From a virus: a stretch of DNA of 38,404 nt. Positions 1-38,404 of the stretch are shown here, one piece after another (the stretch's first letter is position 1; each line of letters starts with the position of its first letter). The translations under genes were made by a program, and so were the position numbers. Location of the stretch: the IMG/VR virus record IMGVR_UViG_3300046542_000297, positions 1 through 38,404 of that record. One strand, given 5' to 3'. Below the pieces are notes generated by a model. The model searched no databases, was not told the DNA's origin, and was given only the letters and a program-made list of their open reading frames with translations.

Positions 1-65
1 CTGACTCCGACGCTGACGGCGCCGCCGACGCAGCGGGCAAGGCCGGCAAACGGGCCGCCAAGTGA
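1..65 (+). CDS. 3' end of small head protein (rest at 38055-38277)
   Basis: This is the last 21 codons and the TGA stop of the Ala/Asp-rich small head-region protein that begins at 38055. It is split only because the circular genome was opened here. Its stop overlaps the GTG start of the next gene (GTGA), which suggests translational coupling. See the full copy at 38055-38342 for the description. Confidence 0.8.
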   Translation, partial: DSDADGAADAAGKAGKRAAK

Positions 66-127
66 TCGGCGACGACGACTTTGCGGCCTTCTATGACCCT
101 GACGAGTTCGGCGCGATTGTGCAACTG
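1..127. repeat. Terminal direct repeat, copy 1 (assembly overlap)
   Basis: These 127 bases are identical to the last 127 bases of the window. The repeat starts and stops in the middle of genes and both copies continue the same reading frames. It is therefore most simply the overlap left where a circular or circularly permuted molecule was closed by a de Bruijn assembler; 127 is a common maximum k-mer size. The true genome length is then 38,277 bp. It is not likely to be a biological terminal repeat. Confidence 0.9.
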
Positions 128-442
128 ATCGAGCAGGGCCAAGCAGCGCGAGACGTCGCCGGCATGTTCGGCAAGCCGGACGCCTCGGGCGGCATCTACC
201 GAGGCGGTATCGATCCTGGAGCGGCCAACGTGCGCGGTAAGCCCCTGCAGGATCATTTCCAGATCGCCAACCGTGAGCTGCCAGCCAACTGGAAGGCAGC
301 CAAGGTCGTTTCCAAGGGCGTCGAGTATTCGATCGTCGCGGCTGAGCCGCTCGGCCGGATTCGCACGCTCCTAACGCTCGTGCCGTATGGCGATCGAGAG
401 GCGACACCAGCGGAGCGCGGAACATGGCGGGCTTCCATGTAG
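62..442 (+). CDS. Putative head-tail joining protein (lambda gpFII-like)
   Basis: A 126-residue protein starting with GTG that overlaps the preceding stop codon by four bases. No domain motif is conclusive. Size, position (after capsid and the small head protein, before gpZ- and gp37-like tail completion genes) and the compact beta-rich look of its C-terminal half fit the connector that caps the filled head and receives the tail, as gpFII does in lambda. It overlaps the next gene by 19 bases, part of a tightly packed structural operon. The family call is inferred mainly from synteny. Confidence 0.55.
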   Translation: MIGDDDFAAFYDPDEFGAIVQLIEQGQAARDVAGMFGKPDASGGIYRGGIDPGAANVRGKPLQDHFQIANRELPANWKAAKVVSKGVEYSIVAAEPLGRIRTLLTLVPYGDREATPAERGTWRASM

Positions 443-948
443 AACTGAAAATGAGCGGGCTCGCTCAATTCGACGGCGGCCTCGCCGATGCGGGCAAAAA
501 GCTCGACTTGGCGGCCGCTCGAGCGCTGCGGAAAACGGCGCAATGGCTGAGGACGCATAGCTCTCGGGAAATCGCCCAAGAGCTGCGGATCTCAAAAAGT
601 CCGCTTGGCCATCGGTACAAAGTTTTCGCCCGAGGCACCGCCAAAGAGGTGAAATTGTGGGTCGGCCTCGAGCCGATCGCAGTTCACTACCTTGGCCAGC
701 CGAAACAGACCGCGACCGGCGTATCTGTCGGGCATCGTCAATACGACGACGCCTTTATCTCCCCCATGAAAAGCAGTCAGCGCCTCGTGTTCGTTCGCAA
801 GGGCCGCGAGCGGCTGCCGATAGAGCTCGTTCGCGAGGACTGGGAAGGCCCGGCCATGACCGCGCTCGAGAAGTGGGAGAAGCGCGCGCAAAACCGCTTT
901 TTAGAGCTATTCGAGCAAGAGGCTAAACATGTCTTTTCGGCCGCTTAA
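424..948 (+). CDS. Minor tail protein Z-like (tail completion)
   Basis: A 174-residue protein resembling the lambda gpZ / prophage minor tail protein Z family. It has an N-terminal helical segment (about residues 15-55, rich in Ala, Lys and Arg), then a beta-rich core with repeated aromatic and Gly residues, and a charged C-terminal helix. In lambda, gpZ acts late in tail maturation at the end of the tail that joins the head. It starts inside the preceding gene and its end overlaps the next gene by 20 bases, so translation of these connector and tail genes is probably coupled. Confidence 0.65.
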   Translation: MAGFHVELKMSGLAQFDGGLADAGKKLDLAAARALRKTAQWLRTHSSREIAQELRISKSPLGHRYKVFARGTAKEVKLWVGLEPIAVHYLGQPKQTATGVSVGHRQYDDAFISPMKSSQRLVFVRKGRERLPIELVREDWEGPAMTALEKWEKRAQNRFLELFEQEAKHVFSAA

Positions 949-1462
949 CAAAGTCTCCGATCTGTTCTTTGCGATCGGCGACGCGATCCACGCGGCTGGC
1001 TTCGGCGTCGACGTCGCCAACTATGACGACTTCGACGGCAAGGTCGGCGACGCGATGGTGCTGATCGAGATCGAGCGCACGTCGCCGGCCACCAAGAACA
1101 ACGACGGGCGCCACGTTCACGACGTAACGGTCACCCTGCACGCGGTCGTCGCGCGGTGGCGAAAATTCTCGGCGCTTGAGGCCGCCAACTTGGCGACGCT
1201 GCTCGAGCGCCTGGCCGACACAAACCGTTGGGGCTTTCATGGCCGCCAGTGCCAGTACCCGAGCGACCTGCATAGTGGCCCCTCGATTTTCCAGAAAGGC
1301 CGTGACGGGTACGACGCCTGGGGCTGCACGTTCCGCCAGGCGCTCGCGCCAGGCCCTGACAAGCTGCCAGAAGACCCGGTAATGACCGGCATGCCGCTCG
1401 TAGCTGAAAGCTGGCGAGTCACCGACATGGACGACCCCGCTCAGTATCGCCCTCTGGAGTAA
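929..1462 (+). CDS. Tail completion protein (Mu gp37-like, DUF1834-type)
   Basis: A 177-residue protein with the features of Mu gp37-like (DUF1834) tail terminator or completion proteins found just upstream of the baseplate spike gene in P2- and Mu-type myoviruses. The N-terminal part is an alpha/beta unit containing a run of Asp residues around residue 30, and the middle contains a predicted beta-strand pair (about residues 45-75). It has no catalytic motif. It probably stops tail-tube polymerisation at the neck. The call rests on size, character and gene order. Confidence 0.6.
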   Translation: MSFRPLNKVSDLFFAIGDAIHAAGFGVDVANYDDFDGKVGDAMVLIEIERTSPATKNNDGRHVHDVTVTLHAVVARWRKFSALEAANLATLLERLADTNRWGFHGRQCQYPSDLHSGPSIFQKGRDGYDAWGCTFRQALAPGPDKLPEDPVMTGMPLVAESWRVTDMDDPAQYRPLE

Positions 1463-1468
1463 CTGCCC

Positions 1469-2086
1469 ATGTTCGCCGCCATGATTGGCCAGCAGCTCGG
1501 CCCGCTGATCGATCGGCTGGCCGAGCTCGAGACTGAGATCGAGGATCTGCGTCGCCGCGCTGAGAACCATAACCGTATTGGGACGCTGGTCAGCGTCGAC
1601 GCGGCTGCCGGCACCTGCAAGGTGAGTCACGGCGAGCTGACCACGCCACCGATTAAGTGGATGAACCCCAGCGCGGGGGAGATCAGCGAAACGCGCGTAC
1701 CGTCGGTGGGCGAGCAATGCCTGCTGATCAATTACGGCGGCGGGGATGGCGGCGCCCATGCGATCGCCCTCTGCGGTCTGACCTCCGACGCATTTCCGGC
1801 GCCGTCGACGGTGGCCACGCTTCGGCGCCAGGTCTACCCGGACGGCACCGAAAGCAGCTACGACCACGGCTCGCACGGTTTCACCTGGGCCAACGGCCCG
1901 CTATCGGTCAAGGCCGATCGTGACGGCGTCGTCGTAATGCTCGGCGCTGTGGGGTTCGAGGTGACCGCTGCCGGCTTCTCGCATATCGGCGGAAAGGTCG
2001 ACCACGACGGCAAAAACATCGGCAAAGACCACCTGCACAAAGACACGCAGCCGAAAGACGGTGCGGTGTCTGGACCTCCTCAATGA
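1469..2086 (+). CDS. V: Baseplate spike protein gpV
   Basis: A 205-residue homologue of P2 gpV, the trimeric membrane-piercing spike at the tail tip. An N-terminal coiled-coil-like segment (about residues 10-35) precedes an OB-fold region (about 40-100, with the INYGGGDGG stretch), then repetitive beta-strand turns expected of the beta-helical needle. The C-terminus has a His-x-His motif near residue 190 (DHLHKD) and ends in a GPPQ-like tail. The matching His pair in P2 gpV and phi92 gp138 binds an iron ion at the spike apex. A good ribosome-binding site (GGAG) lies upstream. It opens the V-W-J-I baseplate operon. Confidence 0.9.
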   Translation: MFAAMIGQQLGPLIDRLAELETEIEDLRRRAENHNRIGTLVSVDAAAGTCKVSHGELTTPPIKWMNPSAGEISETRVPSVGEQCLLINYGGGDGGAHAIALCGLTSDAFPAPSTVATLRRQVYPDGTESSYDHGSHGFTWANGPLSVKADRDGVVVMLGAVGFEVTAAGFSHIGGKVDHDGKNIGKDHLHKDTQPKDGAVSGPPQ

Positions 2087-2415
2087 TCGGAATCGACCGC
2101 GAAACCGGGGCGATGGTCGACGACTGGCCTCAATTCGTGCAGCGCGCGACCAAGGCCATGACGACGCCCCTCGGCACCCGCCAAAAACGCCCGCTCTACG
2201 GCTCGAAACTGCCGGCAATGCTCGCGCAGAACATGACCGACGAGCACTTGATATTGGCTCAGTCCGAGGCCGTTTCGACCTTCTACAACCCCGCCAACGG
2301 CGTGGACGACTTCAAGCCCTCGAGCGTGATCGCTACTCGGCAGGCGTCGGGCCTGTTGCTGCGCTTCGAGGGCGTTTGGGTAAACCGAAAAATGACGTTT
2401 GAGGTGCTGTTTTGA
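2083..2415 (+). CDS. W: Baseplate wedge protein gpW (gp25-like)
   Basis: A 110-residue member of the P2 gpW / T4 gp25 family, a wedge protein that forms the sheath-initiation collar of the baseplate. The small single domain (GIDRETG start, then the LxTRxxxRPxYGS motif around residues 48-58) is characteristic of gp25-like proteins. Its ATG overlaps the gpV stop codon and its own stop overlaps the start of gpJ, as in P2. Confidence 0.93.
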   Translation: MIGIDRETGAMVDDWPQFVQRATKAMTTPLGTRQKRPLYGSKLPAMLAQNMTDEHLILAQSEAVSTFYNPANGVDDFKPSSVIATRQASGLLLRFEGVWVNRKMTFEVLF

Positions 2416-3413
2416 GCATGCTTCTACCTGGTCAAAACCAGCTGGCAGACCCCTCGATCGTCCTCGTCGAGGACTTCGAGACGCTGCTCGCGGAGTTCAA
2501 GACGTTTCTAGTCGAATACGTCAAAACTCGATCGCCTACCAACGCCGCGCGCCTGGCTGAGAGCCTGGCCAATGAGGGCGAGCTGCTGACGATGGCGCTC
2601 GAGGCTTTCACGCTTCGACTGCAGGCGCAGGAGCGCAAGTGGAATGCCAAAATCAAGCAAATGCTTGCATGGTGGGCCACGGGCAAGAACCTCGACGCCA
2701 GGCTCGCCGACATGGGCCTCGAGCGCCAGGTCATTTCCGAGGGCGACCCCAGCGCTTACCCTCCGATCGAGCCTGTTTACGAAAGCGACGACTCGGCCCG
2801 GCTGCGCTATTACCTGGCGCCGCACGCGCCGGCTGCAGGATCTCGCCTGCATTACCGCCGAGAGGTGCTGACGCTCGGCGAGCGGGCCACCCTCAAGGTC
2901 GAAACGCCGTCTGCAGGTGTGGTCGTGGTAACTCACACGTTCGCGCCTGACGGCAACGCCGCCAAGGTAAAGGACGGCAACGGCCGGCGCACTGCCGTCG
3001 GCTCTGGTGAGGTCGCTGTGACGGTCCTCGGCCGCGCCGGAACCGGTGCCCCGAGCGAGGAGCTGCTGACCGCCGTTCGCAAGCACTTCGCGCGCGATGA
3101 CGTGGTGCCGGAAACGGATCGGGTCACGGTGCAGGGCGCCACGATCAAGACTTACTCAATCAAGGCGGTCGTCTACATCAATTCAGGCCCTGACGCTGGC
3201 CTGGTCAAGGCTGAGGCGACTTCGCAGCTGCAGGCCTATGCAGATACCTGTCACGTCCTTGGCGGCCGCGTAGACACGTCCTGGATCGATTACACGCTGC
3301 ACAATGCTGGCGGCGTTCGCCTGCAGGTGCTCTCGCCGCTCGCGCCGGTCGAATGCGCAGACAACGAGGCCCCGTATTGCACGGGAATCGATCTGCAGGT
3401 GCTGACGCTATGA
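2412..3413 (+). CDS. J: Baseplate assembly protein gpJ
   Basis: A 333-residue P2 gpJ-type wedge protein, related to T4 gp6 and Mu gp47, that builds the baseplate periphery and links wedges together. The LARxDAxL-type region is diverged, but the length, the Gly/Val-rich central beta domain (about residues 150-220) and the C-terminal VDTSWIDYTLHNAGGVRLQVLSP segment are typical. I use a TTG start because it sits seven bases from GAGG and gives a TTGA overlap with gpW. An ATG two codons downstream is the alternative. Confidence 0.9.
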   Translation: MSMLLPGQNQLADPSIVLVEDFETLLAEFKTFLVEYVKTRSPTNAARLAESLANEGELLTMALEAFTLRLQAQERKWNAKIKQMLAWWATGKNLDARLADMGLERQVISEGDPSAYPPIEPVYESDDSARLRYYLAPHAPAAGSRLHYRREVLTLGERATLKVETPSAGVVVVTHTFAPDGNAAKVKDGNGRRTAVGSGEVAVTVLGRAGTGAPSEELLTAVRKHFARDDVVPETDRVTVQGATIKTYSIKAVVYINSGPDAGLVKAEATSQLQAYADTCHVLGGRVDTSWIDYTLHNAGGVRLQVLSPLAPVECADNEAPYCTGIDLQVLTL

Positions 3414-4171
3414 GTGATTACAGCGAGGGGCGCCAATACACCCTGTTGCCGGTCAACCGCTCGGCGCTCGAGGAGGGGCTCGACCTGGGCTTTTCCCGCT
3501 TTCTCGATCGGATCTCGCTGCCGTTTCCCGATCTGATGAACCCTGCCGAGGCGCCGGTCGACTTCCTGTCGTATCTGGCTGCCGATCGGGGGGTCGCTGA
3601 ATGGGACTCGGAGGCGCCTGAGCCTGAAAAGCGGTCGATGGTGGCTATGGCCTGGCCGACCAAGCGCCAGGCGGGCACGGCCAAGGCAATCAAGAGCGCG
3701 CTAAAGGGTCTGCAACTGACGGCGGATATTACGCCCTGGTACAAGCAGGCCCCGCGCGGTACGCCGTACACCTTAAAGCTCGTGGCGTGGGTCAACGACA
3801 ACCGCAACGGCGCAGAGGTGATTATCTCGCAGTCGCTGTTTCCTCGGCTGATCGCGGCCGTCGACGCAGCCAAGAACGAGCGCACGAGCTACTCGATGCA
3901 GGTCGGTGCCTTGTTCACTGGCGGCTGGGTTGCCGCCAACGCCTCGCAGGTGCGCAGCCTTGATCGTCGATCGCTCGACGCTGTTGCTGTGCAGCCTGAC
4001 GACGCCGCGAATGAAATCGGGCTGGCCAACGCCTGCGAGGTTCGCAGTATTTACCATTATTCCGCCGACGCTGTCGGCGTTCCTATTGAAACTGAAAGCC
4101 CGTTTGGCGTCGCCAATGCCGCCACCGCGCGCAGCGTCGTCAGGGTCACTATGGAGGCCGTTTCTCTATGA
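3410..4171 (+). CDS. I: Baseplate/tail protein gpI
   Basis: A 253-residue P2 gpI homologue. The N-terminal third carries the LLPxNxSALExxLD and P-x-L-xxLAxxxGVxxWD signatures of the family. The C-terminal part (about residues 160-253) is extended and contains two or three degenerate repeats (AANASQVRSLDRRS / LANACEVRSIYHYS / VANAATARSVVRVT), which standard gpI lacks. It probably joins the fibre to the baseplate. The ATG overlaps the gpJ stop, and its own end overlaps the fibre gene. Confidence 0.87.
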   Translation: MSDYSEGRQYTLLPVNRSALEEGLDLGFSRFLDRISLPFPDLMNPAEAPVDFLSYLAADRGVAEWDSEAPEPEKRSMVAMAWPTKRQAGTAKAIKSALKGLQLTADITPWYKQAPRGTPYTLKLVAWVNDNRNGAEVIISQSLFPRLIAAVDAAKNERTSYSMQVGALFTGGWVAANASQVRSLDRRSLDAVAVQPDDAANEIGLANACEVRSIYHYSADAVGVPIETESPFGVANAATARSVVRVTMEAVSL

Positions 4172-4854
4172 GCGAACCACTACAGCCGGTTATCACGACG
4201 GCTGGCCTGGCGGCCATCTGGCGCGCTGACAATACCGGCGTCGCGGCCGAGATCACCCACGTCGGGCTCGGCACCAGCGCCTATACGCCGGTCAAAACGC
4301 AGACCGCGCTCAGAACGCGCAAGGGCATGTATCCCGTGTCGGATGGCCAGCGCCTGAGCGACACCCTGTTGCACCTGACGGCAGTCGCTGACGACGCTCT
4401 CGAGTATTGGGTCAAGGAAGTGGGTTTTTACCTCTCCGACGGCACGCTGCTCGCGGTTTGGTCTGATCCGACGGCTGCCCTGGCCTACAAGTCGACCACT
4501 GCGCAGCTGCTGCTCGCTTATGACCTTTCGCTCTCGGCGCTGCCGGCGAACAGCGTAACGATCACCTCGAGCGGTGCCGGGTTGAACCTGACGCTCGCGG
4601 AGGAGCTGGCCGCGCTGGCATCGACGCAAATTGCCGAGATGCTGCGCGGCGTTAAACAGCAGGATGCGCTCGACAGTCAGGCCAGGTTGCACCAGATGGA
4701 AGGCCAGCAAATCGCAAACCTGATGGACCGAATGAAGGCCGCCGAACTGCGTCAGGACACGGATCGCGACGGTCTTTTGACTGCCGTGGCGGCCAACGCT
4801 ACCGGGTTAATTTCCTTGCAACACTTTTTCGCTAAAACCAACCTCGGAGTTTGA
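4168..4854 (+). CDS. H: Tail fibre protein, N-terminal P2 gpH-like domain
   Basis: A 228-residue protein with the baseplate-attachment domain of P2 gpH and related fibres: the ITTAGLAAI start, the ITHVGLGTSAYTP motif around residues 30-42 and the GFYLSDGTLLAVWSDP motif around residues 90-105. The C-terminal half is a helical, probably trimeric coiled coil. It stops where longer fibres would continue into a shaft, so receptor contact is probably supplied by the next gene. It overlaps gpI by four bases. Confidence 0.85.
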   Translation: MSEPLQPVITTAGLAAIWRADNTGVAAEITHVGLGTSAYTPVKTQTALRTRKGMYPVSDGQRLSDTLLHLTAVADDALEYWVKEVGFYLSDGTLLAVWSDPTAALAYKSTTAQLLLAYDLSLSALPANSVTITSSGAGLNLTLAEELAALASTQIAEMLRGVKQQDALDSQARLHQMEGQQIANLMDRMKAAELRQDTDRDGLLTAVAANATGLISLQHFFAKTNLGV

Positions 4855-4859
4855 GTCGT

Positions 4860-5597
4860 ATGAGTCTCGAATCGCAAATTGCTGACCTGGTCACGGCTAC
4901 CAATAGCCTGATCGCCACTTTCAACACCAAAAAAACCGGCATTGAAACCGCCGTCGCCGCCGCGATTGCGGCCGTGCCGCTGATGACCAAAACCTTTTAC
5001 GTCGACCAAGTGGCGGGCCTCGACACCGCCGATGGCAGCGCTGCGGCGCCTTTGAGAACAATTCAAAAGGCTGTCAGCAACACACCTGTAGGCGGTGTGT
5101 GTAAGGTCTTGCTTGTCGGCGATTATCTGCTCGATGCCAACACCAGTGTGGATCTGCGCTGCCTGGATATTGGCAGCTCTGTCGCGGGCACCAAGCGCAA
5201 GCTGACTTTGACGCATGGCATTCAGTCTGACGGCGCTCCAAGACTAAACGGGTTCACCTTTGCCAACGGTGCAGGGCTGATGTTGGGCGACCTCACAGTG
5301 ATGCTGCCGTCTCCGGCGGGAGTTACCCCAGCACCGGCTCCTTTCAGTAACAGCGTGTTCAAAACCGGCTCCGGTGGTAGCACTCCGATGCTTAGCGTCA
5401 AGCTGAGCAACGTAGACGTACAGTCTGCTGCCGACTCCGTCGCGACGCTGTTTATCCTGTTGTCGAGCGCCATTATTTTCGAGGCGGTGGGTTCGACTTT
5501 CCCGTCTGGTTTTGCGGGGCGCTACATCGGCGGTATCAGTGCGGGCACCGCCGTAAACACCCACAACAACATCCTGAGCAACCTGACCTCTCTTTAA
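4860..5597 (+). CDS. Tail fibre / receptor-binding protein
   Basis: A 245-residue protein with a short coiled-coil start and then a stretch (residue 45 onward) that begins FYVDQVAGLDTADGSAAAPLRTIQKAV. This is the entry motif of right-handed parallel beta-helix proteins used in fibres and tailspikes. The rest is Gly, Ser, Val and Leu rich, as expected of helix rungs. It has no visible polysaccharide-lyase active site. The ATG lies 10 bases after GGAG; an in-frame TTG at 4851 overlaps the previous stop and is the alternative. It is likely the host-range determinant, and its lower G+C suggests exchange between phages. Confidence 0.75.
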   Translation: MSLESQIADLVTATNSLIATFNTKKTGIETAVAAAIAAVPLMTKTFYVDQVAGLDTADGSAAAPLRTIQKAVSNTPVGGVCKVLLVGDYLLDANTSVDLRCLDIGSSVAGTKRKLTLTHGIQSDGAPRLNGFTFANGAGLMLGDLTVMLPSPAGVTPAPAPFSNSVFKTGSGGSTPMLSVKLSNVDVQSAADSVATLFILLSSAIIFEAVGSTFPSGFAGRYIGGISAGTAVNTHNNILSNLTSL

Positions 5598-5606
5598 GGA
5601 TTCGCC

Positions 5607-6071
5607 ATGAAAACCAGTAACCTGAACGTGAACCACGGCGGCGTTAGCTATGTGGGTTACGCCTACGCCTCGCTGCCTTTGTCGGCCGCTTTGGCGGCTG
5701 CTGCGATCCAAATCGACGAGGCGGCAGACTCGTGTCGCGTCGCGGTCATTGGCGGTTCGTTGCGCGCCCTGGAATACGAGCGTGCCGCCGCCGAGGCGAA
5801 GGCCTTCGCTGCTGCGGGCTACGTCGGCGACATGCCGCCGTCGGTGCAGGCCTGGGCCGATGCGGCCGAGCTGTCGCCGCAAGCGGCAACTGACAGCATC
5901 CTCGCCGAGGCCGCCGCCTGGTCGACCGCGCTGTATGCGATCCGCGCCGCTCGCTTGAAGGGCAAGCAGCGGGTGCTCAAGGCGACCAGCCACGCCGCTG
6001 CCGAGGCCCTGACTGACGAGGCGATCGCGGCAATTCGCGCCAGTGTCGAGGGCGTCGGCAACGCCGCCTGA
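5607..6071 (+). CDS. Tail fibre assembly / phage tail protein
   Basis: A 154-residue Ala-rich protein directly behind the fibre gene. The C-terminal half (AxDSILAEAAAWSTALYAIRAARLKGKQRV, about residues 95-130) matches a small protein found next to fibre genes in many Pseudomonas phages and resembles tail fibre assembly chaperones. The role as fibre chaperone is inferred from position. It is followed by a rho-independent terminator, which ends the baseplate-fibre operon. Confidence 0.6.
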   Translation: MKTSNLNVNHGGVSYVGYAYASLPLSAALAAAAIQIDEAADSCRVAVIGGSLRALEYERAAAEAKAFAAAGYVGDMPPSVQAWADAAELSPQAATDSILAEAAAWSTALYAIRAARLKGKQRVLKATSHAAAEALTDEAIAAIRASVEGVGNAA

Positions 6072-6095
6072 TCCGCGCCTCATCTGATAACCCCG

Positions 6096-6115
6096 GCCGC
6101 TAAGCGGCTTTTTTT
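6096..6115 (+). terminator. Rho-independent terminator after the fibre genes
   Basis: A perfect GCCGC/GCGGC stem with a three-base loop is followed by a run of seven T. It lies 25 bases after the fibre-assembly stop codon. Confidence 0.85.
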
Positions 6116-6133
6116 GTGCCTGGAGAAAATGCT

Positions 6134-6466
6134 TTGAATCGAACCAACATCGAGCACGCCGTCGTCGGGCTGCTGATCATGGGCCTGGTCTGGCTCGGAT
6201 TCGCCCTGGTGGGTGTGATCAATGGCCACTGGATCGGAGCCGCTGCCGGCGTCGCCTTCTTTTTCGGCCGCGAGTACACGCAGGCCGAGCGCGAGGTCGC
6301 CAAGGCGCTTGGCGTGCAGCTGATCGCGCTGCACTGGTATGCCGGCCTCGACTTCCGAACGTGGTCGCGCGACGCGCTGCTCGACTTGCTGTTTCCCCTG
6401 ATCGCCTGCCTCGCCGCCGCCCTTCTGTTGCCGCACCTGGTTGCGCTGTTGCCGCTGCTGCTGTGA
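6134..6466 (+). CDS. Small membrane protein of unknown function
   Basis: A 110-residue protein starting at TTG, chosen because GGAG lies eight bases upstream. It has two hydrophobic stretches that should cross the membrane: one near residues 8-40 (VGLLIMGLVWLGFALVGV) containing the FFFGREYTQ motif at its end, and one at the C-terminus (about residues 78-110). Proteins of this type, with an N-terminal NIEHAxVGLLI motif and a GREx segment, occur in tail regions of several gammaproteobacterial phages and have no proven role. It stands alone between two terminator-like hairpins, so it may be a moron expressed from its own signals. Confidence 0.65.
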   Translation: MNRTNIEHAVVGLLIMGLVWLGFALVGVINGHWIGAAAGVAFFFGREYTQAEREVAKALGVQLIALHWYAGLDFRTWSRDALLDLLFPLIACLAAALLLPHLVALLPLLL

Positions 6467-6501
6467 CGCAGCCCCGCGGCTGATCCCCATCCTCATTTCC
6501 T

Positions 6502-6530
6502 AAAGGCCGCCGCGTGCGGCCTTTGTCGTT
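6502..6530 (+). terminator. Terminator-like hairpin
   Basis: An AAAGGCCGC / GCGGCCTTT stem with a short loop is followed by TGTCGTTT. The T-tract is broken, so this may be an attenuator rather than a full stop. Confidence 0.55.
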
Positions 6531-6546
6531 TCTGGAGCAAAGACGC

Positions 6547-6759
6547 ATGACCAACCGCAAGAAATACACCGTCCTCGTGCCGTTCCCGCACACGGGCGGG
6601 CACTGGACGAATGAAGGCGACGAGCTCGATCTGCTGGACGTGCAAGCGCATGCGCTGGTGACTGCCGGCCGTTTGAAGCTGACCGCCGAGATCGAAGCCG
6701 AGGCAGTCGCTGCCGCCGCCCCAAAGGCCACCACGAAAACCACCGCGAAGGCTGAATAA
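6547..6759 (+). CDS. Small protein upstream of tail sheath
   Basis: A 70-residue protein with GGAG upstream of its ATG. The first 50 residues form a small compact domain with a VLVPFPHTGGHWTNEGDELDL core, and the end is a flexible Ala/Lys/Thr tail. Layout and size resemble the small protein at 38055-38342, which also has a core plus an Ala-rich tail. It ends three bases before the sheath gene. The role is unknown; it is probably structural or an assembly factor. Confidence 0.65.
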   Translation: MTNRKKYTVLVPFPHTGGHWTNEGDELDLLDVQAHALVTAGRLKLTAEIEAEAVAAAAPKATTKTTAKAE

Positions 6760-6762
6760 CGC

Positions 6763-7929
6763 ATGCCAAAGATTACGAATTTCGAGCACAACGGCGTCAC
6801 GCTCAACACCACCGAATCGCCCGAGGCAATGGGCGGCATTGGCGACAACGTGGTCGGCCTCGTCGGCACTGCGCCAAACGCAGGCTTGGGCATTCCGAAA
6901 AATGTCCCGTTTCGCATCAACACCCTCGGCCTCGCTGAGCTGCTGGACCCGACCGGCGTTGAAGAAGGCACCCTGTACCAGACCGTGAAGCAGATTCTCA
7001 AGGTCGTAAAGGTGCCGATCTATGTCGTGGTGGTCGATAAGGGCACCACGCCGGAACTGACCAAGACCAACGTCATTGGCGGTGTAGACCCGACCTCTGG
7101 CCAGCGAAAGGGCCTGTCGGCGCTGTCTACCTGTCAGGAAATGCCGACGATCATCGGCGCGCCGGGTTTCTCGTCCGAGCAGGCCGTGCATAGCGAGCTG
7201 GCTTCGCTGGGCAAGCGCATTCGCGCGCGGGTAGTGCTGGACGGCAAAGACGTTACGGTCGCCGGCCAGGTAACGAATATCACCTCGATCGGCGGCGCCG
7301 AGCTGGGCTATGACCGCTGCTACCTGGTTCACCAAATGGCGGCCGTTTACTCCAAGGCTGCGAAGGCAAATGTGTTCTTGCCGCCTTCTAGCCTGGCGAT
7401 CGCCGCGCTCGCGTCGGTCAAGCAGTGGGAAAGCCCCGGCAACCAGGTCACCTACGCGGCCGACGTGTCGCGCACTGTCGAGTACAACATTCTCGACAAG
7501 TCCACCGAGGGCGATCTGCTGAACAGCTACGGCATCAGCTACTACGCCCGCACTGAGCTGGGCGGCTTCTCGCTGCTGGGCAACCGCACCGTCACCGGCA
7601 AATTCATCAGCTACGTGGGGCTCGAGGACGCGATCGCTCGCAAGCTGGTCGGCGCGGCTCAAAAGGTCATGGCCAAGAACCTGACCAAAGGGTTCATGGA
7701 TCAGGAAGTCGAGCGCGTCAACCAGTGGCTGCAGACGCTCGTCGCCGACGGCACCATTCCGGGCGGCAAGGTGTACTTGCACCCCGATCTGAACAGCGTC
7801 GAGAAGTACAAAAACGGCACCTGGTATCTGTGCATTGACTACGGCCGCTATGCCCCGAACGAGCACATGGTTTACCAGCTCAACGCAAGCGACGCCATCA
7901 TCGAAGAATTCTTGGGGGATGTTCTCTAA
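6763..7929 (+). CDS. FI: Tail sheath protein gpFI
   Basis: A 388-residue contractile tail sheath subunit of the P2 gpFI family. The N-terminus has the typical GVxxNTTESPEAxGGIGDNVVGLVGTAPNA segment. The middle carries the catch-all beta domain, and the C-terminal third contains the conserved sheath core (GFMDQEVERVNQWLQTLVADGTIPGGKVYLHPDLNS and the final HMVYQLNASDAIIEEFL). The length matches P2 FI (396 residues). It marks the phage as a myovirus. The next gene, the tail tube, begins at the last base of the sheath gene. Confidence 0.96.
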   Translation: MPKITNFEHNGVTLNTTESPEAMGGIGDNVVGLVGTAPNAGLGIPKNVPFRINTLGLAELLDPTGVEEGTLYQTVKQILKVVKVPIYVVVVDKGTTPELTKTNVIGGVDPTSGQRKGLSALSTCQEMPTIIGAPGFSSEQAVHSELASLGKRIRARVVLDGKDVTVAGQVTNITSIGGAELGYDRCYLVHQMAAVYSKAAKANVFLPPSSLAIAALASVKQWESPGNQVTYAADVSRTVEYNILDKSTEGDLLNSYGISYYARTELGGFSLLGNRTVTGKFISYVGLEDAIARKLVGAAQKVMAKNLTKGFMDQEVERVNQWLQTLVADGTIPGGKVYLHPDLNSVEKYKNGTWYLCIDYGRYAPNEHMVYQLNASDAIIEEFLGDVL

Positions 7930-8435
7930 TGTTTACCAACCGCGTAAGACAGATCATCACGGCGACCCTGCAGGGCCTGCCGCTGATGGCAACCATCGAA
8001 GAATTCGAGCCGCCGAAAATCGATTTCGAAATGGAAGAAATGCGAGGCGGCCGCTTTGTCGCCGAGGAAATGGCGACCGGCCTCAAGGCCTTAAGCGCCA
8101 AGCTGACGCTGCAAGGCATCGGCCTCGCGATCATGACCGCGCTCGGCGTCAGCGGCGGCGATGACATCATGCTGACGGTGCAGGAAGCGGGCGAAGACCA
8201 GGACGGTAACGAGTGGTTCACCTACTACATCTGCTCCGGCAAGTTGAAAGTCTTCGAGGAAAAAACTCTCAAGATGAAAGACAAGCCCGTCACCATTCTG
8301 GAAATCGCGCTGAAAAGCTACCAGCGCCTCGAGAACGGCGTGCCGATGACCGATATCAACACCCGCACGCAGGTGGTGATCATCAACGGCGTGGACATGA
8401 TGAAAGGCGCTCGCCGCCTGGCTCTCCTGGTCTAA
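7929..8435 (+). CDS. FII: Tail tube protein gpFII
   Basis: A 168-residue major tail tube protein of the P2 gpFII family. It has the TNRVRQIITATLQGLPL start, the PPKIDFEMEEMRGGRF segment and the KMKDKPVTILEIALKSYQRLENGVPM segment that are characteristic of the family. The protein polymerises on the tape measure inside the sheath. A strong terminator follows, so sheath and tube can be made in excess over the downstream tail genes. Confidence 0.95.
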   Translation: MFTNRVRQIITATLQGLPLMATIEEFEPPKIDFEMEEMRGGRFVAEEMATGLKALSAKLTLQGIGLAIMTALGVSGGDDIMLTVQEAGEDQDGNEWFTYYICSGKLKVFEEKTLKMKDKPVTILEIALKSYQRLENGVPMTDINTRTQVVIINGVDMMKGARRLALLV

Positions 8436-8454
8436 ATCGACTCCCCCACAAACG

Positions 8455-8476
8455 ACCGCCTTCGGGCGGTTTTTTG
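8455..8476 (+). terminator. Rho-independent terminator after tail tube
   Basis: An ACCGCC/GGCGGT stem closed by a stable TTCG tetraloop is followed by six or more T. It probably attenuates transcription between the abundant sheath/tube genes and the chaperone and tape-measure genes. Confidence 0.9.
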
Positions 8477-8498
8477 TTGTTTGAAGGAAAATAAAACC

Positions 8499-9062
8499 AT
8501 GCAAGAAAATCAGCCTTGGGCACTCCCTGAACATACCCTGCGTTTCCCGATCGACCTGTCGGAAGGCCGATCGCTGACAGCGGTCAGCCTGCGGCCTTTC
8601 ACCGTGGCCGAGCACCGTGCAGCGATCGCCAAGGCTGGCGCAGACGAGGACGATCATTTCGAGGCGCTGTTGCGCCTGGCAAGTGGGCTGTCTGAGGAGG
8701 ATATCGGCGAGATCAAGCGGCCGGACTACGTCACGCTCTCGACCATGATTCACGAGTACATCAGCCTCCCGGCCTCCTATTTCCTCGAGCGCCTGCCAGA
8801 AGATCCAGACGACGCCGAGCTGCTCGTGCCGATCAAGGGCATCGGCCGCACGATCGACCGCCTGCAGCTGCAGGTGCCTGGGATGAAGGTCACCAAGGCC
8901 ATGCGCAAGATGAAAACCGATTTCGATCGAGCGGACTTCTGCAGCGCCAGTTGCACCGGCCTTTCGGTTCCAGAAATTCACCGTTTGAGCATTCCCGACT
9001 GGACTCAGCTGCAGGGGCGCTTGAACGATTTTTTGAACAAACCGGCTGCCTACTTTCAGTAA
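8499..9062 (+). CDS. E: Tail assembly chaperone gpE
   Basis: A 187-residue chaperone placed between the tube and tape-measure genes, in the position of P2 gpE (phage tail assembly chaperone E/41/14 family). The central part (PFTVAEHRAAIAKAGADEDDHFEALLRLASGLSEEDIGEI) shows the family's pattern of an acidic helical domain. It coats the tape measure before the tube polymerises. The ATG is preceded by AAGGA. A minor product extended by a -1 frameshift at 9029-9035 is predicted and listed separately. Confidence 0.8.
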   Translation: MQENQPWALPEHTLRFPIDLSEGRSLTAVSLRPFTVAEHRAAIAKAGADEDDHFEALLRLASGLSEEDIGEIKRPDYVTLSTMIHEYISLPASYFLERLPEDPDDAELLVPIKGIGRTIDRLQLQVPGMKVTKAMRKMKTDFDRADFCSASCTGLSVPEIHRLSIPDWTQLQGRLNDFLNKPAAYFQ

Positions 9063-9199
9063 ACGACGTCGAGGTAATCCTCGACATTGTGCCCCTCGCT
9101 TACAACGTAACCGAGGCGGAAATTCTGGAATGGGACGCCGAGACGGGCCTGCGTCGCTATGAATTGGCGATGACCCGTTTGCGCGTGAACAAGGGGTAA
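8499..9199 (+). CDS. Chaperone fusion gpE+E' made by -1 frameshift
   Basis: Near the end of gpE the heptamer T TTT TTG lies in the correct frame (codons GAT TTT TTG). A -1 slip there changes the reading to FFEQTGCLLSVNDVEVILDIVPLAYNVTEAEILEWDAETGLRRYELAMTR and ends at 9199, four bases before the tape-measure start. No independent start with a ribosome-binding site explains the downstream frame. P2-like and lambda-like phages make their long chaperone (E+E', G-T) in just this way, and the short:long ratio matters for tail assembly. I infer the joint from the sequence; the shift efficiency is unknown. Confidence 0.75.
9029..9035 (+). promoter_or_regulatory. Programmed -1 frameshift slippery site (T TTT TTG)
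   Basis: An X XXY YYZ heptamer in frame with gpE, 27 bases before its stop codon. The -1 frame is open from well upstream to 9199. This is the standard architecture for tail chaperone frameshifting. Confidence 0.75.
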
Positions 9200-9202
9200 G
9201 GC

Positions 9203-12200
9203 ATGGCGGAATCAAAATACTCGCTGCGCCTGGCCGCGACGGACTCCTACTCGAGCACGTTCGGCGACTTCTCGAAGAAGGCCGGCGCGCTGCAGGAAGG
9301 AATAAAGCTGCAGCAGGCCGAGCTTCAAAAGCTCAACCAGGCCGCGCGCTCGGTCGACGGATATGCAAGGCTGACGCAGAAAGCCGAGGCCACCACGGCG
9401 GCGCTGCAGGCTGCTCGAGTCGAGCAGTCGAAGGTCAGCAGGGAGCACCAGGCAGCGACCGCGAGGGTCGCGCAGCTGACGCAGCAGCACGAGATCGCGA
9501 TCGCATCGCTCAAGGCCCTGGCCGCGTCCACCGAGGCGACCACGGGGCAAGTGAGTGCTGCACGAGCCGAGGAGGCCCGTTACGCGCGCGAACTCAAGTC
9601 GGCCACGCTCGCCGTCGCCAAGCTCGACACCGCGCAGGACAAGGCTACAGCCGGCGTCAAAACGCTGCAGGCTGCTCAGCGCGCCGAGGGGAACGAGCTC
9701 AAGGGGCTGCAGGCGGATCTCGCAGCGGCCGGCGTCGACACCGGCAAGCTGGCCAGCGAGCAGAAGCGCCTCGAGACGGCTACCGAGGCGGCGACTGCCG
9801 CTTTGACGTCGCAGCGCGCCAAGCTGGCGGCAGTCAATGGCGCTCAAGGGCGTATCGACGAAAACCGGAATCAGCGCGCGGATCTACGCGGGCAGATGGT
9901 CGAAACGGCTGCGCTCGCCTACGTGGCCAGCCGGCCGATCTCGCAGGCGATGGACATGGAAACCGCCATGGCCGACGTCGGCAAGGTGATCACCTTCGAG
10001 GACGGCGGCAAAGAGGCGATGGCATCGGCCAACTTGAAGTTGGCAAGCGATCGCCTGATCGCCTCCTCGGGCATGACTGCCATCGATCTGGCAAAAATCG
10101 AGTACGCGGCAGGTCAATCGGGCATCGGCAACGAGCACAAGGACAAAGACGGAAAAGTCGACGTCAAGGCCAAGACTGCCGAGGTGATGAGCTTCACCCG
10201 CGACGCGGCGATCATGGGCTCGGCCTTCGATATCGACGCGCAGACTGCCGGCGAAACTATGGCCGGCTGGCGGGCGTCGATGGGCTTGAACAGGGCGCAA
10301 ACGCTCGACCTTGCGGACTCGACGAACTACCTCGGAAACAGCTTTAACGCCAAGGCCGCCGACATTGCGTCGGTGGTCAAGCGTTACGGCGCTGTCGGTA
10401 AGGCCTCGGGCCTGTCGCCTGAGGAGAGCGCGGCGCTGTCGGCCGCGTTCCTGAACCCTGGCACCGAGAAAGAAATCGCCGGTACCGGGTTCAAGAACTT
10501 CACGGCCGCGCTGACCAAGGGCGAGGCCGCGACCAAGGGTCAAAAGGAAGTTTGGGAAAAACTCGGGTTCACGCCTGAGGATCTGGCCAAGGACATGCAG
10601 GGCAACGCCCCGGCCACGGTAATGAAGGTGCTCGAGGCGATCAGGGCCGAGCCGGTCGAGGAGCAGGCAGCGGTCGCGACTCAGCTTTTCGGCTCGGAGT
10701 CGATCGGCGCGATTCAGCCCCTGCTGCAGAACCTCGGCGAGGTGCAGCGCGCCTTTGACATGGTCAAGGATAAGAGCAAATACGCGACGTCTGCACTCGG
10801 CGAAAACGGCTCGATGATGCAGGAAGCGGCCGGGGTGGCCAACACCTCGCGCACGGGCTGGAACGCCTTCACCGCACGGCTGACACGCCTGTCGACGGTT
10901 GTCGGCACGGCGATGCTGCCAGCGCTAAATGCGGTGCTGACGCCGATCGGCGCCCTGGTCGATGGTTTGGCCTGGGCCGCTGAAACATTCCCCGGCGTGA
11001 CGGGTGCGCTCGCTGTCGCCGCTGGCGGCCTGGCCGCGCTGAAACTTGGCGCGCTGGGCTTGAAATTCGTCGGCCTGATGCTTGGCCAGGGGCTCAACCG
11101 GGCGAGCCTGGCGCGCGCTCGGCTGGACGCCAACACGAGCCGAACGGCGATCGCGGCTGATATGGCGGTCGGCCGGCTGAATGCCACGCTCGGCCGGCTG
11201 GGCTCCTCTGGCGTCGCCGGCGCTGGTGGTGCTGGTGGTGCTGCGGGTGCGGGTGCGGGTGGTAAGGCAGGCAAGGCCGCTGGTGCTGCAGGAGCGGCCG
11301 GCGCAGCGGCCAAGGCGAGCCGTTTCGGGCGCCTTTCCGCGCTGGGCGGCAAGATTATTGCGCCTGCAGTCGCAGCGCTGGGCCTGGCTACGGTGGCCAG
11401 CGGCGCCCTGGCTTCGCCAGCGGCGCTATCGACCGTTCCTGCAGGCGCAGGCAAGGCGGCCGCCCCGATCGCCGCTGCAGCAGCCCCAGCGGCGGCCAAG
11501 GCGGCGCCGCTGCTTACGCTGGTGCCGAAATCTGGCCCGCCTGGCGCGCCTGGTGCGGTCGTTCCTGGTGCGCTGCGCGTGCCGCCGCCGTTGTCGGTGG
11601 TGCCCACGGCTGCGCCTGCCGGCCTTCGCCCGGTGGCTGCTGGCATAGCTCCGGCGCCGTTCTTGCCGACCGCGCCTGCAGCAGCCCCAACGGCGGCCAA
11701 GGCGGCGCCGCTGCTTACGCTGGTGCCGAAATCTGGCGCGCCTGGTGTGCCTGGTGCGTCCGTTCCTGGTGCGCTGCGAGTGCCGCCGCTGTCGGTGGTG
11801 CCTGCGGCCGCGCCAGCTGCTGTCGCTGCGCCTGCCGGCCTTCGCCCGGTGGCTGCTGCCATCGCACCGGCGCCGTTCTTGCCGACCGCGCCTGTAGGTG
11901 CGCTCGCAGGAGCTGCCTCGCGCGCGGCACCAGTAGCGGCCGAGGTGGCCGAGAAAGCGCCTGGCGCTCTGGCCAAGGCAGCGGCCGTAAGTGGCAGCGT
12001 GCTCGGGCCAGTGGCCAAGGTCGCGGCCAAGGTGGCCACGCCCTTAATGCTGCTCTCTGGCGCGGCTACGGCCGCTGATGGCATTGCCAAGGGTGACGCC
12101 GGCCAGGTTGGCGGCGCCGTCGGTGGCATGGCTGGCGGATGGGCCGGCGCGTCTGCAGGCGCCGCGATCGGCACCATGATTTTTCCGGGCGTTGGCACGG

Positions 12201-12514
12201 CCGTCGGCGGTGCTGTTGGTGCGCTGGCTGGTAGCGGGGCGGGCGAGTGGCTGGGCGCGAAACTGGGCGCCCTGGTCGACAAGCTGAAAAGCCCCGAGGA
12301 CACCGCCAAGGAAGTGGCCAAGAGTATCGAGATCAAGCAGCCGATCACGTTCTCGCCGCAAATCACGCTGACGCCTACCGGCGATCCTGCGTATGACCAG
12401 CGGCTAACCGAGCAGATCCTCGCGCGGCTCAGAGCTGAAATGATGGCCTCGGGCATCGGCGGCGACCCGCTGGCGGTGCGTCGCAGCGCCTCTCTAACCG
12501 ATGGGAGTGATTAA
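9203..12514 (+). CDS. T: Tape measure protein gpT
   Basis: A 1,103-residue protein and the longest tail gene, directly after the chaperone, as expected for the tape measure that sets tail length. Residues 1-230 are long coiled coils (Ala, Gln, Lys, Glu heptads). Residues 240-560 hold the conserved phage tape-measure domain (the MDMETAMADVGKV... and SLGLSPEESAALSAAFLNPGTE regions). Hydrophobic, possibly membrane-active segments follow (about 570-680), then a Pro/Ala-rich linker with an internal duplication (11477-11893). The end is glycine-zipper-like (GGMAGGWAGASAGAAIGTM, about 970-1010). A good ribosome-binding site (AAGGGGTAAG) precedes the ATG. Confidence 0.93.
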   Translation: MAESKYSLRLAATDSYSSTFGDFSKKAGALQEGIKLQQAELQKLNQAARSVDGYARLTQKAEATTAALQAARVEQSKVSREHQAATARVAQLTQQHEIAIASLKALAASTEATTGQVSAARAEEARYARELKSATLAVAKLDTAQDKATAGVKTLQAAQRAEGNELKGLQADLAAAGVDTGKLASEQKRLETATEAATAALTSQRAKLAAVNGAQGRIDENRNQRADLRGQMVETAALAYVASRPISQAMDMETAMADVGKVITFEDGGKEAMASANLKLASDRLIASSGMTAIDLAKIEYAAGQSGIGNEHKDKDGKVDVKAKTAEVMSFTRDAAIMGSAFDIDAQTAGETMAGWRASMGLNRAQTLDLADSTNYLGNSFNAKAADIASVVKRYGAVGKASGLSPEESAALSAAFLNPGTEKEIAGTGFKNFTAALTKGEAATKGQKEVWEKLGFTPEDLAKDMQGNAPATVMKVLEAIRAEPVEEQAAVATQLFGSESIGAIQPLLQNLGEVQRAFDMVKDKSKYATSALGENGSMMQEAAGVANTSRTGWNAFTARLTRLSTVVGTAMLPALNAVLTPIGALVDGLAWAAETFPGVTGALAVAAGGLAALKLGALGLKFVGLMLGQGLNRASLARARLDANTSRTAIAADMAVGRLNATLGRLGSSGVAGAGGAGGAAGAGAGGKAGKAAGAAGAAGAAAKASRFGRLSALGGKIIAPAVAALGLATVASGALASPAALSTVPAGAGKAAAPIAAAAAPAAAKAAPLLTLVPKSGPPGAPGAVVPGALRVPPPLSVVPTAAPAGLRPVAAGIAPAPFLPTAPAAAPTAAKAAPLLTLVPKSGAPGVPGASVPGALRVPPLSVVPAAAPAAVAAPAGLRPVAAAIAPAPFLPTAPVGALAGAASRAAPVAAEVAEKAPGALAKAAAVSGSVLGPVAKVAAKVATPLMLLSGAATAADGIAKGDAGQVGGAVGGMAGGWAGASAGAAIGTMIFPGVGTAVGGAVGALAGSGAGEWLGAKLGALVDKLKSPEDTAKEVAKSIEIKQPITFSPQITLTPTGDPAYDQRLTEQILARLRAEMMASGIGGDPLAVRRSASLTDGSD
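11477..11893 (+). repeat. Tandem ~200-bp duplication inside the tape-measure gene
   Basis: Two adjacent units, 11477-11677 (201 bp) and 11678-11893 (216 bp), encode nearly the same Pro/Ala-rich sequence, each with the landmarks KAAPLLTLVPKSG, VPGALRVPP, PAGLRPVAA and APAPFLPTAP. They differ by point changes and one 15-bp insertion, all in frame. Such a duplication would lengthen the tape measure by about 67-72 residues. Confidence 0.9.
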
Positions 12515-12517
12515 CCA

Positions 12518-12901
12518 ATGGCGCAGCAAATGGCGCTGGGAGACTTCGTTTTCAGCCTGTCTAGCGGTTTTCCGTATGACACCCTCGACCGTAAAACGTC
12601 GGGGGGCTGGGTAGCGATGGAGATCATCAGCGGTAAGCCCCTGTCGCAAAACACCGGCCAGGGGCTGGAGACGGTAAGACTCAGCGGCAAGGCGCAATTT
12701 TCGGCCGGTATGGCGAAGGTGCAGCGCCTGCGGGAAATGGCAAACGCGCGTGTCCCTTATGTCCTGGTCGACGGCGTCGGCCAGGTGTGGGGTCGCTGGA
12801 AAATTCAGGACGTCAGCGAGTCGCAAAAGCGCGTGCTCGATGACGGCACCGCGACGCTGCTCGAGTGGACGTTAGAGCTCGAGGAGTTCGTCAATGCGTA
12901 G
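12518..12901 (+). CDS. U: Tail protein gpU
   Basis: A 127-residue P2 gpU homologue. The family pattern is clear: MxLGxFVFSL start, FPYDTLxRKTSGGWVAMEIISGKPLSQNTGQGLETVxLSG in the first half, and a GxVWGRWKIQDVSESQ segment in the second. In P2-like phages gpU, gpX and gpD form the hub complex above the spike. It lies just after the tape measure and overlaps gpX by eight bases. Confidence 0.94.
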   Translation: MAQQMALGDFVFSLSSGFPYDTLDRKTSGGWVAMEIISGKPLSQNTGQGLETVRLSGKAQFSAGMAKVQRLREMANARVPYVLVDGVGQVWGRWKIQDVSESQKRVLDDGTATLLEWTLELEEFVNA

Positions 12902-13106
12902 GGTTCGCACCATTGCCGGTGACACGGCAAACATTCTGCTTTATCGGGAGCTCGCGCGCTCCGACGACGCCGCCGAGGCGGCTTTCTGGCGGGTTAATGC
13001 TGGCCTGGCCGATTACGGCGTGTCGCTTCCTGCGGGGCTTTGGGTGATTTTGCCCGAGATCGAGGAGGCTGCGACGCCGGCCGCTGTGGTCAGTGCCTGG
13101 GATTAA
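12894..13106 (+). CDS. X: Tail protein gpX (LysM-like)
   Basis: A 70-residue P2 gpX-type protein. The start RTIAGDTANILLYRELARSDDAAEAAFWRVNAGLADYG and the end LPAGLWVILPE are the small LysM-like fold of the family, which helps hold the baseplate hub together. It overlaps the end of gpU and is nine bases from gpD. Confidence 0.92.
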   Translation: MRRVRTIAGDTANILLYRELARSDDAAEAAFWRVNAGLADYGVSLPAGLWVILPEIEEAATPAAVVSAWD

Positions 13107-13115
13107 GGGGGTTTT

Positions 13116-14123
13116 ATGGCTATTGGATTTACCCCGGCCGTGGAAGTGGCCGGCGCTAACGCGGCGCTGATCAACAAACGGTTGGTCGATTGGGAGCGCG
13201 TCGACGCGGCGGGCGTTGAGTCGGACACGCTGAAACTGACGGTCAATATCGAGGGGCTCGAGGGCCTGCCTAGTGTCGACGGTAAAATCAGTGTGAGCCG
13301 TGGCTACCTCGAGACGGGGCTAGTCGATGGGGGCGAGTACGTCGTAACGCGCACGACGCCCCAGCTTTTTCCGGCGCAGCTGCTGATCGTGGCCACTGCC
13401 GCGCCCTTCAAGGTGGCGGATCAGACCAAGTTCAAAGAGCGCCGATCGGCGAGTTATGGCCCGACCACGCTCGGCGCGATTTTTCGCGAGCTCGCTGGTC
13501 GTCATGGCTTCTCGCCGCGCATTGCGGCCGATCTTGACGCGATCGCTATCGATCACGTCGACCAGTCGAATGAAACAGACATGGGCTTTCTGACGCGCAT
13601 CGCCGGCAAATATGACGCCGTGACCAAGCCCGTAAACGATCTCTATGTCATGGCTCGTCGCGGGCAGTTGAAGTCGCTCAGCGGCAAGACGCTGCCAGTC
13701 GTTACCCTGTCGGTCACGAAGGACAATCGCCCCGGCGATCGGGCGTTTATAAACGCCAGCCTCGACGAAGACAGTCGCGTCAAGTTCAAGGGCTGCAAAA
13801 CGGTCTGGTGGGATGGCGCGGCCGGCAAAGAGTGCGTCGTCGAGACGGGTGCAGAGCCGTTCAAGAAGGTGCGCCAGCGCTATCAGAACGAGGCCGAGGC
13901 AAAGGCCGCGGGCGAAGGTGAGGCCAGGAAAATCAAGCGCCAGGCGGCGAAGCTGCGGATCGATTGCCCCGGCAATCCGGCCCTGCAGGCCGAGGGATTG
14001 GTCGAGCTCGATGGCACCTGGCCGAGCTTTATGCAGGGGCAGTGGTCGATCGACAAAGTCACGGAAACGAGCAGTCGCGCGCAGGGTTATCGCTGCGTGC
14101 TTGAGGCGTCATATCCAGCATGA
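13116..14123 (+). CDS. D: Baseplate hub protein gpD
   Basis: A 335-residue member of the P2 gpD family (late control gene D protein; T4 gp27-like hub). Visible family features are the KLTVNIEGLEGLPSVDGKISVSRGY segment, the FREDAGRHGF-like segment (FRELAGRHGFSPRIA, about residues 130-145), the QSNETDMGFLTRIAGKYDAV motif and the C-terminal WSIDKVTETSSRAQGYRCVLEA end. It is the last gene of the plus-strand structural operon and is followed immediately by a strong bidirectional terminator. Confidence 0.94.
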   Translation: MAIGFTPAVEVAGANAALINKRLVDWERVDAAGVESDTLKLTVNIEGLEGLPSVDGKISVSRGYLETGLVDGGEYVVTRTTPQLFPAQLLIVATAAPFKVADQTKFKERRSASYGPTTLGAIFRELAGRHGFSPRIAADLDAIAIDHVDQSNETDMGFLTRIAGKYDAVTKPVNDLYVMARRGQLKSLSGKTLPVVTLSVTKDNRPGDRAFINASLDEDSRVKFKGCKTVWWDGAAGKECVVETGAEPFKKVRQRYQNEAEAKAAGEGEARKIKRQAAKLRIDCPGNPALQAEGLVELDGTWPSFMQGQWSIDKVTETSSRAQGYRCVLEASYPA

Positions 14124-14165
14124 AAAAAAAGCCCCCACTGCCTCGCGGCGGTGGGGGCTTTTGTC
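14123..14165. terminator. Bidirectional terminator between tail and accessory genes
   Basis: A long GC-rich stem (AAGCCCCCAC with GTGGGGGCTT) is flanked by eight A on the left and TTTTGTC on the right. It can therefore end both the plus-strand tail operon and the minus-strand gene that stops at 14177. Confidence 0.9.
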
Positions 14166-14176
14166 GTTTCTGGCGT

Positions 14177-14536
14177 TTACTGCTCGAACAGCTGCCCCGG
14201 CATGGTCGGCGGGTTCTGGTAGTCGCGGATCACGCTCGGCAGGTTCTGCAGATCCTCGACGCTGGCCAGCCGATCGACGACCTTGATCGCGCCGCCGTTA
14301 GCCGCGACCCATTGATCGTTACGCTCGAGCCAGGCGCTTGCCGGCGAGCCGCTGGCCTTGTAGCGGCATACGCCCCAGCGCTGGCCGCCGAGCTTGTCGA
14401 TTGAGCAATTGACCTGCAGGCCCGCTCGATCGCTTACCCGCTCGAGCGCGTTCGCGTCTTTGTCGACCAGGTCTTTGATAAAGAGCGCCACCAGGGCAGC
14501 GGCGGCGACGCCAATAATCAGGGGCTTTGCTTTCAT
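14177..14536 (-). CDS. Membrane-anchored protein of unknown function
   Basis: A 119-residue protein with AAGGAGAT upstream of its ATG. Residues 4-22 (PLIIGVAAAALVALFIKDL) are a signal-anchor helix. The remainder should be periplasmic and has two cysteines, at about residues 44 and 57 (NCSID, GVCRY), that could form a disulfide. I do not recognise the family. It is the last gene of the minus-strand accessory block, separated from the Lar gene by a terminator, so it may have its own promoter. A lysogenic-conversion or envelope role is possible but unproven. Confidence 0.6.
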   Translation of the reverse strand: MKAKPLIIGVAAAALVALFIKDLVDKDANALERVSDRAGLQVNCSIDKLGGQRWGVCRYKASGSPASAWLERNDQWVAANGGAIKVVDRLASVEDLQNLPSVIRDYQNPPTMPGQLFEQ

Positions 14537-14575
14537 GCTGCGCGGATCTCCTTCGGTTGAGGCGCGCAGGGTAAC

Positions 14576-14603
14576 AAAAAGCCCGCCGAGTGGGCGGGCT
14601 TGT
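14576..14603 (-). terminator. Terminator after the Lar-like gene
   Basis: An AAGCCCGCC/GGCGGGCTT stem reads into TTTTTGTT on the minus strand, just past the stop codon at 14612. Confidence 0.85.
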
Positions 14604-14611
14604 GGGGCTGG

Positions 14612-15037
14612 CTACATCCTTGAGGCAGAACCTGGCGGCGGTGCTGGTAGGGCGTCGATCGCTGCGTCTGTGGCTTCTTTCGTTTTGTGCAGTACGCCGC
14701 CGATCATAAAGCGCAGGCCCTCGTGCAAAAGGCGCCTGTATCGCCTGGCGTCAGCCTTTACCGCCTCGGCCACTTCGACCGGATTGGTCCGCGACTCCCA
14801 CCTCTCGATCGCCGCTGCGAGCGCGTTGTCGTAGTCTTCGACCTCGAAGCAATCAGACTCATACAGTGCGCCAGAAGCGCCGCATTCATGGCAAAAGACG
14901 TGGCTTTCAATGTCTACGCCGTCTTCGCCAAAGTCCGCGCCCCGGTCGATATGGGTGCTGTCTGGCCACCCCGAGGTGACGATCGCTTTTGCTGGCCCCC
15001 CGCAAAATGGGCAGGGTGATAGGTCTGTCATGGTCAT
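14612..15037 (-). CDS. Lar-like restriction alleviation family protein
   Basis: A 141-residue protein with the Lar family layout: an N-terminal LSPCPFCGGPA zinc knuckle (residues 6-16), a second HECGA knuckle around residues 50-55, and the AIERWESR motif about 30 residues later. In Rac prophage, Lar changes the activity of the EcoKI restriction-modification enzyme. Most phage members of the family are known only by similarity. The C-terminal 50 residues are an extra helical region. It overlaps the next upstream gene by four bases, so it belongs to a minus-strand operon starting near 15681. Confidence 0.75.
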   Translation of the reverse strand: MTMTDLSPCPFCGGPAKAIVTSGWPDSTHIDRGADFGEDGVDIESHVFCHECGASGALYESDCFEVEDYDNALAAAIERWESRTNPVEVAEAVKADARRYRRLLHEGLRFMIGGVLHKTKEATDAAIDALPAPPPGSASRM

Positions 15038-15381
15038 TCCCCTTTGTGTCGGTCAGGCCCGCCAAACTTGGCGTCGGTGCGGCCGTCGTTGTCGAGGTCG
15101 CGGTCAGGTCCGCCGAACGTGGCGTCGGTGCGATCATCGTTGTCGAGGTCGCGGTCAGGCCCGCCAAACTTGGCGTCGGTGCGGCCGTCGTTGTCGAGAT
15201 CGCGATCGGGGCCGCCGAACCTGGCGTCGGTTCGGCCGTCATTGTCGAGATCGCGATCAGGGCCGCCGCACGTCGCGTCGGTGCGCTTGTCGCGATCGAC
15301 GTCGCAGTCGCGCGCGGCGGCGCCCGTGGAGGCCAGCAGGGCGAGCAGGATGGCGCCCGCGCGGATCTTGTTTAGGGTCAT
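15034..15381 (-). CDS. Secreted Asp-rich repeat protein (putative calcium-binding)
   Basis: A 115-residue protein with a clear cleavable signal peptide (KIRAGAILLALLASTGAAA, cleavage near residue 23). Almost all of the mature part is a 17-residue repeat of the form GGPDRDLDNDGRTDAKF, present about five times. Each repeat has the DxDxDGxxD spacing of calcium-binding loops such as those in dockerins and thrombospondin type 3 repeats. Two cysteines flank the first, diverged repeat. No whole-protein homologue is known to me. It should be exported to the periplasm or surface. It is translationally coupled to the genes on both sides. Confidence 0.7.
   Translation of the reverse strand: MTLNKIRAGAILLALLASTGAAARDCDVDRDKRTDATCGGPDRDLDNDGRTDARFGGPDRDLDNDGRTDAKFGGPDRDLDNDDRTDATFGGPDRDLDNDGRTDAKFGGPDRHKGE
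15052..15306 (-). repeat. Five 51-bp tandem repeats in the secreted protein gene
   Basis: Units begin at about 15052, 15103, 15154, 15205 and 15256. The first four are close to identical and the fifth, encoding the N-terminal repeat, is diverged. The 51-bp length keeps the reading frame, so copy number can change without breaking the gene. Confidence 0.92.
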
Positions 15382-15530
15382 TGTTGGTCGTCCTGGTCAA
15401 TGGCCTTGAGGGCGTTCCGCTGCTCGCGCAGGCGCAGCACAAACACGCCGACGACGTGCAGCATTAGGGCGATGGCCACGAGGCCGGAAAACAGCAGCTG
15501 CAGCCCTGAGACGTCATTGCTTTGCTTCAC
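15378..15530 (-). CDS. Small single-span membrane protein
   Basis: A 50-residue protein starting with GTG seven bases after a strong GGGAGG. Residues 8-31 (SGLQLLFSGLVAIALMLHVVGVFVL) form one membrane helix, followed by a charged tail (RLREQRNALKAIDQDDQQ). The function is unknown. The start overlaps the expected stop of the upstream small gene (GTGA), and the stop overlaps the ATG of the secreted repeat protein. It therefore sits in a coupled four-gene minus-strand operon. Confidence 0.65.
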   Translation of the reverse strand: MKQSNDVSGLQLLFSGLVAIALMLHVVGVFVLRLREQRNALKAIDQDDQQ

Positions 15531-15681
15531 TTGGCAGCCTCCCCGATCATGCGCAGGAAGCCGTGCCAGGCGATGGCGCAGCATTCTTGCTTGAGTACGC
15601 CTCGACCTTGGCGCGGTTGGCTGGATCTGCTGCATCGCGCAGGGTAAGGCTGCGCGCCGTGATATAGTCCCGTTTGGACAT
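15527..15681 (-). pseudogene. Small unknown ORF with an apparent 1-nt frameshift
   Basis: From the ATG at 15681, seven bases after AGGGGG, the frame reads MSKRDYITARSLTLRDAADPANRAKVEAY and then runs into a stop at 15547. If one base were restored near 15597, it would continue as LKQECCAIAWHGFLRMIGEAAK and end exactly at the GTGA overlap with the next gene. That would give a 52-residue protein with tidy translational coupling. I infer a real or sequencing indel. The intact reading as observed is 44 residues (15547-15681). Confidence 0.55.
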
Positions 15682-15708
15682 GATGAACCCCCTAGGTTTT
15701 TCGGTCTT

Positions 15709-15738
15709 GCCTGGTGGCGGGTGCAACCGCTGCCAGGC
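15709..15738 (-). terminator. Hairpin after parB (possible terminator)
   Basis: GCCTGGTGGCGG and CCGCTGCCAGGC can pair, with one or two mismatches, just beyond the parB stop codon. There is no T-run on the minus strand, so it may stabilise the par mRNA rather than terminate it. Confidence 0.35.
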
Positions 15739-15743
15739 TTCTT

Positions 15744-16061
15744 TTAGATCAGCGACTCAAGCCGGCGAGCTAGCTCGGCCTGGTTGCCGATTTCGTAATG
15801 CCCTTTCCCGTCGTGATACTTCTTAAACAGGTCGTCGAGTGCCTCAATAATCAGGTACTTGACCGGCACGCTGTCGGCCGACATGTTTTTAATGTCGGTG
15901 GTGCCCGTGTGGTATTTCGTCGGCACGATTGCCTTTAGCTGTTTCTCGTCGCCGCCGTCGGCCACCACTGCCTTTCTGGCTTTCTCGAGGTGCGCCTCGT
16001 CTGGTGCGCTGGCTGGCCTGCTGGGGCGTTCCAGGCTGATTTTCGGTGCTGGCTTGCTCAT
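15744..16061 (-). CDS. parB: Small ParB-like partition partner
   Basis: A 105-residue protein encoded directly behind parA, with a four-base ATGA overlap. The N-terminal half is basic and flexible. The C-terminal half (VPVKYLIIEALDDLFKKYHDGKGHYEIGNQAELARRLESL) looks like the ribbon-helix-helix or helical dimer domain of small type Ib centromere-binding proteins. It lacks the large HTH ParB fold. In type Ib systems this protein binds repeats upstream of parA and represses the operon. The identification rests mainly on operon position and size. Confidence 0.7.
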   Translation of the reverse strand: MSKPAPKISLERPSRPASAPDEAHLEKARKAVVADGGDEKQLKAIVPTKYHTGTTDIKNMSADSVPVKYLIIEALDDLFKKYHDGKGHYEIGNQAELARRLESLI

Positions 16062-16705
16062 TTATCCATCTCCAATAGCTCGAGGGTCACGGCCTCGATA
16101 TCGTCCCGTGCGCCGTCGCCTGCAGGGAGGTCAAACACGCTGAGCCCCTCGGCGATTCCGTTTGTATACGAGACGCTCTGATATGTTTTGGCGTTGAGCA
16201 CTGGCAGCTCGTAGCCGTGCAGGGCCTCTGTCGCGGTTCTCTCGATAATTGTGTTTCTGATGGCCCTGGCGACCAGCAGCACCGCTTTCGGCAGGCCGTC
16301 GGTAACCTCCTGGCGATCCTTCACGAGCTGCACCATGTCCCGGGTGGCCCAAATGTCGTATTGGCTTGGCTGTACCGGGATGATCACCAGGTCGGAAATT
16401 TTGACCGCGTCAGAGGTCAGGGGTGTGATCTTCGGAATACCGTCGATGATTACGTAGTCATACCCCGAGGAAATGCGCGGCAGGTCGCGCTTGATCGTCT
16501 CGCGCATGATTACGCAAGGGACCGGCACGGCGTCGTCAGAGCGCGCGCTTGCCCAGTCAGTGGCCGACCCTTGCGTGCCGTCCAGGTCAACCAAAAGCAC
16601 GTTCTTTTTATGCACCGTAGCCAGGCAGGCGGCGATATTTGTCGCGCTGGTGGTCTTTGTGGTGCCGCCCTTTTGGTTCTGAAATGTCCAGATTCTTGCA
16701 GCCAT
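16058..16705 (-). CDS. parA: ParA-family partition ATPase (type Ib)
   Basis: A 215-residue Walker-type ATPase. I start at the ATG before AARIWTFQNQKGGTTKTT, which has GAGG eight bases upstream; a longer in-frame start at 16780 would translate the promoter. The deviant Walker A motif QKGGTTKTT is at residues 9-17. The A' motif VLLVDLDGTQGSATDW follows at about residues 36-51, and the Walker B-like YDYVIIDGIP at about 85-95. There is no N-terminal HTH, which places it in the short type Ib class. With ParB it should position the linear plasmid prophage at cell division. Confidence 0.9.
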   Translation of the reverse strand: MAARIWTFQNQKGGTTKTTSATNIAACLATVHKKNVLLVDLDGTQGSATDWASARSDDAVPVPCVIMRETIKRDLPRISSGYDYVIIDGIPKITPLTSDAVKISDLVIIPVQPSQYDIWATRDMVQLVKDRQEVTDGLPKAVLLVARAIRNTIIERTATEALHGYELPVLNAKTYQSVSYTNGIAEGLSVFDLPAGDGARDDIEAVTLELLEMDK

Positions 16706-16735
16706 TTTGTAGGCCTCGCAGTTGGTGAGGGCTTC

Positions 16736-16789
16736 AATATACGTACAAATGTACCTTTGTACAATAGTACGTAAGGACAAAGGTACAAA
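16736..16789 (-). promoter_or_regulatory. parA promoter with GTAC-repeat operator / centromere
   Basis: On the minus strand TTGTAC (16764-16759) and TATATT (16741-16736) are spaced by exactly 17 bases. The element is filled with inverted and direct copies of GTACAAA and AAAGGTAC (for example at 16743, 16751, 16759 and 16782). Type Ib ParB proteins bind such repeats both as operator and as parS, so I propose this as parS and autoregulatory operator. Related sequences recur at four other control regions of the genome. Confidence 0.6.
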
Positions 16790-17039
16790 ACAGCAGCGCG
16801 CAGCGCCATCCTTTACAGAGACTCTGTCTCTGCGCTTTTGGCTCGTCCTTTCTCCTTGTGCCTGTAGCCCTTGTGGGGCGGGGCTTTGGCTCTGCAGCCA
16901 TATAGAAGGGACGAGGCCAGGTCCTGAGGGTGTATAGGCCCTATCTCCATTCCTCTGGCTTGTTGGTCATCTGGCTGGCTGGTTCCTCGACAATTCCTCT
17001 TTTGTTTTTTTTCCGCCGTCAAGGGTCAATCTTGGTATC
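16790..17039. other. Intergenic stretch between par and telomere region
   Basis: No gene is convincing here. The only open frames have no ribosome-binding site and low-complexity translations. It holds a short inverted repeat near 16815 (AGAGACTCTGTCTCT) and a T/C-rich tract near 16995-17015. In the linear prophage this would be subterminal DNA at the par-side telomere. Confidence 0.5.
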
Positions 17040-17398
17040 GGGCAATGGGTGTATATATACACCCATTGCCCGCAATCCCCATACACCCATAGCCCGTACC
17101 AATATACACCCATAGCCCTACTTTGACTTAGGGCAATGGGTGTATACACCGATTGCCCATTCTATACGTATAGAATGGGCAATCGGTGTATACACCCATT
17201 GCCCAATATAGAGCATTTGCATGGCAGTATATTGGGCAATGGGTGTATATTGGCGGGGATTGGGCAATGGGTGTATATTTGAGCGGTCAATGGATGTATA
17301 CAAATGCGGGCAATGGGTGTATAGTTGATCTAATTGGTTCGCGGGCTATGGGTGCATAGGCGCAACCTTCTATTCTTCTTTAGGGCAATGGGTGTATA
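17040..17398. repeat. Telomere-region repeat array (16-bp motif, about 14 copies)
   Basis: The motif GGGCAATGGGTGTATA or a close variant occurs on the plus strand at 17040, 17131, 17177, 17234, 17262, 17285, 17308, 17343 and 17383. It occurs on the minus strand at 17056-17071, 17080-17095, 17103-17118, 17143-17158 and 17189-17204. Pairs form a perfect 32-bp palindrome (17040-17071) and the 74-bp palindrome at 17131-17204. The last copy runs into the protelomerase start codon. In N15 the protelomerase target is likewise surrounded by extra inverted repeats. The copies are probably protelomerase or regulator binding sites. Confidence 0.9.
17131..17204. other. telRL: Telomere resolution site telRL (74-bp perfect palindrome)
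   Basis: Every base of 17131-17167 is matched by the reverse complement in 17168-17204, centred on TCTATACGTATAGA. Protelomerases cut such sites staggered about the centre and reseal each side as a covalently closed hairpin. The inner part (ATTGCCCATT next to the centre) closely resembles my recollection of the N15 telRL core. It lies 196 bp upstream of a protelomerase gene with all catalytic residues. Cleavage would give a linear prophage with the protelomerase gene at one end and parA near the other. Confidence 0.93.
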
Positions 17399-17399
17399 T

Positions 17400-19034
17400 A
17401 TGAGCGACGAACTGATGACAGGTGAAGAAATGCAGCCAGACCAGGAGCGCGCCAGCTTTGGCAATTACGGCGGAGCCACTCGCCAGAAAATCGATCTACC
17501 GCCTTTGATCGACAAGCTGATCAGCGATATCCAGCTCATCGACTCAGACCGTTACATGTCGCGCAGCAAGAAAACTCAGCGCATAACGCGAGTGGCTGAG
17601 AGTCTTAAAAAGCGCCTGTATGAGGACAAGCGCCGAAACGAAGACGACAAGCTGAAGGCGTCGACCTATCGCCGATATTTGACCCTCGTTCGCAAGGCTG
17701 TCACTGCGCAGAACTGGCGGCATCATGGGCTTGAGGAGTCTGCTCGACGCCTGGCGAAGCATCACCCACGCTACGCCGAGCAGCTGCACGCACTGGCCGA
17801 AATGGAAAACATTACAGAGCTCCGTCTCGCGCACCGTGATCTGCTGAATCAAGTTCGCCAGGATCGCGACCTCGATGCTTTCGACGCGATCCAAGGGATG
17901 AAGCTCGACCACGAAGTAATGCGGCACCTGGTGCTGCCTGCAGTAACAAAAGTCGAGCTTGCGACTCAGGCCGCTGCCACGCTTGAGAAGCGCGCAACCA
18001 ACACGATCGAGGTCAACTATTACAAGTTCATTGATACCGCAAGCGGGCTACTGACCCACGCCGAAATCGGCAGTGATGGCGAGCCTGTACAGCGGTTCTC
18101 GGCGCTGGCGCTTGGGCTTGCGATGGTTACCGGGCGCCGGGAGGTTGAGGTTTTGGTGCTAGGGCGCTTCAAAAAAGTCGGTGAGTTTGAGCTCGAATTC
18201 AGCGGGCAGGCCAAGCGACGCGGCGGCGTCGACTACAGCTCGAGCTATCGAATCTATAGCCTTATCCCGGCCGACCTGGTACTCGCGGCCGTAGAACGGC
18301 TGCGGGCATTGCCTGAGGTGCTCGAGCTGCAGCACCTGGACAACACCGAAATCAATCGCCGCGTCGCGAAAACTCTAAATACCACGGCCAAACGTGTATT
18401 TGGCGGCGAGGGTTGGGTATTCAAAGACAGCCGCGCCATATGGGCCCGAATCGTTTTCGAGACCCACTTCACGCGCGACGCTCGATGGAAAACCGTAAAC
18501 GAAACGGTGTTCTGGCGGGAAATGCTGGGGCACGAGGACATGGATACCCAAGAAAGCTATAAGGCTTTCAAAATCAGCTACACCAACAACGCGCCGGCCG
18601 AGCCGGTAAGCAAGTACGGCAGCCGGCTCGAGGCGCTCGAAGCGCTCGACGAGCAGGCCGCTGGCGGTGTGGCTTCGCAGCGGATTCATAGTTGGGTTAA
18701 GCAGGCTGTGGCCGCTTCGCCTGACGTCCTTATCTCGCAGAAAGCGATCAGTGTGAACGTCGGCAGCCACCGGCAAGCGATTAAAGACTATCTGGCTATG
18801 GCCAGTGAGGCTCTGGCCACGCCTAACCGCTCAATCCGGGCGGTCGCGCCGGTCGTTCCGGCAGAGGTGTCGAATGCCAGGCCGAGAATCTCGGTTCGCG
18901 AGATCTCGGACGGTCGTTTTGTTGCTGTCGCCAAGTTAAATGGCGTCGAGATCGCCAGCGCGGAAGGTGACAGCAAGGAGGAGGCTCAAAGGGCCTTGTT
19001 CGCCGCTGCCGCCAGCGGTAAAACCAGCGCCTGA
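17400..19034 (+). CDS. tel: Protelomerase (TelN/TelK-like)
   Basis: A 544-residue hairpin telomere resolvase that converts circular or dimeric replicated DNA into linear plasmid with hairpin ends. With the ATG at 17400, the five active-site residues of TelK-type tyrosine recombinases are present with the same local spacings: Arg247 (TGRREVEV), Lys272 (GQAKRRG, 25 residues later), Arg345 (KDSRAIWARI), His378 (33 later, LGHEDMDT) and the nucleophile Tyr387 (9 later). Residues 1-230 are the helical DNA-clamping part. The length is shorter than TelN (631) and close to marine-type enzymes. The start lies in the last telomere-region repeat, which suggests autoregulation. An ATG at 17430 has a better ribosome-binding site (AGGTGA). 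Confidence 0.95.
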   Translation: MSDELMTGEEMQPDQERASFGNYGGATRQKIDLPPLIDKLISDIQLIDSDRYMSRSKKTQRITRVAESLKKRLYEDKRRNEDDKLKASTYRRYLTLVRKAVTAQNWRHHGLEESARRLAKHHPRYAEQLHALAEMENITELRLAHRDLLNQVRQDRDLDAFDAIQGMKLDHEVMRHLVLPAVTKVELATQAAATLEKRATNTIEVNYYKFIDTASGLLTHAEIGSDGEPVQRFSALALGLAMVTGRREVEVLVLGRFKKVGEFELEFSGQAKRRGGVDYSSSYRIYSLIPADLVLAAVERLRALPEVLELQHLDNTEINRRVAKTLNTTAKRVFGGEGWVFKDSRAIWARIVFETHFTRDARWKTVNETVFWREMLGHEDMDTQESYKAFKISYTNNAPAEPVSKYGSRLEALEALDEQAAGGVASQRIHSWVKQAVAASPDVLISQKAISVNVGSHRQAIKDYLAMASEALATPNRSIRAVAPVVPAEVSNARPRISVREISDGRFVAVAKLNGVEIASAEGDSKEEAQRALFAAAASGKTSA

Positions 19035-19261
19035 CACGGCGCCAAGTCACTTGCCGGGGCCAGGCGCCCCGGCAAAACATCTCGATTTTCCCCGTCTCTG
19101 AGCTCCGCCTCTGCCTCCTCTATCTGCTCGAGCGCTGTTGCGATCATATCGAGCAGCTCTCCGCGTGTTGCTTCCATTCCGGCCTTCGTGGCCATGCTAA
19201 GCGCCGATTTGGCGCGGCTGAGTTTGGCGGACGCTCTGTCCATTTTTTCCTGGCACTGCAA
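18986..19261 (-). CDS. Small unknown protein behind a LexA box (candidate antirepressor)
   Basis: A 91-residue protein on the minus strand between rep and tel. The TTG start has a strong GGAGG eight bases upstream. An internal ATG at 19243 preceded by AGGA is an alternative. Residues 5-60 are highly charged and helical (SAKLSRAKSALSMATKAG... ELLDMIATALEQIEEAEAELRDGE), probably a short coiled coil, and the tail is Ala/Leu/Pro rich. I recognise no family. Its 3' end overlaps the end of tel by 49 bases in antisense. A consensus LexA site lies 35 bases upstream, so expression should rise on DNA damage. A role in inactivating CI is inferred, not shown. Confidence 0.6.
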   Translation of the reverse strand: MQCQEKMDRASAKLSRAKSALSMATKAGMEATRGELLDMIATALEQIEEAEAELRDGENRDVLPGRLAPASDLAPCQALVLPLAAAANKAL

Positions 19262-19295
19262 GGTGATTCCCTCCCCTCGTATTAAAAAGCCATCA

Positions 19296-19311
19296 CTGTA
19301 CTTTCATACAG
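19296..19311 (-). promoter_or_regulatory. LexA (SOS) box
   Basis: CTGTACTTTCATACAG matches the gammaproteobacterial LexA consensus CTGT-N8-ACAG without mismatch. The sequence continues to the right as TATAA, giving TATACTG on the minus strand, a possible -10 overlap. The only gene it can control is the small minus-strand ORF ending at 18986, because the gene on its other side (rep) reads toward it. Confidence 0.8.
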
Positions 19312-19321
19312 TATAACGCGG

Positions 19322-22300
19322 TTAAGCTCGCATGAGCTTCGCCGCGTAGTTCAATGTCCACTTCGCCGATGCGAGGTCGACGTCTGGATGCGCCAGCCCC
19401 ATTACCACCTCAGGCCTCAGCGCCCCGATCACTCGTGCAACCGGCGTACCGTGGGGGAGGTCGCAAAGCGAGGCGACTGCAAACACGCGCTCAGCAATGT
19501 TGAGTGGATACTTTTCAAATGTACTTACACACTCATACTGCAAAGTATCCATTCCCGCGCTGATCGCTCCTGCGTTGAGCAGGGCGGCATGATCCGCTGG
19601 AAGCTCCTCAGGGGCCAGCAGGGGCTGATGAGTGGCTTCGTGCTCGTGGGTGGTCAGGGAGTGGACGTTTTTCGCTGCACGGCGCTTCACGTAGGCCATA
19701 ACGAACGCCCATTTCTCCTCGTTGAGGGTGTAGAAGTTGTGAGAGCTCGTTTTGTGCTTCTTCGTGGACTGCCCCAGCCGCTCGAGAATCGACTTAACGA
19801 GGGTGGTTGCGCAGACCTTCGAGCCAAGCGTAGGCACGTAGCGGCCGAGCTTGAGCGTGTTGTAAAGGTCTAGCGTGTCCTGGTCGGTTTTGATCAGTGC
19901 CAGCACCTGGCGGCACTGCTCGCTGCCAAACTTGCCCGTTCCAGTGTGCCGGTCGACGGTAAGGATCTCGAAAATCTGCTCGAGCATGGCGCGAGGCGAG
20001 GCCTTGAAGCGATGTTGAGTCAGAACGACGCGCGCTTTGCGCTGCGCGAGGTCATAGGCCTGGGCCTGGGCTTCGCTCGACTGCAGCAGCTCGAGCGCCA
20101 CGACTTTGGTGATACCGCGATCGTCATAAAACGCGACGTCGTCAGGGGTGATCTCGTCCACGCCGAGCTGATGCTCGATGTGGTAGCGGTCGACCTGGGC
20201 GCTTTCGCTCTCGCTGCGCACTTCCTCGCGGTTGAGCTTGAGAAACTCCTCCTCGGTTGGCGTGGCCACGCTGTTGAGCAGATCCATACGCTTGGCGAAA
20301 ACGAGCTCGCCCGCGAACTTGCGATTTTCTCGCGACGTTTGGGTGAGTTCCTCCTCGGCGCCTTTCAGATCCAGGCGCTGCACGAGATAGCCCTCGCCCT
20401 CGAGCATCAGCAGCAGATTGTTAGCAAAGTGCGATCGCGCCTTATTTTCCGAAGCGACTGCAGACAGGTAAACCGTGTCGAACGCAGTTTTCTTGCGGGT
20501 AACGCGGTACTCGTCGGGTGTGTTTTCGATCTCGCAGGCGAGGCCCTCGAGCACCAGCATGCCGCGATAGAGGACGTCAGGGTTTGTTTCGCGCTGGCCA
20601 GAGGTGTGGCCGATTCCGATGATGTAGTGCTTTGCTGTCCGATCGCGGCGCAGCATCTGCAGGGCGTCGGATGGGCCGACCGTATTGCCACTGAATAGGC
20701 CGAAATGGCAGTCAAAATGTGGCTTTGGCCACGACATTGATACGCCCGAGGAAATAGCCGGCGAATAGATCAGCACGTCGTATTTGAGTGCCTCGTCTTT
20801 GGGGTTGAGCAGAAACTCTTTAACGTCCTCGTCGGCCTTGCTGTCAGCGTGAACGAGCAGCATGCGAACCGGGTCGATCTCGCCGGTTTTGACCTTATCC
20901 TCGACCAGGGCGGCCATTTTCTTGGCGCTCTCTGCAGAGTCGTTGGCCACCAGTACGCGGCGCCCGGCGCAGATCTGATCGACGGCCAGCTGCCAGACGC
21001 TTTCCTCGTCGCCGTGGTCGACGCGGATCTGCTGGTTATGGCCGATGACCTCGATAACGGTGATCACCTGGCCAGGGCGAGCCAGTTCGCAGAATTCGAT
21101 AACAGTGTCGTTTGCGTCGGCGTCGCAGAGCAGTACGCGCCTGGCCGACGCCACGGCGTTAATCAGCGAATCCATAACCTTGACGCGCCCGTCGACCGGG
21201 CCGGTGGTGGTGTGGCGGATAACCTGGCTCGCTTCGTCGATGCAGAGCGTTTCGAGCGTGGTAAACCAGCTGCGCTCCTCGGCGTTGTAAAACTTGCGAT
21301 GGGTCAGGCTGTTGACGCAGCAGGCCAGGTGCGAAACGTAAGGCATATGCCAGGCCTCGACCTCGCGGTAATGCTCGACCTTTACGTCGGCCTGTTGAAG
21401 GGTGCCGCGCTTCAAGTTTAGGCGCGCGGCGGCGTCGTCGAGTAGGGAGATACGGTGCGCCACGTAAGCGCCTTTTTCCGACGCCTGCAGAATCGGTGCG
21501 ATTACCTCCTCGGTTTTCCCCGAGCCCATAGGCGAGCGCAAGACGACGATCCCCTCGAGACTTTCGATCAGGTCGGCCAGGTGCGCGGGCACCATTGGAG
21601 AGCCGTGGACCGGGTGGGGAGTGGCGGCAATCGGCATGTAGCGGATGTGGGCTTTCTTGAGCGTCTCAGGCGAGAAGCTGCGCAGCTGCTGCGCGCGGCT
21701 GAGCTTGTCGCGGCTGATCCAAAGCGCAAAGCTGCGCAGCTTGGCGCGGATGGCGTCTGAAATCATAGCGGGCAGCTGCTGCAGCACGACGGCGATAATC
21801 TCGTCGGTACCGAACTTAATCGGCACCAGGTTCATGCCGGCATTGATCGCCATTTTCGCCGGTTTCTCAGCCAGGCGGCCGCTGTACGAAACGCGCTGCA
21901 GGCAGTAGCTAAACCAATCTTTCTCGGCACGAAAGACGCTGGCGCGAGCGTGCAGCGCTTTGGCCGTGGCCTTGAGTCCGTAGGCGACGTGGTAGTCGTT
22001 CCAGTCGGTCGGGCCTTTTTCAGTGCGTTTAGCCTCGGCGATTTCCTCGTCGCTCATATCGAACGCGGGAACGATGCCAGGGTGCTGGAATTCTTTGTGT
22101 AGCTCGAGGGCGGCCAGCAAACCGGCGTTACCCGCCGTTTTCCATTGGTCATTGTCGGCGGCGTTGAGGAAACGCCAGGCCGGGCAATGCTTGTTATAGG
22201 TGGTCAGCACCTTGACCAGGTTGTCGACGTTGAACGTGACGACCACGGCCACGCTGCGGCCTGCGGCCTCCTCGGCCAGGTAGACGCTGGCGCCGGTCGC

Positions 22301-23179
22301 AAAACCTTCGACGGCGTAACGGTACTCGGCCGTTTCAATATCGCCGATGATGCAGTGCGCGCCGTCCATCTTGACGCCGCGGCCTTGCATTTTGGTGCGT
22401 TTCTCGTCGTGGTAAATGCGCTGCAGGCCGAGAAAATTGCGCTGGATATCGAACATCGGAACGGCGGTAAAAACACCGTGACTGTCACGCAAACGCTTCA
22501 TTTCAAAGCGTGACACGATTTCGGAAATTTGCTTGTCCTGCAGGTAAGGTGCGCTGCCGTCCTCGATTCCAGCGTACTCGACAAAGCTCTCGAAAACGCG
22601 GCCAGACTTGAGCTCGACCTCGAAAACGCTTCGCTCGCCGGTTGACCAGGTGCGCTCGTAAGCCAGGCGCTCGTTATGAATACGCTCTGCCTGGATCGCA
22701 GCAGCTGCCGCGTCGGCCTCGAGCTGCGCGGCACGTTCGGCGCGCTTGGCTTCTTGCTTCTCGCGAAACGCGCGATCGCGATCGCTGATCTCGAGGCCCT
22801 TTTCGGCCTTGTACAGATCGATAAGCGCACTAAGGCCAGACCAGGTCGAGGCGCCGGTTACGTTGTTGCTGAAAGTCAGGTAAGGGAAATCAATCGGCGA
22901 CTGATCGGTTTTTTTTGGCGTCGAGCGTTTCAGCTCGCCCCATACCATCACCTTGCCGGTGTAGCGGGTGTCGGTCGCTTCGACCTTTACCTTTGAATAT
23001 TTCTTGAGGCGCTCGCCGTTGAGGCGAACGCTGGCGCTGACTGATGACCATTTAACCGAGGCGTCGGCTGCCGCTGCGGAAATGTCCGCATCGAAATAGG
23101 CCATCAGGTCGTAAGGGTCGGAGGAGAATCTCTCCTGATAAAAGGCCCCTAGCCCGGTGCTCCGTGGTACGTTTGTCAT
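19322..23179 (-). CDS. repA: RepA-type replication protein (primase-helicase)
   Basis: A 1,285-residue multidomain replication protein, close to the size of N15 RepA (about 1,320), which primes, unwinds and initiates replication of the linear prophage. The start at MTNVPRSTGLG has GGGA six bases upstream. Toprim-type primase residues are visible: EGFATG (Glu near 291), DND near 342 and TDWNDYH near 392. A helicase domain follows with Walker A SPMGSGKT (about 550-556), Walker B-like CIDEAS (about 647) and a later GRRVLVANDSAES motif. The C-terminal 250 residues are of unknown fold. In N15 the origin lies within repA; the same may hold here. A CI-like operator and a GTAC-type repeat lie upstream. 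Confidence 0.92.
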   Translation of the reverse strand: MTNVPRSTGLGAFYQERFSSDPYDLMAYFDADISAAAADASVKWSSVSASVRLNGERLKKYSKVKVEATDTRYTGKVMVWGELKRSTPKKTDQSPIDFPYLTFSNNVTGASTWSGLSALIDLYKAEKGLEISDRDRAFREKQEAKRAERAAQLEADAAAAAIQAERIHNERLAYERTWSTGERSVFEVELKSGRVFESFVEYAGIEDGSAPYLQDKQISEIVSRFEMKRLRDSHGVFTAVPMFDIQRNFLGLQRIYHDEKRTKMQGRGVKMDGAHCIIGDIETAEYRYAVEGFATGASVYLAEEAAGRSVAVVVTFNVDNLVKVLTTYNKHCPAWRFLNAADNDQWKTAGNAGLLAALELHKEFQHPGIVPAFDMSDEEIAEAKRTEKGPTDWNDYHVAYGLKATAKALHARASVFRAEKDWFSYCLQRVSYSGRLAEKPAKMAINAGMNLVPIKFGTDEIIAVVLQQLPAMISDAIRAKLRSFALWISRDKLSRAQQLRSFSPETLKKAHIRYMPIAATPHPVHGSPMVPAHLADLIESLEGIVVLRSPMGSGKTEEVIAPILQASEKGAYVAHRISLLDDAAARLNLKRGTLQQADVKVEHYREVEAWHMPYVSHLACCVNSLTHRKFYNAEERSWFTTLETLCIDEASQVIRHTTTGPVDGRVKVMDSLINAVASARRVLLCDADANDTVIEFCELARPGQVITVIEVIGHNQQIRVDHGDEESVWQLAVDQICAGRRVLVANDSAESAKKMAALVEDKVKTGEIDPVRMLLVHADSKADEDVKEFLLNPKDEALKYDVLIYSPAISSGVSMSWPKPHFDCHFGLFSGNTVGPSDALQMLRRDRTAKHYIIGIGHTSGQRETNPDVLYRGMLVLEGLACEIENTPDEYRVTRKKTAFDTVYLSAVASENKARSHFANNLLLMLEGEGYLVQRLDLKGAEEELTQTSRENRKFAGELVFAKRMDLLNSVATPTEEEFLKLNREEVRSESESAQVDRYHIEHQLGVDEITPDDVAFYDDRGITKVVALELLQSSEAQAQAYDLAQRKARVVLTQHRFKASPRAMLEQIFEILTVDRHTGTGKFGSEQCRQVLALIKTDQDTLDLYNTLKLGRYVPTLGSKVCATTLVKSILERLGQSTKKHKTSSHNFYTLNEEKWAFVMAYVKRRAAKNVHSLTTHEHEATHQPLLAPEELPADHAALLNAGAISAGMDTLQYECVSTFEKYPLNIAERVFAVASLCDLPHGTPVARVIGALRPEVVMGLAHPDVDLASAKWTLNYAAKLMRA

Positions 23180-23223
23180 TTTGTCCCTTTGGTCCAAAGT
23201 ACAAAGGTGAAAAAGTACAAACG
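23179..23223. repeat. Dispersed GTACAAA/AAAGG repeat at the rep promoter
   Basis: Copies of TTTGTCC, CCAAAGTACAAAGG, GTGAAAAAG and GTACAAA lie directly before the rep start codon. The same words occur at 16743-16789, 28531-28570, 28807-28868 and 31415-31487. On the minus strand TTGTACTTTTTCACC lies where a rep -35 could be, so binding here could also regulate rep. Confidence 0.6.
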
Positions 23224-23224
23224 A

Positions 23225-23252
23225 TTGACGCTGTATCACACGGGCCTAAACT
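23225..23252 (+). promoter_or_regulatory. Promoter of putative small RNA
   Basis: TTGACG (23225-23230) and TAAACT (23247-23252) are separated by 16 bases on the plus strand. No protein gene follows; a strong plus-strand terminator comes about 110 bases after the expected start site. Confidence 0.55.
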
Positions 23253-23258
23253 GAGCAC

Positions 23259-23400
23259 GCAGAACGGCACGTTCTATGTGTTTTGCTCGATTATCTGCCC
23301 GCTAAAACAGTTAATTCGAGTTGCTCAGTAAGACACCGACTAAGGTGTGCGTCTATCGCGAAGGCCGGGGGGTTGCTAAAGCCCCCCGGCCTTTGTCTTT
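23259..23400 (+). ncRNA. Putative small RNA between rep and cI
   Basis: A promoter-like sequence (23225-23252) and a strong plus-strand terminator (23361-23400) bracket about 140 bases with no credible ORF. The region can form local hairpins: AGAAC/GTTCT near 23261-23275, ACACC/GGTGT near 23332-23347 and the terminator stem. It is read away from rep on the opposite strand. If rep mRNA begins upstream, near the CI-like operator at 23461, the RNA would be antisense to the rep leader and could control copy number or immunity, like antisense RNAs of plasmids and P4. This is a prediction from sequence signals only. Confidence 0.45.
23361..23400 (+). terminator. Strong plus-strand terminator
   Basis: AAGGCCGGGGGG and CCCCCCGGCCTT form a perfect 12-bp stem, followed by TGTCTTTTTCC. 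There is no plus-strand protein gene before it, which is why a small RNA is proposed. Confidence 0.85.
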
Positions 23401-23411
23401 TTCCGGCCTTT

Positions 23412-23449
23412 GAAAAAATAAGCTCGTTAGCGGGTAGCCCCGCTAGCTT
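23412..23449 (-). terminator. Terminator after cI
   Basis: On the minus strand AAGCTAGCGGG and CCCGCTAACGAGCTT pair and are followed by ATTTTTTC. It lies 40 bases past the cI stop and should end the cI transcript. Confidence 0.8.
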
Positions 23450-23460
23450 ACGTCGACTTC

Positions 23461-23472
23461 TCTATATTTAGA
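23461..23472. promoter_or_regulatory. Operator-like site downstream of cI
   Basis: TCTATATTTAGA (TCTA-N4-TAGA) is the inverted form of the core of the strongest operator in the cI divergent region (TCTAAATATAGA at 24243-24254). A CI-type repressor could act here on a promoter for rep or on cI readthrough. Confidence 0.5.
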
Positions 23473-23489
23473 AGACTGACGCTCTCTTT

Positions 23490-24155
23490 TTATAGAACCT
23501 CTCCTTTGTCGAAGGTCGCACGAACCCCGACAACGACACCAATGCTCTCGAATGTATCACCGACCTGCTGCATGGGAAACTGAGGGTTTAGCGCTCGCAG
23601 GTAAAATGCCGAGCCGTCAAGCGTCAATTTCTTGAATACAGGTGCGGTTGAGTCGCCGAGGTGCGCGACGACAAAGTCATTCGCGACCGCTTTTCGCGCA
23701 GGATCGACGAAAATCGTGTAGCCGTTCGGAAAACTTACGCCTGCTGGCGCTTGCATGCCCTCGTCGCGCACCGTCATAGCGAAGACGCGACCAGGTGGCG
23801 TATCGAGCGGCACGACCCATTGGGTACCGGCCGGAAGCCTTTTAGGGTCGGGGTTCTTCGCCCATTCAGCAGCACGCGCCCACGGAATTACAGGCACGCG
23901 GCTTGTGCTCTCGCTTGGAGCTGTGAACCCGTTCGGGTCTGCTGCTTCCTTTAATAATATGTCTACGGTCGTTCCTAAGCCTTTGGCCAGGGCGACGGCG
24001 ACGTAGACGCTAGGCGCCACGTCCTTTGTCTCGATCGTTGCAAGGTGCCCGGTTGACATGTCGACGCCTGCGGCATCGATCAGGGCTTGCAACGACCATC
24101 CAAGGGCTTGCCGCCGCATCCGTATTGCGGTGCCGATTGTGTAGTCGCGCTGCAT
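23490..24155 (-). CDS. cI: CI-like lysogeny repressor, autocleavage residues lost
   Basis: A 221-residue repressor with GAGGGAACA before its ATG. Residues 5-65 are a lambda-repressor-type HTH (TIGTAIRMRRQALGWSLQALIDAAGVDMSTGHLATIE). The C-terminal domain aligns with lambda CI and LexA-type S24 domains (FPNGYTIFVDP, FKKLTLDG, LNPQFPMQ). The nucleophile context, usually GDSM or GNSM, reads DEGMQAP, so the serine is Gly133. The usual Ala-Gly scissile pair (VQAGEW in relatives) reads ARAAEW. The Lys (175/176) remains. The dimerisation fold is probably kept, but RecA-driven self-cleavage should be impossible. It keeps the prophage silent, and its operators flank the gene. Confidence 0.88.
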   Translation of the reverse strand: MQRDYTIGTAIRMRRQALGWSLQALIDAAGVDMSTGHLATIETKDVAPSVYVAVALAKGLGTTVDILLKEAADPNGFTAPSESTSRVPVIPWARAAEWAKNPDPKRLPAGTQWVVPLDTPPGRVFAMTVRDEGMQAPAGVSFPNGYTIFVDPARKAVANDFVVAHLGDSTAPVFKKLTLDGSAFYLRALNPQFPMQQVGDTFESIGVVVGVRATFDKGEVL

Positions 24156-24173
24156 TGTTCCCTCTCCTATTTA

Positions 24174-24255
24174 CCTAAATATTGTCCCTTCTAAATGGCC
24201 GCTCGCACCACTCGTTATTTAGAAATCTAGTTGCATTTTTTCTCTAAATATAGAG
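24174..24255. promoter_or_regulatory. Divergent operator cluster between cI and early operon
   Basis: Four related sites carry a CTAAATA/TATTTAG core: CCTAAATATTG (24174-24184), TTCTAAATGG (24189-24198), TATTTAGAAATCTAG (24216-24230) and CTCTAAATATAGAG (24242-24255). Centre spacings are about 16, 26 and 28 bases, the kind of array bound cooperatively by CI and Cro. TTGCAT at 24231-24236 could be the -35 of the rightward early promoter, which the last site would cover. Confidence 0.65.
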
Positions 24256-24301
24256 AATGTAGTCATAGCGACATGTGACCAATGATCTAGGGAAGGGTGC
24301 T

Positions 24302-24904
24302 ATGGGTACGCGAACTGAGCGGGATGTAGTGATCGATCAGACTAGCCGATGGTTTGCCCACTCGGATTGGTCCCTCGAGCGATTCGCCAGCGAGCGACTG
24401 GCGCCTGCGCTGTCAGCCGCGGGCCTGATCGATACGCTCGAGGAGCCGGCCGACGTCGAGGCCTATCAGCGCACCCGTAAAGCCTGGTCGCAACGTGTCT
24501 CCCGAATTTTTCACGCTACGCAGCCTTTCCCTCTCGAGTGGAAATGGGTCTGGATCTCGTGCCTGCCTGACGACTATCAGCGCTCTGCGCGTTCCGAGCT
24601 GCTGGCAATGGCTGGCTGCTTCGACGTCCGTATCCCTGAGCTCGTCGGCCTTGTCGGTGTGCCGTCGGCAAAGGCTCAGCTCGGCGAGGTAACGCAGGCG
24701 ATCGGCGAGTTTCTGGCTGCCAGCGCCCCGGCTCATGATGGCTTCTACGACAAATCCGATAGCCCCGAGGAAGTCGATCGCATGTTGATCGAAGGAACCG
24801 AGGCTATTTCTGCCATGTTTAACGAGCTGGTCGCGCTGTCGACCGGCACCGGGCGCCCTCTGCCGCTGCTGATGCTGGCGAACCTCAAGGGGGAGCCGCT
24901 GTGA
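24302..24904 (+). CDS. First early gene, putative regulator
   Basis: A 200-residue protein read divergently from cI, with GGAAGG seven bases before the ATG. An upstream in-frame GTG at 24275 lacks such a site. Residues 15-75 contain a probable DNA-binding-like helical segment (DWSLERFASERLAPALSAAG ... YQRTRKAWSQRVSRIFHATQPFPLEWKWVWISCLP). The layout recalls CII- or YdaT-type early regulators, but I cannot assign a family. The C-terminal half is acidic and helical. Position immediately after the operator cluster, where Cro or CII normally sits, suggests a role in the lytic-lysogenic decision. It overlaps the next gene by four bases. Confidence 0.65.
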   Translation: MGTRTERDVVIDQTSRWFAHSDWSLERFASERLAPALSAAGLIDTLEEPADVEAYQRTRKAWSQRVSRIFHATQPFPLEWKWVWISCLPDDYQRSARSELLAMAGCFDVRIPELVGLVGVPSAKAQLGEVTQAIGEFLAASAPAHDGFYDKSDSPEEVDRMLIEGTEAISAMFNELVALSTGTGRPLPLLMLANLKGEPL

Positions 24905-25350
24905 CAGCTCTGCGCCTGGTCAAATCCGACACCATTCCGACTGACCCCGCCCAACTGGCCGAGCGTTTCGACGTGGTGCCTGGCGAGTCGAAGGCCGAAA
25001 AGGTCAAGCGTCAGAACCGCGAGCGCAAGCAGAAGCAGCGCCGCAAAGAGGCGCAGGAAAAGCTCAAGGCCGAGGCCTTTCACCTGCCAGCGATGGTCCT
25101 CTATGGCGGCACCGTGCAGGCCATGATCGACGTTTGTAAGGCAGGCGGATTCGAGGAGCCGGCCGAGGCGCTGACCTTGCTCGCCCACGGTAGCCAGGCA
25201 CTGGCCAAGAACGACCCTGAGGCATTCGCCGCCCTTTTCGCGCCGGTCCTCGCCGCGCTGGCCATTGCCGGCGCGGATCTAGCAAAGCGTGACAGTCACG
25301 CTTTCTCGCAACTGATTACCCCGCCGTCACGCTCCGAGGTTGCCAAGTGA
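24901..25350 (+). CDS. Early operon protein of unknown function
   Basis: A 149-residue protein starting with GTG that overlaps the previous stop (GTGA). Residues 30-65 are extremely basic (SKAEKVKRQNRERKQKQRRKEAQEKLKAEAF), suggesting nucleic-acid contact. The rest is Ala/Leu-rich helix (AEALTLLAHGSQALAKNDPEAFAALFAPVLAALAIAG). I recognise no family. It is coupled on both sides to other early genes and may serve regulation or replication. Confidence 0.6.
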   Translation: MTALRLVKSDTIPTDPAQLAERFDVVPGESKAEKVKRQNRERKQKQRRKEAQEKLKAEAFHLPAMVLYGGTVQAMIDVCKAGGFEEPAEALTLLAHGSQALAKNDPEAFAALFAPVLAALAIAGADLAKRDSHAFSQLITPPSRSEVAK

Positions 25351-25589
25351 AAGCCGTCCGACTCTTTAACGTGGCCGGTGGCCAATCTGTATTGGTGATC
25401 GAACTGCCGCGCCGCCAGGGCCTTTCCGAGGCTCGCGTCGTGACTCGCTCGAGCGTGCGCAGCCGTTCTGATGCCTTCTATTTCAACGAGGCCGCCGAGT
25501 GCTCGAGGTTTGTGCATTCGTTCGGCCAGCGTAACGCGAGCTTTGCTGTCGCCGGGCTGCTGGGTCAGGGGGCTGCAAATGTTCGCTGA
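25347..25589 (+). CDS. Small early protein of unknown function
   Basis: An 80-residue basic protein (GTG start, GTGA overlap with the gene before). It looks like a small alpha/beta protein with strands near the N-terminus (VRLFNVAGGQSVLVIEL) and one cysteine. It has no recognisable motif. Its 3' end overlaps the DksA/TraR-like gene by 11 bases. Confidence 0.55.
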   Translation: MKAVRLFNVAGGQSVLVIELPRRQGLSEARVVTRSSVRSRSDAFYFNEAAECSRFVHSFGQRNASFAVAGLLGQGAANVR

Positions 25590-25794
25590 CGTATCTGCCG
25601 GCCTCGAGCTGCGCCAAGACGACGCAGTCGAGCGCGCCATGCTTGCCGACGACTGCCTGCGTGCAGGCGTTGTCATGGTGCCCGTCTGCGGCGCCTGCGG
25701 TCGCAGCATCGATCAAACCCGGCTGCTGATCTGCCCTACGGCTTCCCGTTGCTCGCTGTGCTGCAGCGTGCCAGTGCTGGCAATGAGGCGCTGA
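25579..25794 (+). CDS. DksA/TraR-like zinc-finger protein
   Basis: A 71-residue protein with the four-cysteine zinc finger of the DksA/TraR family: CGAC at about residues 37-40 and CSLC at about 58-61, with the R-L-x-x-x-P-T-A-S-R-C spacing between. The N-terminal part is one helix (ADVSAGLELRQDDAVERAMLADD). Short TraR-type members, found on plasmids and phages, bind the RNA polymerase secondary channel and change promoter choice without ppGpp. Here it could shift host transcription early in infection. A GGGGG-containing site lies before the ATG. Confidence 0.75.
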   Translation: MFADVSAGLELRQDDAVERAMLADDCLRAGVVMVPVCGACGRSIDQTRLLICPTASRCSLCCSVPVLAMRR

Positions 25795-25796
25795 TC

Positions 25797-26621
25797 ATGA
25801 CCGCAAAACTTTCTATCGAGATCCGCCACCCCGCGCCGACGCCTGGCGCGTTCGAGTGCTGGGTGCTGCTGCCAGGCCCTGACGCCGGTCCGCTGGCGAA
25901 GCGTCGTTACAAGGCCCCGGCCGGGCCAATGGCTCAGGATCTGGTGTGGTTGCGTGATCGCCTGATGTTCGCCTACCTGGCGCCAGGCGATTACCGCGAA
26001 ACCGAGCGCCCGAGCGACGCCGACGGCTGCGGTGTGATCGAGACAGCCCGCACCCGCGACGCTTTCCCTCGTCGCCGTGCCGACGACCTGGCCGAGTGCC
26101 CGCTCGACGGCGCCGACAAGCCTACAAAGCTGCCTTTCGACTACGTGGCCAGCTTGGCCAGGGATACCACCCGAGTGACCTGCAGCGAGACGCGGAAAAA
26201 GAAAAAAAGCGCCATTCCGCTGGGGCCTACGGCATTCGAGGACGCCTATCTCGTCCGCACCGTGGCCACGCTGGCCCCCGAGCTGAGCCGCTGGATTCGC
26301 TACGCCTACGCCGATTCGATCGACTGGAACGACGAGGCCGGCAACGTGCTGGCCGCGTGGGAGCTCGCATTGCCCCAACTCGGGAAAATGCAAGGCAAGA
26401 CACTGCAGCGTGCCAAGGGCCTGGCGCACTTGGCCGTGCAGCACCACAAGCACCTCAAGAATTCCGGGCAGAGCCGTTACGACGGCCCCGCGTTGGCCCT
26501 GTTGCTGGGCGTCAGCGACGTGAACTATCGCCAGCACTGGCGAGCCCGCTGGGACGCTCTGCAGAGCGCCCTTGACCAGATCGACACCAGGGCGCTCGAA
26601 ACGCTCTGGCGCGCAATTTAA
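25797..26621 (+). CDS. Putative antiterminator Q-like protein
   Basis: A 274-residue protein with GAGG eight bases before the ATG. The C-terminal 130 residues (AFEDAYLVRTVATLAPELSRWIRYAYADSIDW ... WELALPQLGKMQGKTLQRAKGLAHLAVQH ... LALLLGVSDVNYRQHWRARWDALQSALDQIDTRALETLW) have the pattern of Q-type late antitermination proteins of Vibrio and Pseudomonas phages: aromatic-rich helices plus an HTH-like LLGVSDVNYRQHW. The N-terminal half is unlike lambda Q. It is the last gene before the accessory block that leads to a promoter followed by tandem terminators, the expected Q target. The assignment is moderately supported. Confidence 0.5.
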   Translation: MTAKLSIEIRHPAPTPGAFECWVLLPGPDAGPLAKRRYKAPAGPMAQDLVWLRDRLMFAYLAPGDYRETERPSDADGCGVIETARTRDAFPRRRADDLAECPLDGADKPTKLPFDYVASLARDTTRVTCSETRKKKKSAIPLGPTAFEDAYLVRTVATLAPELSRWIRYAYADSIDWNDEAGNVLAAWELALPQLGKMQGKTLQRAKGLAHLAVQHHKHLKNSGQSRYDGPALALLLGVSDVNYRQHWRARWDALQSALDQIDTRALETLWRAI

Positions 26622-26650
26622 CCAACACCAATAACCACGAGGGAAACACC

Positions 26651-27088
26651 ATGTTCGGCTTGAAAAAGAAACTGTTCGGCGCCGGTCGCACCATCAAGAA
26701 GCTGGAAAACCGCGACCTGATGCAGGCGATCGTCGGTGGTTGCCTGTTGGTTTCCGCTGCTGACGGCGAAATCAGCAAGAACGAAGCCGCGCAGATTGAT
26801 ATTCAGATTCGCGCGAACAAGGCCCTGGAGCACTTCGGCGCCGAGATCACCAAGACTGTGAACTTGTTCACTGAGCAGCTGCAGGCCGGTTTCCGCTTGG
26901 GTCGCATGAACATCATGCGCGAGATCCGCGACATCAAAAACAACCCGGCAGACGCCGAGGAAGTGCTCGTAAACATGCTGACCGTGGCCGAGGGCGACGG
27001 CAGTATCAGCCCGGACGAAATGAAGGTGCTCAACGAGATCGCCGTCGAGCTGGGTCTGCGCCTGAAAGACTTCGGCATCGACGCTTGA
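26651..27088 (+). CDS. terB: TerB-family tellurite-resistance-like protein
   Basis: A 145-residue protein of the TerB fold: helical, with two acidic metal-binding-like loops, SAADGEISKNEA (about residues 36-47) and AEGDGSISPDEM (about 115-126). The N-terminal FGLKKKLFGAGRTIKKLEN is basic. TerB proteins are calcium-dependent and linked to tellurite resistance, phage exclusion and envelope stress, usually within ter operons. Here it stands alone, so its function may be different. It has its own ribosome-binding site (GAGGGAAACACC) and likely belongs to the accessory block expressed with the early genes. Confidence 0.8.
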   Translation: MFGLKKKLFGAGRTIKKLENRDLMQAIVGGCLLVSAADGEISKNEAAQIDIQIRANKALEHFGAEITKTVNLFTEQLQAGFRLGRMNIMREIRDIKNNPADAEEVLVNMLTVAEGDGSISPDEMKVLNEIAVELGLRLKDFGIDA

Positions 27089-27243
27089 GCCGCATCGGCT
27101 CCTTGCGCCGCTGGGCAGCCTTCGGGCTGGCCGGTGGCGTCGTCCTGGTCGACTCGGCGAGTCGCCTCCTCTCAATGTGTGCTGACCTGGTAATCGTCGC
27201 CCTGTTGTTGGCGGTGCTCCTGGTTGGGAAAAAGCAGGGATAG
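27085..27243 (+). CDS. Small membrane protein
   Basis: A 52-residue ORF from a TTG that overlaps the terB stop (TTGA), ending three bases before the next gene. The C-terminal half is hydrophobic (MCADLVIVALLLAVLLVG) and should form one membrane helix. The N-terminal half is basic and amphipathic. There is no upstream ribosome-binding site beyond coupling with terB, so support is moderate. The function is unknown. Confidence 0.4.
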   Translation: MSRIGSLRRWAAFGLAGGVVLVDSASRLLSMCADLVIVALLLAVLLVGKKQG

Positions 27244-27246
27244 ATC

Positions 27247-27666
27247 ATGTTCGGATTCGACCCTTTTGGCATCAAGCGCCGCCGCCTGGCCCGCGAGGCA
27301 GAGCTCGAGGCTCAGCGCAAGCGCCTGCGTGATCGCGTGGCGCCCGTCGCGGCTCTGCAGCAGCGGGCGATCGCCGCGACGCGCAGCAGCTCGAACTCGA
27401 GCAGTCCCGCGTACTCGCCAATGAATGACCCGCTGAGCCCGCTTAACCCGTTGTCGCCATTCAGTCAGGTTAGCCAGGCCGAGGCATATTCGTCGCCGCG
27501 TCACGAGCTAGAGCCGTCGCGCAGCCACTGCTCGCCGAGTGTGTCGTCGTCGGATGATTCGTGGAGTCGCTCGAGCAGCTGCAGCGGCTCCGACTACAGT
27601 TCGAGCAGTTCAAGCAGCTATGACTCGGGCAGCAGCTCGAGCAGCTCCGACTCGTCGAGTTACTGA
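27247..27666 (+). CDS. Serine-rich low-complexity protein
   Basis: A 139-residue protein. Residues 1-40 are a basic helix (FGFDPFGIKRRRLAREAELEAQRKRLRDRV), then comes a PLSPLNPLSPF linker, and the last 60 residues are mostly Ser with Asp and Tyr (for example runs of seven Ser near residue 120). Similar Ser-tailed small proteins with a PLNPLSP linker occur in several phages and have no known role. The tail should be disordered and is a possible phosphorylation target. The reading frame is kept through repetitive codons of two Ser families, which argues that the protein sequence itself is selected. Confidence 0.65.
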   Translation: MFGFDPFGIKRRRLAREAELEAQRKRLRDRVAPVAALQQRAIAATRSSSNSSSPAYSPMNDPLSPLNPLSPFSQVSQAEAYSSPRHELEPSRSHCSPSVSSSDDSWSRSSSCSGSDYSSSSSSSYDSGSSSSSSDSSSY

Positions 27667-27668
27667 CC

Positions 27669-27848
27669 ATGCCGCTCCTGGTGCTGTGCCTGGTTGCGCT
27701 GGCCACTCTCGTAAGCCTCAAGCTGGACGGGGCGATCGCCTTGTCGTGGTGGGTCGTCCTGCTACCTGCTCCGGCTTATCTGGTAATTCAGGTGCTGCTG
27801 GGGCTCGCCTACTGGCTCTACATGGCTTCGCGGTGGGAACGCTCGTGA
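27669..27848 (+). CDS. Small two-helix membrane protein
   Basis: A 59-residue protein two bases after the Ser-rich gene. It has two hydrophobic helices, residues 2-18 (PLLVLCLVALATLVSLK) and 24-52 (IALSWWVVLLPAPAYLVIQVLLGLAYWLYM), and ends in a short basic tail. Its stop overlaps the GTG of the next gene. Small membrane proteins of this type sit beside Ser-rich proteins in related phages. Function unknown; a holin-like or superinfection role is possible. Confidence 0.6.
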   Translation: MPLLVLCLVALATLVSLKLDGAIALSWWVVLLPAPAYLVIQVLLGLAYWLYMASRWERS

Positions 27849-28162
27849 GTGCCGTCGCCTGTCTGCATTGCCAGGCCGCGCCAGAGCGCCGCCAGCACCC
27901 GACTACGCTCCTGGTTATGTGGATCTGCCCCGTCTGCAGTAATAGAGGCGAGGCGCACCCCGTCGAGTCCCGAGCGCTGGCCAGCTGGCAGTTAGTCAAT
28001 GACGCCGATCTGCCGCTACACAACTGCAAGCAGCAAGGCGCGGCCCGTTTCTTTATGCGTGGCGGCCGGTGGGGTTCCCGCTGCGCCTGCTGCGACTTTG
28101 TAGCCGACGGCTACGCGACTATCGAAGGTGCCCGAGCCGGCTGGGCTCGCGCTGTGAGGTGA
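27845..28162 (+). CDS. Small cysteine-rich (zinc-ribbon-like) protein
   Basis: A 105-residue protein from a GTG overlapping the preceding stop. It has CLHC at residues 6-9, CPVC at about 28-31 and CACC near 85-88, plus several His. The first two pairs are well spaced for a zinc ribbon. It is also rich in Trp and Arg. The family is unknown; nucleic-acid or protein binding is likely. It is part of the accessory block between Q and the late promoter. Confidence 0.55.
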   Translation: MSAVACLHCQAAPERRQHPTTLLVMWICPVCSNRGEAHPVESRALASWQLVNDADLPLHNCKQQGAARFFMRGGRWGSRCACCDFVADGYATIEGARAGWARAVR

Positions 28163-28166
28163 TGCA

Positions 28167-28529
28167 ATGCGGATGCTGAGAATCACGGGCTGCAGTAATA
28201 GCTCGTATTGGTACGCGGGTAAAATTGGCTCTGTCGTTCCGTACATTGGCGAGGACGCAGGCGAGTACATTACTCGAGAGCCATCGGGTTACGTGAACAT
28301 TGTTAAATGCGCCGATGCTGAGCTGGTCGACGTAACGGCCATTGTTCCGAAGTGCATGGGCGCCGTGAATTCTGATCGGTATCACTACAGGGTGTCCGTC
28401 GAAGTCACATTCAATCAGCCTGATCAGCTAGATCGATTTGACCCGACTGTTCTCGAGCGGGAGGCGGTTACGCGCTTGCGCGATCTCCTCATTTATCGAA
28501 AGATCGACGCAGTGGCCAGTCTCAGATAG
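28167..28529 (+). CDS. Hypothetical protein
   Basis: A 120-residue protein with GAGGTGA five bases before the ATG. It has a Gly/Tyr-rich N-terminal half (MLRITGCSNSSYWYAGKIGSVVPYIGE), reminiscent of small beta-barrel proteins, and an acidic helical C-terminus. No family is recognised. Codon use is less GC-rich than in neighbouring genes, so it may be a recent arrival. Confidence 0.55.
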   Translation: MRMLRITGCSNSSYWYAGKIGSVVPYIGEDAGEYITREPSGYVNIVKCADAELVDVTAIVPKCMGAVNSDRYHYRVSVEVTFNQPDQLDRFDPTVLEREAVTRLRDLLIYRKIDAVASLR

Positions 28530-28530
28530 C

Positions 28531-28570
28531 CCAAAAGCCCAAAAGGCCAAAGGTACAAAAGTGAAAAAGA
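28531..28570. repeat. Dispersed AAAGGTACAAAAGTGAAAAAG repeat
   Basis: CCAAAAGCCCAAAAGGCC precedes AAAGGTACAAAA and GTGAAAAAG. It lies between two accessory genes and shares its core words with the sites at par, rep, the late promoter and terminase. Confidence 0.6.
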
Positions 28571-28851
28571 GCATAGAAGCGATAGTAGGGCTCCCGGCGT
28601 TTCAGTCTGCGATAGAGTGGGCGAACGCGCACAAGGGGCCGCCGCAAATAGTTGAGCCGACGCGCTACCTCCGCGATCGCCTGGGCTGGCTTGACGAGAA
28701 TACGCCGTGCTTCTGCGATCGCCTGGTGATGGTGCACAACGGCAACAGCCGTTTACGTCAGAGCAGGCTGATAGAGGCAATACTCTCGACTCCGAGCCGG
28801 CCTGCAATTTGTACCTTTGACCCAAAGGACATAGTTACAAAGGGCCAATAG
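28561..28851 (+). CDS. Hypothetical protein between two dispersed repeats
   Basis: A 96-residue ORF starting at the GTG inside the dispersed repeat (VKKSIEAIVGLPAFQSAIEWANAHKGPP...). AAAGG upstream is the only candidate ribosome-binding site. The residues look like a real globular protein (CFCDRLVMVHNGNSRLRQSRLIEAIL), with two Cys in a CFC motif. No family is recognised. It is bounded by copies of the repeat at both ends, so the segment could be a cassette or the frame could be chance. Support is limited. Confidence 0.4.
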   Translation: MKKSIEAIVGLPAFQSAIEWANAHKGPPQIVEPTRYLRDRLGWLDENTPCFCDRLVMVHNGNSRLRQSRLIEAILSTPSRPAICTFDPKDIVTKGQ

Positions 28852-28868
28852 TGAAAAAGTGAAAAAGC
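28807..28868. repeat. Dispersed repeat upstream of the late promoter
   Basis: TTTGTACCTTTG, CCCAAAGGACA, GTTACAAAGGGCC and two GTGAAAAAG units in tandem lie just before the proposed late promoter. Protein binding here could link plasmid maintenance to late transcription. Confidence 0.6.
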
Positions 28869-28873
28869 CCCTC

Positions 28874-28903
28874 TTGCAAAAGTAACGCGCGAAAGGGTAT
28901 CTT
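28874..28903 (+). promoter_or_regulatory. Candidate late promoter (Q target)
   Basis: TTGCAA (28874-28879) and TATCTT (28898-28903) are 18 bases apart. Terminators follow about 25 and 120 bases after the expected start, ahead of the lysis genes. This promoter-pause-terminator layout is that of Q-dependent late promoters. Confidence 0.5.
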
Positions 28904-28926
28904 TACCACTCTGCGATACATCCGAC

Positions 28927-28955
28927 AAAAGCCCGCCATTTGAGCGGGCTTTTTC
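28927..28955 (+). terminator. Late-leader terminator 1
   Basis: AAGCCCGC/GCGGGCTT stem followed by TTTTTCG. It has A-runs on the left too, so it may work in both directions. Confidence 0.85.
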
Positions 28956-29022
28956 GTTTCTGAAATTCGCAGACTCAATAGAGGCAAAGCCTCTTGGCAC
29001 GGCTTAGGCCTGCACATCCCTA

Positions 29023-29050
29023 CCCCGCTATCGAGCGGGGTTTTCTTTTT
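29023..29050 (+). terminator. Late-leader terminator 2
   Basis: CCCCGC/GCGGGG stem with a six-base loop, followed by TTTTCTTTTT, 14 bases before the first lysis gene. A further GAGGC/GCCTC hairpin lies at 28981-28993. Confidence 0.85.
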
Positions 29051-29063
29051 CAGGACGCCACTT

Positions 29064-29309
29064 GTGGACGACAAACTAACCCTGCTCAACCTGGCTAAGG
29101 TCGAGGCGGCGAAGGTTGCGCCCGTGGGCGGCGGCCTGCTGATTTACGGCCTCACATATCAGGAATGGACGATTCGCCTCATGGCGGCCTATGCGTTGTT
29201 CCTGGTCGTCGACGGCATTGGTCGCCGCTGGCTCTATCCGTTGCTCAAATTCGCCTGGCGTCGCTTTCACAGGCGCGACCAGGTGCAGGGCGCCGGGGGT
29301 GAGCAATGA
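29064..29309 (+). CDS. Putative holin
   Basis: An 81-residue protein starting with GTG, the first gene of the lysis cassette. It has one or two membrane segments (residues 17-32, APVGGGLLIYGLTY, and 36-52, IRLMAAYALFLVVDGIG) and a strongly basic C-terminus (KFAWRRFHRRDQ), typical of small holins. It overlaps the endolysin start (ATGA). No holin family is specifically recognised. The call rests on topology and position before endolysin and spanins. Confidence 0.65.
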   Translation: MDDKLTLLNLAKVEAAKVAPVGGGLLIYGLTYQEWTIRLMAAYALFLVVDGIGRRWLYPLLKFAWRRFHRRDQVQGAGGEQ

Positions 29310-29854
29310 GCCTGCTGCAGCGGATTATCGCCGCTGTGACGTTCTCGCTCGCTGCTGCCGGCTTCACTGTGAGTCAGACGGGATTGCCGGCGCCGGTTGA
29401 ACGCGGCGCGATCATTGCCGGGCTCATGGTGCTTACGCCTGAAATGGAAGGCACGCGATTCAAGGCGTACCCGGACACGGGCGGCGTCTGGACGATCTGT
29501 ACGGGGCATACGGGCGGCGTAAAGCGCGGCGACGTGGCCACGCAGCCCGAGTGCGCTGCGTACCTGCAGAGCGACCTCGGCAGCTCAGTCAGCTTTGTGC
29601 AGGCGAACGCCTCCCCGGTTGGCCTGTTCTGCAAAATCGCGATCGCCGACATGCACTACAACGTCGGGCACGGCGCTGTCGCTAAGTCCACGCTATTGCG
29701 CCTGGCTCAGGCCGGCGATCAGCGAGGAGCGGCTGCGCAGTTCGGTCGGTGGGTGTACGTCGGCGGCAAAGATTGCCGCGTCGCGGCCAATGACTGCGGC
29801 GGCATCGTTATTCGCCGCTCAATTCAGCGCGAGCTGTGCATGGTGGGTTTATGA
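29306..29854 (+). CDS. Endolysin, GH24 lysozyme (probable SAR type)
   Basis: A 182-residue muramidase that cuts peptidoglycan. The T4-lysozyme catalytic triad spacing E-8-D-5-T is visible in EGTRFKAYPDTGGVWT, around residues 49-64. A weakly hydrophobic N-terminal helix (LLQRIIAAVTFSLAAAGFTV) has the Ala/Gly-rich character of signal-arrest-release domains, so it may reach the periplasm by the Sec pathway and be activated when the membrane is depolarised. Several cysteines (CTGHTG, FCKIA, KDCR, NDCG) may take part in disulfide control. It overlaps holin and Rz genes by four bases each. Confidence 0.9.
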   Translation: MSLLQRIIAAVTFSLAAAGFTVSQTGLPAPVERGAIIAGLMVLTPEMEGTRFKAYPDTGGVWTICTGHTGGVKRGDVATQPECAAYLQSDLGSSVSFVQANASPVGLFCKIAIADMHYNVGHGAVAKSTLLRLAQAGDQRGAAAQFGRWVYVGGKDCRVAANDCGGIVIRRSIQRELCMVGL

Positions 29855-30345
29855 GTCGCATTTTTACCCCGTTTGTAATGGCCTTGCTGGCAGTGCCTGT
29901 ACTGGTTTTGCTCAGCTGGAGAATGGGCTACAAGGCCGCGCAGAGCGACGCGAGAGATCTCGAGGCGGAGCGATTGAGTCAGGCCTTTGAGCAAGGCCAG
30001 GCACTGGGCACGGTGCGCGATCGCATCGTCACGCAATACGTCGACCGCGTCCAAGTGATCAGGGAGCGCGGCGCCACACTCATTAAAGAGGTTCCGGTTT
30101 ATGTCTCTGCGAAGGCTGACGCCGCTTGTGTTGTTAACGCTGGCTTTGTTCGGCTGCACGACGCAGCAGCAGGCAACTTGCCTGCCCCTGAGCCCTCCGG
30201 CGCTGCTGATGAAGCCCCCTCGGGAATTGCGCTATCTGCCGTCGCCACTACCACGGCCGCCAATTACACCGATTGCAATGCCAACGCTGAGCAGTTGAGC
30301 AAGCTGCAGGAAATCGTTCGCGAATACCAGGAGTACAGGAAATGA
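29851..30345 (+). CDS. Rz: Inner-membrane spanin Rz
   Basis: A 164-residue type II membrane protein. Residues 5-26 (FTPFVMALLAVPVLVLLSWRMG) anchor it in the inner membrane, followed by a charged helical periplasmic part with a coiled coil (AQSDARDLEAERLSQAFEQGQALGTVRDRI). Its gene contains the Rz1 gene in another frame, the classic nested spanin arrangement. Rz and Rz1 join to fuse the inner and outer membranes at the end of lysis. Confidence 0.87.
   Translation: MSRIFTPFVMALLAVPVLVLLSWRMGYKAAQSDARDLEAERLSQAFEQGQALGTVRDRIVTQYVDRVQVIRERGATLIKEVPVYVSAKADAACVVNAGFVRLHDAAAGNLPAPEPSGAADEAPSGIALSAVATTTAANYTDCNANAEQLSKLQEIVREYQEYRK
30101..30298 (+). CDS. Rz1: Outer-membrane lipoprotein spanin Rz1 (nested)
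   Basis: A 65-residue lipoprotein read in the +1 frame inside Rz. The signal peptide ends in the lipobox LALFGC (cysteine near residue 19). The mature part is Pro-rich (LSPPALLMKPPRELRYLPSPLPRPPITPI), as in other Rz1 proteins. It is completely embedded in the Rz gene, as in lambda. Confidence 0.88.
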   Translation: MSLRRLTPLVLLTLALFGCTTQQQATCLPLSPPALLMKPPRELRYLPSPLPRPPITPIAMPTLSS

Positions 30346-30695
30346 CCCAACACTACATCGGCACCAAGCAGGTCTTGGCATGGCCGCAGGACAAGGAAGG
30401 CGTCCACGGCTATGCGGTGAAGTACTCGGATGGCTACATCAGTTGGAGCCCGAAGGATGTTTTCGAGGCTGCCTATGTGCCAATGGGGCATGTCGGCCAC
30501 CTGCCGCCGCATCAGCAGCGCGTGATTGGCGAGTGTGAGCAGCTCGCAGATCGCATCAAAAAACTGGAAGCGTTCCTGTCCACGCCAGTATTTGCAGGCT
30601 TGCCAGATGACGAGCGGCAGCTGCTGAAGATGCAAGTCGACGCAATGGTTCTGTATCTGGGAATTATCAACACGCGCGCGGAAAAGTTCGCCTGA
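30342..30695 (+). CDS. Conserved phage protein, crAss001_48-like C-terminus
   Basis: A 117-residue protein. The first 50 residues contain the VKYSDGYISWSPKDVFEAAY motif seen in many small phage proteins. The C-terminal 55 (QRVIGECEQLADRIKKLEAFLSTPVFAGLPDDERQLLKMQVDAMVLYLGIINTR) match the helical crAss001_48-related domain. Its biochemical function is unknown. It follows Rz with an ATGA overlap, so it is transcribed with the lysis genes. Confidence 0.75.
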   Translation: MTQHYIGTKQVLAWPQDKEGVHGYAVKYSDGYISWSPKDVFEAAYVPMGHVGHLPPHQQRVIGECEQLADRIKKLEAFLSTPVFAGLPDDERQLLKMQVDAMVLYLGIINTRAEKFA

Positions 30696-30723
30696 TTCTC
30701 AGCCATTCACTGGAAAGGTTTCT

Positions 30724-31215
30724 ATGAACAACGATCAATCGATCGAGCAGCAAATCAACGCCCTCGGCCTGACCGCTCCTCGCATCACTCCCGCTCAGAT
30801 CGACGCGCTGGTCGAGCAGCTGAGCTTTCACACTTCTGTGATTCCAGGCACGACAACGACTCTCGCCTCTGCGATCAATCCGGCAGGCTTCGAGATCGCA
30901 ACTGCAAGCGCCGGCTGCGTCAGCCCTGAAAACTTCAACGAGTCGCTTGGCCGAAACGCTGCGATCGCCAAAGTTAAAGCGGTCGCACGCAATGAGCTGT
31001 GGAAGCTCGAGGGCTACCGCCTGAAAGCGAACCTGCTCGAAGCGTCCAAGGTCGGTTTGATCGCGAGCCTTGAGCTATATCGATCTGCCGATCTGGCAGG
31101 CGACGAAGCTTTCGTCGGTGACTTGGCAGCGGGCTTTTGCGTGGCCGCGCCTGAGTGTGCCTGTGAGCGCCCGTCGCATTGCCTGAGCCGTGCACGTCGG
31201 CCGCTGACCGCGTGA
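30724..31215 (+). CDS. N4 gp49 / Sf6 gp66 family protein
   Basis: A 163-residue protein whose first 110 residues are a clear member of the phage N4 Gp49/Sf6 gene 66 family (ITPAQIDALVEQLSFHTSVIPGTTTTLASAINPAGFEIATASAGCVSPENFNESLGRNAAIAKVKAVARNELWKLEGYRL). The C-terminal 45 residues are extra and Cys-rich (CVAAPECACERPSHCLS), suggesting a metal site. The family is widespread and uncharacterised. It has GGAAAGG upstream and is the last gene before the putative cos region. Confidence 0.85.
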   Translation: MNNDQSIEQQINALGLTAPRITPAQIDALVEQLSFHTSVIPGTTTTLASAINPAGFEIATASAGCVSPENFNESLGRNAAIAKVKAVARNELWKLEGYRLKANLLEASKVGLIASLELYRSADLAGDEAFVGDLAAGFCVAAPECACERPSHCLSRARRPLTA

Positions 31216-31490
31216 TGCGCACCATTGAGGTGCGTCGCGCCTTTTGGGTCCTCCCCCGGACCCTCCCCCTTCACGGGGCGTAACACCGCGGCCCTCGCGC
31301 GTGTAGCTCTCTGAAAGTTCAGTCCTTACTTCCGAATCTGAGGCCCCCCCGGCCTGCATCGCCAGCTTGACTGCTCGGCCAGGTGCGACGGGGCCTCGAC
31401 CTAATTTCTTGAGTGTCAAAAGGACAAAAGTCAGAAAGGACTTTTGTACCTTTGGACATTTTCACTTTTTCACTTTTGGTCCTTTCTCCC
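31216..31490 (+). other. Intergenic region upstream of terminase: candidate cos and regulatory repeat
   Basis: This 275-bp gap directly precedes a lambda-type terminase pair, where cos is expected. It contains the inverted repeat GGGTCC-TCCCCC-GGACCC (31246-31263), a GC-rich tract with ACGGGGCGTAAC after it, and no ORF. Nu1-type small subunits bind sites next to cos in such regions. I cannot define the nick positions from sequence. The right part (31415-31487) is one of the dispersed repeat sites. Confidence 0.45.
31415..31487. repeat. Dispersed repeat upstream of terminase
   Basis: The longest of the five sites: AAAAGGACAAAAG, AGAAAGGAC, TTTTGTACCTTTGG and two TTCACTTTT units. Its right half is the reverse complement of the words found at 28531-28570 and 28807-28868. 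It ends at the terminase small-subunit ribosome-binding region. Confidence 0.65.
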
Positions 31491-32063
31491 ATGGGCAAGA
31501 TCATCAGCAAAAAAGAGCTTGCCGACCTGATCGGAAAGTCTGAGCGCTGGATTACTGAGCTGCTCGACGAGGGCCTGCCAAAAGTTGGCGGCGGGGGAAA
31601 GGGCGTAGCCCTGCAGATTGACAGCGAGGCGGCCATTAATTGGCTGATCAAGCGCGAAATGCGTCGCGAAATGGGCGACGACGGCGAGGACGAGGAGGGG
31701 CTCAGCTCTGCGTCAACCGAGGATCGGCTGCTCAAACGCGCCAGGCGCGAAAAGCTGCAGCTCGAAATCGACCAGGTACGCGGCCGGCTCATTCCGAACG
31801 AAACGTTCGTCCACCTAAACACCAGCATTGCAGCGGTCTACGCAACGCAGCTCGACGCGCTGCCGAGTCGCTGCGCTGCCGATCTGGCGATTATCGATGA
31901 CCCTGCACTCATCCGAGCTCGACTATTTGAGGAGACGAGGCGTATCCGAGCGGCTACAGCCGACCGCCTCGAACATCGATCACGCGAGCTCGCTGCGAAC
32001 GTTGATCAAATCGATCCTGCAGGTATCGAGACTGGTACAGGCGCCGCCGCCGAGGACAGCTGA
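31491..32063 (+). CDS. Terminase small subunit (Nu1-like)
   Basis: A 190-residue protein. The N-terminal winged-HTH-like domain (MGKIISKKELADLIGKSERWITELLDEGLPKVGGGGKGVALQIDSEAAINWLIKRE) is the lambda Nu1 DNA-packaging type, which recognises cos. A central helix (RLLKRARREKLQLEIDQVRGRLIP) probably dimerises or contacts the large subunit. The 3' part overlaps the large-subunit gene in another frame. This predicts cos-type packaging. Confidence 0.85.
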   Translation: MGKIISKKELADLIGKSERWITELLDEGLPKVGGGGKGVALQIDSEAAINWLIKREMRREMGDDGEDEEGLSSASTEDRLLKRARREKLQLEIDQVRGRLIPNETFVHLNTSIAAVYATQLDALPSRCAADLAIIDDPALIRARLFEETRRIRAATADRLEHRSRELAANVDQIDPAGIETGTGAAAEDS

Positions 32064-34056
32064 CGAGTGGGCTCGTGACAAGCGAATCATGCCCCCAAGT
32101 TCGCCACGGCCAGGCCCGTTCAACCCTGACGTAAACCCCTACATGCGCCCCGTTTCGTGGGCTTTTGCGCAGCCTTGCTTTGACCGGGTGACGTTCATCA
32201 CGGCAACGCAGATGGGCAAATCGGTCACGATGGAAAACATCATTGGCCACCGGCTCGACGAAGACCCGACGCCGATCATGTACATCGCGCCCACGGCGCC
32301 GCTGCTGAAAGATGCGGTGGTGCCAAAGTTCGACGACATGATCAGCGAGTGCGATTCGCTGACCAAAAAGCTCGACGTGCGCAAGTCGACGACGTTCGTT
32401 AAATGGATCGCCGGCACAAAGCTGCGTTTCGTTTGGGCGGGCTCGCCCTCCGGCCTGTCGGCTGACTCTGCCGGCCTGATCATGGTCGACGAGGTCGATC
32501 GGATCGTAAACACGGGGGAGGGCTCGACTGTGAGCCTGGTCGAGCGTCGAGGCGACGCATACGACGGCTCGAAAATCGGTTACACGGCCACGCCAACGCA
32601 TGGCCGGGTGAGCAAGCGCCGGCACGAAGTATCGGGGCTCGAGCACTGGCAGGTCGCGTCGACCAAGGCGCTCGGCTCGGCAGTGTGGAAGCTCTGGCAG
32701 TCGGGAACACGCCACGAATGGGCGGTCCCGTGCCCTGAGTGCGGCGAGTATTTTATTCCCTGGTCGGGGCTGCTCTGGTGGCCAGGCAAGGGGTCTGAAA
32801 GCGAGTGCACCCCGGACGAAGCTCAGCGCGGCGCCCGGTTGACCTGCGGCGCCAGTGGCTGCCAGATCGAAAGCAAATGGCGGCCCTGGATGAACGAGCG
32901 CGGCCGCGCTGTTGCACCTGGTCAGTCGATCAGTCGCGACGGCGAGATAACCGGCGTCGCCGAGACGGCGGGCTCGACGCATTACTCGTTTGCAGCCTCG
33001 GGCCTGTGCTCGTTCTCCTCGAAAAAGACTTACGGCGCTCTCGCCAAGGATCTTTTGGCGGCGCAGCTGTCGGGCGATCCTGCCGATCTGCTGGCCGTCT
33101 ATAACACTGGTTTTGGCGAGTGCTACGCGCAGAGCGGCGACGTTCCGACGTGGGAGCAGGTTCGCTCTATGTGCTGGGGTTACTCGGCCGGGCAGCTGCT
33201 GCTCGAGCCGCTGAAAATCTACTGCACGATCGACGTACAGAAACGCCGCCTCGTTTACGTGGTGCGTGCCTGGTATGCCGGCATGGGTTCAATGCTCCTC
33301 GAGCACGGCGACCTGTGGGGCGACACCGATCAAGACGCCGTATGGGATCAGCTCAGCGAGTTGATCGATACCGAATACGGCGAGCACCCGATCAATATGA
33401 CCGGGATCGACATCGGCTACCGCGACGACAAGGTTTATCAGTTCATCAACGACCACAAAAACAGGGCGATCGCCCTGCGTGGCCGTGATCGGCTGGACAA
33501 GCCTTTTCGCAAAGAAATGGTCGAGGTCGACCGCAAGGGCAAGACGCGCAAGCGTGGCGACGCCCGCTGGGCATTCGATTCACCATTTGCCAAGCGGTGG
33601 GTGCATAGCCGTTTTGGTCGGCCAGACGATCGCGCCGGCTGGTGGCTTTTGCATCAGCAGGTCACCGACGGTTACTGCAAAGAGATCGTCGGTGAGGAGT
33701 GGCGCGAGGCCGAGGGGAAGTTTCACCAGGTTGGCGAAAACCACTACCTCGACTGCGAGGCGATGCAATACATCATGGCGCTGCGCGACAAGCTGCAGCG
33801 TCGCAAGGTGGGCGCCCTGACCCGCGCCGAGCTGGCCGCTGCCATCAAGGCCGGGCCATTGCGCGCCGTCGAGGATCTGCACGAGGAGGAGCCAGAAACG
33901 GCGCCTTTGCCTGCAGCGCCTCGCCCGGTGCCCCAGCCGCGAGCACCTCCCGAGCCAACGGCCCCGGCCAAGCCTGCCGCTAGGCAGCGCCGTGCTGACG
34001 CACCGCCAGCCAAGGCCCAAGGGCGCTTCAAAATCATCAAGAAGCCGATCAGGTAG
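31897..34056 (+). CDS. Terminase large subunit (GpA family)
   Basis: A lambda GpA-type motor and nuclease, about 719 residues from the ATG at 31897. A TTG at 32002, giving MIKSILQVSRLV, fits the usual GpA start better and is a real alternative. Features are TADEWARDKRIMPP near the N-terminus, Walker A-like ATQMGKS (near residue 105), Walker B IMVDEVD (near 196), a zinc-knuckle-like CPECGEY...CGASGC segment, and the nuclease-domain start IYCTIDVQKRRL (Asp near 445). The last 60 residues are Pro/Ala-rich. It cuts concatemers at cos and pumps DNA into proheads. Confidence 0.92.
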   Translation: MTLHSSELDYLRRRGVSERLQPTASNIDHASSLRTLIKSILQVSRLVQAPPPRTADEWARDKRIMPPSSPRPGPFNPDVNPYMRPVSWAFAQPCFDRVTFITATQMGKSVTMENIIGHRLDEDPTPIMYIAPTAPLLKDAVVPKFDDMISECDSLTKKLDVRKSTTFVKWIAGTKLRFVWAGSPSGLSADSAGLIMVDEVDRIVNTGEGSTVSLVERRGDAYDGSKIGYTATPTHGRVSKRRHEVSGLEHWQVASTKALGSAVWKLWQSGTRHEWAVPCPECGEYFIPWSGLLWWPGKGSESECTPDEAQRGARLTCGASGCQIESKWRPWMNERGRAVAPGQSISRDGEITGVAETAGSTHYSFAASGLCSFSSKKTYGALAKDLLAAQLSGDPADLLAVYNTGFGECYAQSGDVPTWEQVRSMCWGYSAGQLLLEPLKIYCTIDVQKRRLVYVVRAWYAGMGSMLLEHGDLWGDTDQDAVWDQLSELIDTEYGEHPINMTGIDIGYRDDKVYQFINDHKNRAIALRGRDRLDKPFRKEMVEVDRKGKTRKRGDARWAFDSPFAKRWVHSRFGRPDDRAGWWLLHQQVTDGYCKEIVGEEWREAEGKFHQVGENHYLDCEAMQYIMALRDKLQRRKVGALTRAELAAAIKAGPLRAVEDLHEEEPETAPLPAAPRPVPQPRAPPEPTAPAKPAARQRRADAPPAKAQGRFKIIKKPIR

Positions 34057-34091
34057 CGCCACGGCGCCGCCTGCCGGCGCCGAGTGAACCA

Positions 34092-34607
34092 ATGGAACCG
34101 ACACAACTTCATGCCGGCGACTCTGCCGCCTGGTCGCGTGCCGTGCCCGATCGCCCGGCTTCTGCCGGTTGGGGCCTGCGCTACGTGCTCAGCGGCCCCG
34201 ATCGCCACACCGTCGAGGCGCTGCAAACGACCCCTTACACGGTCGAACTCAGCGCCGAGATAACGGCTACATGGGCGCCGGGGCTTTACCGCTGGGTTGC
34301 ACTCGCCTTTCGCGGCGATCAGCGCCTAACGGTGGCCACCGGAACCCTCGACGTCGGGGCGAACCTCGAAACGGCAGAGCCGACCGACGCTCGCACCCAC
34401 GCTCAAAAAATGCTGGCCCTGATCGAGGCGGCGCTCGAAAAGCGCATCCCGAAAGACCAGCAGAGCTACGAAATCGACGGCCAGCGCCTCGACCGGATTC
34501 CGATCGAGCGTCTGGACGCCCTGCGCACGAAGTACCAGCGCGAAATCCAGCGGGCCAAGTCGAGCCGCTGGCCCTGTGGCCGTCCCGTTAAATACCGACT
34601 GAGATAG
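34092..34607 (+). CDS. Small head protein between terminase and portal
   Basis: A 171-residue protein with two parts. Residues 1-95 are a beta-rich domain (SAGWGLRYVLSGPDRHTVEA ... GLYRWVALAFRGDQRLTVATGTLDV) seen in a group of phage proteins next to portal genes. Residues 100-171 are a helical unit (ARTHAQKMLALIEAALEKRI...YEIDGQRLDRIPIERLDALRTKYQREIQR) resembling gpW-type head completion proteins, with the common IPIxxLxxLRxxY motif. In lambda, gpW lies between the terminase and portal genes and closes the packaged head. A neck role is inferred. Confidence 0.65.
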   Translation: MEPTQLHAGDSAAWSRAVPDRPASAGWGLRYVLSGPDRHTVEALQTTPYTVELSAEITATWAPGLYRWVALAFRGDQRLTVATGTLDVGANLETAEPTDARTHAQKMLALIEAALEKRIPKDQQSYEIDGQRLDRIPIERLDALRTKYQREIQRAKSSRWPCGRPVKYRLR

Positions 34608-34611
34608 CCCT

Positions 34612-36129
34612 ATGAAACCGCTCAAACGCGCGCTGTCCTGGTTCGGCCTGGGCGGTAAGCGATCGCCTGCTCAAGATGCCGGCGCCGGGCGTCGTGAGCC
34701 TACTGTCGGTCGACGGGGCTTCAAGATGGCCGGCAAAGGTCGCCTGACGAGCAGCTGGTCGGCTCGATCGAGCTCGGCCGACGCCAACCAGGAAATCTAC
34801 GGCGACCACGAGACGCTGCGTCAGCGGGCGCGCGAGCAATCGATCAATACCTCGCTGCTCAAGCGCTTTTATCGGCTGTTGCGGCAGAACGTGGTCGGCC
34901 CCTACGGCATTCGCCTGCAGTCCAAGGCGGTGCTGCGAGACGGCACGCCCGATCGCATCGTGCGGCGCCTGATCGAGAAGGAATGGGTCAAGTTCACGAA
35001 AAAGGGGAGCTTTGACGTCACCGGGCGTTACTCCTACGTCAGTTTCTTGTGGCTGTGGGTTGAAACCCTTGCCCGCGACGGCGAAGTGCTGGTGCGGCTG
35101 CACCGCAACTGGCCGAACAAATGGGGCTTTGCGGTGCAGATTCTCGAGGCCGATCGCCTCGACATTCATCTCAACACCATGTTGACCAACGGCAACCGTA
35201 TTCGCATGGGCGTCGAGCTCGACGGATACGAGAGGCCGGTCGCCTATTGGCTGCTGCGCAGTCACCCCGGCGACGTCTACCAGACCCCCGAGGAGAAATA
35301 CGAGCGGATTTCCGCTGATGACCTGGTGCATAGCTTCGACAACTGGCGAGCGCACCAGGCGCGCGGGTTCACCTGGACGCACGCGGCGGCGCTGGACATT
35401 CATCACCTGGAGGAGTTTCGCAGCGCGACGCGGATCAAGGCCGAGCAGTCGGCCAAGATCACCGGCTTTTACGAGCAAAACCCCGAATGGCTGGACCCGC
35501 CAGAAGAAGGCACCGACGAGGAGGTTTCCGAAACCGTCGAGGCCGGCACTGCGCGCGTGCTGCCGTATGGCCTGACCTACAAGCAGCACCAGACGGCCAG
35601 CCCCGGCAGTGACTATGCGGCGTTCGTAAAGGACAACCAGCGCAGTTCGGCCGGTGGCCTCGGCCCCAGCTACAACCGGCTCGCCAACGACCTGGAAGGC
35701 GTGAATTTCTCGTCGCTTCGCTCCGGCGAGCTGGACGAACGTGATTTTTACAAGTGCGCGCAAGAAATGGCGATCAGCGATCTGCTCGAGCGCATCGGCC
35801 CGACCTGGTTCGACTGCGCCGTGCTGAAAGGCGCTCTGAAAATCGCCCCGCGCGATATGGAGCGCTGCAGCGAGCAGGCCTGGCAGGCCCGAGGTTGGGA
35901 CTGGGTCGACCCTCTCAAGGACGCCAAAGCGGCCAGCGAGAGCATCGCCAACCGCACGAAATCCCGTTCCGAGTACATCCGCGCCAACGGCGACGACCCC
36001 GAGCAGATTTTCGACGAGATCGAGGCCGAGGAGGCGCTGCTGCGGAAAAAAGGGCTGCTGCCGGACCCATCAACCAACACGGAAAACACCAATGACCGTA
36101 AGCACGAACCCGTCGAAGACGACGAGTAA
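34612..36129 (+). CDS. Portal protein (lambda gpB family)
   Basis: A 505-residue portal of the lambda gpB type, which forms the dodecameric ring through which DNA enters. Family features include SLLKRFYRLLRQNVVGPYGIRLQSK, the ARDGEVLVRLH segment, QILEADRLDIHLN, the DLVHSFDNWRAHQARGFTWTHAAALDIHHLEEFRSATRIKAEQSA segment and YNRLANDLEGVNFSSLRSGELDERDFYK. The length is normal. It overlaps the protease-capsid gene by 38 bases. Confidence 0.95.
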   Translation: MKPLKRALSWFGLGGKRSPAQDAGAGRREPTVGRRGFKMAGKGRLTSSWSARSSSADANQEIYGDHETLRQRAREQSINTSLLKRFYRLLRQNVVGPYGIRLQSKAVLRDGTPDRIVRRLIEKEWVKFTKKGSFDVTGRYSYVSFLWLWVETLARDGEVLVRLHRNWPNKWGFAVQILEADRLDIHLNTMLTNGNRIRMGVELDGYERPVAYWLLRSHPGDVYQTPEEKYERISADDLVHSFDNWRAHQARGFTWTHAAALDIHHLEEFRSATRIKAEQSAKITGFYEQNPEWLDPPEEGTDEEVSETVEAGTARVLPYGLTYKQHQTASPGSDYAAFVKDNQRSSAGGLGPSYNRLANDLEGVNFSSLRSGELDERDFYKCAQEMAISDLLERIGPTWFDCAVLKGALKIAPRDMERCSEQAWQARGWDWVDPLKDAKAASESIANRTKSRSEYIRANGDDPEQIFDEIEAEEALLRKKGLLPDPSTNTENTNDRKHEPVEDDE

Positions 36130-37975
36130 GCCTGCGCCGTTGCCGATCCTGCGAACTATCGAGGGGAAGCTGCTCGAGCGCTCGCTCGCGGTCGACTTGT
36201 CGACCATCGATCTGGAGGCCCGCACCGTCGAGGTGTCGGTATCCAGCGAGTATCCGGTGCGTCGTTACTTCGGCTACGAGGTGCTCGATCACTCGGCCGA
36301 CTCTGTCGATCTGGCGCGGCTTCGATCTGGCGCCCCGCTGCTCCTGGAACACCGCGGATCGCAGCAAATCGGCGTCGTCGAGGAGGCCTGGCTCGACGTC
36401 GATCGCAAGATCCGTGCGCGGGTCCGCTTCTCCCGCGATCCAGCGGTCGAGCCGCTCTGGCAGGACGTTGTCGACGGCATCCGCCGCAACATTTCTTGCG
36501 GCTATCTGATCCACGACATGGTGCTCGAACGCACCGTCGACGGCATCGACCATTACCGCGTTATCGCGTGGGAAACCTACGAGGTTTCTTTCGTCTCCGT
36601 GCCTGCAGACCCGACCGTCGGGGTGGGGCGTTCTCTTGAAACAACCAACACTATCAACATTCGAGGTATCGAAATGCCCCCTGAATTGACCCCAACCGAC
36701 GGCACCCGTACTCAAGTGCCGGTCGCTGTAATCGCTGACCCGGTACTGCTCGAGCGCACCCGCGTCGAGGATCTGCTCGCATTGGGCGAGCGCTTCAGTC
36801 AGCGCGAACTGGCGCAAACCGCCATCAGCTCCGGCCAGTCCCTCGAGCAGTTCCGAGGCATCCTGCTCGAGCGCCAGGCACCGACCAAACCGGCCGCCGT
36901 GCCTGCTGAGCCGAAACAAGGCGATCGCGATCTGCCGGGTTTCCTGCAGCACGACGTCAGTGCTCGCGGCCTGGGCGTCACCGATAAAGAGGCCGAGCGT
37001 TACTCGCTGATGCGCGCGCTGAACGCGGCCGCCACTGGTGACTGGAGCAAGGCGGGTTTCGAGCGAGCAATTAACATCGCCGCCGCTACCACCATGAAAA
37101 AGGAAGCGCGCGGCTTCTACGTTCCGCACGACATTCTGATGCGCGGCCTTTCCAAGGGTACGCCAGGCAAGGGCGGCGAGCTGGTTACCACCGATCTGCT
37201 GCTCGATCAGTTCGCTGACGTTCTGCGAAATAAAATGGTAATGGCTCAGCTCGGCATGCAAATGCTGACTGGCCTCGACGGCGACGTCGACCTGCCAAAG
37301 AAAACGAGCGGATCGTCGTTCGTGTGGCTGGGTGAGGGTGAAAACGCGCAAGACAGCGATTTCGACTTTACCACTCTGAACATGACGCCGAAGACTATCG
37401 CGGGCGCTATTCCGGTCACCCGCAAGCTGCGCAAGCAGGCCTCGCGCTCGATCGAGTCGCTGATCATCAACGACCTGCTCGACGGCATGGGCGTTGCAAT
37501 CGACTACGCCATGCTCGCCGGTCCTGGTGGCAATGCCCCGCTGGGCCTGCTGCAGGACGTCGGCGTACCTGGCATCACCTACCCGTCGACCGGTATCACC
37601 TTCGGCAAGCTGGTCGACATGCTGACCAAGATCGGCACTTACAACGCCGATCGCGGTTCGCTGGCCTACTTGACCGGCATCATCGAACGCGGAGCTGCGC
37701 AGCAAAAGCTCAAGTTTGAAGGCGTCGGCGGTTGCATCTGGGAAAACGACAAGGTCAACGGTCACAGGGCCGAGGCGACCAACCAGGTGCAGGCAGATAC
37801 CTGGGTTTTCGGCGACTTCTCGCAACTTGTCTGCGGCCTGTGGGGCGTGCTGGACCTGAAGCCTGACGCCGCCAAGCTGGCAGCGAGCGACGGCCTGGTG
37901 CTGCGCGCGTTCCAAGACGTCGACGTCGTCAACCGTCGCAAAGAGTCTTTCTGCATCGCCAAAAAGACGGCTTAA
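36092..37975 (+). CDS. Fused prohead protease and major capsid protein (HK97 type)
   Basis: A 627-residue fusion. Residues 20-190 are an HK97-type U35 prohead protease, with His87 in LLLEHRGS and Ser135 in RRNISCGY as catalytic residues. Residues 195-300 are a scaffold-like helical Glu/Gln-rich segment. Residues 320-627 are the HK97-fold capsid (GELVTTDLLLDQFADVLRNKMVMAQLG ... FVWLGEGENAQDSDFDFTTLNMTPKTIAGAIPVTRKL ... DYAMLAGPGGNAPLGLL). An internal ATG at residue 195, with GAGG seven bases upstream, could also make separate scaffold-capsid protein. Fusions like this are known in several phage groups. It starts inside the portal gene. Confidence 0.93.
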   Translation: MTVSTNPSKTTSKPAPLPILRTIEGKLLERSLAVDLSTIDLEARTVEVSVSSEYPVRRYFGYEVLDHSADSVDLARLRSGAPLLLEHRGSQQIGVVEEAWLDVDRKIRARVRFSRDPAVEPLWQDVVDGIRRNISCGYLIHDMVLERTVDGIDHYRVIAWETYEVSFVSVPADPTVGVGRSLETTNTINIRGIEMPPELTPTDGTRTQVPVAVIADPVLLERTRVEDLLALGERFSQRELAQTAISSGQSLEQFRGILLERQAPTKPAAVPAEPKQGDRDLPGFLQHDVSARGLGVTDKEAERYSLMRALNAAATGDWSKAGFERAINIAAATTMKKEARGFYVPHDILMRGLSKGTPGKGGELVTTDLLLDQFADVLRNKMVMAQLGMQMLTGLDGDVDLPKKTSGSSFVWLGEGENAQDSDFDFTTLNMTPKTIAGAIPVTRKLRKQASRSIESLIINDLLDGMGVAIDYAMLAGPGGNAPLGLLQDVGVPGITYPSTGITFGKLVDMLTKIGTYNADRGSLAYLTGIIERGAAQQKLKFEGVGGCIWENDKVNGHRAEATNQVQADTWVFGDFSQLVCGLWGVLDLKPDAAKLAASDGLVLRAFQDVDVVNRRKESFCIAKKTA

Positions 37976-38002
37976 ACCAAACCTGAAATAGCGGGCAGGT
38001 AC

Positions 38003-38023
38003 GGGGGCGAAAGCCCCCTTTTT
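38003..38023 (+). terminator. Terminator after capsid gene
   Basis: GGGGGC/GCCCCC stem with a GAAA tetraloop and TTTTT. It probably lowers transcription from the abundant capsid gene into the head-tail joining genes. Confidence 0.85.
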
Positions 38024-38054
38024 CCGCTCTTTCCCCTGAAAAAGGTAATCCCCC

Positions 38055-38342
38055 ATGAATGCCATTGCTCTGGCAGTAGGCTTTATCGTGATCCTGCTCG
38101 ACGACCTTTGGGTCCGTGGCGAGCTGATCGACAAAGGCGAGGCCGTCCAGGTCGACCGCGCTGTGCGTAACGACTGGATCGGCTCGAAACTGGCTCGCGA
38201 TGCCACCGACGAGGAGGTCGAGGCGTATCGAGCTGCAGAGGCAGAGGCGGCGGCCGACGCAGCTGCAGAGGCCGCCGCTGACTCCGACGCTGACGGCGCC
38301 GCCGACGCAGCGGGCAAGGCCGGCAAACGGGCCGCCAAGTGA
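38055..38342 (+). CDS. Small head protein with Ala/Asp-rich tail
   Basis: A 95-residue protein. Residues 1-55 form a small domain (MNAIALAVGFIVILLDDLWVRGELIDKGEAVQVDRAVRNDWIGSKLARDAT); the first 16 are hydrophobic, but the whole looks like the beta-hairpin core of capsid-accessory or DNA-packaging (gpFI-like) proteins rather than a membrane anchor. The tail is almost only Ala, Glu, Asp and Lys. The gene crosses the assembly junction; the copy at 1-65 is its end. It lies between capsid and head-tail joining genes, so a head completion role is inferred. Confidence 0.7.
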   Translation: MNAIALAVGFIVILLDDLWVRGELIDKGEAVQVDRAVRNDWIGSKLARDATDEEVEAYRAAEAEAAADAAAEAAADSDADGAADAAGKAGKRAAK

Positions 38343-38404
38343 TCGGCGACGACGACTTTGCGGCCTTCTATGACCCTGACGAGTTCGGCGCGATTGTGCA
38401 ACTG
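38278..38404. repeat. Terminal direct repeat, copy 2 (assembly overlap)
   Basis: Identical to bases 1-127. Joining the two copies restores the small head gene and the downstream joining gene without a break, so the genome is circular in this assembly. Confidence 0.9.
38339..38404 (+). CDS. 5' end of head-tail joining gene (full copy at 62-442)
   Basis: The first 22 codons of the putative head-tail joining protein, duplicated by the terminal overlap. It starts with GTG inside the preceding stop codon. Confidence 0.8.
   Translation, partial: MIGDDDFAAFYDPDEFGAIVQL

Follow-up and report, generated by a model that had tools for sequence, protein, structure and literature searches.

The locus at 17,040 to 19,034 of the viral record IMGVR_UViG_3300046542_000297 places a long perfect palindrome just upstream of a protelomerase gene, and it raises the question of whether the prophage is maintained as a hairpin-ended linear plasmid. 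Here the window denotes the whole 38,404-nucleotide stretch of that record. An initial annotation, made from the letters of this stretch, proposed an N15-like linear plasmid-prophage lifestyle. Hairpin ends in the sequence records of close relatives now support that proposal.

Protelomerase gene and telomere site

Judged by its sequence, the protein encoded at 17400-19034 is a protelomerase. It matches the Pfam profile ResT-TelK_cat (PF16684; 8.8e-28, 97.5 bits versus a curated cut-off of 27) and the TelK_stirrup domain (6.5e-8). Comparison with known enzymes finds TelK (PDB 2v6e, 5.2e-55) and gives identities of 53.7% to the phiHAP-1 protein and 48.3% to that of VP882. An AlphaFold model also matches TelK 2v6e (1.4e-18, 511 columns), with a TelK-like fold that has the N-terminal and stirrup domains. 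The five catalytic residues listed in Table 1, which the initial annotation had singled out together with their spacings of 25, 33 and 9, are invariant in an alignment with 19 homologues that include TelN, TelK and PY54 Tel. Relatives whose proteins are 93% and 85% identical have the same start as ATG 17400 and the same N-terminus, MSDELMTG. A sigma-70 scan 5' of the gene gave three weak matches versus 1.4 expected, and a clear promoter was not found there.

The telRL palindrome ends 195 bp before the protelomerase reading frame. It was described from the outset as a perfect 37+37 repeat, and it is exactly that, far beyond chance: the longest arms in 20 shuffled sequences are 7-10, the runner-up in the window, at 17055 within the repeat array discussed below, has arms of 17 bp, and all remaining ones have arms of at most 8. 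The core CCATWCTATAC/GTATAGWATGG is found in 32 stretches of IMG/VR, and relatives carry it at the matching place upstream of their protelomerase genes. The window protein is predicted to cleave the palindrome and form hairpins; relatives whose proteins are 62-83% identical to it show this outcome indirectly. The earlier statement that no integrase gene is present also holds at the level of profiles, in that tyrosine integrase (PF00589) and serine resolvase (PF00239) have no match in the window at E<=1 whereas positive controls were matched.

The C-terminus of the protelomerase (residues 496-538; window 18885-19014) folds like a double-stranded-RNA-binding domain. The likeness is a weak one, with a Pfam dsrm match of 0.019 and a Foldseek match to 2na2 at a probability of 0.95 but an E of 2.8.

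Genome content

Bases 1-127 are identical to bases 38278-38404, and this 127-bp terminal direct repeat closes the contig as a 38,277-bp circle. The window is almost certainly the whole genome of a temperate telomere phage with a contractile tail, in its circular or joint form, and its host is most likely Pseudomonas because the nearest sequences are from that genus. Its virion genes encode terminase, portal, capsid, tail sheath, tape measure and baseplate proteins, and its control region is of the phiHAP-1 type (S24 repressor, CII-like, Q).

Table 1. Coordinates of features in the window (strand blank where none applies or copies differ)
Feature	Coordinates	Strand	Evidence or remark
Tail sheath (contractile tail)	6763-7929	+	PHROG 23 tail sheath 1.5e-71
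Ribbon-helix-helix protein, 105 aa, likely ParA partner (ParB-like)	15744-16061	-	Antitox_RHH; conserved beside parA
ParA partition ATPase, ATG at 16705	16058-16705	-	NCBIfam ParA_partition 1.7e-60; PHROG ParA-like 2.4e-44
Five GTAC boxes at 8-bp multiples 5' of parA, candidate centromere/operator	16743-16786		function suggested by position
Array, left flank: 17040-17055 (+), 17056-17071 (-), 17080-17095 (-), 17103-17118 (-)	17040-17118		positions conserved in relatives
telRL telomere resolution site, exact 37+37 palindrome	17131-17204		100% complementary, no spacer, centre 17167/17168
Telomere core CCATTCTATAC/GTATAGAATGG, predicted cleavage and hairpin region	17157-17178		shared with relatives
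Array, right flank: 16-bp copies starting at 17234, 17262, 17285, 17308, 17343, 17383	17234-17398	+	
Protelomerase (telomere resolvase), 544 aa; catalytic R247, K272, R345, H378, Y387	17400-19034	+	profile, sequence and predicted-fold matches
Replication protein, CyRepA1 / N15 RepA type	19322-23239	-	NCBIfam CyRepA1 3.5e-101; PHROG 4913 replication 2.5e-283
Prophage repressor, HTH and S24 peptidase domains	23490-24155	-	Pfam Peptidase_S24 9.2e-15
CII-like activator	24275-24904	+	PHROG 4834 2.4e-51
Q-like antiterminator	25749-26621	+	Pfam Phage_antiter_Q 3.9e-14
Terminase large subunit	31828-34056	+	PHROG 15 6e-142

RepA and ParAB had been named as part of the gene set, and the profile matches bear this out for RepA and ParA but less strongly for ParB. 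The 105-aa protein beside parA is likely its ParB-like partner, as suggested by its position and a weak ribbon-helix-helix signal (Antitox_RHH matches in 12 of 14 family members, the best at 1.9e-5). A structure model of this protein reached a pLDDT of 63, and a fold search with it gave no useful match. The GTAC boxes, from where they lie, are likely a partition or operator site; GTAC is depleted genome-wide in the window (71 found versus 150 expected).

Hairpin ends in assemblies of relatives

When a hairpin-closed linear molecule is read strand after strand, the result is an inverted dimer that turns at TelLL and TelRR. Public assemblies of the nearest relatives now show the predicted lifestyle directly in this form, with the hairpin turn of the inverted dimers exactly at the telomere core. 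The P. corrugata record pPcorr-B21-055 (NZ_CP102178.1; protelomerase 72% identical) is labelled circular at 75,476 bp. It is an inverted dimer with a 37,738-bp unit: read around the circle, the two halves are complementary at all 37,738 positions, about centres at both telomere cores. The P. monteilii record pSTW0522-72-1 (NZ_AP022474.1; 82.5%) agrees with its complementary strand through the first 36,555 bases counted from the TelLL centre, after which a difference appears. Two contigs of IMG isolate 2713897325, of 43,314 and 31,688 bp, fold on TelLL and TelRR (21,657 and 15,844 bp) with arms that differ; the inverted repeat was checked over the whole length of the 31,688-bp contig and over 40 of the 43.3 kb of the other.

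Shorter snap-backs mark the ends of further contigs. Those of P. entomophila 6C6 are 26 and 28 nt long and have different arms, and those at the two ends of a metagenome contig, G017, are 19 and 20 nt long. The G017 phage is present in a second sample as G016, where telRL is intact and its palindrome reaches only 14 bases; the flanks are identical to those of G017 in the 60 bases compared per side. In P. frederiksbergensis 36C6, the ends of a 36,678-bp contig flank the telomere, and its genes are collinear with the window after circular permutation. Close relatives have closed hairpin ends and occur in two physical forms. Circular contigs with an intact telRL come from P. alcaligenes and two Halomonas isolates, and the assembly of the window is likewise circular and keeps telRL intact, the linear prophage form being seen in its relatives. 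Hairpins do not dominate every library, as would be expected if virion or induced DNA was present.

The circular assemblies, which comprise the window and several isolate contigs with an intact joint, would also suit a palindrome that serves only as a regulatory operator or cruciform in an ordinary circular plasmid. For the relatives this reading is contradicted because genome-length inverted dimers and end snap-backs centre exactly on the core, in at least four lysogen assemblies. The catalytic residues of the window protelomerase are also intact, and we regard an ordinary circular plasmid as improbable in the extreme. Inverted duplications can be created by assemblers, and on that ground the dimer records might be artefacts unrelated to hairpin ends. 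Their turn points, however, lie at the conserved core in different species and in projects independent of one another. Each dimer also has TelLL or TelRR in place of a TelL-TelR joint, so that an assembly origin appears very improbable. Closed hairpin ends remain the preferred explanation for these records.

Some candidate records were not counted as hairpin evidence. End snap-backs in 3300000053_000001 and 3300034523_000102 were rejected, as their arms, at 14 nt, do not exceed those of typical intact joints, and the former has an 87-bp direct end repeat that marks a circle opened at the telomere. The P. aeruginosa record pF010_1 (NZ_CP115281.1) is of double length, but one core was found in it and its copies differ.

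Some database "circular plasmids" of Pseudomonas are hairpin-ended phage genomes in double. NZ_CP102178.1 and NZ_AP022474.1 stand in PLSDB as complete circular plasmids of twice their real length, with their genes annotated in duplicate. A telomere phage contig labelled Spirulina subsalsa (NZ_JAIHOM010000047.1) begins at a telomere core, GTATAGTATGGGTGG, that resembles those of Halomonas phages, and it is therefore probably DNA of a co-cultured bacterium.

A repeat array around the telomere

About ten repeats surround the palindrome, a feature absent from the initial annotation. A 16-bp unit, GGGCAATGGGTGTATA, has 14 copies at no more than 4 mismatches, all in 17040-17398 and none elsewhere in the window. 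In its shortened 15-bp form, GGG-N7-TGYAY, the motif occurs twice in each telomere arm and then outward of the arms, at positions that Pseudomonas, Halomonas and Vibrio relatives share. Its offsets from the cut centre, nearly constant among relatives, are mostly 10 and 37 inside the arms, about 50, 74, 97 and 117-128 in the left flank, and 67, 96, 118 and 140 in the right flank, and the set varies between phages. The last array copy stops one base before the protelomerase ATG, and in most relatives a final motif copy also lies just 5' of the start codon. Pseudomonas-type phages, phiHAP-1 and VP882 all have the array, outside which the motif is nearly absent (0-3 further matches in each sequence examined); one relative has a single match.

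The flanking copies are probably further binding sites for the protelomerase, because the motif is shared with the arms, its positions are conserved and a permutation test is modestly favorable. In this test, the first seven bases of the motif were more alike between arm and flank within a genome (3.95/7) than between genomes (3.49/7), a likeness that is reached in 52 of 5000 label permutations and that relatedness among the genomes can inflate. The result is modest evidence that one protein may read both arms and flanks. Control of the protelomerase gene by the flanking copies is a further possibility, and a less secure one than binding. We tentatively propose that in phages of the VP882/phiHAP-1 type the resolution site could be a conserved array, mostly of about 7-14 GGG-N7-TGYAY copies at fixed distances, along which protelomerase may load until it covers the start-codon copy and shuts off its own synthesis. 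If this reading of the array is true, telomere resolution would be coupled to control of the protelomerase gene; a literature search for protelomerase autoregulation found nothing. The array is perhaps comparable to the inverted repeat around telRL in PY54 and P840, which P840 can do without for resolution (PMC10612081).

The motif might instead serve as a centromere for partition or as an iteron for replication, with the ParA partner or CyRepA1 and not protelomerase bound to it, and the phage would be a protelomerase phage all the same. The array does lie between parA and the protelomerase gene, and its direct repeats at a spacing near 23 bp resemble iterons. Against this, the motif is found twice in each telomere arm, which must be bound by protelomerase, and keeps its fixed offsets of 10 and 37 in most relatives. 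The arms of N15 and phiKO2 have a similar element, GGG-N6-TGTGC, at offset 10, and the different repeat of GTAC boxes beside parA is the likelier partition site. Binding by a partition or replication protein is accordingly an unlikely reading, though one that deserves some weight. Taken as protelomerase sites, the copies define in specific and testable terms what is recognised by this group of protelomerases, for which a structure was not found, and the definition may be of use in making closed linear DNA.

Proposed cycle

The enzyme, its site, the gene set and the absence of a detectable integrase are features of the window itself, whereas the resolution chemistry is predicted. Injected phage DNA would circularise, and protelomerase would bind telRL and introduce staggered cuts around 17167/17168 through Tyr387. 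Each telRL half would then be joined back to itself, and the prophage would become a linear plasmid whose ends are covalently closed hairpins. This prophage would be replicated by CyRepA1 and segregated by ParA and its ribbon-helix-helix partner, and protelomerase would resolve the TelLL and TelRR junctions after replication. Protelomerase on the flanking GGG-N7-TGYAY copies may help to build the complex and may shut down its own gene.

Relationship to known telomere phages

The nearest relatives are Pseudomonas telomere prophages that have the same layout and 72-93% identical protelomerases. Those compared are P. frederiksbergensis 36C6 (93%), pPHPALO418 of P. aeruginosa (a species with an 83% identical protein) and the P. 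monteilii and P. corrugata elements described above, two of the four being the double-length plasmid records. Even 36C6 differs from the window in its DNA, with matches that are 72-84% identical in most segments. The initial annotation had called a contractile-tailed phage with this lifestyle a rare combination known mainly from marine Halomonas and Vibrio phages. This view does not stand, as the relatives are mostly from Pseudomonas and two papers from 2025 report Pseudomonas telomere phages. Pseudomonas and Stutzerimonas telomere phages related to VP882 and phiHAP-1 have been described (PMC12042878), and a survey of TelN phages lists 213 Pseudomonas sequences (PMC12802170). The window is a further member of this already reported group, a kind that is known but lightly studied.

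With phiHAP-1 (Hapunavirus HAP1) the window shares the order ParA, telomere palindrome, protelomerase, RepA, repressor, CII and Q, as well as a contractile P2-like tail, the shape of the core and the flanking GGG-N7-TGYAY sites. It differs in its protelomerase (54% identical) and in the core, where phiHAP-1 has A in place of T (CCATACTATAC versus CCATTCTATAC). VP882 is also a contractile-tail telomere phage with the flanking motif and a 48% identical protelomerase, but between its protelomerase and RepA genes lies a LuxR-type (quorum-sensing) regulator, where the window has none. Phages of one genus share about 70% nucleotide similarity over the genome. The window has the gene order and module content of Hapunavirus, whereas megablast of 24.4 kb of it matched 255 bp of VP882 and 42 bp of phiHAP-1; its nucleotide similarity is below the genus level, and it is treated as a relative of the genus and not placed within it.

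N15, phiKO2 and PY54 have the same protelomerase family and lifestyle, with telRL just 5' of the gene. Their proteins are about 29-30% identical to that of the window, and they are non-contractile siphoviruses that lack the GGG-N7-TGYAY array. The telomere arms of N15 and phiKO2 begin with GCGTATAATGG, and these phages have the related GGG-N6-TGTGC element at offset 10 only.

Two further features of the window recur in its Pseudomonas relatives. A tandem repeat at 15050-15285, with a 51-bp unit present 4.6 times, is repeated in the P. frederiksbergensis phage too, and a TerB-family tellurite resistance gene at 26651-27088 has counterparts in the relatives from P. monteilii and P. aeruginosa.

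Follow-up and report, generated by a model that had tools for sequence, protein, structure and literature searches.

A putative LexA-controlled antirepressor gene between tel and rep of linear plasmid-prophages

Introduction

In phage VP882, which is of a related linear type to the virus considered here, Qtip has been shown experimentally to be an antirepressor that sequesters the CI repressor (PMC12802170, PMC11323111), and CI itself has been found by experiment to be autoproteolytic (PMC10432266). Tum of phage 186, AntC of N15, and GfoA and GftA of the Gifsy phages are LexA-repressed proteins that inactivate repressors which are not cleaved (PMC3121763). The LexA-controlled antirepressor is thus a known principle, and N15 is its precedent in a linear prophage.

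Several recent reports have dealt with the lysis switch or the relationships of linear phages. A 2023 survey of linear plasmid-like phages used an autoproteolytic CI as a selection rule and set non-proteolytic repressors aside (PMC10432266). A 2025 survey reported HAP-1-like phages as being without a TF-smORF module (PMC12802170), and a further study from 2025 noted Pseudomonas and Stutzerimonas relatives of linear phages, with induction not discussed. In phages that were set aside, or reported to be without the module, the slot between tel and rep does contain a small-protein module, for which the transcription factor would be host LexA. No paper describing a LexA-box small-ORF module in this slot was found in our literature search, and neither the small-protein family nor its breadth and slot appear to have been described before.

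Organization of the locus

The window analysed here, a virus record of 38.4 kb taken at its full length, has a gene order typical of a linear plasmid-prophage and is of the Pseudomonas type. The protelomerase gene tel (17334-19034, plus strand; PF16684, E 9.7e-28) and the replication gene rep (19322-23239, minus strand; phrog_4913, E 2.5e-283) are convergent. The true start of tel may be later, since similarity to relatives begins near 17469 in the Tel alignment. On the 5' side of tel, a self-complementary region (17055-17278; opposite-strand self match of 77% over 224 bases) probably serves as the telomere resolution site. A CI repressor of S24 fold (23490-24155, minus strand) was identified by PF00717 (E 9.2e-15) and by alignment with VP882 CI, and family profile matches place a CII-like gene, in divergent orientation, and a Q-like antiterminator beyond it.

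The gap of 288 bp between tel and rep contains one minus-strand ORF as its sole gene (18986-19261; 91 aa, TTG start), which is proposed here to encode an SOS-induced antirepressor. An alternative in-frame ATG lies at 19243-19241, and the last 49 bases of the ORF overlap the 3' end of tel. Reading the minus strand directly, a ribosome-binding site, GGGGAGGG (19269-19276), is separated from the TTG by 7 nt and is kept in all nine of the closest relatives. A G+C-rich 10-bp inverted repeat with a 5-base loop (19051-19075) also lies within the last part of the ORF, immediately after the stop codon of tel. It is kept in relatives, one of which has changed on both arms with pairing preserved; a classical terminator is not evident, as no T run follows the repeat.

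The small protein

Over the first 58 codons of the small ORF, mean dN is 0.11 against a mean dS of 0.68, and third positions account for 773 differences as against 283 and 242 at the other two. This pattern of substitution indicates that the ORF is coding and under purifying selection. In the AlphaFold2 (AF2) model, helices 2-26 and 33-55 form a two-helix hairpin (pLDDT ~90), and the tail that follows is disordered.

No convincing match for the small protein was obtained in Pfam, PHROGs or NCBIfam; weak TarH-type matches were rejected because they look like helix noise. A fold search of PDB and BFVD returned nothing with E < 0.1, two-helix hairpins being too generic for such a search, and tblastn of the small ORF against named phage records gave no match. 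Within the linear phages, the Pseudomonas-side families of the small protein are mutually homologous (hhalign probability 95-96%), and the Halomonas family aligns with the first ~50 residues of the window family, though not significantly (P 0.011). The evolutionary rate of the small ORF is correlated with that of the C-terminal part of CI (rho 0.79) and with that of Tel (rho 0.67), but because the genes are linked these correlations were not taken as proof.

The LexA box

A perfect CTGT-N8-ACAG box, whose minus-strand sequence is CTGTATGAAAGTACAG (19296-19311), lies 34 bp from the start codon of the small ORF and is the sole perfect copy in the window. The extended operator form TACTGT-N8-ACAGT (19295-19313) is perfect as well; with one mismatch allowed, 0.11 matches to this form would be expected in the window. 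Judged from the window alone, a perfect CTGT-N8-ACAG box is not beyond chance (0.31 expected; at least one in 27 of 100 shuffles). It is therefore conservation in relatives, not in-window statistics, that decides that the box is real. The nine closest IMG/VR relatives have it in the same place with fixed half-sites, while the inner eight bases vary (TATGAAAG, TTAAATAG, CTAGATAG and TATAAAAA, among others). In the genome of Pseudomonas frederiksbergensis, CTGTATAAAAAGACAG precedes lexA itself, which identifies the motif as that of the host. The ends of the convergent tel and rep genes are at 19034 and 19322, so no gene start other than that of the small ORF lies downstream of the box.

A possible -10 element, TATACT (19310-19315, minus strand, read directly), overlaps the box, and TATAC or GATAC/AATAC precedes the box in most relatives. 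Since no sigma-70 pair emerged from a scan for consensus promoters, the assignment of TATACT is a guess. Overall, from the sequence, it is very likely that host LexA represses the small gene.

A first-pass annotation of this DNA had pointed to a mismatch-free LexA box 35 bp upstream of a helical 91-residue protein with a strong ribosome-binding site, and had argued that the box could have no other target. Apart from the distance, which is 34 bp, this description is borne out by the position of the box, the conserved GGGGAGGG site, the hairpin predicted over residues 2-55 and the convergence of tel and rep. The SOS wiring that it proposed has strong support, in that dozens of divergent phages have kept the box and a host lexA gene is preceded by a matching one.

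Distribution among linear plasmid-prophages

Loci were collected from the Tel alignment (52 from IMG/VR and nine from bacterial genomes), with two more found separately, and 62 tel loci of linear plasmid-prophages were testable. A box and an ORF occupy the tel-rep slot at 55 of these 62, a count that includes a few duplicate records of a single phage; distinct contigs number ~52. The boxes are perfect at 43 loci and of the form CTGT-N8-CCAG at 12; they are followed, after 23-45 bp, by a helical ORF of 84-116 aa with a ribosome-binding site. Hosts include Pseudomonas, Stutzerimonas and Halomonas, and the bacterial-genome loci include one in P. frederiksbergensis, where Tel is 93% identical. Strain 36C6 of P. 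frederiksbergensis carries a relative. The same box and ORF occur in a P. aeruginosa plasmid record (CP075795), for which no gene is listed in the incomplete gene table of the collection.

Other loci depart from this arrangement in part. One (L056) has the ORF with a box that is degenerate but symmetrical, CTGG-N8-CCAG, and another (L066) has a perfect box in the gap, behind which the search, within its limits, found no small ORF. Two loci (L062 and L063) have no LexA box in the gap and instead contain a 77-aa and a 172-aa ORF, which are perhaps another input module. A 36-kb contig of a Halomonas-type linear phage (L075, NZ_JAIHOM010000047.1) is assigned in its record to the cyanobacterium Spirulina subsalsa, and probably comes from a bacterium accompanying the culture.

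In Vhmlvirus, a box precedes an unannotated 74-aa helical ORF on the minus strand adjoining tel in VP58.5 (L151 10521-10745, NC_027981) and vB_VpaM_MAR, and VHML has the same arrangement with one mismatch in the box (the modules other than that of VP58.5 are at L156 and L157). The same kind of module is therefore present in another genus.

The CI repressor

In an alignment with VP882 CI, the A-G cleavage site is replaced by A-A in the window CI, and the catalytic Ser by Gly. These two sequence changes suggest that it is non-cleavable, in agreement with the first-pass annotation. Among the readable cleavage sites of CIs from the box-carrying Pseudomonas and Halomonas groups, none is A-G. The catalytic Ser is absent from many of these CIs (Gly, Leu or Thr instead), and the Halomonas-group CIs have Arg for the catalytic Lys. 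The CIs of three loci (L005, L007 and L008) keep Ser and Lys; here A-A or A-T is assumed to block cleavage.

Linear phages with a cleavable CI (A-G, Ser and Lys) show the opposite pattern. VP882, K242, Valp1, HY01, Aeromonas PCAh2 and ST2 are without a perfect box in the gap, which makes six of the seven cleavable-CI types, the exception being VP58.5. When CIs were clustered at 70% identity, a box was found with 14 of 18 non-cleavable clusters versus one of seven cleavable clusters (Fisher p 0.007), a value that ignores kinship and is indicative only, because box and dead CI may share a single correlated origin. L062 and L063 have a dead CI (A-E site, Lys to Arg) yet no box.

A natural immunity swap is seen between phiHAP-1 and its relative L052. 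At the DNA level they are 95% identical over the stretch that begins with tel and reaches the beginning of rep, and identity between their small proteins is 98%, whereas the CI genes have had the greater part of their coding sequence swapped (phiHAP-1, L013 7793-8497; L052 6305-7186), leaving CI identities of 48% in the N-terminal part and 37% in the C-terminal part. Both CIs are without the cleavage residues, and they still have much of the N-terminal HTH region in common. That CI was exchanged while the small protein remained almost unchanged counts against strict CI specificity: the small protein either recognises something that both CIs have, such as the HTH domain, or acts on a target other than CI. 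The small proteins of Vibrio 1F-97 are strictly specific (PMC10432266), and some Gifsy antirepressors are not (PMC3121763).

Proposed mechanism and alternative explanations

We consider it probable that the 91-residue ORF encodes a host-LexA-repressed antirepressor of the phage CI, with the SOS wiring very likely and the action on CI an extension from the features described above. In the lysogen, host LexA would sit on the box in the promoter region of the small gene. Upon DNA damage LexA would be inactivated and the small helical-hairpin protein made, which would then bind and inactivate the phage CI, a repressor that is itself predicted to be without RecA-stimulated self-cleavage. Lytic genes would thereby be derepressed, leading to prophage induction. 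The gene would fill the slot of VP882 qtip, with host LexA replacing the phage transcription factor. This reading is drawn from the LexA box, the cleavage-dead CI, the Qtip slot and the Qtip-like helical hairpin, and also from the organization of the gene as a single-gene LexA unit with no match to a repair or toxin family. LexA-controlled antirepressors are, moreover, established in 186, N15 and Gifsy (PMC3121763). The swap between phiHAP-1 and L052, the cleavable-looking CI of VP58.5 and the dead CI without a box in L062 and L063 count against it.

The first two of these observations would also fit a gene that is LexA-regulated but whose product acts elsewhere, be it in Rep or Tel function, as a lytic regulator, or as a host SOS or cell-division factor, since the exchange of CI left the small proteins 98% identical, and VP58.5 has a similar module beside a CI that is apparently cleavable. 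However, the slot is that of Qtip, CIs without cleavage need some other SOS input, and the swapped CIs retain much of their N-terminal HTH region in common; we consider a target other than CI unlikely. The pairing in VP58.5, together with the retention of Ser and Lys in the CIs of some window relatives, could alternatively mean that another SOS route inactivates CI and that the small protein is an auxiliary antirepressor which speeds or boosts induction. Such a role is improbable: in the window and several relatives CI is without cleavage site and Ser, and the window has no second perfect LexA box.

Two further explanations dispense with the protein or with LexA. The 49-base opposite-strand overlap with the end of tel, which relatives have likewise, would allow a damage-induced transcript to run antisense into the 3' end of tel and lower protelomerase, but selection at the codon level, the conservation of ribosome-binding site and start, and the location of the predicted fold outside the overlap all favour a protein product, and we regard the antisense explanation as very improbable. 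In principle, a phage repressor could use any conserved palindrome as its operator, and LexA binding is itself a prediction. Yet phages whose CIs differ greatly retain the CTGT-N8-ACAG half-sites, and these agree with the box ahead of lexA in a host genome, which leaves an operator of this kind barely credible.

If the antirepressor reading is true, the virus could still wake on host injury despite a damage-insensitive repressor. The model offers a testable account of damage sensing by dozens of Pseudomonas and Halomonas phage-plasmids, and related phage pairs could be used in tests of the evolutionary rewiring of the input to the lysis switch. As to novelty, the first-pass annotation had spoken of an SOS-wired version with no known family. 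The absence of a family holds for Pfam, PHROGs and NCBIfam; the principle is known, including from AntC of N15. That annotation missed the N15-type precedents, the Vhmlvirus module with the cleavable-looking CI of VP58.5, and the CI swap.

Comparison with known systems

Qtip of VP882 (79 aa) resembles the window ORF in lying beside tel, in the same slot and on the same strand. For Qtip, too, the AF2 model is a two-helix hairpin (3-34 and 41-68), obtained from a single sequence and with lower confidence. An hhalign comparison of Qtip with the window family was collinear over the first ~50 residues but not significant (probability 4.6%, P 0.009). As in TF-smORF modules, a small ORF of < 100 aa lies between tel and rep. 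The systems differ in their control: Qtip is switched on by a phage quorum-sensing receptor and has no LexA box, while the window ORF has such a box. Unlike Qtip and the TF-smORF modules, the window gap has no phage-encoded transcription factor beside the small ORF. VP882 CI, moreover, keeps A-G, Ser and Lys, whereas the window CI is not autoproteolytic by sequence. It is conceivable, though rather doubtful, that the tel-rep slot is an old, exchangeable input port occupied by one lineage of hairpin antirepressors, LexA-wired in most of these phages, in which CI no longer cleaves itself, and rewired to a phage quorum-sensing receptor in VP882, with its self-cleaving CI. On this view an SOS antirepressor family would include Qtip as a derived or replaced member.

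ORF35 of the Halomonas phage phiHAP-1 (95 aa), annotated as hypothetical only, occupies the same slot behind a LexA box, CTGTATACTTGAACAG, in a phage with a dead CI; its homology to the window family is weak (P 0.011). The 74-aa ORF of Vhmlvirus is likewise weakly related to the window family (P 0.007), and the CI of VP58.5, unlike that of the window, looks cleavable.

In the stretches of N15 that were scanned, the sole perfect box, CTGTATAAAAAAACAG, is at 21660, before gene 26 (UmuD-like; N15 21660-22078, L146 1661-2079), and not between tel and rep. Gene 26 may, we presume, be the antC of the literature. Homology of the small protein to gp31 and gp26 of N15 was rejected (hhalign P 0.15 and 0.64, respectively). 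The window ORF resembles the Tum/GfoA/AntC class in having a conserved perfect LexA box 34 bp upstream, to which binding is predicted, and a cognate repressor that, to judge by its residues, is not self-cleaved; N15, like the window, is a linear plasmid-prophage.
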